Origin: Trichobilharzia szidati
Taxonomy: Eukaryota; Platyhelminthes; Trematoda; Strigeidida; Schistosomatidae
DNA length: 64,000 nt
Direction: 5' to 3'
NCBI GenBank assembly: GCA_944472155.2
Contig: OX235274.1
Coordinates: 36,330,052 to 36,394,051, forward strand
How positions within the stretch are numbered: the first letter of the stretch is position 1; each line of letters opens with the position of its first letter. The notes beneath the pieces were generated by a model, which did not search any database, had not been told where the DNA came from, and saw only the letters and a program-made list of their open reading frames with translations. This document shows, piece after piece, positions 1 to 64,000 of this stretch. The position numbers and the translations under genes are program-made.

Positions 1-3000
1 TTCCAACAGGTTGGCCTCTCATCTAAGGAATTTTTGGCCTCGAGTTGTGGTTGTACGTAAGTTTTGTAGAGCCTTAAGAATAGCTCTGAAATCAGTACAC
101 TGAGCTGTTCATGCATGAAGTCAAGCACAGCATATGTCACAGCCACTTCTTCCACACAATTTGTGACAATTCTCCATTATCATGACACCTAGGAAAAGCT
201 AGAGCCATAGAAAGATAGAGTAATTCACGTTTAGCGCTATTGGGGTGTAAAATCAGAACACTACATCTCCTAAGACCGGAAGTCATTTGATTAACTAATG
301 GGCAGATTTCTAGGGTCTTTGGTATTTCTTGAGTTGTTCACGCTTTTTATGGTTTCCAAGTGTACGTCCTGGAAGTAAAAGATAATCGGATACGCCGAAC
401 TTCTCAAAAGGTCATCAATGGATGATAAAACAAAGTGAAACTAAACCCAGAATAGCCCTCTTGTGAAAATCAGGAGATAAATAGACGCCTGGATCAGCAA
501 TTAAGGGAGACCTGTCTTCAGTCCATATAATCTGCAAGCTACCGGAGGAGCGATTCGAAGTCTGTCCAGCCTAACATATAAAGCAGCATATCATGCTGAA
601 TGTCTTCGGATGCAGCCAGAAGATTAAGAGACCCCATGAACTTTAATATTTGCGTGTTGAAACAACATCCAGTTGTTTTATATCGACAAACCACTCCGTT
701 TGGAGGACGTGACCCTCCGTAATCGTTGTGTTTCACGGACTGTTATTTACATCAAAGTTTTTTCCAACGTAATGGTCGACCATGCTTTCCATTGCATTGA
801 CATTGCCGATAGTAGTGTTACATGTACGTAACGTGATTTGTTTTATTGATCTCCACCCTCTAAAATAAGAGGGAGGATGACTCGCTTTCAATATTCATGG
901 AGTTTCTATGAGACTGTTATATACTGCTACAGACTATACAGGGAGCTAAAGTGAGCTTATTGTCAAGCCAAAACCGGGTTTTATGATGGCAACAAACAAT
1001 AACAACAGCGGAGACAGAAATCTTCGTAATATGCACCCACAAAAATCTCATTGGTAGAGAGACCACTCCACTGAGGTGCACTGCGTTGGTGATGTGTTCG
1101 ATGGAGCATATGTTGTTGCGCATACAGGTGAAACTATTCTTATCAAAATGACGTCTGAATGTGGATAGCTACACATGGTTTTATTTAAACGACACCTAAC
1201 AGAAATCTTCGTGAATTAACTCCCAAAATTCAATTTTTAAACATGAAGAAAACTTGTAACATGCTTCTTAATTCTCTAGGAATAACTACACAGAAGTTAA
1301 ATAGAGTAACTTCACATAAATTTGTGGAGATTAAATAATATTATCTTTAGCGAGCCAGTTATTGCACTACCATTAATTTTTGCATCCCGAAATTCAGCAT
1401 CACAATTATTGTGGGTCTCTATAGTTGTGTCCCCAAAAGGAGGATCGCTACAGTGTGATGAACGTCACCGAACATATCCATCTACGAAGACGGGTGCGCA
1501 GCTATGTGTAGCCGTCGTACAAGACCGCATGAACATTTGTCCAGACTTTGCTAAACGTTAAGCAATAGACAGAAAGGTAAAGATAAAGAATAGTTATCCA
1601 GGCTAACGAGTGGGTGGATGAGTTTGCGCAGAAAAGTAGTAGTTGTAACTACAGTCAAAGATCAAATGGAAAAATGTGGGGCGATTTCGAGGGATGGAGC
1701 AATCTCAGGCAGTCTAATGTAAAATTCTGGGAGGAATGAGACAGGATTTCGACATTTTTGTGAAAGCTCCAAAATCATTATGAATGCCACAAAATTCCTC
1801 ATAAACCCAAAAAGCCCCTACATTTTTAGTGGAGGAGAGTATATATAACGAATAAATAGACTTTATTACTGAAAATGCTCTTCAGCAACTGGGAGAAAGG
1901 TTCCACCTGAAGAAGTACCTTAAACCAAACACTAACAGGTAATTTTTAATTCTCAATCTAAGTCAACTACTCGACGAATTTCAACAACAGTCTAAATAGC
2001 CTTGAACAAGCAATAATTATGAAGTGAACTTAAAAGTTATGAATTTAAATTCATAAGGAATATAAGTGTAATCGCACATGAGCGCAACTGCCTTAGGTGA
2101 AGAGTAAACTAAGAACGCAATACATGCATGATAAATGAAGTGATCGACTGCTTCAAGAAGCATTGACTGTGCATGATCATTTTGAAGTTCCTTCAGATCA
2201 GTTATTGAGCGTGGCTGCTAGAGTGTAACTTTTCTACATAGCTACCAAAACACCGCAACTTATTTGAGGTATCTTCTCTTACTTACCTACTGTTCAACAA
2301 CAGTAGCGCAATGCTTGAAATCACGCTAGAAGTCCGATAACCAAATCTTAGTGAATAGCTTGAATAAATCTATCGACTTCCTCCAACCACTTCTTAAACT
2401 TAAATAATGATTCTAGAACCTCGGTTAATTCCATTATAAGGGATGTATCTCTTTGACTGATGTAGCCCCACTCGACACTTCGGAAAACAGACGATAACGT
2501 TTTTGAAGCTTATGTAACTATTTTTCAAGATAACGTCACTTCTAGTACTCGCGATCTTTGTTTTACTAGAAAATTCTCATGACAAGCCAAAACAACCCAC
2601 AAATGTAGCAGTGAGATGTCAAGGCCGAAATCAAGAGTGTGAGTAGACGTCAAAAACAAGAGATCACGCCAGTTGTTGTTGTTAACCACCTTAACTTTTG
2701 GTACGTTACCAAGGTATATTGATTGGGCGCACACATTCATCTACTTGTTCAATGCAGAGAAGAACATTAACTTTAAACTTCACTGGAGAAATTTAACCAG
2801 TATCCATATTCTACCTTATCATGGGACCTAGGCCGCTCTTTTATACTGTGATGAACAAGCTATCGTTATAGATGTTTTAAGTAAATACTTCTTATCTCAG
2901 AGTGGGCCTGTGGACCTTTTGTCTATTTTGAGGTTCAAAAACGTAAGGTTAACTTTCACTCAGTCCTCAGGATTTCCTAGGTGGACCTGCAGACGGATTC

Positions 3001-3100
3001 GTTGGAACTTTTCTTAGTTCTAACATCTTCGTGAGATGAAAGGATTAGATATCTTTTTATTATATTAAACAATGTTTTTACATGAGCAATAAATTTAGGT
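1..3100. other. No recognisable gene or element
   Basis: I read both strands and found only short open frames (under about 80 codons) with no family resemblance, no splice-bounded exon and no clear repeat shared with the rest of the window. It would lie in an intron or in the 3' part of the p190-like gene if that gene continues leftwards, since the reconstructed exon chain ends in a splice donor at 12344. Diverged repeats may be present below my detection. Confidence 0.4.
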
Positions 3101-3539
3101 AGGACAAATGCTGAGATGGATTTTTTGACCTATTGACTGCCATCACAAACTGGAAACAATATCATCCATGATCAATGAGTAAAGCAACAATAGAATCAGG
3201 AAACTTGTCAAACGCTGCCACGGCTATATTAGAGGCTTTAAAAGTAGCACAAGTGAGTTAGAATAAATAATTTCAAATCATTTGTCATCAAACCTCATTC
3301 GGAAGAAGACTTATCTTATCACTCCACATTGAAGACAGCGAAATACCTATCAAAAGGGCAACAATGTAAGGAAGGGAACTGAGAAGGAATGATGTCGGAA
3401 GGGTAGCAATAACGCATAGGTTTTATTCGCTGATGGGCAACCTCAGTTTGACATTATGCACCAATGAAGAAAGTCAGGTTACTGCTATTGTAGATTATCA
3501 GTCAACATTCTTGTAATCATCAGTGATAAGTTTTGTTCT

Positions 3540-4690
3540 TCCACCTCAATTTTAAATCGAATGAATGAAGTCCAGAACAGCATATCACTTACGTCTGTAG
3601 AAGAGGAAAATAATTATTTATCTTTCCTAGACATATTGCTCAGTCGACGGCTTGATGGGTCAATAAAAAGATCTATTTGTAGAAAACCTACCTGTACATG
3701 ACAGTGTCTTAATTATCACAGTTTTTGCCCTGTTCGGTACAAAGGTGCCTCTTCAGTAGAATCCAATGAATGTGCGCTGATGACACACTTGATGAGCAAG
3801 AAAGAAAGTTGACACAAACTCTGGTTGATAATAATTATCCAAACAAGTTCATTAAGAGACATAAAATAGAACACCAAGACCCACACTCCAACTCGCCACT
3901 AAGAAAGACGTGTACATCAAGCTACCCTATATGGGGCATCAAAGCAGCTTCATAACTAGACAAAGACTGAATGCTGCTGTCAAAAAGACTTTATGCAGCC
4001 AATATCATAATAATAGAGAATGTAAAGTTAGTATATCTATCTAAGCCCTTCGAACATGGGAAAAATGACGTCACATCCCACTGTATTTACCAATTTGAAT
4101 GTACGTGTGGACACACATGCATAGGAAGGACTCATCGATCTCTTCAAGTAAAGTAAGGGCTTCAGAGCATATTCCTAAATCGCTCCAGAAACAAATAGAA
4201 TCTTCAGAACTCATAAACGGTGAGAACAGGAGACCTAGCTCCTCTATTGCAAAACATATTATAGAGACAGGACATTAAATTGACGTTAACACATCTTTCA
4301 AACCTATCTATAAAACGTGTTTGGGGTGTATCCTAAAGTTTGTGGAAGCCCTAGCAATTAGAAAGTTTAAGCCACCTTTATGTGTTCAAAAACAATTCGT
4401 CATCACATTAGACCTTCCTTGGTAAATTTTGTATTGTCACCATAGCAGATGTACTACTACCTCTGCTATTTGGTTTAGTGGTCTTCATTGTTACTTTGAT
4501 CTTGAATATGTCCTTTAAACTTGACCTAAGTCTATTTTCTCACCTCTTAACTCTTTATTAATTTCATATATATTCCAATGACAAGTCCGTGTGTCATCAA
4601 ATTGTTCGAAATGTGTTGCGCAAATACATTACACGATTCAGACAAATTACGACTTCTTATTGCTTTATCTGAAAGCGTTTATATTTCTCA
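3540..4690 (+). pseudogene. Penelope-like element remnant (end of RT, linker, GIY-YIG)
   Basis: This is a decayed copy of a PLE polyprotein read in several frames. From 3560 it reads EEENNYLSFLDILLSRR and then DGSIKRSICRKPT, which matches the RT thumb/linker of the better preserved PLE at 30.3-31.2 kb. Next come a stretch with the TLDEQERKLTQTLVDNN type of linker (3790-3850) and the endonuclease start IYQFECTCGHTCIGRTHRSL at about 4083-4145. In-frame stops and frameshifts break the frame repeatedly (for example a stop near 3700). The last 350 bases (about 4320-4680) recur at 24770-25115, so they mark the 3' end of this subfamily. The sequence is clearly related to, but different from, the 30 kb PLE. 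No function is expected. Confidence 0.75.
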
Positions 4691-4909
4691 ATGAATAAAA
4701 AAACGGAAAAGAACCGGATAAGTGCTAAACCATAATTGTCAAAATTTCAGGTTATTTACAGCAACTTAATCGTCGCTTTGCAGGACGGAGCAATTTCATA
4801 TTTGTCACGTTGGTGAATTGGTAAATATAACAAACCATTTGCAGACGGCTGGATTTGACAAGTTTATGAGTTTGTAGAAACGGCTAATGTTTACATTATG
4901 AGACCGCCT

Positions 4910-5325
4910 ATCATATTTGTGCTGATTTTCTCACTCAAAAGAGTGGTGACGGAACGGGATCAGATTTATTCTTAGCCAGTAACTCTTATCCAGACAATCT
5001 GAACTCCACTTAACTTGGAATGCTTCTGATGTGAGATGTTCTTTATGACTTCTGGAGATTCTCCAGATGACATCAATATTGTCCTATTCGAGTTTATCGC
5101 TTTATCCATAGCTAGTAGACCGATGGCTAACTATTTCTAAAGACTTTCTTGGGGGTCGAATAGATGCTACGCATCGTCCATTTCTTCTGGTCTTGATATC
5201 TCTCGAGGTTTGTCCAATGTGTCTCGCATCACATTCAAAGCATTTTATTCTGTAGACACAGTTAAACTTTGGATCCATAGGAATTTGGTCTTATGCATAA
5301 ACAAGGTGGATTTTTAGTGTCTAGT
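4910..5325 (-). pseudogene. GIY-YIG endonuclease fragment of a second PLE lineage
   Basis: On the minus strand, at about 5275-5150, the conceptual translation reads CVYRIKCFECDARHIGQTSR. This is the N-terminal Cys pair and the IGQT..R core of a PLE-type GIY-YIG endonuclease. Downstream residues match the minus-strand frames at 28551-28778 and 32132-32359, where the equivalent core is damaged. Stops interrupt the frame. The neighbouring remnant at 3540-4690 is on the opposite strand and belongs to another subfamily. I infer two independent insertions. Confidence 0.7.
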
Positions 5326-5639
5326 ATTTTGAAGAAAATTATAACGATGTGTTTAATGAGTATTCTTCTGATATCGACTGACGTTTCTGATATATTTATA
5401 TTGAATACTGTTGGGGTCCATATTTTGCGATTGCTGTTTTGACTATGTATAGTGTTGGTGTTGATTTCAGTAATGAAATATTTAAGTAGTTATTTATGTT
5501 GTGAATTTTCCGACCCATGTGTTACCAGCTTGTGAACATCCAAGAAGACTTGAGATAATTGCTGACTTTACACTGATGGGTTGTGATAATGCGAGTGGTA
5601 AATGTTCTTTGGAATGTATTTTCCTTCTACATTCATACA

Positions 5640-5835
5640 TTAGGTCTTCCACTTACCTTCTAACCATGAGCACGGAGACTCTTATTATCCCATTCAGTAG
5701 GTTGTTTCAAAACTCTCTGGAAGGGGAACAGCTGCCAAATAGTGGGTGCCTGTTATCGTAACGCCAGCTTTTCAAGGAGAGATTGCCAGATTCCATGCTA
5801 AGGACTTGAAGCCCTACTGCGACGATGATGGATAG
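5640..5835 (+). pseudogene. CR1-type LINE reverse transcriptase fragment
   Basis: The translation contains LSRLFQNSLEGEQLPNSW-like residues. After a frameshift near 5745 it continues VPVIVTPAFQGE. This is the typical N-terminal RT block of CR1/jockey LINEs (L..LF..SL..G.LP..W......TP.F..G). It is followed directly by the dispersed repeat at 5855, so the element is truncated. The wider open frame 5501-5761 is only partly explained by it. Confidence 0.55.
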
Positions 5836-5854
5836 CCTGTTGTTTTGCTATATT

Positions 5855-6118
5855 TTGATTACACTAGCGTACACATATATCATAGTACTTCTTCTCGTTT
5901 ATAATTGTGTCCTAACGTTGTGCTTACTCGACACACACAACGTAAATCAGAAGACACTTGAGAAGGTGTAGGAATGTGTGTTCTCGCCATAATCAAAATT
6001 CAAAAGTCGAGCGAGTACAAATGTATCAATTGTTAACATGCAAGATTTAGAGTAATAAACAAATCAAAGTACAATTACACAATGAAAGTATAGTACGATG
6101 ATGAGTAATAAAATGGGT
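5855..6118 (+). repeat. Dispersed direct repeat, copy 1
   Basis: About 260 bases are repeated in the same orientation at 63735-64000, reaching the window end. Shared landmarks include gtgtcctaacgttgtg, tcgagcgagtacaaa and gagtaataaacaaat. The identity of the element is unknown. It could be a solo LTR or the end of a larger element. The downstream boundary of copy 2 is not visible. Confidence 0.7.
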
Positions 6119-6459
6119 TACTTCAAGCCTACTGAAGGATGACATTAGGAGACATTCGAAAAAGACTTCTTTGGTTAAGTTCAGCATGGCCTCAAAAATC
6201 ATCGCTCCTAGGTAGAAAATTTCTCGTAACATGAAATGACTAGGAAGTATGCTAGGATGACAACGTTTCAGTCAAACATATTCAAGAGAAATCGTGATCC
6301 AACATCATTAAGTCGGTAAGAAGGGCCTTGTAAATCATTAGAAAGATATTATTTCAGTAAAACTTTTGGGCGTTGTGGATAGATCGGATTCCAACAGCTG
6401 ATTCGATCAGGGGCAGTAATTTGCTCAAAATCTTTCGGAGCTAAACATAGACTTTGACA
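6119..6459. other. Intergenic or intronic DNA, nothing recognised
   Basis: There is no gene, splice-bounded exon or repeat that I can assign here. Confidence 0.35.
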
Positions 6460-6715
6460 TTGAACATTTTACTTTCAGTTGGCAATTTCGGAGTTGAGCT
6501 TTTATAGACTGAGGGTGTTTACCTTACCAGATAGTGCGAAGTATACTAACGCAAGATCAAATACTCACAACTTCTATCGTATTCGTTCTGCGTAGACCAA
6601 CAACATAAATGATCGTTCAAATTACGAAGTATATTTTGGGACCGAATCGGAGTGTGAGGATGATTGCTTAACTAGCTGTTGATCTTGCGCGAACGAACGG
6701 ACGCAATATATATAT
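6460..6715 (+). repeat. Dispersed repeat, inverted relative to 55090-55395
   Basis: Reading this stretch forwards and 55395-55090 on the complementary strand gives the same order of landmarks. These are gagggtgtt, a 'gcgaagtatactaacgcaagatc' type block, an attcgttc..gcgtagacca block, and cttaactagctgttgatc or its variant. Identity is moderate. The family is not recognised, and no coding capacity is visible. Confidence 0.6.
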
Positions 6716-8150
6716 AGAATCCAAAGTACAGTGATTAATGTTGTGGCCAATAATTTTGAAGAATTACCTACCGCTAGTAGCTCGACCAGAGCTCTGATGT
6801 CAGCTACATAACATCAAGCTGCCTATAACGTAGTACTTCTATACAGATCACTTTGCGGTCGCTTACCAAGAATTCTACGGAAAAAGGTAATGATGCCACC
6901 CGTCAACTTATTTTATGGTTCGTCTTTTCTGTTTAAGTCCGTGTATCAGACCATTGTCAGCTGCTTCACATTTACTGCATCCTGTTCTACACAACATTTA
7001 ATGGCTGAAAACTGATGTCGATATGAAGAATATGTCTTTTAAAAGTGACCGTCAGGAATTTTTAGATTCTTTCCAGCCTACACAAAATTACAAACAATCT
7101 CTGACTCTTTACAGACTTTTCTGTGAATGTTACAAATATTTAGCTATTATAGACATGCATGCCTAATTATATAGTCAACCGCTTAAGTTCTCTGTGAAGT
7201 ATTTGTCTGCAAGCCCAAATACTAGAAAGTCCCTATGTACGGAGGTGCATGGATTCGCAAGTTTTCAGATACCCGTGGACCTTCTGTCACCGAGGACACT
7301 GCCTAGCTGCTGATGATTGAAGTTGTAGAATCTATTTAGCTAGCTGCTTGGCGAACGCAAAAATACATATGTTTGTTGGATCGCTAGAGGCTACTGATTA
7401 GCCAATAAGGTGTAACTTCGCACTATAAAGAAGTTGAGCTTCTTGTTCACACCAAGTCTTCTCTCACGGATAGTGGAATAATCAACAGTGTTAAGGGTGG
7501 ATGTTCACTCCGATAAGATTTATCACTTTGTGGAATCATTTCACTAGACTGTTTGCTACCGGTTGACATACAGAGATGTAGTTCACCCGAGGAGAGTATT
7601 CTTGACACACTGTTGACTGAAACTGTAGTCTCCTGTTGGATCCAACAGCAGGTGGTACACCATAATATGATACCTAGCTATCCAGGAGAACTAATGTTTT
7701 CCGCAGATATCTTATTTAGAGGGCGGATGCTAGGCCATAAGGTTACGAGTGAACCATCTATATCTCTGCCAAAATCCAACAATATATATGCTCGTGTTGG
7801 AAACCTCTATCATGAAGATGAAGTTTCTGTGAACTCATTATAGTGTATCTAGGAGCCTTTAACTATTGACACTGTAGGCATCTAAGTGGTTATTCTCGGC
7901 CACACGTAACGCTCGCTGATGAGTCTGAAAGAACACACACTCTGAGGAACGTACGATGCCTGTAGACACGTCACCGCTTCAATCGGGATATCCCCAAATT
8001 GTAGAGAAGATTTCTTTCTGCTACTCAGGAATTCTACATCGTTGCGTTGCACTTTTACTACATAATTATTTCTCATATTTGTTGGCGATTAAGACTGGTT
8101 TATTTAGCTTCGAGTGGGTGAGTCCGTGACAGAGTTTTCATCTGCAATGC
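6716..8150. other. No supported gene (contains a 96-codon open frame)
   Basis: An open frame at 7553-7843 (+) and one at 7882-8076 (-) occur here, but neither shows a domain, splice-site context or similarity to the repeats in the window. I do not call them genes. A microsatellite-like tatata run lies near 6708. Confidence 0.35.
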
Positions 8151-8154
8151 ACGT

Positions 8155-8352
8155 AATATCTGTCGAGACCTGAGAAATATATTTGAGCTCTATAACCCCT
8201 TCTGGCATTGTAGTACAAGCTTTTTGTAGTCTGTAAAAAGAGTGGTGAGACGATAACTTTGAACACATAATCAATCGACTATCTAAGCTTGTACTACAGT
8301 GCCAGGAGGAGTTAAACGGCTCAACCATATTTCTCAGGTCTCAACAGATATC
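8155..8352. repeat. Fold-back (MITE-like) element of about 200 bp
   Basis: Two arms of roughly 67 bases (8155-8222 and 8285-8352) are imperfect reverse complements. Both arms begin atatctgt.gagacctgagaaatat at the outer end and finish gtagtacaagctt at the inner end. The loop is about 62 bases. The arms differ at many positions, so the element is old. An apparent 74-codon minus-strand open frame here is just the hairpin. Alternatives are a degenerate miniature DNA transposon or a hairpin left by inverted repeat insertion. Confidence 0.65.
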
Positions 8353-8464
8353 CCATACACTAAAGGAATTTCAAACTTTATCACGTACTCACTCGAAGTG
8401 AAACAAATCAATCCTTTTCACCAGAGGATGTGAGTCTTTATTGTATAGCAAAACCGCTACACAC

Positions 8465-8690
8465 TGACTAGTGGTGTGAGCTGTCTGCAAGACAAATTGT
8501 AGACAACAATTGACGTCAGTGTTTCGGTCCCGAATTGGGGTCATGAGAAAAAATAATAGCAAAGCTTAACCTTGAGGAACTCACCAACCAATCACAGCAG
8601 ACTTAACGTGTGCAAATACGATTTGCATATATATACCTGAACTTTCTAAGAAACGACCACAAGTAGTATTGAATAAATTCCATATTAGTT
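8465..8690 (+). mobile_element. LTR fragment, same family as the solo LTRs at 12965 and 16654
   Basis: The stretch shares the 5' half of the LTR family: gtgagctgtctgc, gacgtcagtgtt, ggtcatgagaaaa, aaccaatcacagcagact and tatata. It loses similarity near 8690, before the aataaa and cleavage region, so it is truncated and joined to the fold-back repeat at 8694. Confidence 0.7.
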
Positions 8691-8693
8691 TGT

Positions 8694-9135
8694 TAATTAG
8701 ATATATCACACAGTGAAACAGTATTATTTACTGGATGACGTTTCGAACAAAACTAATTATTGTTCATAATCATATCATTTATAATCACACGACTTTGACA
8801 CTTGAGTTTTATAGTTACAGTTACACACAACCATACAATAGGATGGGATAGGATGACAGTTTTAAAATCTAATGTTACAGGGTGAAGGGAGGGATTAATA
8901 ACAGAAGCTTTGTTTATCGAATCAACTGCAAATACGTGTAATAGGAATGATTCAACACCTGTTCACCCAGATACCTGGAAAATTCTACTACCCCAACGAT
9001 GACAAATTGGAGAGGACAAAGAAGACTATAAAACTCGTGTGATTACAATTGATATGATTATGAACAATAAATTTTGTTCGAAACGTCATGCAGTAAATAA
9101 TACTGTTTCACTGCGTGATATATCCACACAAATCA
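8694..9135. repeat. Inverted-repeat element with about 110 bp arms
   Basis: The left arm (8694-8810) and the right arm (9025-9135) are reverse complements, sharing gatatatcac.cagtgaaac, tgacgtttcgaacaaaa and gttcataatcatatca. The spacer is about 215 bases. A shortened relative (ggatatatcacacaatt... cataaatata..aattataatcacac) appears at 20265-20330. This looks like a fold-back or miniature element. No coding frame is present. Confidence 0.7.
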
Positions 9136-9139
9136 AGAA

Positions 9140-10315
9140 GCGCACCCCATTAGAGTACTCATGATGTACCAGATTTGTGTTCAAATAAGAAGAAAAACAA
9201 CGATCTACATATCAAAACACTGAGAGAGACAAAGTAGTGAAATAATACACAGATGTAAACCAAAGTATCCCCAACATAAAAAAACACAAGAACTAGATTT
9301 TGTTCAAAACCTGGATGATTATTAAAGGATAATGATTCAGTCAAATTAGTAAAGCATAGATATGTTTTCAAAAGTTCACATTTTCTATTCTAAATAAATT
9401 CGTTAAGAAGAGAGAAAAAAAGTAACTGATTTATGCATATATATATGTATATCTATATGTACAATGTATCACGTTAAAACTTCTTTTATTTTATTATTTT
9501 ATCATAAAGAGCATAACTTTTGATGTTCACTGTCAACAGTCATCAGTAACAATAATGTCTACACCTGGATGGTGTATTACAAAAGAATAGAGGTTTTTAG
9601 TTAGTTGTACATTGTGTGTGTGTGTGTGTGTGTGTTAGCATATATATCTATAAGTAAATTGTGATTCGACCAATAACAACAAGAAAAAGAGAACTTTCAT
9701 AGGAAATAAAATGACAAAAATGTGATGAATTCAATTGAATCATATGCGAGATAATTAATTAATATGCATAATTTTTGTCTCTCTGTGTATAAGCAAGAAA
9801 AAAAAAATAAGTGAAGAAATCAGAGTAATAGTAGTCACGTAAACGAATGAATACACAATATAACAATCAACATTACTGTGTCTAAGCGACGTTTATAAAA
9901 AGAGAGAGAGAGTAAGAAAATAAGCTTGGCATCAATAATAAACATTCGAATATCAACATCATTATCATCATGATAAGGATAATAATAAAAAGTATCTTGT
10001 TCAAATTGATTTGTCACAACAGATATGAAATAAAGTAATAATAATGAAGAAGAAAGACATTTATCTCATAAAAAATAAACACCACCACCACAACAACATG
10101 GGATTCGGGGGGCCTCAGGGAAGACGACGACGTGTGGAGTATCATCATCACAAAGAAAATGATGGGGAAAAACGTATCACGGCTCTAAAATTAGAGGAAA
10201 AAATACAGATGTGATAAGTATAACCCGATAAGAGACGGAAGATGCTGATGAGAACATATACTCAACAATATAAAAGATATTTTATTGATACTTTAAAGAA
10301 ATGATTACTGTCTGT
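9140..10315. other. AT-rich DNA with microsatellites
   Basis: No gene is seen. It holds a (GT)n run at about 9613-9635, a purine-rich gagagag run near 9902 and long A/T tracts. The open frames here are low complexity. Confidence 0.5.
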
Positions 10316-10317
10316 GT

Positions 10318-10940
10318 GTCTGTCTGGTTTCAACATAGAACTTTGCACCGATGTGCAGCACTTTAAGTTGCCACACTCCATGTAGCACACAAAGCAAGAG
10401 AAGAAATGTATAAAAGAGACATAGTGAACAGAGATATGAGACAAAGGAATAGTAATAACGTAGAGCAATATAGTTTCATTAGGTATTATAAGTCACAAGG
10501 AGTGGAGGCATCTGCGCCAACCATTGAGAACGATTTTGAGCCATATCACCAATTCACTCAAGCCATTGGTGTTTCCCGTCCAGAGGACGTCAACCAGGAA
10601 GCCAGTCTACACCTTTTCGTGACTGGGTTACACTAACTGTTGTGGATTTCATTGACTGATGAAGCCATGTTTTGGTTTGACCACCACGTGCTACCTCTTT
10701 TCCAGCCTGACCCTGTGTTAGCTGACATCGCCAGTCGACGAAGGAGATGGCTAAGCATACGTAACACATGACCTAACCATCACAGTCGATGTAGCTTCAC
10801 AGTCTCATCGATTGATTTCCCCTCCTTACCTAGCACTCGACGCCTAACCTCAGTATTGCTCACTTTATTATACCACTTCACACGGGAGATAGAACGCAGA
10901 CACCTATGATCAAAGACAGCTAACCTTTTCATGTATTAAG
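10318..10940 (-). pseudogene. LINE-A fragment (C-terminal domain and 3' UTR)
   Basis: This is a minus-strand piece of the most frequent LINE here (my label LINE-A). Reading from 10940 down it has the block for FDHRCLRSIS.VKWYNKVSN, then RRVLGKEG.SIDETVKLH, RLRWLGHVLRM, TKTWxxSMKSTTVSL, and ends with the family 3' UTR (cttgctttgtgtgctacatgg... gcaaagttctatg). Several stops and indels are present. It is truncated at its 5' side. The family clade (RTE-like or other) is not settled. Confidence 0.75.
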
Positions 10941-11629
10941 GAATTAATGTAAAGGATTAATTACATTAATACAGAGGTATGCTGAATGATGTGAGAACTT
11001 GGAAACCATTCAGGTAAAACACATTAGTGTTTATATTTAGCCAGATAGAAGTGAACTATAAATACAAGACGGCTGTCCTACTCGATTAGAACTGAATTCA
11101 TCAGAAGTGTGCACCTGGTTAGAGTTATCTCAAAGAGGTTGAAGTTTCGGGTTTTCCTACAGCATCTGGATTGACTTTGGTGGGTTAGGGGGGTTAACCC
11201 CACACCCAACTTGCCCTCTTTTCCCGAGCTTAGAACCAGTAAGGAAACTAACGAACTGGTAAACTGGGCGAGGAGACCGTTAGGTGAGACTAATCTGATA
11301 ACTGCTTAACCGCCTGAAGTAGTGAGCACTGGCGCTGAAGAAATCCGGAGACTTAACAGTCAGAGTTGATCCTTCACTTCGAAAGTTTAAGCACAACAAT
11401 AAATCTCACAGGTGAAGGTACAGAAGAGAAGAACGAATTCAAATGAACTATAATGACAGAAATGTGCATGAAATATAACAGTAGCATGGATAATGAACTG
11501 TTCTGTTTTCCTATAATGACTAGCTGGCCTCTCTTGCATGATAGCGCCTGCCGAAGCGATGAGTTTTTCAGCCAGTATAGTTAAGAGGAAAAAAGTACAC
11601 AAGCATTAATGTCTGTGAGGCCGTGAGCC

Positions 11630-11730
11630 ACACTACCCAAGTGCCCATGGTGAAGTATTTGGAGCAGGGTTCGAACCCAGGACCCACTGAATGAAAGCTG
11701 AGCTCATAAGCCACGTCACCAAAAGTCTTC
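11630..11730 (-). repeat. tRNA-like head of a schistosome-type SINE
   Basis: On the minus strand there is an A-box-like TGGCTTATGAG and, about 30 bases on, a B box GGTTCGAACCC. The spacing and context match the tRNA-like heads of the hammerhead-bearing repeats at 14940, 17090 and 37640. The hammerhead part is not recognisable. The copy is old. Confidence 0.5.
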
Positions 11731-12344
11731 CATGCTCCAGAAGATAGCAGAAATCAATAGTAATCAATATGGATAAATAAAAGTTTTGGAAAAAAAATAC
11801 TTCATAGCTTACTTGATTTACGATTACTTTGTGAGTTATGCCGAAACCAACTACTACTGCGACGTCTCAAAGCTGTTGTTACTGTGTCGAATAAAAATGG
11901 TTTTCTGGATAAATCGAATTTATTATGAGTGATATTTGAATTTCCAGTGGCAGATTCCTTCTACAGAAAAACGAAAAGACTATTCTTGTAGTACCGAAAA
12001 AATTTATTTGTATAAAAATGTTATGTAAATATACTTGTAAGATAATCCGTATATCTTTCAACATTTTAAGTCGATTGTTTCAGCACAGGTAGAAGTGTTT
12101 ATTCCTCAAATCTGTATTTAGTTTACGATGTGGACATGAAATAACCTCATTGATCAGACTTGTTTAACCTTGGGCCAAGTGCCAACCAATCAGAACAATT
12201 TATTCTCCTCTGACCTAGCCGACTTTTAAAATGTATAAATGTGATGAGTTTGTCCGTTACCGAGTCTCTTATCTTCTCCTGTTAAATATGTAAGTAATTC
12301 TTCAAAATAAATAGTGAAAAGTTAAAGAAAATATTACCACCTAC

Positions 12345-12859
12345 CTGATTTGGATGGGGAATCGAAGTCTGGAAAGCACACGGAAATTCTCCAGACACCA
12401 TAGAAGTACAAAGCTGAGGGGGAGGATTGTTCGGACAATTCCTATTATTACATTGTAAACACAAAGGTGAAGTGTTCGGCAGTTGGTATTCACTGTTGCT
12501 GGGACATACTCCTGTTAATATGTTGTTTTGTGTACATGTAGGACGAAAGCGGAGCACAGGGGAAGGATAAATATTCGGTGGAGATGGGAAACCAGAAACC
12601 GGAGGACATGTCAACCGGTTAGGTGGCCAAAAATAGGCAACCGGAGACATAGAAGAACAATTATGGAATAAGTTAGGGGGAATCTCATTTGAAGCTGGTA
12701 AAGCTGGTAAGTTGGTCAGTTTTGGATTAAACTGTGAACCTCGTCGGGGAAAAGGAATATCACTGGGAATTTTATCACATGAAAGACTGTTCGTTAACAG
12801 GTGGGAATGCGATGAATCTGAGCAACAGTTCTGGTTGGAAGGGAATGGAACAGCTAAAC
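12345..12859 (-). CDS. p190 RhoGAP-like gene, exon 12 (last exon in window)
   Basis: This 515-base exon starts after a good acceptor (pyrimidine-rich TTTTTCTTCG then TTCAG, at 12865-12860) and ends at AATCAG before donor GTAGGT (12344). It starts in phase 1, matching the end of exon 11, and ends in phase 0. It encodes about 171 residues rich in Pro, Ser, Asn and Cys (for example PPNIYPSPVLRFRPT) with no domain I know. The same frame stays open upstream through the solo LTR at 12965-13307, which gives a misleading longer open frame. I chose the internal acceptor because only it keeps phase. The gene must continue left of this exon. The RhoGAP domain typical of the family is not found between 1 and 12344. 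Confidence 0.7.
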
Positions 12860-12964
12860 CTGAATTCGAAGAAAAATTAGAAGAAATATTAGTAAGGTTA
12901 CAATCACAGCATCCTTTAATAAGGTGTGCAACTTTCGGTTTAAAAAATTTAGAAACCTTATATA

Positions 12965-13307
12965 TGTGGTGAGTGCTGTCTGCTAGCCAAATTGATAGAC
13001 AGCTATTTGCGTCAATGTTTACGTCCCATATCTTGGTCATGAGAAAAGAACAAGAACAAAGAGTAACTCAGTAACCAATCACAGCAGACTTTGCGTGGGC
13101 GGATACGATTCGCAGATATATGGTCTAACCTTCAAGGAAACGGTCACAAAGAGATGTTAGATTAACTTTCAGGGAGAAAACAACCAATCAGAAGACTGTG
13201 TTTCTCTGCTAACATAAACCTACAATAATGTACATAAAAATATAAATATCTCTTGATTTTCTCAATAAACGATCTGTTGCATGACTCTTGTCTTCTGTCG
13301 TTATACA
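12965..13307 (+). mobile_element. Solo LTR in the intron beside exon 12
   Basis: It begins TGTGGTGAGTG and ends TTATACA (TG...CA termini) and is 343 bases long. It carries two CCAAT-containing blocks (aaccaatcacagcagact and aaccaatcagaag) and an aataaa about 45 bases before the end. It aligns along its length with the copy at 16654-17011. The flanks (tata and ttga) do not match, so no target duplication is visible. It lies about 105 bases upstream of the exon 12 acceptor. No internal gag-pol region follows. The Ty3/gypsy or BEL class is not determined. Confidence 0.75.
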
Positions 13308-14265
13308 TTGACAAAAAAAGATCACTAGATTTGTATTCTACCTATCGTCTGTTTCTTTTTTAATTCGCATTTCAGCGAATAGTCCTTTTCCAACGAATTT
13401 ATCATCATAAGTATCCAGACTGTAGATGTTATGAATTTCCTGGAACCATTTGACCACCGAGTCAGATTGAATCATTATAAATTATTTAAAATAACCCCAG
13501 CGTGTTTAAGAAAAAAATCAAAACAAGATTTTCCTGTAGACATCAGTCATTAAGATCGATTTCGGCAATGTCGAAATTCCACATAGAGAAAGACTAACTT
13601 CTTAGGTCTTGAGTCATTTAACCACATCGAATGCAATAAATAGGAGAGAAGGGAAGGTACCTATCACCTATATGGCAGTCTCTATTGAAGCAAAACAGAA
13701 GAGAATGAAAAAATATTCAATCCTACGTTGTGACCGCTATAAAAGCATATTATCATGTTTTGACGTGTTTTCCATATAGCAACCAACATTCATACACACA
13801 CTCATACAGATAAACACGCATATATGACAATTTGACCTTAGTCATTACAAATATGTGATGACTGTTGACATTTTCCCATTGGTACAAATGTCTACCAACA
13901 AGTGACCATCAAAGGAACTTTCTCAAATTTATGTAATTTTTGACTATATATATTTTGATGGTTAATAAAATCCGAATAATTCTGTTGAGGAAGAAGCTGT
14001 AGCTTACAAAGCCGAACGTTCAGGAAAATCTTGTTTTGATTTCTTCTTAAACACTCTGGGATTATTTAAAATAATTTATAGTGAACTGTGACAATAATAA
14101 CTGGTTATAGACTTTATTATACAGTTCATGAAATGTATAAATCTCAAAATATGGGGGTATAGAAATAATAAGACCAGTTTTATGAACAAAAGCAGACAGT
14201 CAGAACACCTATGAAATGCGACTTAACGTCTGTAATCAAGAAAAAGGTTCTACATGAACCTTGTA
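13308..14265. other. Intron, no element identified
   Basis: AT-rich sequence without a supported exon. A possible PLE 3' end lies around 13920-14050 (ttaataaaatccgaataattctgttgagg), but I could not confirm it. Confidence 0.3.
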
Positions 14266-14269
14266 TTCA

Positions 14270-14880
14270 AAGGTAACTTAGCTGCCGACAACCTTAAAAG
14301 AAGGATCCCACAGTCCTTGTAAAAAGGACATTCACTGCAGCATTGCTGAGAATAGCATTTTCTAGTCGACCAGTACTGTTCAATAACCTGAAGGACAAGA
14401 TCCCACAGTTGACCAACTGTATGCGTGTTTATCAATTCACCTGCTCGTGTGAAGCTAGGTATACCATTCGTTCGACTCGGGTTTTGTCCAAGAGGATGCA
14501 AGAAATACTATCCCGCATGATTACGAAGAGTTGGAAGTGAGACTGTAAGAAACGCAGTCATTGAACACATGTGGTCAATACTGATCACCCTATCTCTACA
14601 GCCTTTTCCTCCTTTAAAGTCATCTACAAGGCGAATAATAACCTGCCCAAATCATCACGTATGCTACTCATCTGGACTACTGAAAAACTTAGTGCAACCC
14701 TTCCAACTTTCATGCTCTTAATCAGTCAATGCTTAAGTATGATCATGCCCATTCATACTTTGGCCCTACTTATTTTTCATTTTGTATATCCTTCCCATAT
14801 GATGTCGATTGCTATTACTCACTTTCACTTTGAACAATTTCCAGTATTGGAGGGTTTTATCATGAGCTGACATCAGTTAG
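14270..14880 (+). pseudogene. Penelope-like element remnant (GIY-YIG region)
   Basis: Frames at 14340-14540 read LFNNLKDKIPQLTNCM, then VYQFTCSCEARYTIRSTR, then LSKRMQEILSR. This is the linker and endonuclease start of a PLE (compare LPSLKDEVSRLATSNYIYQF at 30.1 kb). Downstream, another frame carries an AVIEH...F..IY.A...LPK-like tail (about 14560-14660). Frameshifts and stops make it non-functional. It abuts the inverted hammerhead repeat pair at 14870. Confidence 0.7.
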
Positions 14881-15185
14881 AGAGTCATTGGAAAACCAGC
14901 TGGGAGTAGTTGATAGCTGTTTCTTCCTAGTTTGGGACTCTTCATCGATAGGGTTCGAACCAAGGACCTTCTGGTTACAAGGCTAGCGAGCTCGTAGACC
15001 ATTAAACCACTGGGACCCGATCCAATGGCCAGCCATCCCATGAATTCTAACTTCTGCCAATTAATGACATCGTGCATCTCAAACTAGGACGAAACAGCTG
15101 TCTAGTACTCCCTGTAGGTTTTCCAATAGTTCTCTAACTGATGTCAGCTCATGATGAAACCTTCCAAACAACCAGACACAATCCA
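14870..15185. repeat. Head-to-head pair of hammerhead-type SINEs
   Basis: The left copy (15060 down to 14870, minus strand) has an A-box-like TGGTTTAATGG, B box GGTTCGAACCC, then GATGAAGAGTCCC, AAACTAGGA and AGAAAC. This is a hammerhead-like core with the stem II GUCC/GGAC broken by C-to-A. The right copy (15079-15185, plus strand) has only the AAACTAGGACGAAAC half and the tail tcagctcatgatgaaa. The outer ends of the two copies are reverse complements, so the pair can fold back. Confidence 0.65.
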
Positions 15186-15189
15186 AGCG

Positions 15190-15840
15190 AAAACAATACT
15201 TGAAAATTTCCAGTATTATTCTACTTGTCGCCTTTAATTCAGTAATTATCACCTTGTTGCGTAATCTTTAAATTGCCTATTTATTAAATCTTTTTATTTT
15301 TACACCTCCATTTTAAGATTCATACACATGATGAACTACATACTATGAAAGTACATGAAATTACCCTAATTATTTTTGTTTCAATTTTTAGAAAGATCAG
15401 ACAAATGGCAAACGTTTATACAATAAAAAAACAAAGTTATGATTGATTACACATGAATTTGATTGCTGAGAAAGATCTTTTTTTTTTTTTGTTTTTTTTT
15501 TGCCTCAAACTCTCAGTTAATAATTCATCATGGTGTTATCATGTGTTAAAAAGTGACTATTATATTACATGATATATCATTTGGTTCTAGAGTTAAGCAA
15601 CTATTATTCACCAGTTTGAAGTGCAATGTCTTCGATTCTTTACAAAATGATGTGGCACATTTTTTACTGTACATAGTAATAATTAATCCAATATTCTTTG
15701 TAAGGAAAAAATCAGTTAATTGAGGAATAATTGCTATAATTATCAAAGCTGAATACACCGGAATACTAGGGTCTAATTTTAAGGTAATGAGCCACAAGCA
15801 GGTGATTTCATTAATATTGCTTGCATACTTATCCAGACAG
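15190..15840. other. Intron, AT-rich, poly-T tract
   Basis: No gene is seen. It contains a long T tract at about 15477-15501, interrupted by one G. Confidence 0.4.
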
Positions 15841-15844
15841 CATC

Positions 15845-16405
15845 CAGTCAGTCAACTACAGGCAGGCGGTACACACAGATGAAGATATCAAAGTAAGGCA
15901 GCATTGGAAAAGCAAGATAGGTCTTCATTAATTTGAAATCTATTGTACTCGGAATATAAACAATTGGAATTGGATTTTCAGCATCAATGTTATGTCAGAA
16001 AGTTGTTTTATATGGGTCAGAAACTTGGTGCCAGGTGCTCACGAAAAGCATTTCCAACAGGCTACTCTACAGAATTTATTGACAGTTGACTTCTCTGGCT
16101 CTATACTGAAGATTACATGGCTAGAAAGAATTAGAGAGAAGAAACTCTGCGAACGAACCAACAAACATTCATAAGCAAATGGAGATGGATCGGTCACACG
16201 CTAAACAGAGACTGTTGAGGAACATCAGACAACAGAACCTCAAGTGGAACCCGAGGGTGACATGAAGGAGAGAGAGTGTGAAGAGATGAGAGCTTACACG
16301 CAATCATGGAACCAGTTATAAGGAATACAGTGAATAGGATGCAGTAGTGATGCACTGTGGACGTCTAATGTTCTCTACTGGGGTCCTAAGTAAATGATAA
16401 TAATA
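15845..16405 (+). pseudogene. RTE-type LINE, 5'-truncated 3' end
   Basis: It contains, in broken frames, the C-terminal part of an RTE (SR2-like) ORF2. The order is DEDIKVR-like, then a damaged VLYGSETW (16000-16030), then RTFSNRLLYRIY..-like and ILKITWLERI (16105-16130), and KWRWIGHTL.R (16180-16205). It ends with a cctaagtaa and (ATA/AAT)n tail at about 16385-16415. The tail is the short tandem repeat usual for RTE. It is heavily decayed. Confidence 0.7.
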
Positions 16406-16534
16406 ATAATATATACGGCAATCAATTCAATTAATTAATCAATGATACTTGGTTATTGTAGACAAACAAAAAAACATGGACAGTATGATTTGTCTAGTTA
16501 ATTTGTCTCAAGTTTGATTACAGGTTAATATCAG

Positions 16535-16620
16535 TTAAAAGATATCAGCAAGGCAGGGAGTACTGGACAGCTGTTTCATCTTAGTTCCAGACTCATAGAC
16601 ATTACGCACCCACAGGCTTC
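16535..16620 (-). repeat. Fragment of hammerhead-type SINE next to LTR
   Basis: It shares gggagtactggacagctgtttc and the 'tacgcaccca' block with the hammerhead repeats at 20080 and 37440. It lacks the tRNA-like head and most of the core and stops just before the solo LTR at 16654. Confidence 0.55.
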
Positions 16621-16653
16621 TCCGGTGACATTGGCTGATGGTTGCACTATATT

Positions 16654-17011
16654 TGTGGTGGGAGCAGTCCGCAAGCCAAAATTGTAAGCAACAATTTACG
16701 TCAGTGTTTACGTCCCAAATCAGGGTCATGAGAAAAAGGCAAGAATAAAGCCTAACCTTGAGGAGCTCAACAACCAATCACAGGAGACTTAGCGTGGACG
16801 GATACGATGTGTAGATAGATATATCACCGGACTGTCTAAGAAACGGCAACAAAGAGATGACAGAATAACCTTTATCAGGAAAACAACCAATCAGAAGACT
16901 ACGCTTCCCTGCTAACAACAACGAATAATAATGTGCATAAAAATCTATACATATCTGTTGATTTTCTCAATAGAGGATCTGTTGCCTGGCCCTCTGTCTT
17001 CTGTTATTACA
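16654..17011 (+). mobile_element. Solo LTR with 4-bp target duplication
   Basis: It runs from TGTGGTGGGAG to TTATTACA, 358 bases, same family as 12965-13307. It is flanked on both sides by TATT (16650-16653 and 17012-17015), the short duplication expected from an LTR-element integrase. It holds CCAAT blocks (accaatcacagg and accaatcagaag). No coding region is attached, which fits a solo LTR left by recombination. It sits in the intron between exons 11 and 12 of the p190-like gene, opposite in orientation. Confidence 0.8.
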
Positions 17012-17056
17012 TATTTACCTCGAACTGATTGAAGTTAAAATTCATACGCCAATGAA

Positions 17057-17230
17057 TGGGGTCCCAGTGGATGAATCGTCTACAAGCTTGTCTTTTAACC
17101 TGAAGGTCCTGGGTTCGAACCCTGACGCTAGGTGCGTACTGCCGATTTATCCCAAACTAGGAAGAAACAATTATCCAGTATTGCATGTTGGTTTCCAGTG
17201 GCTCTCCAACTGATATCAACCCATCATAAA
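17057..17230 (+). repeat. Hammerhead-type SINE, plus strand
   Basis: It has an A-box-like gtggatgaatcgtctac and B box GGTTCGAACCC (about 17111), then gccgatttatcccaaactagg and agaaac (17140-17170). The last part corresponds to CTGATGA.GTCC..AAAC.AGGACGAAAC of the family but with several core changes. The tail is ctctccaactgatatcaac. It is unlikely to be catalytic. Confidence 0.6.
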
Positions 17231-17398
17231 ATTTGAAATGAAATCTGTATGAATATCTAGTTGAACGGATTCAGAAGATAATCAAGACTGCATCCAGTTT
17301 ACACTTCCCTTGTACAATGAAGATTATGACAGATAAACTGTGATAAAATACAAATTAAACAGAATGCCTTACAATAAAGTTAACGGTTTCTAACTCAC

Positions 17399-17903
17399 CA
17401 TCTCGATGCATAGTATCACAGAATTTAAAATTATGTATACAACAGGTATGATGAACAGGTTTTAACGTTAAGTCATTATTCGTAAGTTTCTCCACTGAAT
17501 AGTCCGCCGTATCATAATGATCTACATCTGGAACTTTTTTACCGGGAACAAAAGAAGCTGCTTTCGACGATGAGATTAGCGAGGCAGACGAAGACGAAGA
17601 ATGATATGGTGGAATTGTGTTATAAACAAATGCATCATTCACTTCAGCGTAAACAGTTGAAATATTATCTGGCATTATTTGATGATCAGATGTCTGGAGG
17701 ACAGTACTCCGATTTGTACTAGTACCAGTGCCAGGACACTTTGTCGGTGAATGATCACAACCCAGCATATCCGAAGAGGATAAAACACTTTTTTCATTCG
17801 TGATTAACGATGGAGAGGATGAATGCGAATCAGTCGAGTCAATACGTGGATAAGGCCGTTTAGGTCTATTAAGTTGTGTACGACGGGATTCTGATCCAAA
17901 GAC
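17399..17903 (-). CDS. p190 RhoGAP-like gene, exon 11
   Basis: This 505-base exon is bounded by acceptor TTTGAATAG (17904) and donor GTGAGT (17398). It enters in phase 0 and leaves in phase 1. It encodes about 168 residues, Ser/Thr-rich, with the segment STVYAEVNDAFVYNTIPPYH and, later, DVDHYDTADYSVEKL. The Tyr-containing acidic and Pro motifs recall the phosphotyrosine-rich linker ahead of the RhoGAP domain in vertebrate p190 proteins, but that is inference from position and composition only. No domain is recognised. Confidence 0.75.
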
Positions 17904-18019
17904 CTATTCAAATATAGCAAAAAAACAGTGTTCAATTAAATTCAAAGAAGAGTATCTAAATAAAAACGAATAATTCATTGAAGACGCCCATTGACAATTT
18001 CAAAGATTGATTAATAAAT

Positions 18020-19640
18020 AAAAAATATTCTTTTCGATAACTTCTTCATCAGGTCCTTCATTGAACTGACCATGATAACTAAAGAAATATTCCTGCTAAT
18101 AATATTAATGCTGTTTTCAATTACACTGAATCAATAGTATTGACAGGTGATTACATTTCAAAAGCACTAATATAACACTACGCTGACTGAATGTCAGATA
18201 AACTAAGGGTTCGATAGATAGTAGGCCAGGGTGGCAACAGTACCTGACTGGACCTTTTCTTTTTGACACTCAGGGATCCGGTTGATTTAAGCGGATTCCA
18301 ATAGCTTCTATTGCTTGGATTTATTTTATCTGAACACAAAAAACACTTGGTACAATATGGCACCAAGAAGGGAGTTGTGACACACCAACCGAAGCTAACC
18401 TAACACAAATATCCCTCATCCCACAGCCCCATGTCATGGGCTGACCACCTCTCCACCTTTTCCATAAAGTCCTAGGGCTGGCTAGCGAACAGACACCAGT
18501 ACGGAAGCCTCTGGAATGACTTTCGTAGTACATATCGAAGCCACCGATGTTTCCAGATGACGACACTCAACGAATGGTCACCTTCACTGTGTCCAAACAC
18601 ACGCCACCTGACCTTAAAACTACTCACGCGATGGTGCCGTCCGACGCCAGCAATTATACGGACACAACAATGACTGAACAAGCAGCATTGCCACACATCG
18701 TTAGCTCGAAGAGGCCAGGTTTCACAGGCGCAGAGCAAGACTGGGTGCATCGAAGCATTGTAAACCCGACCTTTGACAGCCAGGTTAATGCTGCGATGGC
18801 GACAAAAGTGGTTCAAGTTGACGTATGTCAATCTAACTTTCATGATACGGTTGAAAATCCCGTCCGTCACACCTCCACCAGCAGTCATACAACTACCCAG
18901 ATTCATGAACTTATCGACAAATTCGAGCGGTTCAGCTGCAAGAGCGAGTGCAGGTACAGGCTCCTGTCAATCTTATAACAGCACCTTGCACTTAGACAGT
19001 GCAAAGCACAACCATACTAACAGACACTGATTGCCAACTGATTAATTGGAACTGGATTATTAGGTACCTAGAGGCCTTTGGTAATTTATTCGACACAATA
19101 CCCGATAGATGAAAGAGAAAGACTCTTCCCATGCTAGGCTAGCTTAGTGGCCTATTTGAACGAGGTGATCTAATCATAGAGGAACTGTTGATAGTTTTAA
19201 CAACACACCATTTATGTAACCACACACAGGTTGGTAGGTGTGGTGTTCCCAAGCAGGAAAAATTAAGTTCCTGGAGCAACAGCTAATATAACTGGCTCCA
19301 CAGAAGCAGTTGAATTGATAGATATACAATTAGAGGTGACTAGCCTACTTACTTCGTCTTGCAGTTTCACAATCACAATCGGTTAACTGTAAAGAAGAGA
19401 CTAAAAGCTTCAGCTTATCGCCATTTAATATTCTTCCAATCGATTTTCTCAACTTGTTGGTTAATATTTCGTAACTATATACAGAGGCTTCTTGATAACA
19501 GATCTAGAAGAACTCCTTTCTACACTCTCTCTCTCTCTTACTCTCTCTGATAACAAAATATGTGTATTTCTTTAATTACTATAGTCATATAAATGTAGCA
19601 CCTGATGAAGAAGAGGTTATCGAAGAGAAGAATATTCGTT
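18020..19640 (-). pseudogene. PLE remnant split by LINE-B, flanked by inverted ends
   Basis: Minus-strand pieces of the same PLE lineage as at 30-35 kb remain. From 19505 to 19240 there is a KKPLYI-like start, then IYQFNC.CGASYIS-like and CSRNLIF-like endonuclease residues in broken frames. From 18320 to 18190 the AIAIRLKQP..-like tail appears. LINE-B (18366-19010) lies between them. At 18056-18020 (minus) and 19601-19640 (plus) a CCTGATGAAGAAG..GTTATCGAA block is present in opposite orientations, so the remnant is bordered by inverted termini. No intact frame survives. Confidence 0.7.
18366..19010 (-). pseudogene. LINE-B fragment (RT C-terminal region)
   Basis: Reading on the minus strand, frames give LGSCMTAGGGVTDGIFNRI, then GRVYNASMHPVLLCACETW, PLRANDVWQCCLFSHCCVRI and HRWLRYVLRKSFQRLP. 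This is the post-RT region of a non-LTR element related to LINE-A, but with ACETWPLR in place of GSETWPIR. A longer copy of the same family is at 37975-39090. Stops and frameshifts break it. It interrupts the PLE remnant 18020-19640 in the same orientation. Confidence 0.75.
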
Positions 19641-20039
19641 TTTTTTTTCACTTAATCAGTCTTTTAAAAAAAGAAATGGATACGATGAAGAAAGACAATG
19701 GTGAAGCTGAATAGCACTCACAATCATCATTATTTTTTTCTACTGGTGAAACAATGAATGAGTAAACAACGGTAACACTGACAATAACAACAACTACGGC
19801 CTTCGATTTTATAATCACGAAATTATCATAATTATCTACTCTAAATGTGAACAATTACTGGAAAAAATAAAAATATATATACTAGCGAAATCAGCTTCAA
19901 GATCACATGAATAGACAGCTGAGAGAAATAATAAAAGTCAAATTCATATTTAGGTGGGTGTAATACTTCAGCACTGTGATGGTAGTAAATATGAATTTTC
20001 AAGTGTTGGTTTGTTTGGATTTGATTGGTTACAGGATTT

Positions 20040-20255
20040 CATCATGAGCTGACATTGATTAGAGAACCACTGGAAAACCAACTGGGAGTACTGGACAGCT
20101 GTTTCGTCCTCAGCAATACGCACTCACCAGGGTCCAAGCAGAGGACCTTCTAGTTACAAGGAGGGCTGACGAAGAGTCCCAAACTAGGACGAAACAGCTG
20201 TCCAGTACTCCCAGGTTTTCCAAAGGTTCTTTAACCACTGTCAGCTCATGATGAA
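20040..20255. repeat. Head-to-head pair of hammerhead-type SINEs
   Basis: The left arm (20160 down to 20040, minus) has GGAC, GAAAC, then the family tail to catgagctgac. The right arm (20166-20255, plus) has the best preserved core in this subfamily: CTGACGA, AGA, GTCC, CAAACTA, GGAC, GAAAC, then AGCTGTC and tail. Relative to the classical schistosome hammerhead there are three extra bases (AGA) between CUGANGA and stem II. The arms are reverse complements over about 90 bases. Confidence 0.7.
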
Positions 20256-20257
20256 AT

Positions 20258-20460
20258 ATGAATTTGTTTATTGGATATATCACACAATTTATTACTGTTC
20301 ATAAATATACCAATTATAATCACACAACTTCAAAACTTTCACTGAATAGTTTTCTCCTTACCAGTCAGTCTCTCATCACTGAAGGAATGTGTCGGCTGGG
20401 GATTGAACCCCGAACCACCTGCGTGGTTGGAGAGCATTCCTACCGCCTATGTGTAATTCC
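20258..20460 (-). repeat. tRNA-related repeat
   Basis: On the minus strand there is an A-box-like GGCGGTAGGAATG and a B-box-like GGGTTCAATCCCC about 35 bases on (20425-20390). The left part (20265-20330) is a shortened relative of the inverted-repeat element at 8694-9135. I take it as a separate tRNA-derived repeat. It is not a functional tRNA, as no cloverleaf is evident. Confidence 0.45.
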
Positions 20461-21500
20461 ATGTAATGCTATTATAGCTGAACTATTCTATTCCCCAGAT
20501 TCCTTATCTTGTTACTTACTTTACTTTACTTCGGCTATCTTATACGGGAGGATGAGCCGGCTTCATGAACATCTCGAATAGAGTCGTTTGTAAGAGAGTT
20601 CATGAAGTTTCATGGGAATTTGGTACGAGTGATGTCCCCAGAACCGCTCGGCCTTTTGTTTGAGAGTGCAGCTCTAGCCTTTACACAACCAAGTGTGACC
20701 TACAAGGCAGTAGGAGTGGAGTAGGGAGTCCACTATCCATTGGCAGCCGGTGACCGGAGTTCGGTTCATAGGCCTTTTTGAATGGGGCCAGACATCCAGG
20801 ACACCCAACAAGCCCTTTGTCCATACGTCTGCCGGTGATCTCCAGTGAGCTTCATACGCCAGTCGTTGGAGGTTTGGAATCAGGGTTTAGCCATCTCCCC
20901 TAGACTGTCATCCAATAGACAGTCAACCCGGTGAAGAGCGCCGGGCATCCGCTTTCGCCCTCTCACTTTGGTTAACTAATCTAGAATTAGCTAGATTTTT
21001 GTGCTTCGCTAATCTGATTGACGTCGTTCTATTACTTTGACCTATGTATTAGGCTTGACAATAATTGCAAGGTATTAGATAGACTAAATTGTTTTGTTTT
21101 ATGGGCTCCACATAATCCTTTAACCGACAAAGCATGTCTCAAAGTGAGTTTGTAAGTTTGAATGCCCCCCACCTTCATTCCTGCATTGCTAGGAATTCTA
21201 CATGAAGTTTCTATGGTTTCTTCTTCTCTGTATGACAGTACCATTGATGATGGCTTAAATTAATTATTTTTGACGTTATCTTCACTCTGTGGATCTTTCA
21301 TGCATGTTGTGACCAGTAGGGTACAACAAATAGGTTGTGAGGCCAAACACTCGTAAACGGTGACATTGGCTATTTTTCCGTATTGTAGATAATTTTTACG
21401 CAATCAGATGTTTCCATCAGTCTGTTCTACAGTAAAGGGCACTGTGTTAGAAATGTTCAACAACGTTTTGAAATCTTACATATACTCCATCCACTCACTG
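20461..21500. other. Unidentified repeat-like or intronic DNA
   Basis: The stretch 20510-20960 looks like moderately GC-rich repeat material (for example tgagccggcttcatgaacatc), but I could not assign it to a coding family. No exon is seen. Confidence 0.3.
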
Positions 21501-21579
21501 AACTCTAAGAGGTGAATCTTTGCAGATTAACACAAATGAAATGTTTTACACAAATAGATAAATAAATAAATATACTTAC

Positions 21580-21786
21580 ATCTGATTGAGTAACTTTAGG
21601 CAGTTCAGTATAGTATTCTTCTACAGAAGAATTCATCCCGGAGAGTAAAACAGAAGTAGGCCGTGACTGTGGACAGGTTAAACTGAAATCACCGATTTGA
21701 GGTAGTGAAGAAGACTTCAAGTTACTTGGACAGGTATCTTCATTACAAAGTACTGGGTTTACAGTACAACATTCCATTGAGTTAAG
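21580..21786 (-). CDS. p190 RhoGAP-like gene, exon 10
   Basis: This 207-base exon sits between a strong acceptor (TTTTTTTCTTTCATTCAAAG, ending 21787) and donor GTAAGT (21579). It is phase 0 at both ends and encodes 69 residues. The segment includes SLPQIGDFSLTCPQSRP and EEYYTELPKVTQSD. No known domain is present. Placement in the p190-like gene rests on strand, phase continuity with exons 9 and 11, and the absence of any other gene signal nearby. Confidence 0.75.
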
Positions 21787-22017
21787 CTTTGAATGAAAGA
21801 AAAAAAGCATATAAAGTTAGGAAATAGTTGGAAATGCTCTGGCTCTGAAACATACAACCAAAAAAAACTCTTTCACAATAGATTAACGACTGACTGGCTA
21901 ATAATGAAGCCTAGTATAGAATATTAGATGAAAAAGTCCTCGGGACTAAATATATTCAATAGATATATTTTTTCTAACAATACTTTAGTTGACCGGTAGA
22001 ACATCATTGACTGACTG

Positions 22018-22430
22018 ACTGGTTTCAACGTAGAACTTTGCACAGATGTACACCAGTTCCAGTTGCCATACTCCTTCCATGTAGCACACACAGAGCAAGA
22101 GAAGAGAGTAAGGAGAGATTCAAAAGAGAGATAATAAACAGAAATATGAAATATCGAAGAACAATGGAATTTTATTGGATGCGACAAATCACAAAGAGTG
22201 AATGCATCTGCGACAGTGACGACGATTTTGAGCTGAATCACCGACTGTCTCCAGCCATTAAATCTTACCGTCCCGCGGAACTGACCAGTCAGGAAGCCTA
22301 CACCCCCCCTACGTGACTTAAACTAACTGTTGTGGATTTCATTGACTGATGAAGCCATGTTTTAGTTTGACCACCAATCCAACCCTATGTCGGCTGACAT
22401 TCTCCGTCGAGGAACGTGATGTCTAGACAC
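22018..22430 (-). pseudogene. LINE-A fragment (C-terminus and 3' UTR)
   Basis: Minus-strand copy with TKTW..SMKSTTVSL-like (22350-22310), RLLTG.. and IGDSV..-like residues in broken frames, and the family 3' UTR ending at gcaaagttctacg (about 22030). It is 5'-truncated and decayed. Four-base cagt/tgac repeats at 22005-22020 may represent its terminal microsatellite. Confidence 0.7.
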
Positions 22431-22671
22431 ATGTCCTGGTCAAAAACCTGCCTGGTTCTCTCATGTTTGTTCCTCCCGTGGACCGCTTAGTCTACGCATG
22501 ATTATTGAGCCTAGAACTTTAGATACCGTATTAGTCAAGCTAATTTTGGATATGGGGATAATCAATGACTCACACCAACCCAGTGGGACTTCCTCTGATT
22601 CCCAGAGTAGATGTCCTATTGAAGGTCCACGTTCAAGTCGGAACCCAAAGAAATAATAACAATGATTATTT

Positions 22672-22890
22672 TTTTTACGAGTTGATCACGGATTGATATC
22701 AGTTGGAGAACCATCGAAAACCAGGGAGTACTGAACAGCTGATGTTTCATCCTAGTTTGGGAATCATCGGCAGTACGCACCCACTGACAGGGCTCAAACC
22801 CAGGACCTTCCGGTTACAAGACAACCTCGTATACCATTCAGACACTGGGACTCGATTAAACAGCTCATGAATTCTACCGATTCGTGATTT
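22672..22890 (-). repeat. Hammerhead-type SINE, minus strand
   Basis: Minus-strand order: A-box-like GTCTGAATGGTATACGAGG, B-box-like GGGTTTGAGCCC, then CCGATGATTCCCAAACTAGG, ATGAAAC and the tail through tccgtgatcaactc. The core differs from the hammerhead consensus at several bases (ATGAAAC for ACGAAAC). Confidence 0.6.
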
Positions 22891-23159
22891 AGCGCGACCC
22901 CACAATTATTATTATTATTATTGCTTTCGTGTCTCCCCCTCCTGCCAATTTATACCTTTCCAACTGTCTGTTTTGTAATACGCACAGATTAGTGATGGCT
23001 TGAAATAGATATCATGAAGTTAATTCATTCAATACTCTAGATTTTGAATTGACTAAATTTACACATTTTCCGCATTATCGTATGATCATCACTTAAAGCA
23101 ACCTGTAGTTGTTGAATGCCTGAGAAATAAAAAGACATCAATCAATACTGCATTTAACT

Positions 23160-23515
23160 GGTAGATGGTGACTAGCAGTGGAATCCAGGATGTGCACTTC
23201 GTCCTATTTGGGACTCGTCATCTGCATTAGGCTCAAGCCCAGTGCCCGTAGTTTCAAACGCCAAGACGTTATCCACCAGAGCCTCTTGTGCAAAGGGTTA
23301 TATTGATCATTTAATTGAATTTGAGATTTTCCCGTCGATTGATTGAACCAAAAAGGTCGGGTCTCAGGTTGACACGTCGGCTTCCACCAGTTAAATTTAA
23401 TTAAATGCCCAGACGTCGTCGAAGCATCTGCACAAGAAGCCGACATGTCAACCTAAGACCGAGCACTTCGGTCCAATATCAATCGACGGGAAATCTAAAA
23501 TTGAATTAAATCAAT
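23160..23515 (-). repeat. Sm-alpha-like tRNA-headed repeat with hammerhead motif
   Basis: On the minus strand from 23300 there is an A-box-like GTGGATAACGTCTTGG, a B-box-like GGGCTTGAGCC, then at 23223-23166 GATGACGAGTCCC, AAATAGGACGAAG and CATCCTGGATTCCACTGC. The last block is that of the published schistosome Sm-alpha hammerhead (CUGAUGA, GUCC/GGAC stem II, GAAA, then UCCUGGAUUCC). Core C3 is A and GAAA is GAAG, so activity is doubtful. The outer part (23306-23390) is inverted at 23430-23515, and a further copy of that arm is at 25400-25515. Confidence 0.65.
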
Positions 23516-23610
23516 ACTGCAGCCTAGATCTGTTTTGTTACATCAAAATTTATCAAGTGAACAGCATGAATATATTTGAAGAAGAAGAAAAAACATTGAT
23601 GTCAACTTAC

Positions 23611-24032
23611 TCCATTTTCTTGAGAACTGTTTCTATGGTTATTAGAATTTTTACGACAAAACGTGTTATCAGACTTAACAACACAAGAATCTGGTATACA
23701 ATTTCCCAGAGGTTTTTTTCCAGTCTGAACACGAAACGCACTATTTGGACTAAGCGGTAGCCAGGGCAGTGTAACTATATCATTGTTTGATGGAGAGACG
23801 GCGACGACTGTAGTATTTGTTGAGCTTATAATTCGTGAATCGGATATCGAATGCGTGTGACTACCATGACGACTTTGACTTAGTGAACATTTCAATGTAA
23901 GCATACTTGAAAGATGATTTTCAGTGTTTGCTGTTGTGGTTGAGCAAGCTGAGTGAGTTAAATTTCTATCTGACGTTGAAGATGTTGATAACCAACTATT
24001 GAATTTCCCTTGAAATATGCGGCTGTAGAGTT
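23611..24032 (-). CDS. p190 RhoGAP-like gene, exon 9
   Basis: This 422-base exon has a strong acceptor (TTTATTTTCCCAG, ending 24033) and donor GTAAGT (23610). It enters in phase 1, as exon 8 requires, and leaves in phase 0. It encodes about 140 Ser/Thr/Asn-rich residues, for example WLSTSSTSDRNLTHSACS and DIVTLPWLPLSPNSAFRV. It looks like an extended, poorly conserved linker. No domain is recognised. Confidence 0.75.
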
Positions 24033-24142
24033 CTGGGAAAATAAATTTCAAAAAAATTAATAAATAAACAAAATTTTAAATGACGAATAAACTATTTAAA
24101 ACAATTAGTTCCCTTTATGAATTTAGATAAAGCGATAAGAAG

Positions 24143-24660
24143 ACGGTCGGTCGGTCGGTTTTCGACATAGAACATTGCACATATGTGCGGCAGTTCAAGT
24201 CGCCACACTCCATGTAGCACACAAAGCAAGAGAAGAAGAAACTAAGAGAAATGCATATTGGAGACAGTAAACGGAGGTGTGAGACAAAGGAATAGCAATA
24301 ACGAAGAACAAAACAGTTTCATTGGAAATCATAAGTCAAGGAGTGGATGCATCTGCGGCATCACTGAGAACTATTTTGAGCCATGTCACCAATTGTTTCC
24401 AACCATTGGTTTTTACCGTCCTGAGGACCCCAACCAGGAAGCCAGTCTACACCTTCCTACGTGGCTTAGACTAACTGTTGTGGATTTCATTGACTGGTGC
24501 CATGTTTTCGTTTGACCGCCGCCAGCTCTTTTCCAGCCTGACCCTATATCAGCTAACATTGCCCATTGTCGAGGAAGGCGATGACTAGGCATACGTAACA
24601 CATATCCTAACCATCTCAGTAGATGTAATTTCACAGTCTCGTCGACTGTGAAATAAGAAG
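24143..24660 (-). pseudogene. LINE-A fragment with (TCGG)n end
   Basis: Minus-strand frame 24694-24413 reads KLHLLRWLGYVLRMPSHRLP, then GSGWKRAGGGQTKTWHQSMK and STTVSLSHVGRCRLASWLG. The C-terminus WLETIGDMAQ..-like and the 3' UTR follow. It ends at 24143-24165 in a tetranucleotide run (ACCG)n on the minus strand, the family's 3' terminus as also seen at 43590-43611. It is 5'-truncated. Confidence 0.8.
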
Positions 24661-24694
24661 ACGTAATTTTTCTGGATCGTGTAATGCATTTCAA

Positions 24695-25115
24695 ACAATC
24701 TGATCACACACGGACTTGTCATAGGAATATATATGAAATTAATAGAGTTGAAAGGTGAGAAAATAGACTTAGGTTTGTGGATGCCCTAGCAATTAGGAAG
24801 TTGAAACCACCTTTATGTGTTCAAAAACAATTCGTCATCACACTAAACCTTCCTTGGTAAACTTTGTTTTGATGCAATAGCAGATGTATTATTACCTCTG
24901 TTATTTGGTTTAGTGGTCTTCATTGTTATTTTGACCTTCAGCATGTCCTTTTAACTTGACCTAAGTAGTTTATTTTGTCACCTCTTAACTCTTTATTAAT
25001 TTCATATATATTCCTATGACAAATCTGTGTGCGATGAGATTGTTTGAAATGTGTTACGCAAATACATTAAAAGATTCAGACAAATTACGTCTTCTTATTG
25101 CTTTATCTGAATTAA
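24695..25115. repeat. PLE 3' end with a fold-back piece
   Basis: Bases 24770-25115 match the 3' end of the PLE remnant at 4320-4680 (ccctagcaattag, cctttatgtgttcaaaaac, then cttcttattgctttatctga). Immediately upstream, 24700-24765 is the reverse complement of part of it (about 24960-25030: cacctcttaactctttattaatttc on one side, gaaattaatagagttgaaaggtg on the other). This end inversion is common in PLE copies. Confidence 0.7.
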
Positions 25116-25536
25116 CTATCAAAATAAAAATGATGAAAAGTGGAGTAGAAATAATGAGACATAATGAATAGTTGATACATACAAATGCATGTGGTTAAGG
25201 TATACAAATACTTAGGGTTTAGATCTACAGAGAACTGTATGTCGCCTGGAACCACCTTGTTGGAAACATTCATTTATACCGGCTGGATGTAAATATTTCA
25301 TTTCCTGGTTATTAATCATAACTTCATTGCATTATATTTCATGAGTTGTCAGTGTCAGGCAGTAGCCGGTAATAACACCTCATCAATATTTTTATCTTCT
25401 AATTACTTGACCAGACATTGTCGAAGCATCTGTACAAGAAGCCGACATGTCAACCTGAGACCGAGCACTTCGGTCCAATATCAATCGATGGGAAAATCTA
25501 AAATTGAATTCAATAATCTTGATTATTTCTTAAATT
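25116..25536. other. Intron with one Sm-alpha-related arm
   Basis: Bases 25400-25515 repeat the arm at 23400-23515 (gaagccgacatgtcaacct, agcacttcggtccaatatc). Nothing else is recognised. Confidence 0.45.
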
Positions 25537-27155
25537 CATTCACATAGCTGTACAATCGCATTTATATATAATTATTTGTGTGTGTGTACATGAGGTTTGT
25601 CAAGTTTAGATAATTGATCAGGTAATACAAGAATGATCTAATATAGAAACAAGGTTAATCAGACAGCAACTAAAGTAAGATTGAGTTTCAACTTAGATCA
25701 GGGTAGCAACAGAGGTAATTACAGGCAGAGACTAAGTAGAAGTGAAATTGAGCAAATAAGTTGGATGACGTAACATAAATGACTAGAAATTGAGCGTTGT
25801 TCAAGTCAGTAACAGTGGTAGTGAGGTGTAGAAATTAAATCGGGTGGGGTAGAGAACAAGAAAGTTGAAGATGTAAAATATTACAATTGAGAAGACAAAA
25901 TAATGCTAATTAAGCGACAGAAAAACGGATTAGGTAAAATTTACTTACTACTTCTTACTCTGTGGACGACTTTGAAGTTTGTTTGCGGTGTAGCTTGGTG
26001 TCCGGATTCTATCAGATGTTCTAAGATGGAACTGCGGGGGCATCGATTTTCTCCTTTGTAAAACCATGTTGGTGTGCGTCGGTGGCATAGCGGTTAGGAT
26101 GCTCGCCGACCATGCACATGGTCCGGGGTTCGATTCCCGGCCGGCGCACTCCTTTACCTCGCTAAGCCAGAACTAAGAAAAAAAGCTGGTGAAGAGGAAA
26201 GGTTGGGCATGAGGCTAGCAACCTCATCCTGTAAAAATAAACACTGCTACAGAAACTTCAAGCCTCTAGCTTGAAACCCTATGTTCCACTGGGAACGTGA
26301 AGGAATTAAAAATAAAAATCATGTTGGTAAGTGTTCGGTGATACTTTTAGAAAGCGAGCGGTGGGTACGGCCGACATACCTGGCTCCACACGAGCGGGCG
26401 AATTAATAAATACACATTGATGAGGCCAGTAGCGGTAGCTTATCCTTCACGTTCACATGAATCATAGGTTTTGTGGAGAAGGTTGGTCGTAGTTCAGCTG
26501 CGAAGAAGGTCTTCTTAAGTGAGCGCGACAGTCAATTTTTTAGTGTTTCCGCAGATATATCTCCGTCGGGACGCTAAGCATGGGCGGCCGCCCAAAAAAG
26601 AAAATCGATGCCCCCGCAGTTCCATCTTAGAACATCTGATAGAATCCGGACACCAAGCTACACCGCAAAGAAACTTCAAAGTCTTCCACAGAGTTAGAAG
26701 TAATAAGTAAATTCTACCTAATCCTTTTTTCTGTCGCTTAATTAGCATTATTTTGTCTTCTCAATTGTAATATTTTACATCTTCAACTTTCTTGTTCTCT
26801 ACCCCACCCGATTTAATTTCTACACCTCACTACCACTGTTACTGACTTGAACAACGCTCAATTTCTAGTCATTTATGTTACGTCATCCAACTTATTTGCT
26901 CAATTTCACTTCTACTTAGTCTCTACCTGTAATTACCTCTGTTGCTACCCTGACCTAAGTTGAAACATTTTAGTCAATTATATTACGTCATCTAACTTAC
27001 TAACTCAATCTTACTTTAGTTGCTGTCTGATTAACTTCGTTTCTATATTAGATCATTCTTGTATTACCTGATCAATTATCTAAACTTGACAAACCTCATG
27101 TACACACACAAATAACTATATATAAATGCGATTGTACAGCTATATGAATGAATTC
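25537..27155. mobile_element. PLE 3' ends in inverted repeat, 1.6 kb fold-back
   Basis: The left arm (25537-26051) and right arm (26600-27153) are near-identical reverse complements over about 515 bases, apart from some 40 extra bases in the right arm near 26967. Each arm encodes the C-terminal end of a PLE endonuclease ORF. The right arm reads RCPRSSILEHLIESGHQ then NFKVFHRVRSNK and stops. The left arm (minus) has the same residues, and inward of it the GIY-YIG start (CGARYVGRTHRSLSKSITEH, minus 26400-26330). The SINE at 26074 splits the left arm's ORF between HLPTW and FYKGEN. Both copies lack the RT. Confidence 0.8.
26074..26319 (+). mobile_element. tRNA-headed SINE with 9-bp target duplication
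   Basis: This 246-base element starts GTGCGTCGGTGGCATAGCGG. Its first 75 bases have an A box (GTGGCATAGCGGTTAGG), a B box GGTTCGATTCC and a closing GGCGCAC that pairs with the first bases like an acceptor stem. The body contains a short hairpin around tcaagcctctagcttga, then the tail ccctatgttccactgggaac, and ends in an A-rich run. CATGTTGGT is duplicated at 26065-26073 and 26320-26328. It lies inside the left PLE arm, so it is younger than that PLE. Related copies are at 40405 (+) and 47774 (-). Confidence 0.9.
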
Positions 27156-27324
27156 GCCGAAAGAGTCTCTTCGCTGAACGTCTTCTCTTTTCATATGACT
27201 CAATGGGGATTTTCAAGCTATTTCTTAAATGACTAGTTGAATCTCCAAATGGTATTCAAACATATTCAAGTTGCCATTCATTTCCTGTTGGTTCAGTATT
27301 TTCGCTTGGTATTTTATCCCTTTT

Positions 27325-28115
27325 AGTGTGCGAATTCAAATTTGGATCAACCCCAAAGGGACTGATTGCTGACAAAATCTCAGCACGGATACAGAAGGCT
27401 CGTGTGATATTTCCCAATTCACGCCATCTCTGGTGTAGACATGATATCCAGCTGGTTATCGATCAAACGAATGGTGTACTGCACACCAGTTTGCCCCCAT
27501 CGTCCTTTACGACTGTGGGACATGGCCATCGAAATTGGAAAACATGGAAAGGCTAGCTGTATTTCATCATAAGCGCATGCGTTCTATCTCCCGTTTCTAG
27601 GTGGTATAATAGGGTGAGTAATATTTAGGTTAGGCTTTGGTCGAGTGTTAGGTAAGGAGGGAAAATCAATCGATGAGGTTGTGAAGCTACATCAATTCAG
27701 ATGATTGTGACATAGGTTCCGCATTGTCTAGGTGTCGCCTTCCTCGACGGGGAATGTTAGCTGACGTAGTGTTGTTGGGTTGGAAAAGACGAGCTGCTAG
27801 TGGTGGTCAAACCAAAACATGGAGTCAATCCATGAAATCCAAAAAAGTTAGTTTAAGGCAGCCACGTAGGGAGAGGTATAGAATGACTGGTCGGGGTCCT
27901 CGGAATGCCAAGAATCAGTAGCTGGAGACAATTGGTGATATGGCTCGAAGTTGTTCTTAATGGTGCAGATGCATTCACTGTCACAACCTATAAAACTCTT
28001 GTTTCCCTTCACATTTGTGCTTATTATCTTTCTTTTGAATCTCTTTTGTGCCTTCCTTTGTGTGGTTTATGGAGTTTGGCAACTCGAAGTGCTGTACTTC
28101 GATGTTGAAAAACAA
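27325..28115 (+). pseudogene. LINE-A fragment, plus strand
   Basis: It reads in broken frames GLIADKISARIQKARV, LWCRHDIQLVIDQTNGVL, then MERLAVFHHKRMRSISR (27540-27600), the CRLPRRGMLADV block (27730), QTKTWSQSMKSKKVSLR (27810-27860) and the 3' UTR ending near 28110. It begins in the post-RT region, so it is 5'-truncated. It runs directly into the PLE block at 28139. Confidence 0.75.
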
Positions 28116-28169
28116 GTCAGTCACAAATTTTAATTGATTACTATCAAATATAAAAACAAAACGATATTC

Positions 28170-28915
28170 TTGTTTTTACTGACGTTTTGCTATTTAAAGC
28201 TGCTGCTAACAGCTTTATCAAAGTAGCACTACTAAACCAGAATTTACAAATTCTAAGCTTATATATAACAACCTTATCATCGTTCATCAGCATGGGTTAA
28301 TTTTCACGTTGTCAAGTTAGCCAGCTGATACAGATAACAAAACCAAGTGTAGATTGTTGGATTTGATAAGCATATAGAATTATAAAAGCAGCATGCGTTT
28401 ACAACATAATGAAATTCCTCATCACATTCGTGTTGATTTTGTCACTTCATGGGGGAGGGAGGTGTTGTATCTAGGTCAAATTCTGTCTCAGTCAATCATT
28501 CTTATTCAAACAATTTGGATTCCACTTGATATGAAGTGTTTCTGATGATATTAGACGTTCTTTGTGATTTCTGAAATTTTCTGGATTATTTCAATATTGT
28601 CAAAATCAATTTTGTGATCTGATTCTCTAGTGTGTAGACTAGCTATGGCTGATGATTTTTCAAGCTTTTCTAGATCAATGGGATTTCTCGATGGTCGAAC
28701 AGATACGGCTCTACGGTGTTCATTTCTTCTGATTTTGATTTCTCTTTGGCGATGTTTGTCCGATGCATCACATTCCAAGCATTTTATTTTATAAACACAA
28801 TTAGGAAGAAAGTCCTTAGGGATTTTTAAAGTTCTAGTTCAATAACATTTGGGTAAAGCTATTAACAGCAGCATTAAATAGCGAATGGTCAGTAAAAACA
28901 AAAACATCATTTTGT
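28170..28915 (-). pseudogene. Second PLE lineage fragment, unit A
   Basis: The minus-strand frame 28778-28551 reads MECDASDKHRQREIKIRRNE then HRRAVSVRPSRNP and later HKIDFDNIEIIQKISE. It matches the fragment at 4910-5325, where the endonuclease core HIGQTSR is still present. Here the core is damaged (DKHRQRE). The fragment is bordered by inverted ends: tttttactgacgttttgctattt (28174-28196, plus) and the same block at about 28905-28850 on the minus strand. The copy in unit B (31791-32496) lacks the left terminus. Confidence 0.7.
28178..28226 (-). ncRNA. Hammerhead-like fold in PLE terminus (candidate)
   Basis: Minus strand, in order: TACT (stem I), TTGAT (core-like), AAAGCTG/CAGCTTT (7-bp stem II with loop TTAGCAG), AAAT, then AACGTC followed by AGTA (stem I partner). 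The arrangement, with GUC just before the second strand of stem I, matches a type I hammerhead with a shortened third helix. Core C3 and the GAAA box are not canonical. Hammerheads are known in PLE terminal repeats. Activity is not shown. Confidence 0.4.
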
Positions 28916-28959
28916 TTTTCATTCATTGGGAGATACAAAATCTTTTATAATAATGAATA

Positions 28960-29515
28960 TCATAGGCGAATTTCAACAAAAGCGTCCCAGGAGTGCGAAC
29001 GCTCCAGTGACCTTCAACGCATGCTAGTTGTTGCCTAACGACACCTGTCATTATGATAGCAGAAATATCAACGCTACTCACCAACTTAGGAGCGAATTTC
29101 ACCCAGATCACGTTTTTAAGTACTGTTTGGACAATGTGTTAATAGCTCGTTAGGGTTAAGATAAGTATTGAGGTTAAGGTTAGGATCAGGGTCATAAGTA
29201 GGATTAGGGTTAGATTTACGGTTAGGGATAGATTAAGAGTTGACGTCATTTTTAAAAAATCTGTTTTATTATCCACATTTTCCTGGTAAGTAATCGTCGA
29301 TCCTCTTACTGCAAACCATAGTAATTCAACTGAGGGCTTTTGGGGAAGACTGCATAACAGGATAAGAGAGATAAACGATTCACAAAAACAGGTCATCTTC
29401 AGTCACCTCAGTGAATACATGTACAGAAACTAGTCTAACTTAGCAACTGATACTCCTCATTATAACTGGGACGTATTTTTAAGTCATGTCAGAGAAAGAT
29501 ACCCTGTTTAGTGTG
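28960..29515 (-). repeat. Fragment of TIR element in unit A, with TTAGGG-like motifs
   Basis: It starts at aatttcaacaaaagcgtcccagg, which matches the terminal inverted repeat of the element at 45033-46074, and follows that element's right arm (gcatgctagttgttgcc, cacctgtcattat, ggacaatgtgttaatag). It then has degenerate telomere-like ttagggtt repeats at 29148-29230 and the aactgggacgt...tgtcagagaaagataccctg block. The other terminal repeat is missing. The same fragment is at 32541-33096 in unit B. Confidence 0.7.
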
Positions 29516-29539
29516 TTTTCATTCAAAAGAATAGACACG

Positions 29540-29580
29540 GAACAAAGAGAACTCTTTTCGATAAATTCATCATCAGGTTC
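29540..29580 (-). ncRNA. Hammerhead-like motif downstream of PLE-1 ORF, unit A
   Basis: Minus strand: GAAC, CTGATGA, ten bases, GAAA, AAGAG/CTCTT (hairpin), T, GTTC. GAAC and GTTC can pair as stem I, and the hairpin following GAAA can act as stem III. All invariant bases of CUGANGA and GAAA are present. The internal stem II (TGAATTTATC) barely pairs, so activity is uncertain. The same block is at 33121-33161 (unit B), and relatives are at 18056-18020 (-) and 19601 (+). Confidence 0.45.
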
Positions 29581-29741
29581 TACAATTATATATACACTAT
29601 AATGAATGAATGAATTAGTGTTATGAACAACATTATTGTTTGAATAACATCGAATCAATAACATTGATAAATTACAGCTCAACAGCATCAACATCAAATA
29701 AACTGAATGTCAGAAGAATTAGGAAAGGTAATAGTACAAAT

Positions 29742-31784
29742 TCATGAGTTTATAGTCTCTACTGAGGGCCAGTGCAGTAGTAGGGGCTGGACTTGTTTCT
29801 TTTGAACACAGAGCGCTGGTTGTTTGAGGCGAATTGCAATAGCCTCTGCTGTTTGGAGTAAACGGTGCTTCGACGATTTTGGTAGTTTGTTAGGCACCCG
29901 GTATATTATGGAGAAGGATTCGTCTACGCTGGCTTTGTGACCGGTTTGCACCAGATAGTCTAATATCGAGCTGTTAATACTTTTAACTACACCTTTACTT
30001 AGCCATAGTGGGAGATGTTCTCGAGCACGAAAAATCAAGTTCCTAGAGCAATGGCCAACATAACTCGCTCCACAAGCGCAGTTGAACTGATAAATATAAT
30101 TTGAAGTGGCTAGTCTAGATACTTCATCTTTCAGTGAAGGTAGCACCATCGTTCGTGTAGAGAATAATACGTGTAGTTCGCCAGCATTAAAAGTTTTTTG
30201 AACTGATTTTCTTAATTTCCTCGTAATTAACTCACTTGGTATATCGCCCATGAATTGTAGTCGTATATAAAGGGGCTTCTTGTTTACAGATAGTGAGTAG
30301 TCCTTTTCCGCTTTGTCAAGTGTTTCTTGATAAATTTTTCGGGATAGCTATTTTCGATCAAAGTATCATATACAATGCTTAATTCATCTTCAATTACTTT
30401 TTCTGAGCATATAGCTCTAACTCTGTGGCTGAGGGTCCTCACTAAATTTCTTTTGTAATTGATGGGAACGAAGCTGTGAAAGTGTGTATATTGTCCTGTC
30501 CAAGTACTTTTTCTATGTAAATTTCTTTTTATGCTTCCGTCTGGTTTTCTTGTAAGTAGGACATCGAGGAAGGCAATTCTGTCTTGGGATTCCTCTTCGC
30601 ATGTGAATTTCATAGCCGAATGTACTTCATTGAATTCAGTAATTATTGTACTCCTATCGGAACCATTATCACAAAGAATAAAGGTGTCATCCACATATCG
30701 GCAATAAAATGAGAGCTTACTGATAAGGTTGTTCAGAGGTCCATTTTCTAGCTTACTTAGAAAGAAATCAGCCAGAATTGGACCTAATGGGAAGCCCATT
30801 GCCACCCCGTCCACTTGCCTGTAAAGCGTGCCGTCAAATTTGAAGTTTAAATTCATGGTACATCTTAATATCAATTCTTTTGGGATTTCAATATGGATTC
30901 CAATGTTTATCGACTGCTTGTCCACTTGTTCACATATATAATTAACTGTTTCTATTAGAGGTACATTTGTGAATAACGATGTTATGTCCAGAGATATCAT
31001 GGTTTTGTCCTTGATATTAATATCTTTTATTTTGTCTACGAATTCAAATACATCTTTGACACTATATTTCACTATCTTCTCATGCAATGGTTTGAGAATA
31101 TTTACTAACCATCTAGCCAGAGCATGGTAGGGCGAATTTTGCATATCAATTATTGGTCTTATGCACTGGTTTATGCACTTTAGGTAGGCCATACAATCTT
31201 GGCATATACGTGCCCGTTGGTCTGATTTCTTCATATAAACTTTCAGAAATTATCTGCTCCTCCCTTAGTTTCTTCAAACGTCTGGTTAATTCATTCTCTA
31301 TTTTGTTATTGAAATCTTTCTTCTCCTCCAGTTTTTGAAACTTCTGTGTATCCTTCATCTTTTTAATATAGTCATTTCTATCAAGAAGGACTACTCCTGA
31401 CCCTTTATCCGGCTTTGTGATTATCAGTCTCTCATCATTTATCAGTCTTTTTAGTTCTTCTCTGTGTTCCTTTGTCAAGAAACTTTTACTGTCGCATTTG
31501 AGGTTTTTGTACTGATAACAACAATCCACTAGACTGGATTTGAAGCGTTCTAGTTCGAAGGTGGATGATGGAGCTAGATCCCTTGTTTGACTAAATAGGT
31601 TTTCAAATTCAATATCAGTATCTAAGTGATTAACTCGTTTCGGTCTGTCACAAAATCGAAGGCCAAGTGAAAGTACTTCAAGTTGCACCTTATTTAATTC
31701 AACACTACTATAATTGTAGACGTACTTTTTAGGATCTGCTGGAAATTTACCAGCCTCTGGCTTCCTTTCGAGTCCTTTCATGAG
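29742..31784 (-). pseudogene. Penelope-like element PLE-1, RT and GIY-YIG (unit A)
   Basis: This retroelement polyprotein is split into three frames. Frame 1 (to 31146) is the N-terminal part with LITKPDKGSGVVLLDRNDY and PRLYGLPKVHKP. Frame 2 (31234-30284) is the reverse transcriptase, with motif A LDITSLFTNVPL, motif B GVAMGFPLGPILADFF and motif C YVDDTFILCD, then the linker. Frame 3 (30251-29742) is the GIY-YIG endonuclease with IYQFNCACGASYVGHCSRNL and RAREHLP, and a TGHKA...A.AIRLKQP tail. Two frameshifts (near 31175 and 30310) separate the frames. The first is beside a 12/13-base tandem repeat of gtgcataa.acca. The 5' end is cut at the unit junction. Identical defects in unit B mean neither copy is autonomous as read. 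Confidence 0.85.
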
Positions 31785-31790
31785 TCCTTT

Positions 31791-32496
31791 CAGCTTTATC
31801 AAAGTAGCACTACTAAACCAGAATTTACAAAATCTAAGCTTATATATAACAACCTTATCATCGTTCATCAGCATGGGTTAATTTTCACGTTGTCAAGTTA
31901 GCCAGCTGATACAGATAACAAAACCAAGTGTAGATTGTTGGATTTGATAAGCATATAGAATTATAAAAGCAGCATGCGTTTACAACATAATGAAATTCCT
32001 CATCACATTCGTGTTGCTTTTGTCACTTCATGGGGGAGGGAGGTGTTGTATCTAGGTCAAATTCTGTCTCAGTCAATCATTCTTATTCAAACAATTTGGA
32101 CTCCATTTGATATGAAGTGTCTCTGATGATATTAGACGTTCTTTGTGATTTCTGAAAATTTCTGGATTATTTCAATATTGTCAAAATCAATTTTGTGGTC
32201 TGATTCTCTAGCGTGTAGACTAGCTATGGCTGATGATTTTTCAAGCTTTTCTAGATCAATGGGATTTCTCGATGGTCGAACAGATACGGCTCTACGGTGT
32301 TCATATCTTCTGATTTTGATTTCTCTTTGGCGATGTTTGTCCGATGCATCACATTCCAAGCATTTTATTTTATAAACACAATTAGGAAGAAAGTCCTTAG
32401 GGATTTTTAAAGTTCTAGTTCAATAACATTTGGGTAAAGCTATTAACAGCAGCATTAAATAGCGAATGGTCAGTAAAAACAAAAACATCATTTTGT
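31791..32496 (-). pseudogene. Second PLE lineage fragment, unit B
   Basis: It repeats 28211-28915 with a few substitutions (for example RRYEHRR for RRNEHRR). It starts at cagctttatcaaagtag, so the hammerhead-like terminus present in unit A is cut here by the tandem junction. Confidence 0.7.
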
Positions 32497-32540
32497 TTTT
32501 CATTCATTGGGAGATAGAAAATCTTTTATAATAATGAATA

Positions 32541-33096
32541 TCATAGGCGAATTTCAACAATAGCGTCCCAGGAGTGCGAACGCTCCAGTGACCTTCAACG
32601 CATGCTAGTTGTTGCCTAACGACACCTGTCATTATGTTAGCAGAAATATCAACGCTACTCACCAACTTAGGAACGAATTTCACCCAGATCAGGTTTTTAA
32701 GTGCTGTTTGGACAATGTGTTAATAGCTCGTTAGGGTTAAGATAAGTATTGAGGTTAAGGTTAGGATCAGGGTCATAAGTAGGATTAGGGTTAGATTTAC
32801 GGTTAGGGATAGATTAAGAGTTGACGTCATTTTTAAAAAATCTGTTATATTATCCACATTTTCCTGGTAAGTAATCGTCGATCCTCTTACTGCAAACCAT
32901 AGTAATTCAACTGAGGGCTTTTGGGGAAGACTGCATAACTGGATAAGAGAGATAAACGATTCACAAAAACAGGTCATCTTCAGTCACCTCAGTGAATACA
33001 TGTAGAGAAACTAGTCTAACTTAGCAACTGATACTCCTCATTATAACTGGGACGTGTTTTTAAGTCATGTCAGAGAAAGATACCCTGTTTAGTGTG
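32541..33096 (-). repeat. Fragment of TIR element in unit B
   Basis: It duplicates 28960-29515 with the same truncated ends and the same degenerate ttaggg-like array (about 32729-32812), with a few base differences (acaatagcgtccc for acaaaagcgtccc). Confidence 0.7.
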
Positions 33097-33120
33097 TTTT
33101 CATTCAAAAGAATAGACACG

Positions 33121-33161
33121 GAACAAAGAGAACTCTTTTCGATAAATTCATCATCAGGTTC
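33121..33161 (-). ncRNA. Hammerhead-like motif, unit B
   Basis: It is identical to the block at 29540-29580: GAAC, CTGATGA, GAAA, an AAGAG/CTCTT hairpin, and GTTC. The same caveat about the weak stem II applies. Confidence 0.4.
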
Positions 33162-33322
33162 TACAATTATATATACACTATAATGAATGAATGAATTAGT
33201 GTTATGAACAACATTATTGTTTGAATAACATCGAATCAATAACATTGATAAATTACAGCTCAACAGCATCAACATCAAATAAACTGAATGTCAGAAGAAT
33301 TAGGAAAGGTAATAGTACAAAT

Positions 33323-35675
33323 TCATGAGTTTATAGTCTCTACTGAGGGCCAGTGCAGTAGTAGGGGCTGGACTTGTTTCTTTTGAACACAGAGCGCTGG
33401 TTGTTTGAGGCGAATTGCAATAGCCTCTGCTGTTTGGAGTAAACGGTGCTTCGACGATTTTGGTAGTTTGTTAGGCACCCGGTATATTATGGAGAAGGAT
33501 TCGTCTACGCTGGCTTTGTGACCGGTTTGCACCAGATAGTCTAATATCGAGCTGTTAATACTTTTAACTACACCTTTACTTAGCCATAGTGGGAGATGTT
33601 CTCGAGCACGAAAAATCAAGTTCCTAGAGCAATGGCCAACATAACTCGCTCCACAAGCGCAGTTGAACTGATAAATATAATTTGAAGTGGCTAGTCTAGA
33701 TACTTCATCTTTCAGTGAAGGTAGCACCATCGTTCGTGTAGAGAATAATACGTGTAGTTCGCCAGCATTAAAAGTTTTTTGAACTGATTTTCTTAATTTC
33801 CTCGTAATTAACTCACTTGGTATATCGCCCATGAATTGTAGTCGTATATAAAGGGGCTTCTTGTTTACAGATAGTGAGTAGTCCTTTTCCGCTTTGTCAA
33901 GTGTTTCTTGATAAATTTTTCGGGATAGCTATTTTCGATCAAAGTATCATATACAATGCTTAATTCATCTTCAATTACTTTTTCTGAGCATATAGCTCTA
34001 ACTCTGTGGCTGAGGGTCCTCACTAAATTTCTTTTGTAATTGATGGGAACGAAGCTGTGAAAGTGTGTATATTGTCCTGTCCAAGTACTTTTTCTATGTA
34101 AATTTCTTTTTATGCTTCCGTCTGGTTTTCTTGTAAGTAGGACATCGAGGAAGGCAATTCTGTCTTGGGATTCCTCTTCGCATGTGAATTTCATAGCCGA
34201 ATGTACTTCATTGAATTCAGTAATTATTGTACTCCTATCGGAACCATTATCACAAAGAATAAAGGTGTCATCCACATATCGGCAATAAAATGAGAGCTTA
34301 CTGATAAGGTTGTTCAGAGGTCCATTTTCTAGCTTACTTAGAAAGAAATCAGCCAGAATTGGACCTAATGGGAAGCCCATTGCCACCCCGTCCACTTGCC
34401 TGTAAAGCGTGCCGTCAAATTTGAAGTTTAAATTCATGGTACATCTTAATATCAATTCTTTTGGGATTTCAATATGGATTCCAATGTTTATCGACTGCTT
34501 GTCCACTTGTTCACATATATAATTAACTGTTTCTATTAGAGGTACATTTGTGAATAACGATGTTATGTCCAGAGATATCATGGTTTTGTCCTTGATATTA
34601 ATATCTTTTATTTTGTCTACGAATTCAAATACATCTTTGACACTATATTTCACTATCTTCTCATGCAATGGTTTGAGAATATTTACTAACCATCTAGCCA
34701 GAGCATGGTAGGGCGAATTTTGCATATCAATTATTGGTCTTATGCACTGGTTTATGCACTTTAGGTAGGCCATACAATCTTGGCATATACGTGCCCGTTG
34801 GTCTGATTTCTTCATATAAACTTTCAGAAATTATCTGCTCCTCCCTTAGTTTCTTCAAACGTCTGGTTAATTCATTCTCTATTTTGTTATTGAAATCTTT
34901 CTTCTCCTCCAGTTTTTGAAACTTCTGTGTATCCTTCATCTTTTTAATATAGTCATTTCTATCAAGAAGGACTACTCCTGACCCTTTATCCGGCTTTGTG
35001 ATTATCAGTCTCTCATCATTTATCAGTCTTTTTAGTTCTTCTCTGTGTTCCTTTGTCAAGAAACTTTTACTGTCGCATTTGAGGTTTTTGTACTGATAAC
35101 AACAATCCACTAGACTGGATTTGAAGCGTTCTAGTTCGAAGGTGGATGATGGAGCTAGATCCCTTGTTTGACTAAATAGGTTTTCAAATTCAATATCAGT
35201 ATCTAAGTGATTAACTCGTTTCGGTCTGTCACAAAATCGAAGGCCAAGTGAAAGTACTTCAAGTTGCACCTTATTTAATTCAACACTACTATAATTGTAG
35301 ACGTACTTTTTAGGATCTGCTGGAAATTTACCAGCCTCTGGCTTCCTTTCGAGTCCTTTCATGAGCTCTATCTGCTTCTTCTGTGCTCTTCGTTCACTAA
35401 CTTGGGTAACGTATTCCATGAAAGGCGTTCGAAGATCTTCTGACAGTTCATATACCGCATTCATTTTCTTGTAAATATGAGTCGTTTTTCATGCAAAAAT
35501 TCCTCATTTTTAAGATTGGTTGGTTCAAGGACACTTGTGTGTTCACATGCTTTGGGACGCTATTCTTGAACTTTGCCATATCATATACCTTATGTCCAAA
35601 TTTTCCAAAACTGTTAAAAATGAAGTTTTGAGAGACAGAGAGAAAAGATTCCCCTAATTTTACACTATTCATAGT
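33323..35675 (-). pseudogene. Penelope-like element PLE-1, longer copy (unit B)
   Basis: It has the same three-frame RT plus GIY-YIG arrangement as unit A: RT frame 34815-33865 with LDITSLFTNVPL, GFPLGPILADFF and YVDDTFILCD, and endonuclease frame 33832-33323. It keeps extra 5' coding sequence. Frame 35464-34727 starts MNAVYELSEDLRTPF, and a further frame at 35672-35448 reads SFLSVSQNFIFNSFGKFG and VNTQVSLNQPILKMR. So the ORF has at least three frameshifts. The 316- and 169-residue frames are identical to unit A at amino-acid level. The 5' boundary is uncertain. Confidence 0.85.
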
Positions 35676-35890
35676 TGTATTGATTATTCAGGCGAAAAGA
35701 TACATGAACTACACTTTTAACAATATCAAAGTCGAAAAGCCACAAACTGGCAAATTTAGTAATCCTGTATTTAACAGCAAGTCAAACAGATATACAGAAA
35801 ACCAATAGGAAAAACATCAAAGTATCCAGAGGAAAATTTAGTAACTAAGATGTACAAGGAACTAATTATTTTAAAAAAAACCAAACTCAC

Positions 35891-36425
35891 TAGCTTTTTC
35901 CTCATCCATCGGAGATAATGACAAAAAACTCAAAGTTGGCTTTCTTTTATTTCCCATGGGATGAACTTTTTCACACAGCATAGGACAAAAAGGAGTATAT
36001 AATCGATCTTTTTGATCCACCTGTGATGTGTTGGGTGGTGATGATGATGGTGATGACGTAAACTCAGCATTAGACTTGGTGATTTCAACCTCTGCTGGAC
36101 AGCTATCCGAAACCGGTGGTAAAAGAACAGGATATTCATACGTTTGAGCTAAACGTTGGATGAAATTTAACCCGTGACAAATTCCTTCAGCTTCTATGGC
36201 AGTTTGTTGAGACGAGCCAGAATGATAGGCAACGAGTAATATCAGCGAGAAAATACAACCAGCATCATGATGTTGATCGGATTCAAATAGAGAGCACAAC
36301 TTTTTCAGTGAATTTTCCAAATGAATTCCAATTTCAGACCAAGAAGAGGATGCATAGTGAATGATTAAAGCACGTGCTGCATATGTCGAAGGAATAGAAG
36401 GTTGGCATACAAACGACTCCATCAC
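35891..36425 (-). CDS. p190 RhoGAP-like gene, exon 8
   Basis: This 535-base exon has acceptor TTCTTATTATTTAG (ending 36426) and donor GTGAGT (35890). It enters in phase 0 and leaves in phase 1. It encodes about 178 residues. The first half looks globular (AARALIIHYASSSWSEIGIH, GCIFSLILLVAYHSGSS, GLNFIQRLAQTYEYPVLL), with alternating hydrophobic strands and helices. The second half is Ser/Pro-rich. By position in the chain, the globular half could correspond to one of the pseudo-GTPase modules of p190 proteins, but I see no diagnostic motif. The PLE block lies immediately downstream, in intron 8. Confidence 0.8.
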
Positions 36426-36600
36426 CTAAATAATAAGAATTATGAATAAACTATTAGTATGATGATATATAGGTGTTAATGCAATGTTATGAGGAAGCGA
36501 AGCGTTTGTTTTATTGTTGCTTACATCTTGCAAATAAAAGTTATCAACACGATATAAACAAAAGGTTAAGAAAGGGGGGGGGGGGCTGAACAAGTAATGC

Positions 36601-36830
36601 ATCCGTCACAAACCAAAATCAGTTAGAGAGATCGTTGAGAACCAGCTGGGAGTACTGGACAGCTGTTTCATCTGATTTTGGAACTCCTTGTCAGTGCAAA
36701 CCGACGACCTCGCCCACCAGGACCTCCAGGTTACGAGACCAAGCACACTGACTGACCATTCAGCCATTTGGGTTGGAATTCAGTGACCTATGAATTCCAA
36801 CTTCGTCAACTCATGATATACTGCTGTTCT
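36601..36830 (-). repeat. Hammerhead-type SINE, minus strand
   Basis: Minus order: A-box-like ATGGTCAGTCAGTGTGC, a damaged B-box region, then CTGACAAGGAGTTCCAAAATC, AGATGAAAC, agctgtccagtactccc and the tail. The core is clearly degraded. An inverted partial tail (ctcatgttggttcg... on the minus strand) lies at about 37010-37050. Confidence 0.55.
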
Positions 36831-37359
36831 GTCCAACGTCTCCGGTGAGCATCCACTTCACCTTGACACGGTAGACTCCAGTGGTCACGACTTCCCACTG
36901 TAGCTTCAGGGAATCCATCCATTAGCAGTCATCAGTCAGCTGGCGATTGGTATTCAGAGTATAGGATTTGTAGGAATTTTGGATTCATTCCAATTGTTAG
37001 ATTTCCCCCACGAACCAACATGAGTTAGAGAAATCACTGGAAGATCCCTACAAATCCTATAATCTGAATATTCCTGTTAGACGAAGAAGTTAGAAAAAAA
37101 TGTCAAGCCATCCGAATTTCCTAAGCCGACGACGGGAGATGTTTATTTTACATGTCAAATGTAAGGATCACGGATGGTGTAGGTTTTCTGCCACACCTGA
37201 GTTTAAGGATTACGAAAAAAACTAACTGTATGCATAATAATATTATGCACCGAGAAAAAGCATATGGTTAATAATCAAAGACCCAATGTACTGAAGTCAT
37301 CAACTATGCCCTTTCCAACCACAATGAATAATGAAAAGTCAGACGATTATAATATAATC

Positions 37360-37835
37360 AAGTGTTGGTTTGTGGGGATTTGATTAGTTACAGGATTGGT
37401 GGCAAGCTAATACATGTCAGAGAACCATCGGAAGACCTGGGAGTACTGGACAACCAGTTGTTCCGTCCTAGTTTGGGACTCTTCATCAGTATGTACCCAC
37501 CGGGGTTCGAAACCAGGACCTTCCGGCTACGAAGAGGGATCGTAGACCATTCAGCCACTGGGATCCGACCCAATGGTCTGTGAATTTCAACTTCTGACAA
37601 TTCGTGACATATATTTGGCGCAACCGCCAGCCAGCAATTACCCTCTGACCTCGTAACCGAAAGGTCCTGGGTTCGAACCCCGGTGGGTGCATACTGCTGA
37701 AGGGACGCAAACAAGCAAGAAACAGCTGCTCAGTATTCCCAATGGTTTCTCAATGGTTCTGTAACTGATGTCAGCTCATGATGAAACTCTCCAACCAATC
37801 AAACACAATCCCTACAAAAACAATACTTGGGAATA
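37360..37835. repeat. Palindromic pair of hammerhead-type SINEs
   Basis: The left copy (37610 to 37360, minus) has an A-box-like region, B box GGTTTCGAACCCC and then CTGATGAAGAGTCCC, AAACTAGGACGGAAC. The right copy (37611-37835, plus) has B box GGTTCGAACCCC (37670), a damaged core tactgctgaagggacgc...aagaaac and the tail. Outer ends match as inverted repeats: gttggtttgtggggatttgatt on the left, and its relative read backwards from 37830. The left copy has one base changed in the GAAA-side stem (ACGGAAC). Confidence 0.7.
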
Positions 37836-37974
37836 ATAATTCACTAAACTAGAGTGATGCACTGGAGAATCGCACAAAATAAGGACTCTTGAATACTCAT
37901 GTTAACAATAAGTGGTTCTATGCTTATTGATCATACATTTTTATTTATTTATTTAAAACAAAATCGTTCGAGCC

Positions 37975-39090
37975 ACCAATCTGATCTATCTGTTGGACCC
38001 TAACCAGGGAGCTGTGATCTACCAGCTGATACTTACCTAACATAAATATCCTAAATCCCACGACGCCATGTCATGGACTGACATCTCCGCCTTTTCTATC
38101 CAGTCTTAGGGCTAGCGAAAACAGACCGGTATGGAAGCCTCTGGAATTGTCCAAGCCACTAAAGCCGATGTTTCCAGGTGACGACACTCCATGAATAGTG
38201 ATCTCCACTGTGTCCAAACACATGCTGCCGAACTTCAGGATTGCTCACGCGATGATACCATCGGACGCGAGAGACTATACGGAGACAAAGATGTTCGAAT
38301 GCGGCTAGTTGTCATATATCTTTAAATATGTGAGGCCAGGTTTCACAGGTGTAGAGCAAGACAGCGCGCACCTAAGCACTATATACCCAACCTCTGAACG
38401 ACAGGCTAACATCGCCATGGCGCCAGAGGTGAAACAAAATTGGTGTATGCCACTTTCGCTTTTAATATACAGCTGGAGATTTCGTCCACCACAATGCAAC
38501 CACTCACACAGCCATCTCGACACACGAGCTTGTCGACAAGCGGTTCAATTGCAAGGGTACAAGTGCAGGTACAGGTTCCACTCAATCTTAAAACAGTACT
38601 TTGCATTTAGACGACGCAAAGTGTATGCCATACTTACAGACACTGATCGCCAACTGATTAAGGGTGATGTGGGCAGCGTGCATGCAATCGCGCAGTGAGA
38701 CGATACCAACTGCATACTCGAGGTCGAAAAATCTTTCCCCATGAAACGGATCTACACCACAGACAGGCACATCCTTCAGAGCTGACTCCAGAATTCCATC
38801 GATGGTAAGGTTAAAGAAAAAAGGAGAGATCGGGCAACGCCATCTAACCTAACATTTGGCTGAGAACAGTGGTGATAGCTGGCTGTATGCCCTCATTCTA
38901 CCTGAGGCGTTTTTATGCAGGGTTTTCAAGATGCTAACAAACTTCCCAGGTACACTCCTCTCTAACAGACAGTTCAAGAGAACAGTTCTGTCCAATAAAT
39001 CGAAGGTAGTCTTAATATTAGGAGACACAAGGATTGTTGGCCTACAATACATGTGGCGGTGTTCCAGCAACTGACGAAGGATGAACACAC
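37975..39090 (-). pseudogene. LINE-B fragment with RT core
   Basis: On the minus strand: FDLLDRTVLLNCLLERSVPG and KFVSILKTLHKNASGRMRAY (39010-38890), then after a frameshift CPISPFFFNLTIDGILESAL (38840-38790), the active-site-like LEYAVGIVSL where YADD is expected (38725), QLAISVCKYGIHFASSKCK, and post-RT pieces down to 37990. The YADD-to-YAVG change and many frameshifts mark it as dead. It is the longer relative of 18366-19010. Confidence 0.8.
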
Positions 39091-39384
39091 GATCTGATAT
39101 TATATAAAGAGCAAAATATTAAGTAAATAATCTGCAGTCTACAAGAAGTGAATATTCAACAGACTGCCAGTTAACTCACTCACTAACAGAAAACAAAAGT
39201 AAACGCATAACAAACAATAAAAGAGTTAAAAATGAATTGCGCTAAAAGTTGTAGATTACTTAAACACAATGATAATAATAATAATAAATAAAATCAATAA
39301 TATTTATTACATGTAACATTTTTATGCATTGTAAAATGGAATTATCACACACAAAAAAAAAATTTTATGGTCAAATGATCTTAC

Positions 39385-39599
39385 CTGGTCTAACTGCATA
39401 AAGTGTGTAGAACACGAAAAGCAATCACCAGGATTCTTACAATGAAAATGTGGATCCTCATTAATAGTAATAGTTGTATGATTGTTTGCCTGTAGACTAG
39501 AATTATTGATGCAATTACAGTGTGAAACAACGACTACAGAAGCTAACACACCAGAGAACTTGAATCTCCTGTTTGTAAGTGTTCCATCATTGAGCAGGT
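39385..39599 (-). CDS. p190 RhoGAP-like gene, exon 7
   Basis: This 215-base exon lies between acceptor GGTTCACCAG (ending 39600, after a CT-rich stretch) and donor GTAAGA (39384). It enters in phase 1 and leaves in phase 0. It encodes LLNDGTLTNRRFKFSGVLAS then VVVVSHCNCINNSS and a Cys/His-bearing tail (HFHCKNPGDCFSCSTHF). No domain is recognised. The CHC...C..C pattern could bind metal, but it is not a known zinc-finger spacing. Confidence 0.65.
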
Positions 39600-39664
39600 C
39601 TGGTGAACCGATGAATTCAGAGATAATAGAGAGATAGTCAATATTTTATTATTATTCACTAAAC

Positions 39665-39819
39665 ATCTCCAGTCAATAAAAGTGGATGCAGTTTCTTCTG
39701 TACTAGGCGACGATGAACTTTCACGCTTAGCTTGAATCTTTTCGTCTACTAACCAGAGGAGATTGTTCAAAAATGTTCTGATTGAATCCAAATCAATAAC
39801 AAAGTATGGAAATTTGTAA
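39665..39819 (-). CDS. p190 RhoGAP-like gene, exon 6
   Basis: This 155-base exon has acceptor TTTTCACCTTAG (ending 39820) and a proposed donor GTTTAG (39664). It completes the split codon of exon 5 and leaves in phase 1. It encodes about 51 residues: YKFPYFVIDLDSIRTFLNNL then LWLVDEKIQAKRESSSSPST and TEETASTFIDWR. The donor is weak. It is chosen because it gives a 65-base intron with correct phase into exon 7. Alternative donors inside the exon exist (for example GTTAGT at about 39740). Confidence 0.6.
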
Positions 39820-40174
39820 CTAAGGTGAAAAGTAGACAAAAAAATAAGAGATATGAACTGATTAAAATATGCCTTAAGTGTAAATAACAATAATAATAGC
39901 AATGGTAATTCCAAGACAGTAGGTAGGTGACACAGCATGGAATTCTTGACAGTTGGTATAATATTGCACATAACTTATTCACAAAAGAACAATACATGGT
40001 ATACAGGTAACCAAAATTGACAATAGTAACTTTTTGGTATTGACAATGACGATAGAGTTAAACATGTGCAAAACGTATACGATAATAACTAAAGTTATAA
40101 AATAATAGAGATGGTATCATCATAAATTACAAATAGGAGAAGATAAAAGAGCCATTTATTTTGTTAACTACACA

Positions 40175-40296
40175 GTCGGCGACCATACCACGTTGAAAGC
40201 ACCGATTCTCCTCCGATCACCGAAGTTAAGCAACGTTGGGCCCGGTTAGTACTTGCACGGGTGACCGGCTGGGAATACCGGGTGTTGCCGGCTTTT
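40175..40296 (+). rRNA. 5S rRNA sequence, part of a chimera
   Basis: The segment reads as a near-complete 5S rRNA. It starts GTCGGCGACCATACCACG, holds the conserved CCGATCACCGAAGTTAAGC and GGTTAGTACTTGCACGGGTG blocks (internal Pol III control region), and ends GGTGTTGCCGGCTTTT. First and last bases (GTCGGC with GCCGGC) pair as helix I. It is about 120 nt plus TTTT. It is a single copy with no 5S tandem array and is joined to U6 with no gap. It is better read as a retrotransposed copy than as a working gene, although the internal promoter looks intact. Confidence 0.85.
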
Positions 40297-40401
40297 GTAC
40301 TCGCTTCGGCGGTACATATACTAAAATTGGAACGATACGGAGAAGATTAGCATGGCCTCTGCGCAAGGATGACAAGCAAAATCGTGAAGCATTCCATATT
40401 T
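40297..40401 (+). ncRNA. U6 snRNA sequence, part of a chimera
   Basis: It starts with the U6 5' stem-loop (GTACTCGCTTCGGCGGTACA), continues TATACTAAAATTGGAACGATA, then the ACAGAGA-box region as ACGGAGAAGATTAGCATGG (consensus ACAGAGA altered to ACGGAGA), and ends GTGAAGCATTCCATATTT. All about 105 nt are present in order. The base before it is the last T of the 5S, so there is no room for the upstream Pol III promoter (PSE/TATA) that a real U6 gene needs. The changed ACAGAGA box also argues against a functional spliceosomal RNA. Confidence 0.88.
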
Positions 40402-40404
40402 ATG

Positions 40405-40634
40405 GTGCGTCGGTGGCATAGCCGTTAGGACGCTCGCTGACTATGCACATGGTCCGGGGTTCGATCTCCAGCCGACGCACTCCTTTACCTCGCTAAGCCA
40501 GAAATAATGCTGGTGAAGAGGAAAGGTTGAGCATGAGGCTAGCAACCCCATTCTGTAAAATAAGCACTGCTACAGAAACTTCAAGCCACTAGCTTGAAGC
40601 CCTATGTTCCACTGGGGAACGTGAAGGAAAAAAA
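40405..40634 (+). mobile_element. tRNA-headed SINE fused to 5S-U6
   Basis: This is the same SINE as at 26074. It starts GTGCGTCGGTGGCATAGCCG, has A box, B box GGTTCGATCTCC and closing GACGCAC (7-bp acceptor-like stem GTGCGTC/GACGCAC), the ctcgctaagccagaa block, and the tail ccctatgttccactgggg, ending in AAAAAAA. It is joined to the U6 3' end by ATG (40402-40404). The SINE 5' end is exactly the one defined by target duplications in the other copies, so the join is full-length to full-length. No clear target duplication is seen around 40175-40634. Confidence 0.88.
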
Positions 40635-40649
40635 GTTATAAATTTCACG

Positions 40650-42175
40650 CACAACACTTTGCCTATCACACACTATGGGAACCAAATAGGGTGTCGTTGT
40701 GTTTCAGTACTCAGTTGTGCGAGCATATAATCTTTTATTATGACACCTAATCCTATCTGGTGAAATGCAGCGGAGAGAGAGTTTATAAATAAAGACGGTA
40801 CTGAGAGTCAGACAATATAGATTTATCAGATTTGCTAGTGTGAAATATTCGCATATCATGAATTAAAAGTCAATCTGATCCTGTCACACATTAGGTCGAT
40901 ACTGGACATCGCATCGATGTCAATACAGCTTTCAGGGTTGTATGCCGAATTCCGAAGTCGTTATCATGTACAGTTCGCTTACGTCTCCTACACATAGCTG
41001 AAGCTGTTGCAATAAGATCGACTAAACCGGAACTTTGTATCCAAAAAGAACACGTAAAGACGCTGTTCCTACCGTGGCCAAACTTGGATTGATGATTCTT
41101 CTTCTCATCAAGAGTGCTTCTTCCCCTTAACCCTTTTGGTTTTTTTCCCTTTGCTTATTATTACAATTATTATTCGTCATAATTTATGCCCTTCATGCAA
41201 ATATTCTCTCAATACTATCGATTTTTCCATTTATACTATCCGGACTTATTATTAGTGATATTATCTCTTTTCTCAATATATGCCTCCACCAGTTTCATTT
41301 CACACATTCGTTAATTCATTATAAACCTCTCATTGCAGTCTTACTAGCCACTCACCAAACACCTTTTATAACCTTGAACTGACTTGTCAATTTTTCTACC
41401 CCACACTCTACAAATCTATTATGACTAATCACCACCATTGTCTCCCATTTTACAATATTTTGTAATCGATTTCAGCCTAGCACGACGTTTGTCACACAAA
41501 TACGACTATTTATTTTGACACCCCATAACTGCTAATCTGTTATTCTACGTTAAAAAATGTATTCGCTGCATGCAAAACTGGCTATCATTATTGTAATGAC
41601 AATAAATATTATATTTTATAATTGTAAGAGCCTGAAGAGAAATTATCGAAAAGAATATTCTTCGTTCAGATTGACTTTTAATAAACATTTAGACCATTTC
41701 TCATATGAGTTCAGGTGTCTTTCGACTACGGTAGTAACGAGCGAGCTGACTTACGGGCACACCACCTACTCTACTGACAATCTTGAATACCCTTCACAAT
41801 AGGACATAGTCATTTTTGTGTAGCCGAGGAAAGACTAACGGGGGGAGGCAACAGAGAACAACAGGTAAGATGCGAGAGAGTCAATAAACTGTAAAAGTAG
41901 AATTTGAGTGATACCTGATTGTCTTGACTTCTTACTGTAGAAAGGTTAGATAGACGAAACATTTTCTTAGAAATCAATAAGAAATGAGATGATTAAGAAA
42001 CGTCGAAGGAAAGAACTATTCCAAGGTGTTTAGTGCTTGACTTAGCTTCTATTTCAGTGCCTTCTATGTTATACAAACATCATGTGAACGAACTAGTTTG
42101 TGTAGATCACGTTTATGCTTGAAGGTGAAGTTGACTGTCTGACATTTGAAAGGATTTAACGTAAGACCATTTCAC
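40650..42175 (-). pseudogene. CR1-type (SR1-like) LINE C-terminus, interrupted
   Basis: Both ends (42175-41630 and about 40860-40660) are minus-strand relatives of the better preserved copy at 63720-63230. They share the gtgcgagcatat, atgcagcggagagagagttt and gaaacattttcttagaaat blocks. The middle 40865-41630 does not match that copy and is probably another insertion (an AT-rich stretch with cttattattacaatt near 41155). No frame is intact. The 5S-U6-SINE chimera lies immediately beyond its 3' end. Confidence 0.6.
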
Positions 42176-42356
42176 CTAGACCACTGGCTAATATCTAATA
42201 AAGACGATGAAATTATAATACTGACTTGAGAATGTTGTAATAGTTTTACAAAATATAACAATTATGTAATAACAATGCTCTATACAGCTCCGAAAATATA
42301 TAGAAAAAAGAGTTTTAAAATGTAAAATACTCATTCGTGTTTTTTTGATAAATTAC

Positions 42357-43611
42357 TGAGTAACAGAACGGTTCAGACATCCACTTCCAAGTATTTGACG
42401 CAGGCTTATGGCGAGTTGTCATCTGAAGTGGTGACGACTAGTGGCGTCCGTCAAGGATGCCCATTATCCCCATTCCTATTCAACTTCATCATAGACGTAC
42501 TAATGGACTTAACCCTAACACACTTCAGACTCAGGGATTGACTTGCTACCAGGGAAGAATCTAGTCGACTTAGAATATGCAGACGATATAGTCCTTCTAG
42601 GCGAGGACGCTGACAAAATGCAGAGTCTACTGAACACTTTGAGCAACATTCTTCGTATGTTTGGCATGCGATTCGCCCCTGTAAAATGCAAGATGATGCT
42701 GCAGGATTGGACTTCACCGACCCCTAGATTAAAAATAGGAAGTGAAGTGGTAGAGAACGTTGACCACTTCACTTACTTGGGAAGTACCATCAGCCCCAAC
42801 GGGTTGATCTCAGACGAAATCTCAGCACGAATACAGAGGGCTAGTTTCGCATATGCCAGTTTACATCGTCTCTGGCGTAGACGTGATATCCGACTATCGA
42901 CCAAAGGGCGTGTGTACTGCTCATCAGTCCGCTCCGTCCTCCTTTAGGGCCAGCTGTGAAACCTGGGCATTGAGAGCGGAAGACATGAAAAGATTCGCTG
43001 TCTTCGATCATAGGTGTCTGCGTTCTATCTCCCGTGTGAAGTGGTATAATAAGGTGAGCAATATTGAGGTTAGGCTTTGGTCGAGTGCTAGGTAAGGAGG
43101 GGAAATCAATAGACGAGACTGTGAAATTACATCGACTGAGATGGTTAGGACATGTGTTACGTATGCCTAGTCATCGCCTTCCTCGACGGGCAATGTTAGC
43201 TGATATAGGGTCAGGCTGGAAAAGAGCTAGCGGCGGTTAAACCAAAACATGGCACCAGTCAATGAAATCCACAACAGTTAGTGTAAGTCAGCCACGTAGG
43301 AAGGTGAAGACTTCCTGGTTGGGGCCCTCGGGACGGTAAAAACCAATGGTTGGAAACAATTGGTGACATGACTCAAAGTCGTTCTCAGTGGCGCAGATGC
43401 ATCCACTCCTTGTGACTTATGATTTCCAATGAAACTTTTGTTCTTCGTTATTACTGTTCCTTTGTCTCACACCTCCGTTTACTGTCTCCAATATGCATTT
43501 CTCCTACTTTCTTCTTCTCTTGCTTTGTGTGCTACATGGAGTGTGGCGACTTGAACTGCCGCACATCAGTGCAAAGTTCTATGTCAAAAACCGACCGACC
43601 GACCGACCGAT
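42357..43611 (+). pseudogene. LINE-A, longest copy (RT core to 3' end)
   Basis: In order: QAYGELSSEVVTTSGVRQG and CPLSPFLFNFIIDVLMDLTL (42400-42510), a frameshift, then LVDLEYADDIVLLGEDADKM with the YADD active site (42560-42620), MRFAPVKCKM, FTYLGSTISPNGLISDEISA, LHRLWRRRDIRLSTKGRVYC, a stop, then RCLRSISRVKWYNKVSN, LRWLGHVLRMPSHRLP and the C-terminal region. It ends in the 3' UTR and (ACCG)n at 43588-43611. It is 5'-truncated just before motif B. At least two frameshifts and one stop are present. Confidence 0.85.
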
Positions 43612-43874
43612 TTGATGCATGCATATACACTCAACAACACATAACTAATCAGGAGTATTCATAAAGCCCTATGGTTGATAATCTTTTTTGTTAGTGTAAA
43701 AGACATCTTGCAAGTGAACTAACTATACATCTTTATAACTTTTCCGCAGTTGTTCTGTAGTGTTTTTTTCTCTCCTGAAATTGCGTAAACACAGATACCG
43801 GACTTCCTCACCAATCCACCGACACTACTAAGTAACCACTTCACAGTTCAAGTTGGCTGGTAGTTTGAGCAAAG

Positions 43875-44164
43875 GGTTATTCCTGAACTATAGCGACCCA
43901 AGCGAACGGCCTTCACACAATGACACCTTCTCGTCATCAACTAATCAGATGTGGCCGTAGTAAATACAAGGAAATATGAATGCAGCAGACGAATTACATT
44001 GCAAATTGGTTTGGACTAATACTACGACTACTACTGGAGATTTCAATAAGGAATTGGGAGGTATTATTATTTAGAACACGCGTATTTACTATGGACTCAT
44101 CTGATTGGTTGACGAAGGCAATTATGACAGCCGTTCGCTTGAGGCGCTATAGTTCAGAGTAACC
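43875..44164. mobile_element. 290-bp MITE-like element with long TIRs
   Basis: The left end (43875-43950) and right end (44090-44164) are reverse complements over about 75 bases. They share GGTTA then CTGAACTATAGCG, AAGCGAACGGC, and CGTCAACTAATCAGATG with variants. The interior is AT-rich and non-coding, and no transposase is present. Target duplication is not clear (AG on both sides at most). It lies in intron 5 of the p190-like gene. Confidence 0.75.
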
Positions 44165-44189
44165 AGTAAGTTTTCGTTGGATTCAGGAA

Positions 44190-44480
44190 TGACTAAGTCA
44201 AGGTTTAGGCTAAGCGCAGGTTAAGATTAGGTTAACTGATACGGATACATTAGGGTTAGTCAAGGGATAGCTACGCGTTAGAGTCGGGTTGAAGAAAGAT
44301 CAGGGCTGGGGTGACGTTAGAACACCTAAATGAGTACATATAGTGAATACAGGATAATTAGTCTATTGACACTCCAATCCAAAACTGACAGGCATTTTCG
44401 TCAAGCATTAGAGAAAGATATCCTGTTTAACAGTTGCACGGCATTTTATTCATTATTTTCATGCATAAAAATCGTCCTTT
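44190..44480 (+). repeat. Relative of TIR-element interior with telomere-like motifs
   Basis: It contains aggtttaggctaagcgcaggttaag, tacattagggttagtcaaggg and later cattagagaaagatatcctgttt. These occur in the same order as ttagggtt arrays and tcagagaaagataccctgttt at 29148-29510. It is a partial copy of the same element in the same orientation as in units A and B. Confidence 0.55.
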
Positions 44481-45032
44481 TCGTGTGATTGGTGCGTTCA
44501 AGGTCGGTGGTTGTACACTGCTTTACTTTGGTGCCTAAAGTTTCGCTTCGCCAGCGAAACATGTGCGTAGAGATAAATAAAATATGACAACTACACAATA
44601 TTTGACCATTTTTATAATTTGTAGCAACGTTTGCATTCGATAGCAATATTGTGTGGATTGGGCAACAAGCAACTCGGCTTCCAATGAGATCGTATATAGA
44701 ATGCAGATCCAAACATGATAGGCGTTTCTACAGACGATCCTGAAGAATACTACATTACAGCAGCAGCATCAGCTGTTAGAAACCTGGTCAGAAACACGCG
44801 ATAAGACATACAATTTACAACAGCAAGTTATGCAGTTGGTTCTCAATCAAATGAAGGTGGAACAAAAAGGCCACTGTGAAATTACAACAGCTTTCTGCCA
44901 ACGTACCTCCCTACATTGAAGTCGTATCCTATATCAACTTCATCTATGGACATCTAGATAGTAGAAGGTATGAAATAATTTACTTGTAGCTACACTCTTT
45001 ATTCGTTATTAAACTGTCCTTATGACAGATTG

Positions 45033-46074
45033 GGCGAAGTTAAACAATAGCGTCCCAAGGAATGCGAACGCACTAGTGACCTTCAGCCGAACAACCATAT
45101 AAATAAGTGGTTTTTCACAAAAAAAATGACGCTTATTTACAAGAAATTGCATGAAAACACACGAAACAGGGTGTCTTTCTCTGACATGATTTAAAAACAC
45201 GTCCCAGTTATAATAAGCATCAGTTAAACCAGTTTCTCTACATGTGTTCACCAAGGTGACTTAAAATGAACTTTTTTGTGACCCGTTTATCGCTCTTATC
45301 CTGTTTTAGAGTCTTCCCTAAAAGCCCCGGTTGAATTACTATGGTTTCCACTAAGAGGACTGACGACTACTTACTAGTAAAATGTGGATAATAGAACAAA
45401 TCAAAATAAATAATACCAGCTACAAACCGATCCCTAATCGTAACCCTTATCCTAACTATAACCCTAATCCTAGCCCTAACGAGCTATTAAAACACATTTG
45501 CAATTAGTTGTGTTTGCTGAGCTGGTTGGTTTAATTGCGAAGCTTTCGCCGTCCCCCTTCAAGACAACATCTTCAGCGCAAGTTTCAGCACAAAATGAAC
45601 CAGTTTAAATCCTTCAAGAATGATAGAATTGTGTCTCCTGGCAACTATTTTCGTCCCAGGTAGTCAATTTACATCTGTATTGATCATTTTTTTATTGACT
45701 TGGATTTCGGATTTTCTCGTCAGGAGGCACAATTCTATCATTCATAGGGAATTTAAATCAGTTCATTTTATGCTGAAACTTGCTCTGAAGATGTTGTCCA
45801 GAAGGACGACGAAAGCTCCGCAATTAAACCAACCAGCTCAGCGAACACAACTAATTGCAAATCATACACACCTGAGCTACAAATCTTCTCTACTATTAAC
45901 ACATTGTCCAAACCATGCTTAAAAACGTGGTCTGGGTGTAATTTGCTACTTAGTTGGTTGAATAGCGTTCATACTTGCACTATAATAATGACAGGTGCCG
46001 CTAGCCAACAACTAGCGTGCTTTCAACGTCATTGGAGAGTTCGCACCCCTGGGACGCTATTGTTTAACTTCACC
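45033..46074. mobile_element. 1.04-kb TIR element with telomere-like repeats
   Basis: The ends are inverted repeats: left GGCGAAGTTAAACAATAGCG then TCCCA.GG..TGCGAAC, right the same read backwards from 46074, about 45-65 bases. Inside are a degenerate array of ccctaa-type motifs (45425-45480), the caccctgtttcgtgtgtt and cgtcccagttataa blocks, and a second internal inverted repeat (45595-45780: gatagaattgtgtctcctg against caggaggcacaattctatc). No transposase is seen. Truncated copies are in both PLE units. Confidence 0.7.
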
Positions 46075-46145
46075 ATAGATTGAATTAAATATACATAAGG
46101 AAAAGAGGATAAACGTGCACAGTACAAAAGTATTAGTAAACTTAC

Positions 46146-46726
46146 CGTGATGAAAATACTAGTCCAGATACGATTGTATTTCTTTTTTCAATTGTATTAG
46201 AGGTTTTAAGGCATAAATAGGTTAAAACTTTTATAGAATTTTGTTCAGCTTTACAATTATTAGTCGAATTTTGTGAAATGAAATTAGGCATGTTGTCATT
46301 TATTTGTTCACAGCAGCATTTGACCAGTTCATGTCTATTCTTGTGTACATATAAATTTACATAGAATTCTGACAGATGACTGAAATTTGGATTGTGCAAT
46401 GAATGTGAAGTGGAATTACCAGCTTTAGGAGTAGATGATGTTACTCTAGCGGTACGAATGAACTCCTCTTTATTGCTATGATGGCAATCATCATTATCAC
46501 CATCAATAACAGTAGTAAGACTACTCTTTAAAAGACTGCTATTTGGAGCTGAAAACGCTGACATTAATGATGCATTTAAAGGCGTGCGAATCGGTTGAAT
46601 ACAAATTGGCCGACGATTCGGTGGATCAGAATAGAATGGTAACATATTAGTAGTCGAGGTATGTTTTTGTATAGGAAACCCTTCAGAAAATTGTTTTACA
46701 ACCATGACACGAAATCTACGACCATT
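46146..46726 (-). CDS. p190 RhoGAP-like gene, exon 5
   Basis: This 581-base exon has acceptor TTTTTTAAATGTAG (ending 46727) and donor GTAAGT (46145). It enters in phase 0 and leaves in phase 2. It encodes about 193 residues: NGRRFRVMVVKQFSEGFPIQ at the start, FYSDPPNRRPICIQPIRTPL, then a Ser/Thr-rich middle and LSEFYVNLYVHKNRHELVKC near the end, followed by SIKVLTYLCLKTSNT. No known domain is recognised. The beta-strand-like pattern at the start and end would suit the pseudo-GTPase region expected after the GTPase and FF part of p190, but this is inference. Confidence 0.78.
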
Positions 46727-46836
46727 CTACATTTAAAAAAATAAACCACAAAGAAAAGAAATTATATTAACTAGTGTATACAAAAACCTTAAAGAAATAT
46801 AAATAAAGCAGTCGATTCCATCAATGAAAAAGTCTG

Positions 46837-48100
46837 TTTTCAACATAGAACTTTGCACCGATGTGAAGCAGTTGACGTCGCCACACTCCGTGTAGCACAC
46901 AAAGCAAGAGAACAAAGTAAAAAGGAATGCAAAACAGAGATAGTGAATAGAGATATGAGGCAAAAAGAATAGTAATATCGAAGAACAATAGTTTCACCGA
47001 AGATTATAAGTCACAAGGAGTGGACGCATCTGTGCCATTGAGAACGATCACTTTGAGCCATATCACCACCAATTGTCTCCAGCTATTGGTTTTTACCATC
47101 CCGAGGACCCCAACCAGGAAGTCTTTACCTTCCTAAGTGGCTTAAACTGACTGTTGTGGATTTCATTGACTGGTGCTATGTTTTGGTTTGACCACCGCCA
47201 GCTCTTTTCCAGCCTGACCCTATGTCAGAACTTATTTATCAAGTATTCGGCTATGTACTATACACTTACTGAGTCAGGGCTGATGACACTACCACCACCC
47301 AGTTGCCCACAGACTGAAGTAGGTGGACCAAGTTTGGGTCCGCAGAACCTATTGACCAAAATTAAGGCACTTGAGATAATGATCCACAATGAAGAAAAAA
47401 AGTACTTCATTTGATTGGACACTAGCATCTAGTTTTATGTGTCTAGCCCTCTCTTTGATGTAGACCGAATTCTATCAGTCAGGTTACTACATTACCTCCA
47501 TCCATCTAATATCATCAAATCAATATGCACCGTCAGCAATCAACCCACTGGCATTGACTGATGCAACTTCCCAAATAGGTGAAGTGGTCAACACGTTCCA
47601 TCATCACCTTCACTGCTGTCTATCTTTAAGCCTGAAGTCAATGTAGTTCAGCCCAGTCCTGTAGGAACATCTTACATTTCACGGGAGCGAGCCGCATGCC
47701 AAACATTCGAAGATTTCTTCTCAAGGTGTTTAAAAGACTCTGCGATTTGTCAGCTTCTTCACCTAGAAGGACTTTTTTTTCTTTTTATTCCTTCACGTCC
47801 CCAGTGGAACATAGGGCTTCAAGCTGGTGGCTTGAAGTTTCTGTAGCAGTGTTTATTTTCACAGGATGAGGTTGCTAGCCTCATGCCCAACTTTTCCTCT
47901 TTACCAGCTTTTTTATTTCTGGCTTAGCGAGGTAAAGGAGTGCGTCGATCGGCGATTGAACCCCGGACCATGTGCATGGTCGGCGAGCATCCTAACCGCT
48001 ATGCCACCGACTCAAGAAGGACTATATCATCTGCATATTCTAAGTCAACGAGATTATTTCCTGGTAGCAAGTCAATCCCTGAGTCGTCAACTGTCACCTT
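46837..48100 (-). pseudogene. LINE-A, minus strand, interrupted by a SINE
   Basis: The 3' UTR (46837-46930) and C-terminus (47170-47100: TKTWHQSMKSTTVSL-like) are at the left. RT pieces run to the right, with a MFGMRLAPVKCKMFLQDW-like block (47710-47640) and, beyond the SINE, LLPGNNLVDLEYADD (48075-48030). The LINE was cut by the SINE at 47774-48014 inside the YADD region. Internal sequence between 47225 and 47490 has drifted or been replaced. Confidence 0.75.
47774..48014 (-). mobile_element. tRNA-headed SINE inside LINE-A, 9-bp target duplication
   Basis: This is a minus-strand copy of the SINE at 26074. The tRNA-like head (GTCGGTGGCATAGCGGTTAGG and GGTTCAATCGCC) is at 48012-47940, the body follows, and the tail ccctatgttccactgggg and A-rich end are at 47822-47774. 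AGAAGGACT is duplicated at 47765-47773 and 48015-48023. The duplicated bases belong to the LINE-A RT region, proving insertion into that LINE. Confidence 0.9.
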
Positions 48101-48104
48101 ACGT

Positions 48105-48445
48105 GATTCAAACTAACCATTAAAGATTTCATGGAATGATTCTATTTATTAGTTTGGTCACTATCAGCTCTTCTCCAACCTCATCAATCCTATGTTACCT
48201 AACACTTACCGTTGAGGAAGGCGATGACCAGGCATGCATAACACATGTCCTAACCATTTTAATCAGTTGACTTTCCCTCCATACCCAACACTCGATGTTT
48301 AGCCTGAATATTACTCACCCCACTATACCACCTAACATGGGGGATAGAACGCAGGCATATATAATCAAAGACAGCTAACCTTTTCATATCTCCCACTTTA
48401 AATGGTTATATCTCACAGCCATATTTGGCTGTTAGATTTATCCTC
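48105..48445 (-). pseudogene. LINE-A fragment
   Basis: Minus-strand post-RT region: TV.DHRCLR..-like (48370), PCWVV..GEYYSG-like, then KWLGHVLCMPGHRLPQR-like (48255-48215) and the KSLMVSLNHVR-like end (48140-48105). It is a second, separate piece next to the copy at 46837-48100. Decayed. Confidence 0.65.
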
Positions 48446-48769
48446 AAACAACCTAGTCTACAATCTGTTATCGTACAACTTACCTCGTTATAGACTTGCA
48501 AACTATTTAATATAATTGGTGATTTACATTAAAATCGGTCATTTTGGCTTCTATGGATAACAATCAACAATCTGTCACTACCAATTTAATCGCTTGTTAT
48601 TATAAAAGCATGCATAGACCAAGTTGTTCATATTTCGAGTTGCTTGATCTACGTCTCACATAATTAGTACAAATATGTGTAACAATGAATTATACTCAAA
48701 GGCGGTAACAAGATGTATTCAGGAGAAACACATATGTTGTAATAGTTAGCTGTGAAGAGGTCTGTCTGG

Positions 48770-49430
48770 ATTCAACATAGAACTTGGCACCGAAGTGCAG
48801 CAGTTCGAGTTGCCACGTTCCAAACAGCACACAAAGGTATACAAGAAAATGAGTGAAGAGAATCAATAGAGTTTTGACAAGTATAAGAGTGAAACAGAAT
48901 GAGTAATGGTAGAAAGGAATATGAAAGATTACAGAGACTGAATACATCTGAGTAAGCCACTGACAACGATTTTGAGCCATGTCACGTATTGTCTCCAGAC
49001 ATTGATTCTTAGAGTCCCGAGGGCGGGCCCCAACCCGGAAGTCTGCATCTCCCTACCTGACACAGTTTAACTGTCAGGGATTTCATGGATTGATGCCATG
49101 TTTTTGTTTAGCATGGCATCACTTACTCTTTTCCAACATGCACCTATATCAGCTAGTAATGCCCGTCGGGGGAGGCGATGGTTAGGCATGTGCAGCACGT
49201 GACCTAGCCATCTCAATCTATGCAACTTTATAGCCTCGTCGATTGATTTTCCCTTTGCCCAACACTACCTTATTATACCACCTAACGTGAGAAAGAGGTC
49301 GTAGACATCTATGATCAAAAACAGTCAACCTTTTCATGTCTTCAACTCGTATTGGCCATGTTTCAGAGCCATAGAGAAGGACGGAGCGAACTTCTGAGCA
49401 GTACACACGTCCCTTGGTTGATGTGAAGAC
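48770..49430 (-). pseudogene. LINE-A fragment with 3' UTR
   Basis: Minus-strand frame 49520-49218 reads STKGRVYCSEVRSVLLYGSE, then TWPIRVEDMKRLTVFDHRCL and RPLSHVRWYNKV. Further down come the C-terminus (WLETIGDMAQNRCQW-like at 49000-48950) and the 3' UTR, ending near 48770. It is 5'-truncated within the post-RT region. Confidence 0.75.
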
Positions 49431-49597
49431 ACTCACTGAACACAGATGAAACCAACTGTCACAAGAAACATCAAAGTGGGAAACACAGAGACCTGCAGAC
49501 AAATGCATTGGTGAAATCACTTAGCAAGTTATATGACATACCACATTAGTATAACGCTTGCACCACTACCATTACATATTTAGTAACAATAACTTAC

Positions 49598-49921
49598 CTT
49601 TGCATTATAATGTTCTAAAGGACAGAAATCTTCAAGCGCCAAAGTTATTTGATTGGTGGTTTCTGATTGACCATGTACGCGTATCTTTACAACTGTATCT
49701 CCCCAAGCTGTACTATTTAACACGTCAGTACTTTTATTTGGAAATGATACTGATTTATTCATTTCAGTAGGAGCAGCAGCAGCAGCTGAAGAAGAAGAAG
49801 AAGAAGAGGCGATAGTTCCAATTGTATTCAAACTACATGGACCAGTTAAAGGCACTGACGGAGGAGCTGGTAAGACGGAAAGGCCACAGGCAGCATTGTT
49901 TGCTCTAGTTAAAGTAACGTC
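49598..49921 (-). CDS. p190 RhoGAP-like gene, exon 4
   Basis: This 324-base exon has acceptor TCCCTTCACAG (ending 49922) and donor GTAAGT (49597), phase 0 at both ends. It encodes 108 residues. It starts DVTLTRANNAACGLSVLPAP, has a Ser run followed by an Ala run (encoded by GAA/GCT-type trinucleotide repeats at 49770-49810), and ends with a structured-looking DTVVKIRVHGQSETTNQ and ITLALEDFCPLEHYNAK. No domain is recognised. The homopolymer runs probably vary between isolates. Confidence 0.8.
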
Positions 49922-50194
49922 CTGTGAAGGGAAATAAACAATAGCAAAACAAATTTTTGGTCGGTTGACAGATAGGTGTACAATAATGAAGGTACACTAC
50001 AAGTTGTATTAGCTAAAATACCAGTATTCATTGCAACTGATTTAAAGGTACGTGAATCTCAATAAAAGATTAGATAGGTATGTGAAAATGTAGTTTAAGT
50101 TAGTAAATATCAGTCATCTTAAAATGAGCGCTAAAGCTCATATCACAATCAACCAAATACAACCTAGTTATGATTTATTGCATACTAAATCCAT

Positions 50195-51575
50195 ATTGCT
50201 GGATTCAGGAAAGGGTAACTATGCGCATCATCATCGCACAAAGCAGTCAAACGTTTATCTACCTCAACTTCATCGACTTCGAAAAGGCCTTCGACAGAAA
50301 GTGTTGACCGAGAAGTAATTTGGAAACACTATAGCGTGCTAGCGGCGGTCAAACCAAAACATGGCACCAGTCAATGAAATCCACAACACTTAGTCTAAGT
50401 CACGTAGGAAGGTGTAGACTTCCTGGTTGGGGTCCTCGGGACGGTAAAAACCAATGGTTGGAAACAATTGGTGACATGGCTCAAAATCGTTCTCAATGGC
50501 TGGCGCAGATGCATCCACTCCTTGTGACTTATGATTTCCAATTAAACGGTTTTGTTCTCCATTATTACTGTTCCTTTGTCTCACACCTCTGTTTACTGAC
50601 TATATTATGCATTTCTTCTACTTTGTTCTCTTGCTCTGTGTGCTACATGGAGGGAGTGTGGCGACTTGAACTGCCGCACATATGTGCAAAGTTCTATGTC
50701 GGAAACCGACCGACCGAGACTGGATTACGCAGAACACCGTAAGCAGGGAGCGAGAAGACAAGAATACGTTGGACCGATAAATAGACTCTACGACACATCT
50801 TAACTTTGCGGACGATTTATGTCTAATGGAAGATTTACAGGTGAAAACCAATAAACTGGCATTAGAGGCAGGCAGTGAAGTCAGGACTTCAAGTAAACCG
50901 AGAGAAGACGGAGGTGATGGAGATCACAACGACAACAACAACAAGCACTAGTCACTGTAGACGGGAGACAATTTGAAAGAGGTTACTTCCTTCATTGATC
51001 TCAACAGCACGATCTCAACCACAGGTGACTGCAGATGAAGATGTCAAAACCAGAATCAGAAAGGCAAGGCACACCTTCACCACTCAGAAATCTTCTGACG
51101 TCAGTCCGAGGAACAAGATTCGGATTTTAAACACCAATGTTAAGTCGATCAGTTCTTCTTTATGCGCCAGAAACTTGGCGTGTTACAAGAAGCATTTCCA
51201 ACAAGTCACAGACTTTTATCAACAGCTGCCTTCACTTCATATCGAAGATCATATGACTGGTCAGAAAGAATTACAAACAAGAAACTATGGGTGCGAACCA
51301 ATCAAGATCCTGTCACTCAATAAACATATCAAAGAAAAGAAAGATGCATCTGACACACGTTCAGGAGTCCGTCGAATGGCATCGCGTGCCAGACGAGTAG
51401 GGTTTCCGAGAGTGACATGGATGAGATCGTGTGAGAGGGAAATCAGAGACCATGGACAATCGTAGGACCAGCTAAAGAGGACTGTCTGGGACAGGACAAA
51501 GTGGAGGTGTGCTGTTGAAGCCCTATGTTCCAATCGGAACCCAAGGGAATGATTAAATAAATAATATACCCAAAG
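50195..51575 (+). pseudogene. RTE-type LINE, interrupted by LINE-A
   Basis: RT motif A FIDFEKAFDRK is at 50265-50300. The RT resumes after LINE-A at about 50723 with DWITQNTVSREREDKNTLDR, then a stop and LNFADDLCLM (FADD active site, 50800-50825). It continues through ERGYFLH.S-like, VTADEDVKTRIRKARHTF (51025-51080), CARNLACYKKHFQ and the C-terminus RVGFPRVTWMRSCEREI (51395-51450). It ends gaagccctatgttccaatcgg..cccaagggaatga at 51519-51560. Many frameshifts. Confidence 0.8.
50335..50722 (+). pseudogene. LINE-A 3' end nested in RTE
   Basis: Starts SGGQTKTWHQSMKSTTLSL (50343), then GRCRLPGWGPRDGKNQW and LETIGDMAQNRSQW, the 3' UTR and (ACCG)n at about 50706-50720. RTE coding sequence lies on both sides (FEKAFD before, DWIT after), so this 5'-truncated LINE-A inserted into the RTE RT gene. 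Confidence 0.8.
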
Positions 51576-52386
51576 GGTCAAAATAATGATAATTCCATAT
51601 TACATTTAATAGTTTATCATAATAGCCGTTTAAAATAAGTTAACAAAGATGCATGAACAGTAGTACTTATAAGACATTGTGAAGGTTTCCAGTGAAACTG
51701 CTCCCTGTATAAAGAGATATACTGATAGTGGACTCCGAACACACACGAAATTCTTGCAACTTTCTGATACCCACTTTGAAGCTGAATGATGGTGGTACAG
51801 ACTTGATATGTACCGAAGGATTGTTTCACTGAATTATATGATATATAGAGATTAACCAGGTAGTACCTAATAATTTTAGCCTTGCACCATTAAAGTACAA
51901 AAGTACTAGTACAGAGAACTGTTTGAGACCGTTTTAAGAGGTGAACTGTCAGAAGTAGTCAGGCACATGGTTTCTGAACAATCGTCATATAAAAGTTGGT
52001 AGTTTAACAATGGGGACTTTCAGTCCTATACTGAAAGGCAGAGCGCAATAAACCACTTTAGGCATAGGTTTCAATTCTACTGCTTTGTTGGACATGAAAT
52101 CACCGCCTGCTTTTTGCTAAATACTTATACTTATGCTAGACTGACTAACAGCGGCACTGACATAAATTTTCATGAAATATCAGTGTATATTACAGCTTAA
52201 TTAAGCTTCCACAGCTAAATTTAACCAAACAGTGTATAAACACAACTGTCAGCTGGTGTCTAACAATAGTACATTTTCACTCCTGGGATTTAAAAACATA
52301 CATATATACTTACAATATAAAATCGGCATAAACTACATAGATCGATTACTCCAACTGAATAAAATTAAAAGCCAATAAACACATAC

Positions 52387-52575
52387 TTTGAATCCAACTT
52401 TATGCATGCCAACAACTAAGTCATTTAAACGGCTATTGAGTATATTCAAGAGAAAAACAAGCCGTTTTAATGGATCGTAGACTCCAAATGCAAGAATGTT
52501 TTTGGAGTCAGTGTGCGTACAACTTAAATGTGACAATTTATCTTTGATTTTACGCCGTACCAAACCACGTATTAA
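52387..52575 (-). CDS. p190 RhoGAP-like gene, exon 3
   Basis: This 189-base exon is phase 0 at both ends. The donor GTATGT (52386) is good. The acceptor CATATGAG (ending 52576) lacks a clear pyrimidine tract, so the start is less certain. The frame is closed by a stop just upstream. It encodes 63 residues: LIRGLVRRKIKDKLSHLSC, THTDSKNILAFGVYDPLKRL and VFLLNILNSRLNDLVVGMHK. The basic helix plus hydrophobic strand pattern is gene-like, and codon use is unlike the flanking RTE. No domain is recognised. Confidence 0.65.
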
Positions 52576-52724
52576 CTCATATGCTCATGTCATCCATACA
52601 TGTTTAATGCTCACTAAGATACTTACAAGCATATTAAATCAAAATATCACTAAATAATATCATAGGATTAGTATGATCTAAAGTGGGAGTAGCAAAACAC
52701 AAACGGTTAATTTGTTTAGGCTTC

Positions 52725-53660
52725 CAGTTTCTAAGCATTAGGTTCTCAGTCCTAATTGTGGTGGACTGGATTGTGCGTCAGACAGTGGGAAACGAGAAGA
52801 CAGGGATATCCCAGACCAACGTGAAGAACCTAGAAGACCTGGATTTCGCGGATGATTTGTTTGATGTCACACAAAATCGAAGACTTACAAGCGAAAACCG
52901 ACGAACTGGTCGAATAAGCAGCAAAGACAGGACTCCAGGTGAACATAGACAAGACGGAGGTTATGAAAATAGCCAACCAACTGCAACAACAGCAGTAACA
53001 TCCAGCACCAATCACCATCAACCGAAGGGATTTGAAAGAGGTTACTTCTTTCACTTATCTAGGGAGCATTGTCTCAACTACAGGAGGAACGGACGAGGAT
53101 GCCAAATCGAGAATCCGGAAGGCGAGAAACACATTCATCAACCTGAAACCAATCTGGAAATCTTCATCACTCAGCATCAACAACAAAATTCGGATTTTCA
53201 ATACAAACGTCAAGTCAGTTCTTCTATACGGATCAGAAACTTGGCGGGTCACCAAGGATATTTGCAACAGGTTGCAGACCTTTATCAACAACTGTCTTCG
53301 CTCTATACTTAAGATCAGATGGCCGGAAAGAATCACCAACAAGGAACTAGGGGAAGAAACAAAACAAGAACCAATCGCCCAACAAATATGGAGGAGAAAG
53401 TGGAGATGGATTGGACACTCGCTGAGGAGGCCGTTGGGTGACATCGCGCGTCAGCCCATTGCTCGAGTGGAACCCGAAAGGGAAGCGGCGAGTGGGACGT
53501 CCAAGGGTGACATGGAGGAGATCGTGTGATGAGAAACTGAAACAGTATGAATTAACATGGATGCAGGTGAAAGGTACAGCAGAAGACAGAAGCAAGTGGA
53601 GATATGCAGTTGAAGCCCTATGTTCCACTAGGAACCCAAGGGAATAATAATAATATATAG
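52725..53660 (+). pseudogene. RTE-type (SR2-like) LINE, best preserved 3' half
   Basis: It reads VVDWIVRQTVGNEKTGISQT and LEDLDFADDLFDV (FADD active site, 52840-52860). After frameshifts it continues FKEVTSFTYLGSIVSTTGG, DAKSRIRKARNTFINLKPIW, NTNVKSVLLYGSETW, LRSILKIRWPERITNKEL and KWRWIGHSLRRP (53032-53430). The last part is in another frame: WNPKGKRRVGRPRVTWRRSC and DRSKWRYAVEALCSTRNPRE (53468-53647). It ends gccctatgttccactagg then (AAT)n. The 5' half is missing. At least three frameshifts. Confidence 0.85.
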
Positions 53661-54190
53661 GTTCACAGTTAGAAACGCACCAAACTACAACCTCAAAAGC
53701 TGCAGATCATAAGCCCTTATGTTATTAACAGGTCATTACACGAAAACCCGTTCGGTGTAACTTACTATCATTACTACTCTCGCCTGTCGGTGGATATTGT
53801 CCGATCTCCAACTCGAATACGTGTTATTACTTCGTTAGGGAAATCTCACCTCACTAACAATTTGCATAAAAACAGGGGTATGTTTTAACGTACGTGCAGT
53901 AGTAAATGCGAATGACGATTATGATTAGTGAATAGGCATGGTTTACTTAGAGTTGGGACCCTGATTTCTGATGCCCTACTGACTTAAAGACTACATTAAG
54001 AGTGCATGCGTTACTTTAGCCTTTAAATAAGTTGTGAAAGAAAATTATAAACCACATGCCTAAGTATGAATCCACAAAATATTCCAACTACAAATCCTAA
54101 CGATTATCTATAAATATTTTGGGTGATATTAAGTCAAGCAAATTGATCAAAGTAAACTGACAATCAGATTATATCACGAAAATAACAAAC

Positions 54191-54368
54191 CTGAGATGGT
54201 ACAAATTGTTCTGAAATCCCTAGCTCACTCTTTGATGCAGTAAATCCACCAGAGTGTATAGAATGAATGTAGCAATCTTTATTTTGACAACTTGAAGGTA
54301 TACTAACAGACGAATGTAGGTTTCCATTACACGAGTTCATATCATATTCAAACCAACGTAAACTGGAG
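54191..54368 (-). CDS. p190 RhoGAP-like gene, exon 2
   Basis: This 178-base exon has a very good acceptor (CTATTTTTTTTCTTTTCTAG, ending 54369) and donor GTTTGT (54190). Its first base completes the split codon from exon 1 (TG plus C). It leaves in phase 0. It encodes about 59 residues: SSLRWFEYDMNSCNGNLHSS, VSIPSSCQNKDCYIHSIHSG and FTASKSELGISEQFVPSQ. No domain is recognised. In p190 proteins FF domains follow the GTPase domain, but no FF signature is visible here. Confidence 0.8.
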
Positions 54369-55089
54369 CTAGAAAAGAAAAAAAATAGATGTAAATGAAT
54401 AGAAACACTGTAAAAACAACTAAAACGGTAGGAAGCTTATGAAGTTCACAGCGCTACATATCGCATTCTGAGCAAGAAAACTAGTGGCTAAGTAACATGG
54501 CATATTTACACAGTACAACAAATTATTAGCTTCAAATTCAAATGTACACACTATATATACAAAGGGTGAAAACAGACGGTAACAGATAATTTTGATTTGG
54601 ACTTCAAACATCGTAGTAACACCAGTACGGATGTATTATTGCCCTAGAAACGTTTGAAACCATGAATATGGACAAAATAGTCTATTCGGTAAATCACAAA
54701 CCGTACAAATGGCAGTTAGCCAGTCGATGAATTTTATTATTATTTTGTGAGATGCGGGCTTGTGCAATATAACAGAGAACTGTTCGAGTGTGTATTATTG
54801 GTGAGGTTAAAAACGTGCTTGCATTCATATGGAATTATACGAGCTCGGGTGAAACAGAGTATGGAAAAGGATAAGACGTGGGTTGTGATGCTCATTTACT
54901 TAAAATGCTCAAGACTCTAACGTATTTTGTCTTCGGCCCTTAGTAGCCATGCCTTGCCATGAAGTGGGACAGAGAGAAGTGTTCAACAGTATACACTTAC
55001 CACGATGAGAGACTAGATACTTCTCTGGTGTGCCAAGGATGAATCAAGTCGGTAGATGTCAAAGTAACCCTTTGTGTCTGTGTTTCGAT
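54369..55089. other. Intron 1, nothing recognised
   Basis: AT-rich intronic DNA. No repeat or exon was assigned. Confidence 0.4.
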
Positions 55090-55395
55090 TATGTCAGCGA
55101 ACACCTCACTAGTAGTGACGCAACTTACGTTCGTTCGTCCGTGCACGATCCCTAGCTAGTTAAGCGATCATTTCGCACCCCGATTTGGTCCTGAAATATA
55201 ATTCGTAATTCGGACGATCAATTCTGGGGGTTTGCTTTACCTTTGGTCTACGCGGAACGAATACTATAGTTGTGGGTATTAGATCTTGCGTTAGTATACT
55301 TCGTACTATCCGTGAACGTCAACACCCTTAGCCTCTGAAAACGTTAAAAGCTAACACCTCCATAGTGACACGACGACTTCCTCCGTTCTTATGAG
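55090..55395 (-). repeat. Dispersed repeat, inverted copy of 6460-6715
   Basis: It shares gatcttgcgttagtatacttcg, ttacctttggtctacgcggaacgaata and gagctagttaagcgatca-type blocks with 6460-6715 in reverse. Unknown family, non-coding. Confidence 0.6.
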
Positions 55396-55964
55396 CTGAA
55401 ATGATTAGTGGTCTATACTATTACAATGGATCTAAAGTTTTTATACACTAGTTATCACTTAGTAATGCTATCTTTTATAAGCTTCCTAAGTCTAACAACT
55501 AGGTTGTACCGATTTACCTAATTTCACCGTCAAGAGAACCTACACCATTTTAATTACCATGGCTTTTCCAGAACTTGTCTTTTTACCAAGTCTAAATAAA
55601 TTATTGACTGATAAATGCACAGACTAACTCATACTCAAGGTCCATGCAATTTTCTATGCATTTATCAGTCTTAGCAATTAACTTTCAACAGAGGAGTAGC
55701 GAATTCAAATCTTGAGATTCTAAAGACTTGAATAGTGGAGCTTGTTGTTTATTTCAGTTGGCCGTCAGATGCTCAGAACAAATGCATTACCAAACTTTAC
55801 TAAAGCAATCTATTGTACTAAAAATCTGTTTTTTGTTCTTTGGAAAGTACGTTGTAACTTCGCATTATTTCTTGAAGTGATAGCTTGAAAATAGTTCCAT
55901 TACTTCATATTATTTGATATTTAAAAAAATATTTCGTCAGAATGCTATGAGGCATAAAATGGAC

Positions 55965-56785
55965 CCATACAAAAAAACTTGGAGGATCTGGATTTCGCCG
56001 ATGATATATGTCTGATTTCCAACAAACTGGAAGATATGCAAGCGAAAACCAACAAGTTGGCAGAAGAAGCATCGAAGATAGGACTTCCTTCAGGTGAACA
56101 TAGAGAAAACAGACGTAGGTGATGAAGATTCCTGGGCAACACCACCAACAGCAACAACAACAGACAACATTCAGCATAAATGGGAGGAACCTGAAAGAAA
56201 CAACCTCCTACAAATACCTATCTGGGAAGCATCGTTTCAACTACAGAGGGATGGAACTGATGAGGATATCAAAGCGAGGATCGGGAAAGCAAGACAAGCT
56301 TTCATTACTCTCGTGTCTGTGTGGAGGTCAACAGCACTCAGCATCAAAAATAAGATCCGGATTTTCAACTCCAATGTGAAGTCAGTGCCACTTACTACAC
56401 GGATCAGAGACTTGGCGCCTCAGACTACAGACATTCATCAACAGCTGTCTTCGCTCAAGATCAGATAACCAGAAAACATCAGCAATAAGGATCTCTGGGA
56501 GCGAACCAACCAGGAACCGATTATGAAACAAATAAGCAGGAAGAAATGGAGATGGATTGGCCATACTCTGAGAAACCAAGTGACATCACACGCCAGACCA
56601 TCGCTCGAGTGGAACCCGAAAGGGAAGCGGTGAGTTGGTCGGCAGTGCGAGAGTGACATGGAAAAGGAGATGAAAGCATGTGGGCAAACGTGACGCTAGG
56701 TGAAAACGTTGACAGGGAACCGAGCGCAATAAAGACGTGCAGCTGAAGCCCTATGTTCCTCTAGGAACTAAAGGAAGTAATAATA
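55965..56785 (+). pseudogene. RTE-type LINE, 3' half
   Basis: It starts at LEDLDFADDICLISNKLEDM (55980-56040, FADD active site), then NGRNLKETTSYKYLSGKHRF, a frameshift, DEDIKARIGKARQAFITLVS, IKNKIRIFNSNVKSV, a damaged YGSETW region, KWRWIGHTLRN, and WNPKGKR-like residues. It ends gaagccctatgttcctctagg then taataat at 56742-56785. It is 5'-truncated at about the RT active site, as is the copy at 52725. Confidence 0.8.
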
Positions 56786-57243
56786 TAAGGTCACTGTAGT
56801 CTTTAGTCGCACAACACTAAGCTTCTTAGAGTCTCTCCATAATGGGAAAGTCAAGAAAGGAAATTCCCACTTTGAAACTGACACAATAATAAAAAGAATG
56901 ATTTCCTCATAGGACAGGCTTTAAGTTATTGTGTGTAGCCGCTGAGGCAAAGAGAAAATGAGTACGAATTAAAAATTACGTAAAAGATCCCATTAAAACT
57001 AGGAAAGCTATATACATCTCTGCTCTAAAGAGCAACCCGACTAAAAAGAAAGGTAAGTGAACTGCTGGTAAGTTTACCTAAACACATGAAGAGTATTCTG
57101 TCAGACGCTTACAAATGAAAGGTCTTAAAGAGGCCACTTCAGTCATACAATAAATAATAAAAAGATTTAGATTTTATAAATCTTAACTTTAAAAATCCAA
57201 TTAGAAAGAAACTAGAATGCATATAATGTAACGAAGTACTTAC

Positions 57244-58082
57244 CATAATGACTTCTTGAAACATATAGGGAACGGCTTTCGCAAATTTAATGCTCTCTTG
57301 AGAATAGGATCTAGAAGACCATTACGAAGTTTATGCTTTTTCATGTCATTATAATATCCGAAAAATGCAGCACATTGAAAAACAGTACAGACGTTAATAT
57401 TGAGACGTGAAGATGTCTCCACAACGCAAACATTTTTCATCCAACTTCTTTTGGATTCGCTAACAGTTTTCCTGAGTAAGATTGAAGCTTCATTAGAAAC
57501 AACTATATCATGTTTGGTCGTCGCAACAACGATTGGTAACTTCAATGACGACAGACGCGACACAACATGTCGCAAAAAAGCAGCCTGTTGTAAAGCTTCA
57601 GGTCCACGCAATGACATATCGTATGCGTATACAAAAACATCGACGGACAGAGTTGTGGGATCAAGATATACTTGTGGGAAGGCAGACTCATGACCAAGCT
57701 GTTCTTTACAAATGTACGATAGCTTCCTTGAATGAAGGTGAATTTTGCAGTCCAGGCATCTTTCAGCATAAGGCCTGTCCTCAAAGAGAGGCTGAAAGAC
57801 GTGATCATCCACGAAATCACACTGTTCGATAATTCTGATTTGTATTGCAACACCATCGACATTTACACTGCTATCCCCCCAGTAGAGCCAGTGACTGGAA
57901 CAGACTACTTCTCCATCAAAATCTGATAAACTGAGCACAGATAAATGGTTGTCATTGAAATGTGACGGAACTAGGAAACGACTGATTAAACACGACTTTC
58001 CAACATGCTGGCGAGCACCGACTGCCGAACCTGGGTATCCAATTACAGACACAGTGACCTTTTTAGATGTACGCAACACCAT
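57244..58082 (-). CDS. p190 RhoGAP-like gene, exon 1: N-terminal GTPase domain
   Basis: This exon encodes the first 279 residues of a protein that in other animals is a Rho GTPase-activating protein, with an N-terminal GTP-binding domain, FF domains, pseudo-GTPase modules and a C-terminal RhoGAP domain, acting on RhoA at the cytoskeleton and membrane. Diagnostic residues: VGKSC P-loop (27-31); LISRFLVPS..NDNHLSVLSLSDF followed by LYWGD (66-70), as in vertebrate p190; IIEQCDFVDDHVFQP (84-98); TKHD as G4 (189-192); VETSSR as G5 (221-226). The P-loop has Ala (residue 23) where the first Gly is usual. Start: ATG at 58082, nine codons before the first beta strand, similar to the family. An acceptor-like CAG at 58112-58110 lies upstream. 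The donor is GTAAGT at 57243. Ends in phase 2. Confidence 0.9.
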
Positions 58083-58125
58083 TTTCGGCTTATAGGATAT
58101 GCGCACATCCTGCCAAAAGAATCCC
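58083..58125 (-). promoter_or_regulatory. Acceptor-like site in the 5' UTR of the p190-like gene
   Basis: Minus strand: GGGATTCTTTTGGCAG ends at 58110, followed by 27 untranslated bases and the ATG at 58082. It could be the acceptor of a 5' UTR intron or a spliced-leader trans-splice site, both known in schistosomes. A short out-of-frame ATG lies in the leader (58108-58106). The open frame continues further upstream, so a longer N-terminus cannot be fully excluded. Confidence 0.4.
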
Positions 58126-58199
58126 GACTCCCAACTCACGTGGTGTACAAATTGCGTGCTCAAGAAAGTGGTTGTTTTAAACAAAATTGAATAAGATAG

Positions 58200-60230
58200 C
58201 AAAAAGAAACAAATTTTAATCGCATTTTTGTAATATAAGTCTCATTAAACTGCTTTTGATAAATAAAAGTCTACACAACAAGGCGACATTTCAAAAGTAG
58301 TTATCCATTTCCGTATGTTCGACAAAAATGAAAGTGGTAATTTATAGTAAGTAGATTTGTTCCGTAATTATGATAACTAAACCTTGAAAGACACAACCAA
58401 TTATTTCTCTTAGCTTTAACCAACACATAATTCTTAGTTCAAATAGCGTTAATACTCAGGTATAACATATATTGCAATATAGCAAGACTTCTATTGAGGA
58501 ATCTTATTCAAATCTTGCGGCAAATTTGAAACCCTTTTAGTTGAAGAATGGTTAAGTGTCTTAAGACACCGCCAGCAACCACCACCTAACTTTCCTCAAC
58601 GTAACTTATGAAAAGTAGCCCACTACATTGTATGGTTCTGAATTCTCTTCCTTTCCTACTTTGCTTGAATTATACGCCATTTAGGATTCAGTCACCTTGT
58701 CTGATGTTGGCGATGATTTTAAGCTGTCTAGAGTCCCAGAGAACAGTAGTTATATGATGAAAGTGAAAGAATTACTTTGAAAGATACTCTGTGTTTCTTA
58801 GTCGAGTGGTTTAAATAATGGTCTTCGGAAAATAACGACAACAGCTAGTGAATATAAAGGTTTGAAACCGGTTTTCATTCATGATCCAAAGACTGTAAGT
58901 CAGCGTTTAGAATAGTAATAACTCTCCATAAAGGTTTCGTAGACCTCAGTGATGTATTTATGCGCGACATATATCATATCTTATTTAGAAACTGTATTTA
59001 AACAACCAGTCCATATTCCAAGTAAGAAGCGCATGTATTTGAAATGTTGAAGAATGGGGTGAAAACTTTCAGACCTCTCACTTGATAATAGGTTGAATTG
59101 AAAAGATTTCATACCGGTGACTGACTGACTACTTTACACAAGCATTCCATAATTCTTGAAATAGCTTGGGTGCTAATTCATTCTACTTGTTTTCTGCTTA
59201 TAGGTTTGACCTCTTTTGAGAACGCTAGCTCAAAGTTCAAAAACCACGGTTGAAGTATCTGCATTTGGAAGTTCGTTTCCCCCACCAAATTGTATATCAG
59301 CAGAATTCTGTGCTGGACTACACCATCTCATAATATGCTGATTCATTAAAAGAAAGGTTTGATCCCGCCTACATTTAGCAGGAACCTCTGGTGTGCACTG
59401 AAATCAGGTAATATCTAAATATGTTTGTGTATAAATACTTTTCATGTCGTTTCTAAAATGACCCTAAATCTATATTCATAAAATAATGGTTTGTTGTTAA
59501 ACCTATTTTTTGACACCCTTGGGAAGTAAATATATTTAAACTCTCTCTGCACTCTTCTAGAGTGTAGATATTCAAATAGAAAGAACAACACAAGTAAATT
59601 CAACCATTTCAGTTGTTCTTTATAAAGAATTTGAACGAGCCTTGCCAAATGCTCGAAGTTTGTGTCTCCCTTTAAATCAACTTCCTTTGGAGAGTGGGAA
59701 CTAACTGCTTGAATCAGGTATCCTAAATTCACTCTTGCATAACAGAAGCATACTTGTGCTCTTATATCATTCTAATATTTATGAAGAGACCCCAGCACAC
59801 AAAGTGCTTAGATGCAAATCCAGTCATATTAACCTAACTGAAAGTGTTTGCTAAGGTGTATTACAGTGTGTCATCGTTTTCAAGTTTATACGTCAGATAA
59901 TCTCCTAGTTCTATTCCAAAACATCCAATAAGGAGAATGTGTGCTGAAGTCAGCAAGTTTCATCATTAAGCCACCTTTCAAAGGCTTTTTCTATTTCAGT
60001 GTTACCCACATCTCCAGGAAGCTTTCTTTCCTAACCTTTGTCCAGTTGTGCCGAATTAGAAATCAATTAATCTAACATAACATTTCGACCTAAAATTAAT
60101 GCTGCTTTTGTACCGGTAAATTATGTTACTTGACGTCAGTATGCAACTAATGCCGTATTATCTTCTTTATAACTTTAAAAGCACTACTAATCAGATGTAT
60201 TGGCCTGTTATTATTACTTAGATTCATTTC
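58200..60230. other. Upstream flank, no gene recognised
   Basis: This would hold the promoter of the p190-like gene if its 5' end is near 58.1 kb. No CpG-rich block, no second gene and no clear repeat were seen. The 96-codon minus frame at 59732-59442 shows no family features. Confidence 0.35.
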
Positions 60231-60234
60231 CTAC

Positions 60235-60930
60235 GTTACGAGTTAAACATAGGGCTTCAGCATCACATCGCCCTTTCGCTTTGTTCTCTGTTGTTATTTC
60301 TACTCGACTTCATGCTTGCCTAAAGCCTTCTATTCTCTTCTTCTTCCATGATCTCCTCCATGACTCCATGATACGCCCAACCGGTCACTTATTATTCGGA
60401 TTCCACTTGAAGGCCACTTACTTGAATATCTCCTCGCTACATGCTCATTTTACCTCCATGTTCACCTGAATATTTGTCGGGCAACTGGTTCTTGGCTAGT
60501 TTTCTGCCGGACATCTGATCTCCAGTACCGATCAAAGGTAGATATTGATGAAAATTTAAGGGAGTCTGTGGGAAATGCTTTTGATAACGTGTACACTGAG
60601 TCTTTGAACCACGTAAATGCACTGACTTCATGTTAATGTCGGAAATCCAGATGTAATTCCTTGCTCTGAGTTCTGTAAATATCCACACTGACTTCAGTGT
60701 AATGTATGCCCGTTTTGCTTTCCTGATCCTGTCTGGTTTTAATATTCCTGTCCGTACAACTTCCTAGATTTGAAGGGATGCTGCTCACATAGTCAAAACA
60801 GATAACTTCTTTTTGATTTATCCCTGTTGATTGTGACCGTTGCTTGATTTTTTCGGATGAGTACCTTCATCACCTCTGCATTCACTCAGCTTCCCTGAAT
60901 CCCTATCTTCGTTAACTTTCCTGACAATGT
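60235..60930 (-). pseudogene. RTE-type LINE fragment, minus strand
   Basis: On the minus strand the order is AELTKIGIQGS..-like and EVMKVLIRKNQATVTINRDK-like (60895-60800), the RKAKRAYITLKSVWIFTELR-like block (60710-60660), IWISDINMKSVHLRGSKTQ (60655-60595), KHFPQTPLNFHQYLPL and the RPTGRIMESWRRS-like end. It finishes at the family tail (gaagccctatgtt, 60258-60244). All frames are broken. Confidence 0.65.
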
Positions 60931-61599
60931 TATGCTTTTGTCAGGCCTGAAATTAGCTTTTAATTGTCTATCAGCGCCATCAGTCTCTAAAAGAAAATAC
61001 CTAGAACATTGGCATGATAAGTATTCCCTTCAACAGTTCATTAACAGTTACATTTCGAATTTCACTCTACATACGAAATTGTACCATTTACCATGTAATC
61101 CCTGTTGGATAATGGAGTTAGGTACTGAAGATCAGTCACACAGTTTTCATAGCAGCACGAACAACCCTTTTCATTTATGGTTATGACTCATCAGTGTTTA
61201 TGAAAATTCTCCCCTCAACTCCTGTAATGTTTCCTTTTATCTTGATCCCATTTGGTCAAGACGCATATATACATATATAGCCACCTTTATGACGTATTGT
61301 CATGAGCACGTTCAGCCCACACGATCGCACATTCATCTGTGCCCACCTAAGCATGCTTCCTTAGCGAAGTCGACAAATTGTTGTAATATATTTGAAGAGT
61401 GAATTTTTCTTTGTTCCTCTTTTTGTAGTATCTGCCTATTATTATTTCCAAGAATCATGAAAAATTTTGATATTTCTACAAAGTTGTTTGATTTAAAAAA
61501 AAAAACAATAGTGAGCATGAGACTTTGACTTATAATATGCTGTCAACCCGATGCTTTCATTAAAGTGTACTGCAGACGAAATCTAAAGTAGTCTACACT

Positions 61600-61985
61600 C
61601 TTTTCTTTCGGGTAAAGGGGTTGGTAGAACTGCTCATTAGCAACAAGAAACTGTGGAAATAAACTAATCGAGAACCTATCTTTCAACAAATATATAGGAG
61701 AGAAGAGAAATGGATCGGGAATATGTTGAGGAGGCCCTCGAGTGACGTCGCACGCAATGCAGGCCATAGCTCGAGTGGAATCCCAATGGGAAAAGACGAG
61801 TGGGTCGTCGGTTCGAAGGTGACATGGAAAACACCCTAGGATGAGGGGGTGGAAGATTAGGGACTGTCGTGGACTTAGCTGTGAAGAGGAGAGCAGAAAA
61901 AGGAACAAAGTGGAGATGTGTTGTTGAAGGCCTATGTTCCAACTGGAACCCAAGTGAACAACAATAATATTAATAAAATTACTTC
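61600..61985 (+). pseudogene. RTE-type LINE 3' end
   Basis: Only the last part is present: FQQIYRREEKWIGNMLRRPS (61678-61740), damaged WNPNGKRRVGR-like residues (61780-61810), KWRCVVEGLCSNWNPSEQQ (61905-61960), and the tail ggcctatgttccaactgg followed by aataatattaat. It is strongly 5'-truncated. Confidence 0.75.
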
Positions 61986-61989
61986 TCAT

Positions 61990-63225
61990 CAGTTTATAAA
62001 AAGTAGAGCTTCAATCTTTCTGAGATATAAAGTCTCATTGGGTGTCTAGTTTTAAAGTTGAAGCTTCAGCCACAAGAAGATTTTTCCCCTGGTCTGAAAG
62101 ACTAGTATCAACAAGAATTAGGGTCGGCGAGATGGAATTTTTTCCAACTTTCACACTCTAAGCAAGCGAACTCAATGTTATCTCATTATCTCTCGTAGCT
62201 TCTACGAAGGGGTGTAGGTCGCTCATCAGTGGGTAATTCAGAAGTGAATAGGGACTAACTCAACTGTCCCCCCTCCCAAGTTATTGTGCCCACTTTTTGT
62301 TCTCTTTCTTGTGACGGCGTCATCATACTGTATTTATTAGCAATATTTCTGTTAACTGTTAAGTTCGTTTGATAAGACGGAAAAGCTAACTGTTATTACC
62401 CACCACTAATTTCTACATCATTGTAACTTTTGCTGCTAACTACTTCTGATATTCCTTTCGGAGACCTCCAATCAATTTGCATTTATTATCAGTTCGAGAG
62501 GAGCTTCTGCTATATTCATTTATGATCTACTGACCATTTATTAGTGTAACAGGTTTTATCGATTGTTTCACCATAAATAAGAGGTATTATAGATTTTCTG
62601 TCTTTTCTACAAGATATTTAGCGAACTGGGGAGCCCTAGTATCTTAATCGTTTAGCTGATGTCATAAAGATTTCCCATTTGTAGTTTTAGTGTATCAATT
62701 AAGGTGCCAGTAAAGGCTCACTGAAACTACTGTGTGGTTAGCATTCAAGCTTACCTAGGTTAATAATAATAATAGTAATTTGCTGTATTCCAAAACAGTA
62801 CTTGTGATACAGAATGGAATTCTCAACATTTCACTACAGTATTGCATCCAGTTTGGACATTAACAATAAATAAAAGTCTACATAGATTATGGGTAGTCTC
62901 AGTTAATTTTGACAACAACATATTAGCATACCGGTAGCAAAGCCAAAAGTGAACAGAATGTTTGAAGGTGTTAGAAAAGTAGATACTAGCATATTAACTG
63001 GCGTAAGCGGTAACTAAAAGGTGGGGATATACAGAGTGTGAAAGAACGAAGAAGAATGTTTTAAGTGGAGTTTGTAAGGAAGAAAGAAACAGAACAGCAC
63101 ATAACAAAAAACAGCGCAAAACAAAAACAAAGAAACAAAAAAAGAGAAAACGAAAAGAAAGAAAGAAAACGTTATACCTATAAATGATATGAGTTGGAAA
63201 GATGAGATCCAGTTGTACTACTGAC
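61990..63225. other. Flanking DNA, nothing recognised
   Basis: No gene is seen. It contains a purine-rich A/G stretch (63060-63170) with aaagaaagaaaga runs. Confidence 0.35.
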
Positions 63226-63229
63226 TATT

Positions 63230-63720
63230 TAATAAGTTATAGGTATCACGCCTAATGCTTTCTTTATCGCACAGAACACTAGCCAAGTAGGGTATGGTTG
63301 AGTTTTTGCACTTGCTGGTGCGAGCATATAGTTTTCTATATTGGCTTCTGGTTTTACCTGATGAGATGCAGGGGGAGAGTTGTGAATGAAGAGGGTGGTG
63401 TGAGTTAGATAAAATGGATTTGGCCTATTTTTCACATGAGTCCATGTGCCTGTCAACCAGAATATTAACAAGCTGGTTAAGTGGCACGTTGCTTACCCTG
63501 CTGACAACCTTTAACATCCTACGTAATAAGATATAGTCCTTCTTCAGTAGCCCGGGAAAAACTAAGGGGGAACAGTAGAGAATAATAGGCATAATGCGAG
63601 AGTTAACTAATTGTAGGAGTAAGGGTTGGATTATTCCAGAATGTCCTAACTTCTTGATGTAGAAGGTAAGACGGAATATTTTCTTAGAAATCGCCAAGAT
63701 ATGAGACGACCAGGAGAGAT
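63230..63720 (-). pseudogene. CR1-type (SR1-like) LINE C-terminus
   Basis: The minus-strand frame 63697-63425 reads FRLTFYIKKLGHSGIIQPLL, then VNSRIMPIILYCSPLVFPGL, LRRMLKVVSRVSNVPLNQLV and a DRHMDSCEK end. The next frame continues PFYLTHTTLFIHNSPP, ending ALGVIPITY at 63229. This is the post-RT C-terminus typical of CR1 elements (YCSP..FPGL..KD...L.R..K). It is split by one frameshift near 63430. The 5' end is joined to the dispersed repeat at 63735. Confidence 0.7.
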
Positions 63721-63734
63721 TGTTGCTGCTCTAT

Positions 63735-64000
63735 TTTGACTGAACTAGAATGCACGTATATCTTAGTACTTCTTCGCGTTTATATTTGTGTCCTAACGTT
63801 GTGATTACTCGACATCCACAACGTAATTAAAAAGGCACTTGCGAAGGAATACGACAGTGTATTATTGCAGCAATCAAAATTCAAAAATCGAGCGAGTACA
63901 AAAAGTATCAATTGTTAACATGCATGATTTAGAGTAATAAACAAATGAAAGTACAATTACACAATGAAAGTATAGTACGATTATGAGTAATAAAACGGGT
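63735..64000 (+). repeat. Dispersed direct repeat, copy 2 (runs off window)
   Basis: It repeats 5855-6118 with about 85-90 percent matching bases by eye. It is cut by the window end. As in copy 1 (CR1 piece at 5640-5835), it sits directly beside a CR1-type fragment. Confidence 0.7.

Follow-up and report, generated by a model that had tools for sequence, protein, structure and literature searches.

We analyzed a window of 64,000 nucleotides of the blood fluke Trichobilharzia szidati (contig OX235274.1 of assembly GCA_944472155.2) in which a complete 5S rRNA is followed, head to tail, by a complete U6 snRNA and then by a complete tRNA-headed SINE, all on the plus strand and together spanning 460 bases at positions 40175-40634 (Table 1). 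Rfam assigns the first part to RF00001 (40175-40293, plus strand, model positions 1-120 of 120, 103.1 bits, gathering threshold 38) and the second to RF00026 (40297-40403, plus strand, model positions 1-105 of 105, 104.8 bits, gathering threshold 44). At 40296/40297 the sequence reads ...GCCGGCTTTT|GTACTCG..., and across 40401/40405 it reads ...CATATTT-ATG-GTGCGTCGG..., with the SINE starting GTGCGTCGG at 40405. A preliminary description of the window, made from the letters alone, had proposed three full-length Pol III transcripts in this order, two exact joins and a SINE start set by target duplications of copies at 26074 and 48014. The full-model Rfam matches and the sequence at both seams bear out the first two points. 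The SINE start is likewise secure, because two ordinary copies in the window start at this point, give or take one base, and are flanked by target duplications of 13/14 and 9/9 bases; the minus-strand copy (48014-47783) matches the SINE of the unit from its nucleotide 2.

Table 1. Parts of the three-part unit and ordinary SINE copies of the same family, in window coordinates
Feature	Position	Strand	Basis
5S rRNA copy, complete, including 3′ TTTT tail (40293-40296)	40175..40296	+	Rfam; comparison with array 5S
Seam 1: 5S ...GGCTTTT to U6 GTACTCG, no bases between	40296..40297	+	sequence
U6 snRNA copy, complete, ending CATATTT	40297..40401	+	Rfam; comparison with majority U6
Seam 2: ATG, three additional bases between U6 and SINE	40402..40404	+	sequence
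Complete tRNA-headed SINE: tRNA-like head, RTE 5′-region-like body, RTE-like 3′ tail, poly A	40405..40634	+	
Ordinary SINE copy, same family, with target duplication; fixes SINE 5′ end	26074..26312	+	
Ordinary SINE copy, same family, with target duplication	47783..48014	-	

The 3′ part of the unit combines A and B boxes with an RTE-like body and tail and belongs to a family with target duplications, as expected of a tRNA-RTE SINE. Read by eye against the consensuses, its A box is TGGCATAGCCG and its B box GGTTCGATCTC, the latter with one change; ARAGORN, run in its bacterial setting, called no tRNA within the window. The tRNA head ends in CTCCTTT and continues into RTE-like ACCTCGC. A long element joined to U6 in L076/L107 has the SINE tail TTGAAGCCCTATGTTCCACT at its own 3′ end (23 bases, 95.7%), and the SINE body aligns to the 5′ region of the same kind of element with a score of 62, compared with 14.5 +/- 5.5 (maximum 32) in 300 shuffles. 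This element, which we take to be an RTE on recognition of its protein and organization, has an RVT_1 domain (E 4e-26), an endonuclease match below the Pfam curated cut-off and a frame that breaks near the end of the reverse transcriptase part. Since both tail and body of the SINE resemble the 3′ end and 5′ region of RTE, an RTE-clade LINE is the likely source of the enzyme that mobilizes it. Three RTE-like 3′-end remnants with pieces of the SINE tail lie in the window itself, at 51515, 53610 and 56744.

The three parts have diverged to a similar extent (2.5, 4 and 3.5% for 5S, U6 and SINE). Relative to the tandem 5S genes, represented by 28 fetched array loci with one identical 5S, the 5S of the unit has changes at 3 of 122 sites (positions 31, 37 and 84); the U6 shows four changes from the majority U6 in its first 100 positions, and the SINE departs at 8 of 230 positions from the majority sequence of 29 copies. 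Across single loci, the divergence of U6 and that of the attached SINE are only weakly correlated (rho 0.34, p 0.16, n=18).

To determine how often these joins occur, we searched the whole assembly (1.11 Gb, 907 contigs) with DNA queries, an exact seam pattern and a U6 covariance model, all of which can miss divergent copies; loci are designated L and contigs C below. With the 460-base unit as query, the window alone has all three parts among the best 40 of 6707 candidates (41 matches listed). At 18 further fetched loci from this search (L002-L018, L022) U6 is joined to the SINE. Of these 19 U6-SINE loci, window included, the 18 analyzed for the join (all but L017, whose U6 is 5′-truncated) have the SINE beginning at nucleotides 1-3. 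A further row of this search, C2:40332295 (L034), likewise contains the end of U6. The exact seam pattern gave 11 matches, eight of them U6, window included. The best 40 of 591 candidates for a 5S plus U6 query comprise the window, 37 array rows on C4, a solo 5S on C2 whose upstream sequence resembles that of the array (L072), and finally L043, where a 5S identical to the 28 fetched array loci is directly joined, end to end, to another SINE whose tRNA head is of the same kind. Among these candidates the 5S is thus seen in sense and complete at two chimeric loci, the window and L043. The 5S genes themselves form a tandem array of units of about 1.3 kb at about 119.06-119.12 Mb of C4 (L044-L071, L073, L074). 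Genomic linkage of 5S and U6 was considered as the source of seam 1 and discarded: array loci L044, L045, L073 and L074 carry 5S and have no U6 or SINE match.

The two-part joins of U6 were surveyed through the covariance search, which contributed 48 copies, ranked by score as the best 48 of 117,794 first-look candidates. Together with L010 and L022 from the 460-base search, 50 U6 loci were read, and removal of nine flank duplicates left 41; two pairs with partial flank matches were kept as separate loci (L002/L091, which share an inverted SINE head, and L008/L015, which share a stretch at different distances from U6). The 39 independent loci that come from the U6-only search, window included, were assigned partners by BLAST against a small library and by eye. 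In 21 of these 39 the partner is a SINE with the window-type tRNA head, joined at its nucleotides 1-3 (among them L083, which matches the SINE in the head only, and L081, linked at its start via the L043 SINE), and in five it is an RTE joined at one fixed site (AACCTCGCC or one base off). Joins at the SINE start or at this one RTE site hence account for 26/39, and from its recurrence we infer that the fixed site is the true 5′ end of RTE. Three U6 copies are joined to internal RTE, one to a Penelope-like reverse transcriptase gene, one to an ITS-like pre-rRNA piece (L094), one to tRNA-like sequence (L092, which further down matches the same ITS-like piece over 47 bases) and five to sequence without an assigned name. 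The remaining two, L080 and L086, carry between U6 and the SINE start an element X, a 147-base stretch that is 85% alike in both and has no Rfam match; these U6-X-SINE loci are possibly another kind of three-part unit. At L098, the flank duplicate of L094, the ITS-like piece is followed by the first 67 nucleotides of 5.8S, and the join to the Penelope-like gene (L105), read by eye, connects U6 from nucleotide 20 to an internal part of that gene.

U6 is 3′-complete in 39 of the 41 independent loci, begins within four bases of its 5′ start in 36 and is complete at both ends in 34, window included, counts that represent an upper view inflated by the score-ranked list; L017, L034 and L041 (the last with N upstream) hold a 3′ part only. 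A functional U6 gene was not recognized among the 50 loci read. The U6-SINE seams vary in T length and in added bases, with additional non-T bases in 7 of 18 loci by our own reading (e.g. ATG, GT, C, A, CA), and a T immediately precedes U6 at 17 of 29 loci, against a background of 33% (p 0.004). Three loci, L002 (at about 1418-1499), L091 and L101, have in the flank upstream of U6 an inverted SINE head that abuts U6 5′ end to 5′ end, which might be a product of twin priming.

The preliminary description had asked whether several copies with the same junctions or a single one exist, and had suggested that the locus could have founded, or could belong to, a composite 5S-U6-tRNA SINE family. The answer is divided: two-part copies are many and each was made anew, and the three-part join turned up a single time in the best candidates scored (40 of 6707 and 40 of 591). 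A propagating composite, whether 5S-U6-tRNA or U6-tRNA, could account for the roughly two dozen U6-SINE joins seen, and a 5S with just 3/122 differences may retain a largely intact internal promoter. The SINE phylogeny argues against it. When the presence of U6 is mapped as a label onto a tree built from 44 SINE copies, 27 of which carry it, 14 changes are required, compared with a mean of 13.7 and a range of 9-17 in 500 shuffles, in a non-random sample in which 11 of the 17 copies lacking U6 were picked by likeness to the window and flank duplicates are included. This scatter of the U6 label indicates that U6 was captured repeatedly rather than inherited with a composite family. U6 variants common to loci outside the flank duplicates are dispersed across different partners and mark no subfamily, so label scatter and variants alike speak for an independent origin of each chimera. 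The seams, too, differ from locus to locus, U6 is joined also to RTE, pre-rRNA-like and Penelope-like sequence, and the terminator that seam 1 would contain is unfavorable to propagation. The best 40 candidates of each DNA search include no set of dispersed copies that agree in their seams and in diagnostic changes, and the SINE without 5S and U6 is the sole form seen as a family. Because just one three-part copy was seen and the U6 label is scattered, we reject the composite family, which we regard as highly improbable; the three-part chimera is rare and not a new element family.

Target duplications enclose several of these units. Flank repeats that bracket the whole U6-SINE unit with a score of at least 8 occur at 10 of 27 loci, compared with 7 of 702 mismatched flank pairs; the other 17 loci score below 8, and the 27 include duplicates and the window, whose row used flank inside the 5S. 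By eye, and as a reading that carries no control, L076 and L107 have AATTTGTATTC both before U6 and after the RTE 3′ tail. No target duplication was found around the window unit, where the flanks directly beside it score 3, nor around L043, with a flank score of 2, and neither 5S end is consequently tied to its insertion by a duplication. Two candidate pairs upstream of the window 5S (8/8 and 9/10 bases, starting 45 and 53 bases upstream) were dropped because the best score of this wider search, 8, is equalled by 11 of 30 random stretches.

The lack of a target duplication at the window, together with the existence of 5S genes elsewhere in the assembly, would be in line with separate events, that is, with successive insertions at one point or with an ordinary 5S or U6 gene that happens to abut a SINE. 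Such an origin is hard to reconcile with seams that are base-exact and end to end, with three similarly diverged parts and with the many similar joins of independent origin; moreover, genuine 5S genes lie in the C4 tandem array of 1.3-kb units, where their flanks are different, and the upstream sequence of the solo L072 is array-like. We therefore consider separate events very unlikely. Even less credit can be given to an assembly artefact: the locus is known from the assembly alone, but relatives with the same kinds of seam lie on several chromosome-size contigs and each part of the window copy has mutations of its own, which leaves this explanation with a negligible probability.

In the reading that we favor, and which we consider probable, the window unit is a single retrotransposition product that arose through two successive end-to-end template jumps by an RTE-clade reverse transcriptase. 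The first template would be a SINE RNA, entered at its 3′ tail and copied to its 5′ end. From there the enzyme would jump to the oligo-U at the 3′ terminus of a U6 RNA, copy the whole U6, and jump a second time, to the corresponding oligo-U of a 5S rRNA, which would be copied to its 5′ end before integration. All three parts would be complete because each jump leads from the 5′ terminus of one template to the 3′ terminus of the next. The enzyme, the order of the jumps, the unity of the event and jumping as opposed to RNA ligation all belong to this proposal and are argued from the directly joined transcripts, their similar divergence, the tail common to SINE and RTE and the independent two-part relatives, some of them with target duplications, the window unit itself being a single copy around which none was found. 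The 3′ end of a small RNA is joined in sense to a SINE at the window, and the suggestion of the preliminary description that a LINE reverse transcriptase made the chimera by template switching gains support from the large number of independent joins of U6 to SINE or RTE, several of which have duplications, and from the separate 5S-SINE join. End-to-end template jumping has been described for the R2 reverse transcriptase, where it needs untemplated addition; with balanced nucleotides mostly A is added, and an overhang of three or more is then unproductive (PMC8857657). By analogy, jumping of the R2 type would fit the full-length parts, the bases added at seams, the use of U-tailed RNAs as templates and the T before U6.

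The main rival, to which we assign a low though appreciable probability, is that an RtcB-type activity in the cell first ligated the RNAs end to end and that the chimeric RNA was then reverse transcribed. Some RTE and R2 elements have ribozyme-cut 5′ ends, and if this holds for the RTE considered here, the resulting 5′-OH would suit ligation. The 5S-U6 and U6-SINE joins would be hard to make in the same manner without a 5′-OH, which neither primary Pol III transcripts nor capped U6 present. The complete U6 3′ end in 39/41 independent loci of the score-biased list is compatible with ligation, whereas the additional non-T bases between U6 and SINE in 7/18 loci, on our own reading, speak against it. 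Ligation is given beside template switching for human U6-LINE-1 chimeras in PMC13174262, and human work cited in PMC8857657 has LINE-1 chimeras ligated before reverse transcription.

As a unit, the product is probably silent and a dead end. The TTTT at seam 1 would act as a Pol III terminator that ends a 5S-driven transcript before U6, U6 has no internal promoter, and the tRNA boxes of the SINE would restart transcription at the SINE.

The template-jump reading places the window unit among chimeras that are known from other genomes. Group IV retropseudogenes, as described in PMC4476161, include U6-L1, platypus U6-L2 and U6-Mon-1, and in a lizard three U6-RTEX-2 and six U6-AnolisSINE2 chimeras, and are made by LINEs of the L1, L2 and RTE clades. 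They resemble the present loci in that U6 lies 5′ of and in sense with the LINE or SINE, that many have target duplications and that template switching is the explanation given. By its anatomy and its relatives we liken the window copy, which lacks a duplication of its own, to Group IV; published chimeras of these kinds without target duplications exist (PMC4476161, PMC2104539). It differs from Group IV in coming from an RTE/SINE pair in another genome and in the second jump that adds 5S, and the U6 joins surveyed here fall at the SINE start or the fixed RTE site in 26 of 39 cases, whereas the LINEs of Group IV are usually 5′-truncated (PMC4476161). Tripartite chimeras attributed to double jumps are listed in PMC2104539: WEIRD-MgSINE-MGL in Magnaporthe, B2-U6-L1 in mouse and two in human. 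These share with the window unit the fusion of three transcripts and two jumps as explanation, as well as U6 in the mouse ones; a single insertion, as in these tripartites, is probable for the window unit. The window unit differs in having no LINE part, all its components being Pol III transcripts, complete, with 5S outermost. Target duplications of 14-16 bp accompany the Magnaporthe and mouse tripartites, and the two human ones have none (PMC2104539); none was found at the window. The 27 human 5S/LINE-1 chimeras described in PMC13174262, 20/27 of them with target duplications, likewise have 5S at the 5′ end of the insertion, though typically antisense and truncated, unlike the sense, complete 5S at the window and L043, where no duplication was found. 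In the Schistosoma mansoni assembly, 55 U6 sequences reduce to nine after collapsing identical flanks (PMC2770079).

Within the open-licence literature searched, no 5S-U6-SINE chimera and no flatworm U6 chimera was found. Dimeric SINE families exist. SINE families headed by 5S and by U1/U2 are also on record (PMC13174262). All of these combine a small-RNA head with a SINE body, like the window unit, which for its part shows no sign of amplification as a composite. Such chimeras and double jumps are thus already known, and the all-Pol III, all-complete composition was not found in the open-licence literature. What is added here is this composition, in one case with three complete Pol III transcripts strung together, and many parallel cases within one RTE/SINE system, which extend LINE template-switch chimeras to a system whose joins are mostly end to end, at the starts of the partners. 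A genome with dozens of such joins constitutes a natural experiment on the RNAs to which a non-LTR reverse transcriptase turns once its own template is copied, and equally on how SINEs acquire new heads.

We put forward tentatively, as a joint proposal that we regard as less likely than not to be correct in full, that the RTE enzyme, having run past the 5′ end of its template, prefers Pol III oligo-U 3′ ends as the next template, and that the window element records three jumps at different times, to a pre-tRNA, to U6 and to 5S. The basis of the preference would perhaps be untemplated A on the cDNA pairing with the U-tail. The first of these jumps, an old one, would be the founding join of the SINE between an internally deleted RTE and a pre-tRNA. 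If this is true, newborn SINEs are the rare survivors of a reaction that is still running and can be counted.

Several other features of the window were recorded. Rfam identifies two type I hammerhead ribozymes, at 20163-20208 on the plus strand (39.4 bits) and at 23183-23227 on the minus strand (50.4 bits), and type I hammerheads occur in flatworm SINE-like or Penelope-like elements. The Sm-alpha SINEs are named in PMC2770079. Between 29742 and 35488 on the minus strand lie two tandem copies of an element that we presume, on recognition of the family by eye, to be Penelope-like, in which a 201-aa and a 321-aa frame each occur twice, identical and 3581 bases apart. At 42765-42842 on the minus strand, Rfam gives a borderline match to mir-3492 (47.4 bits, cut-off 44).
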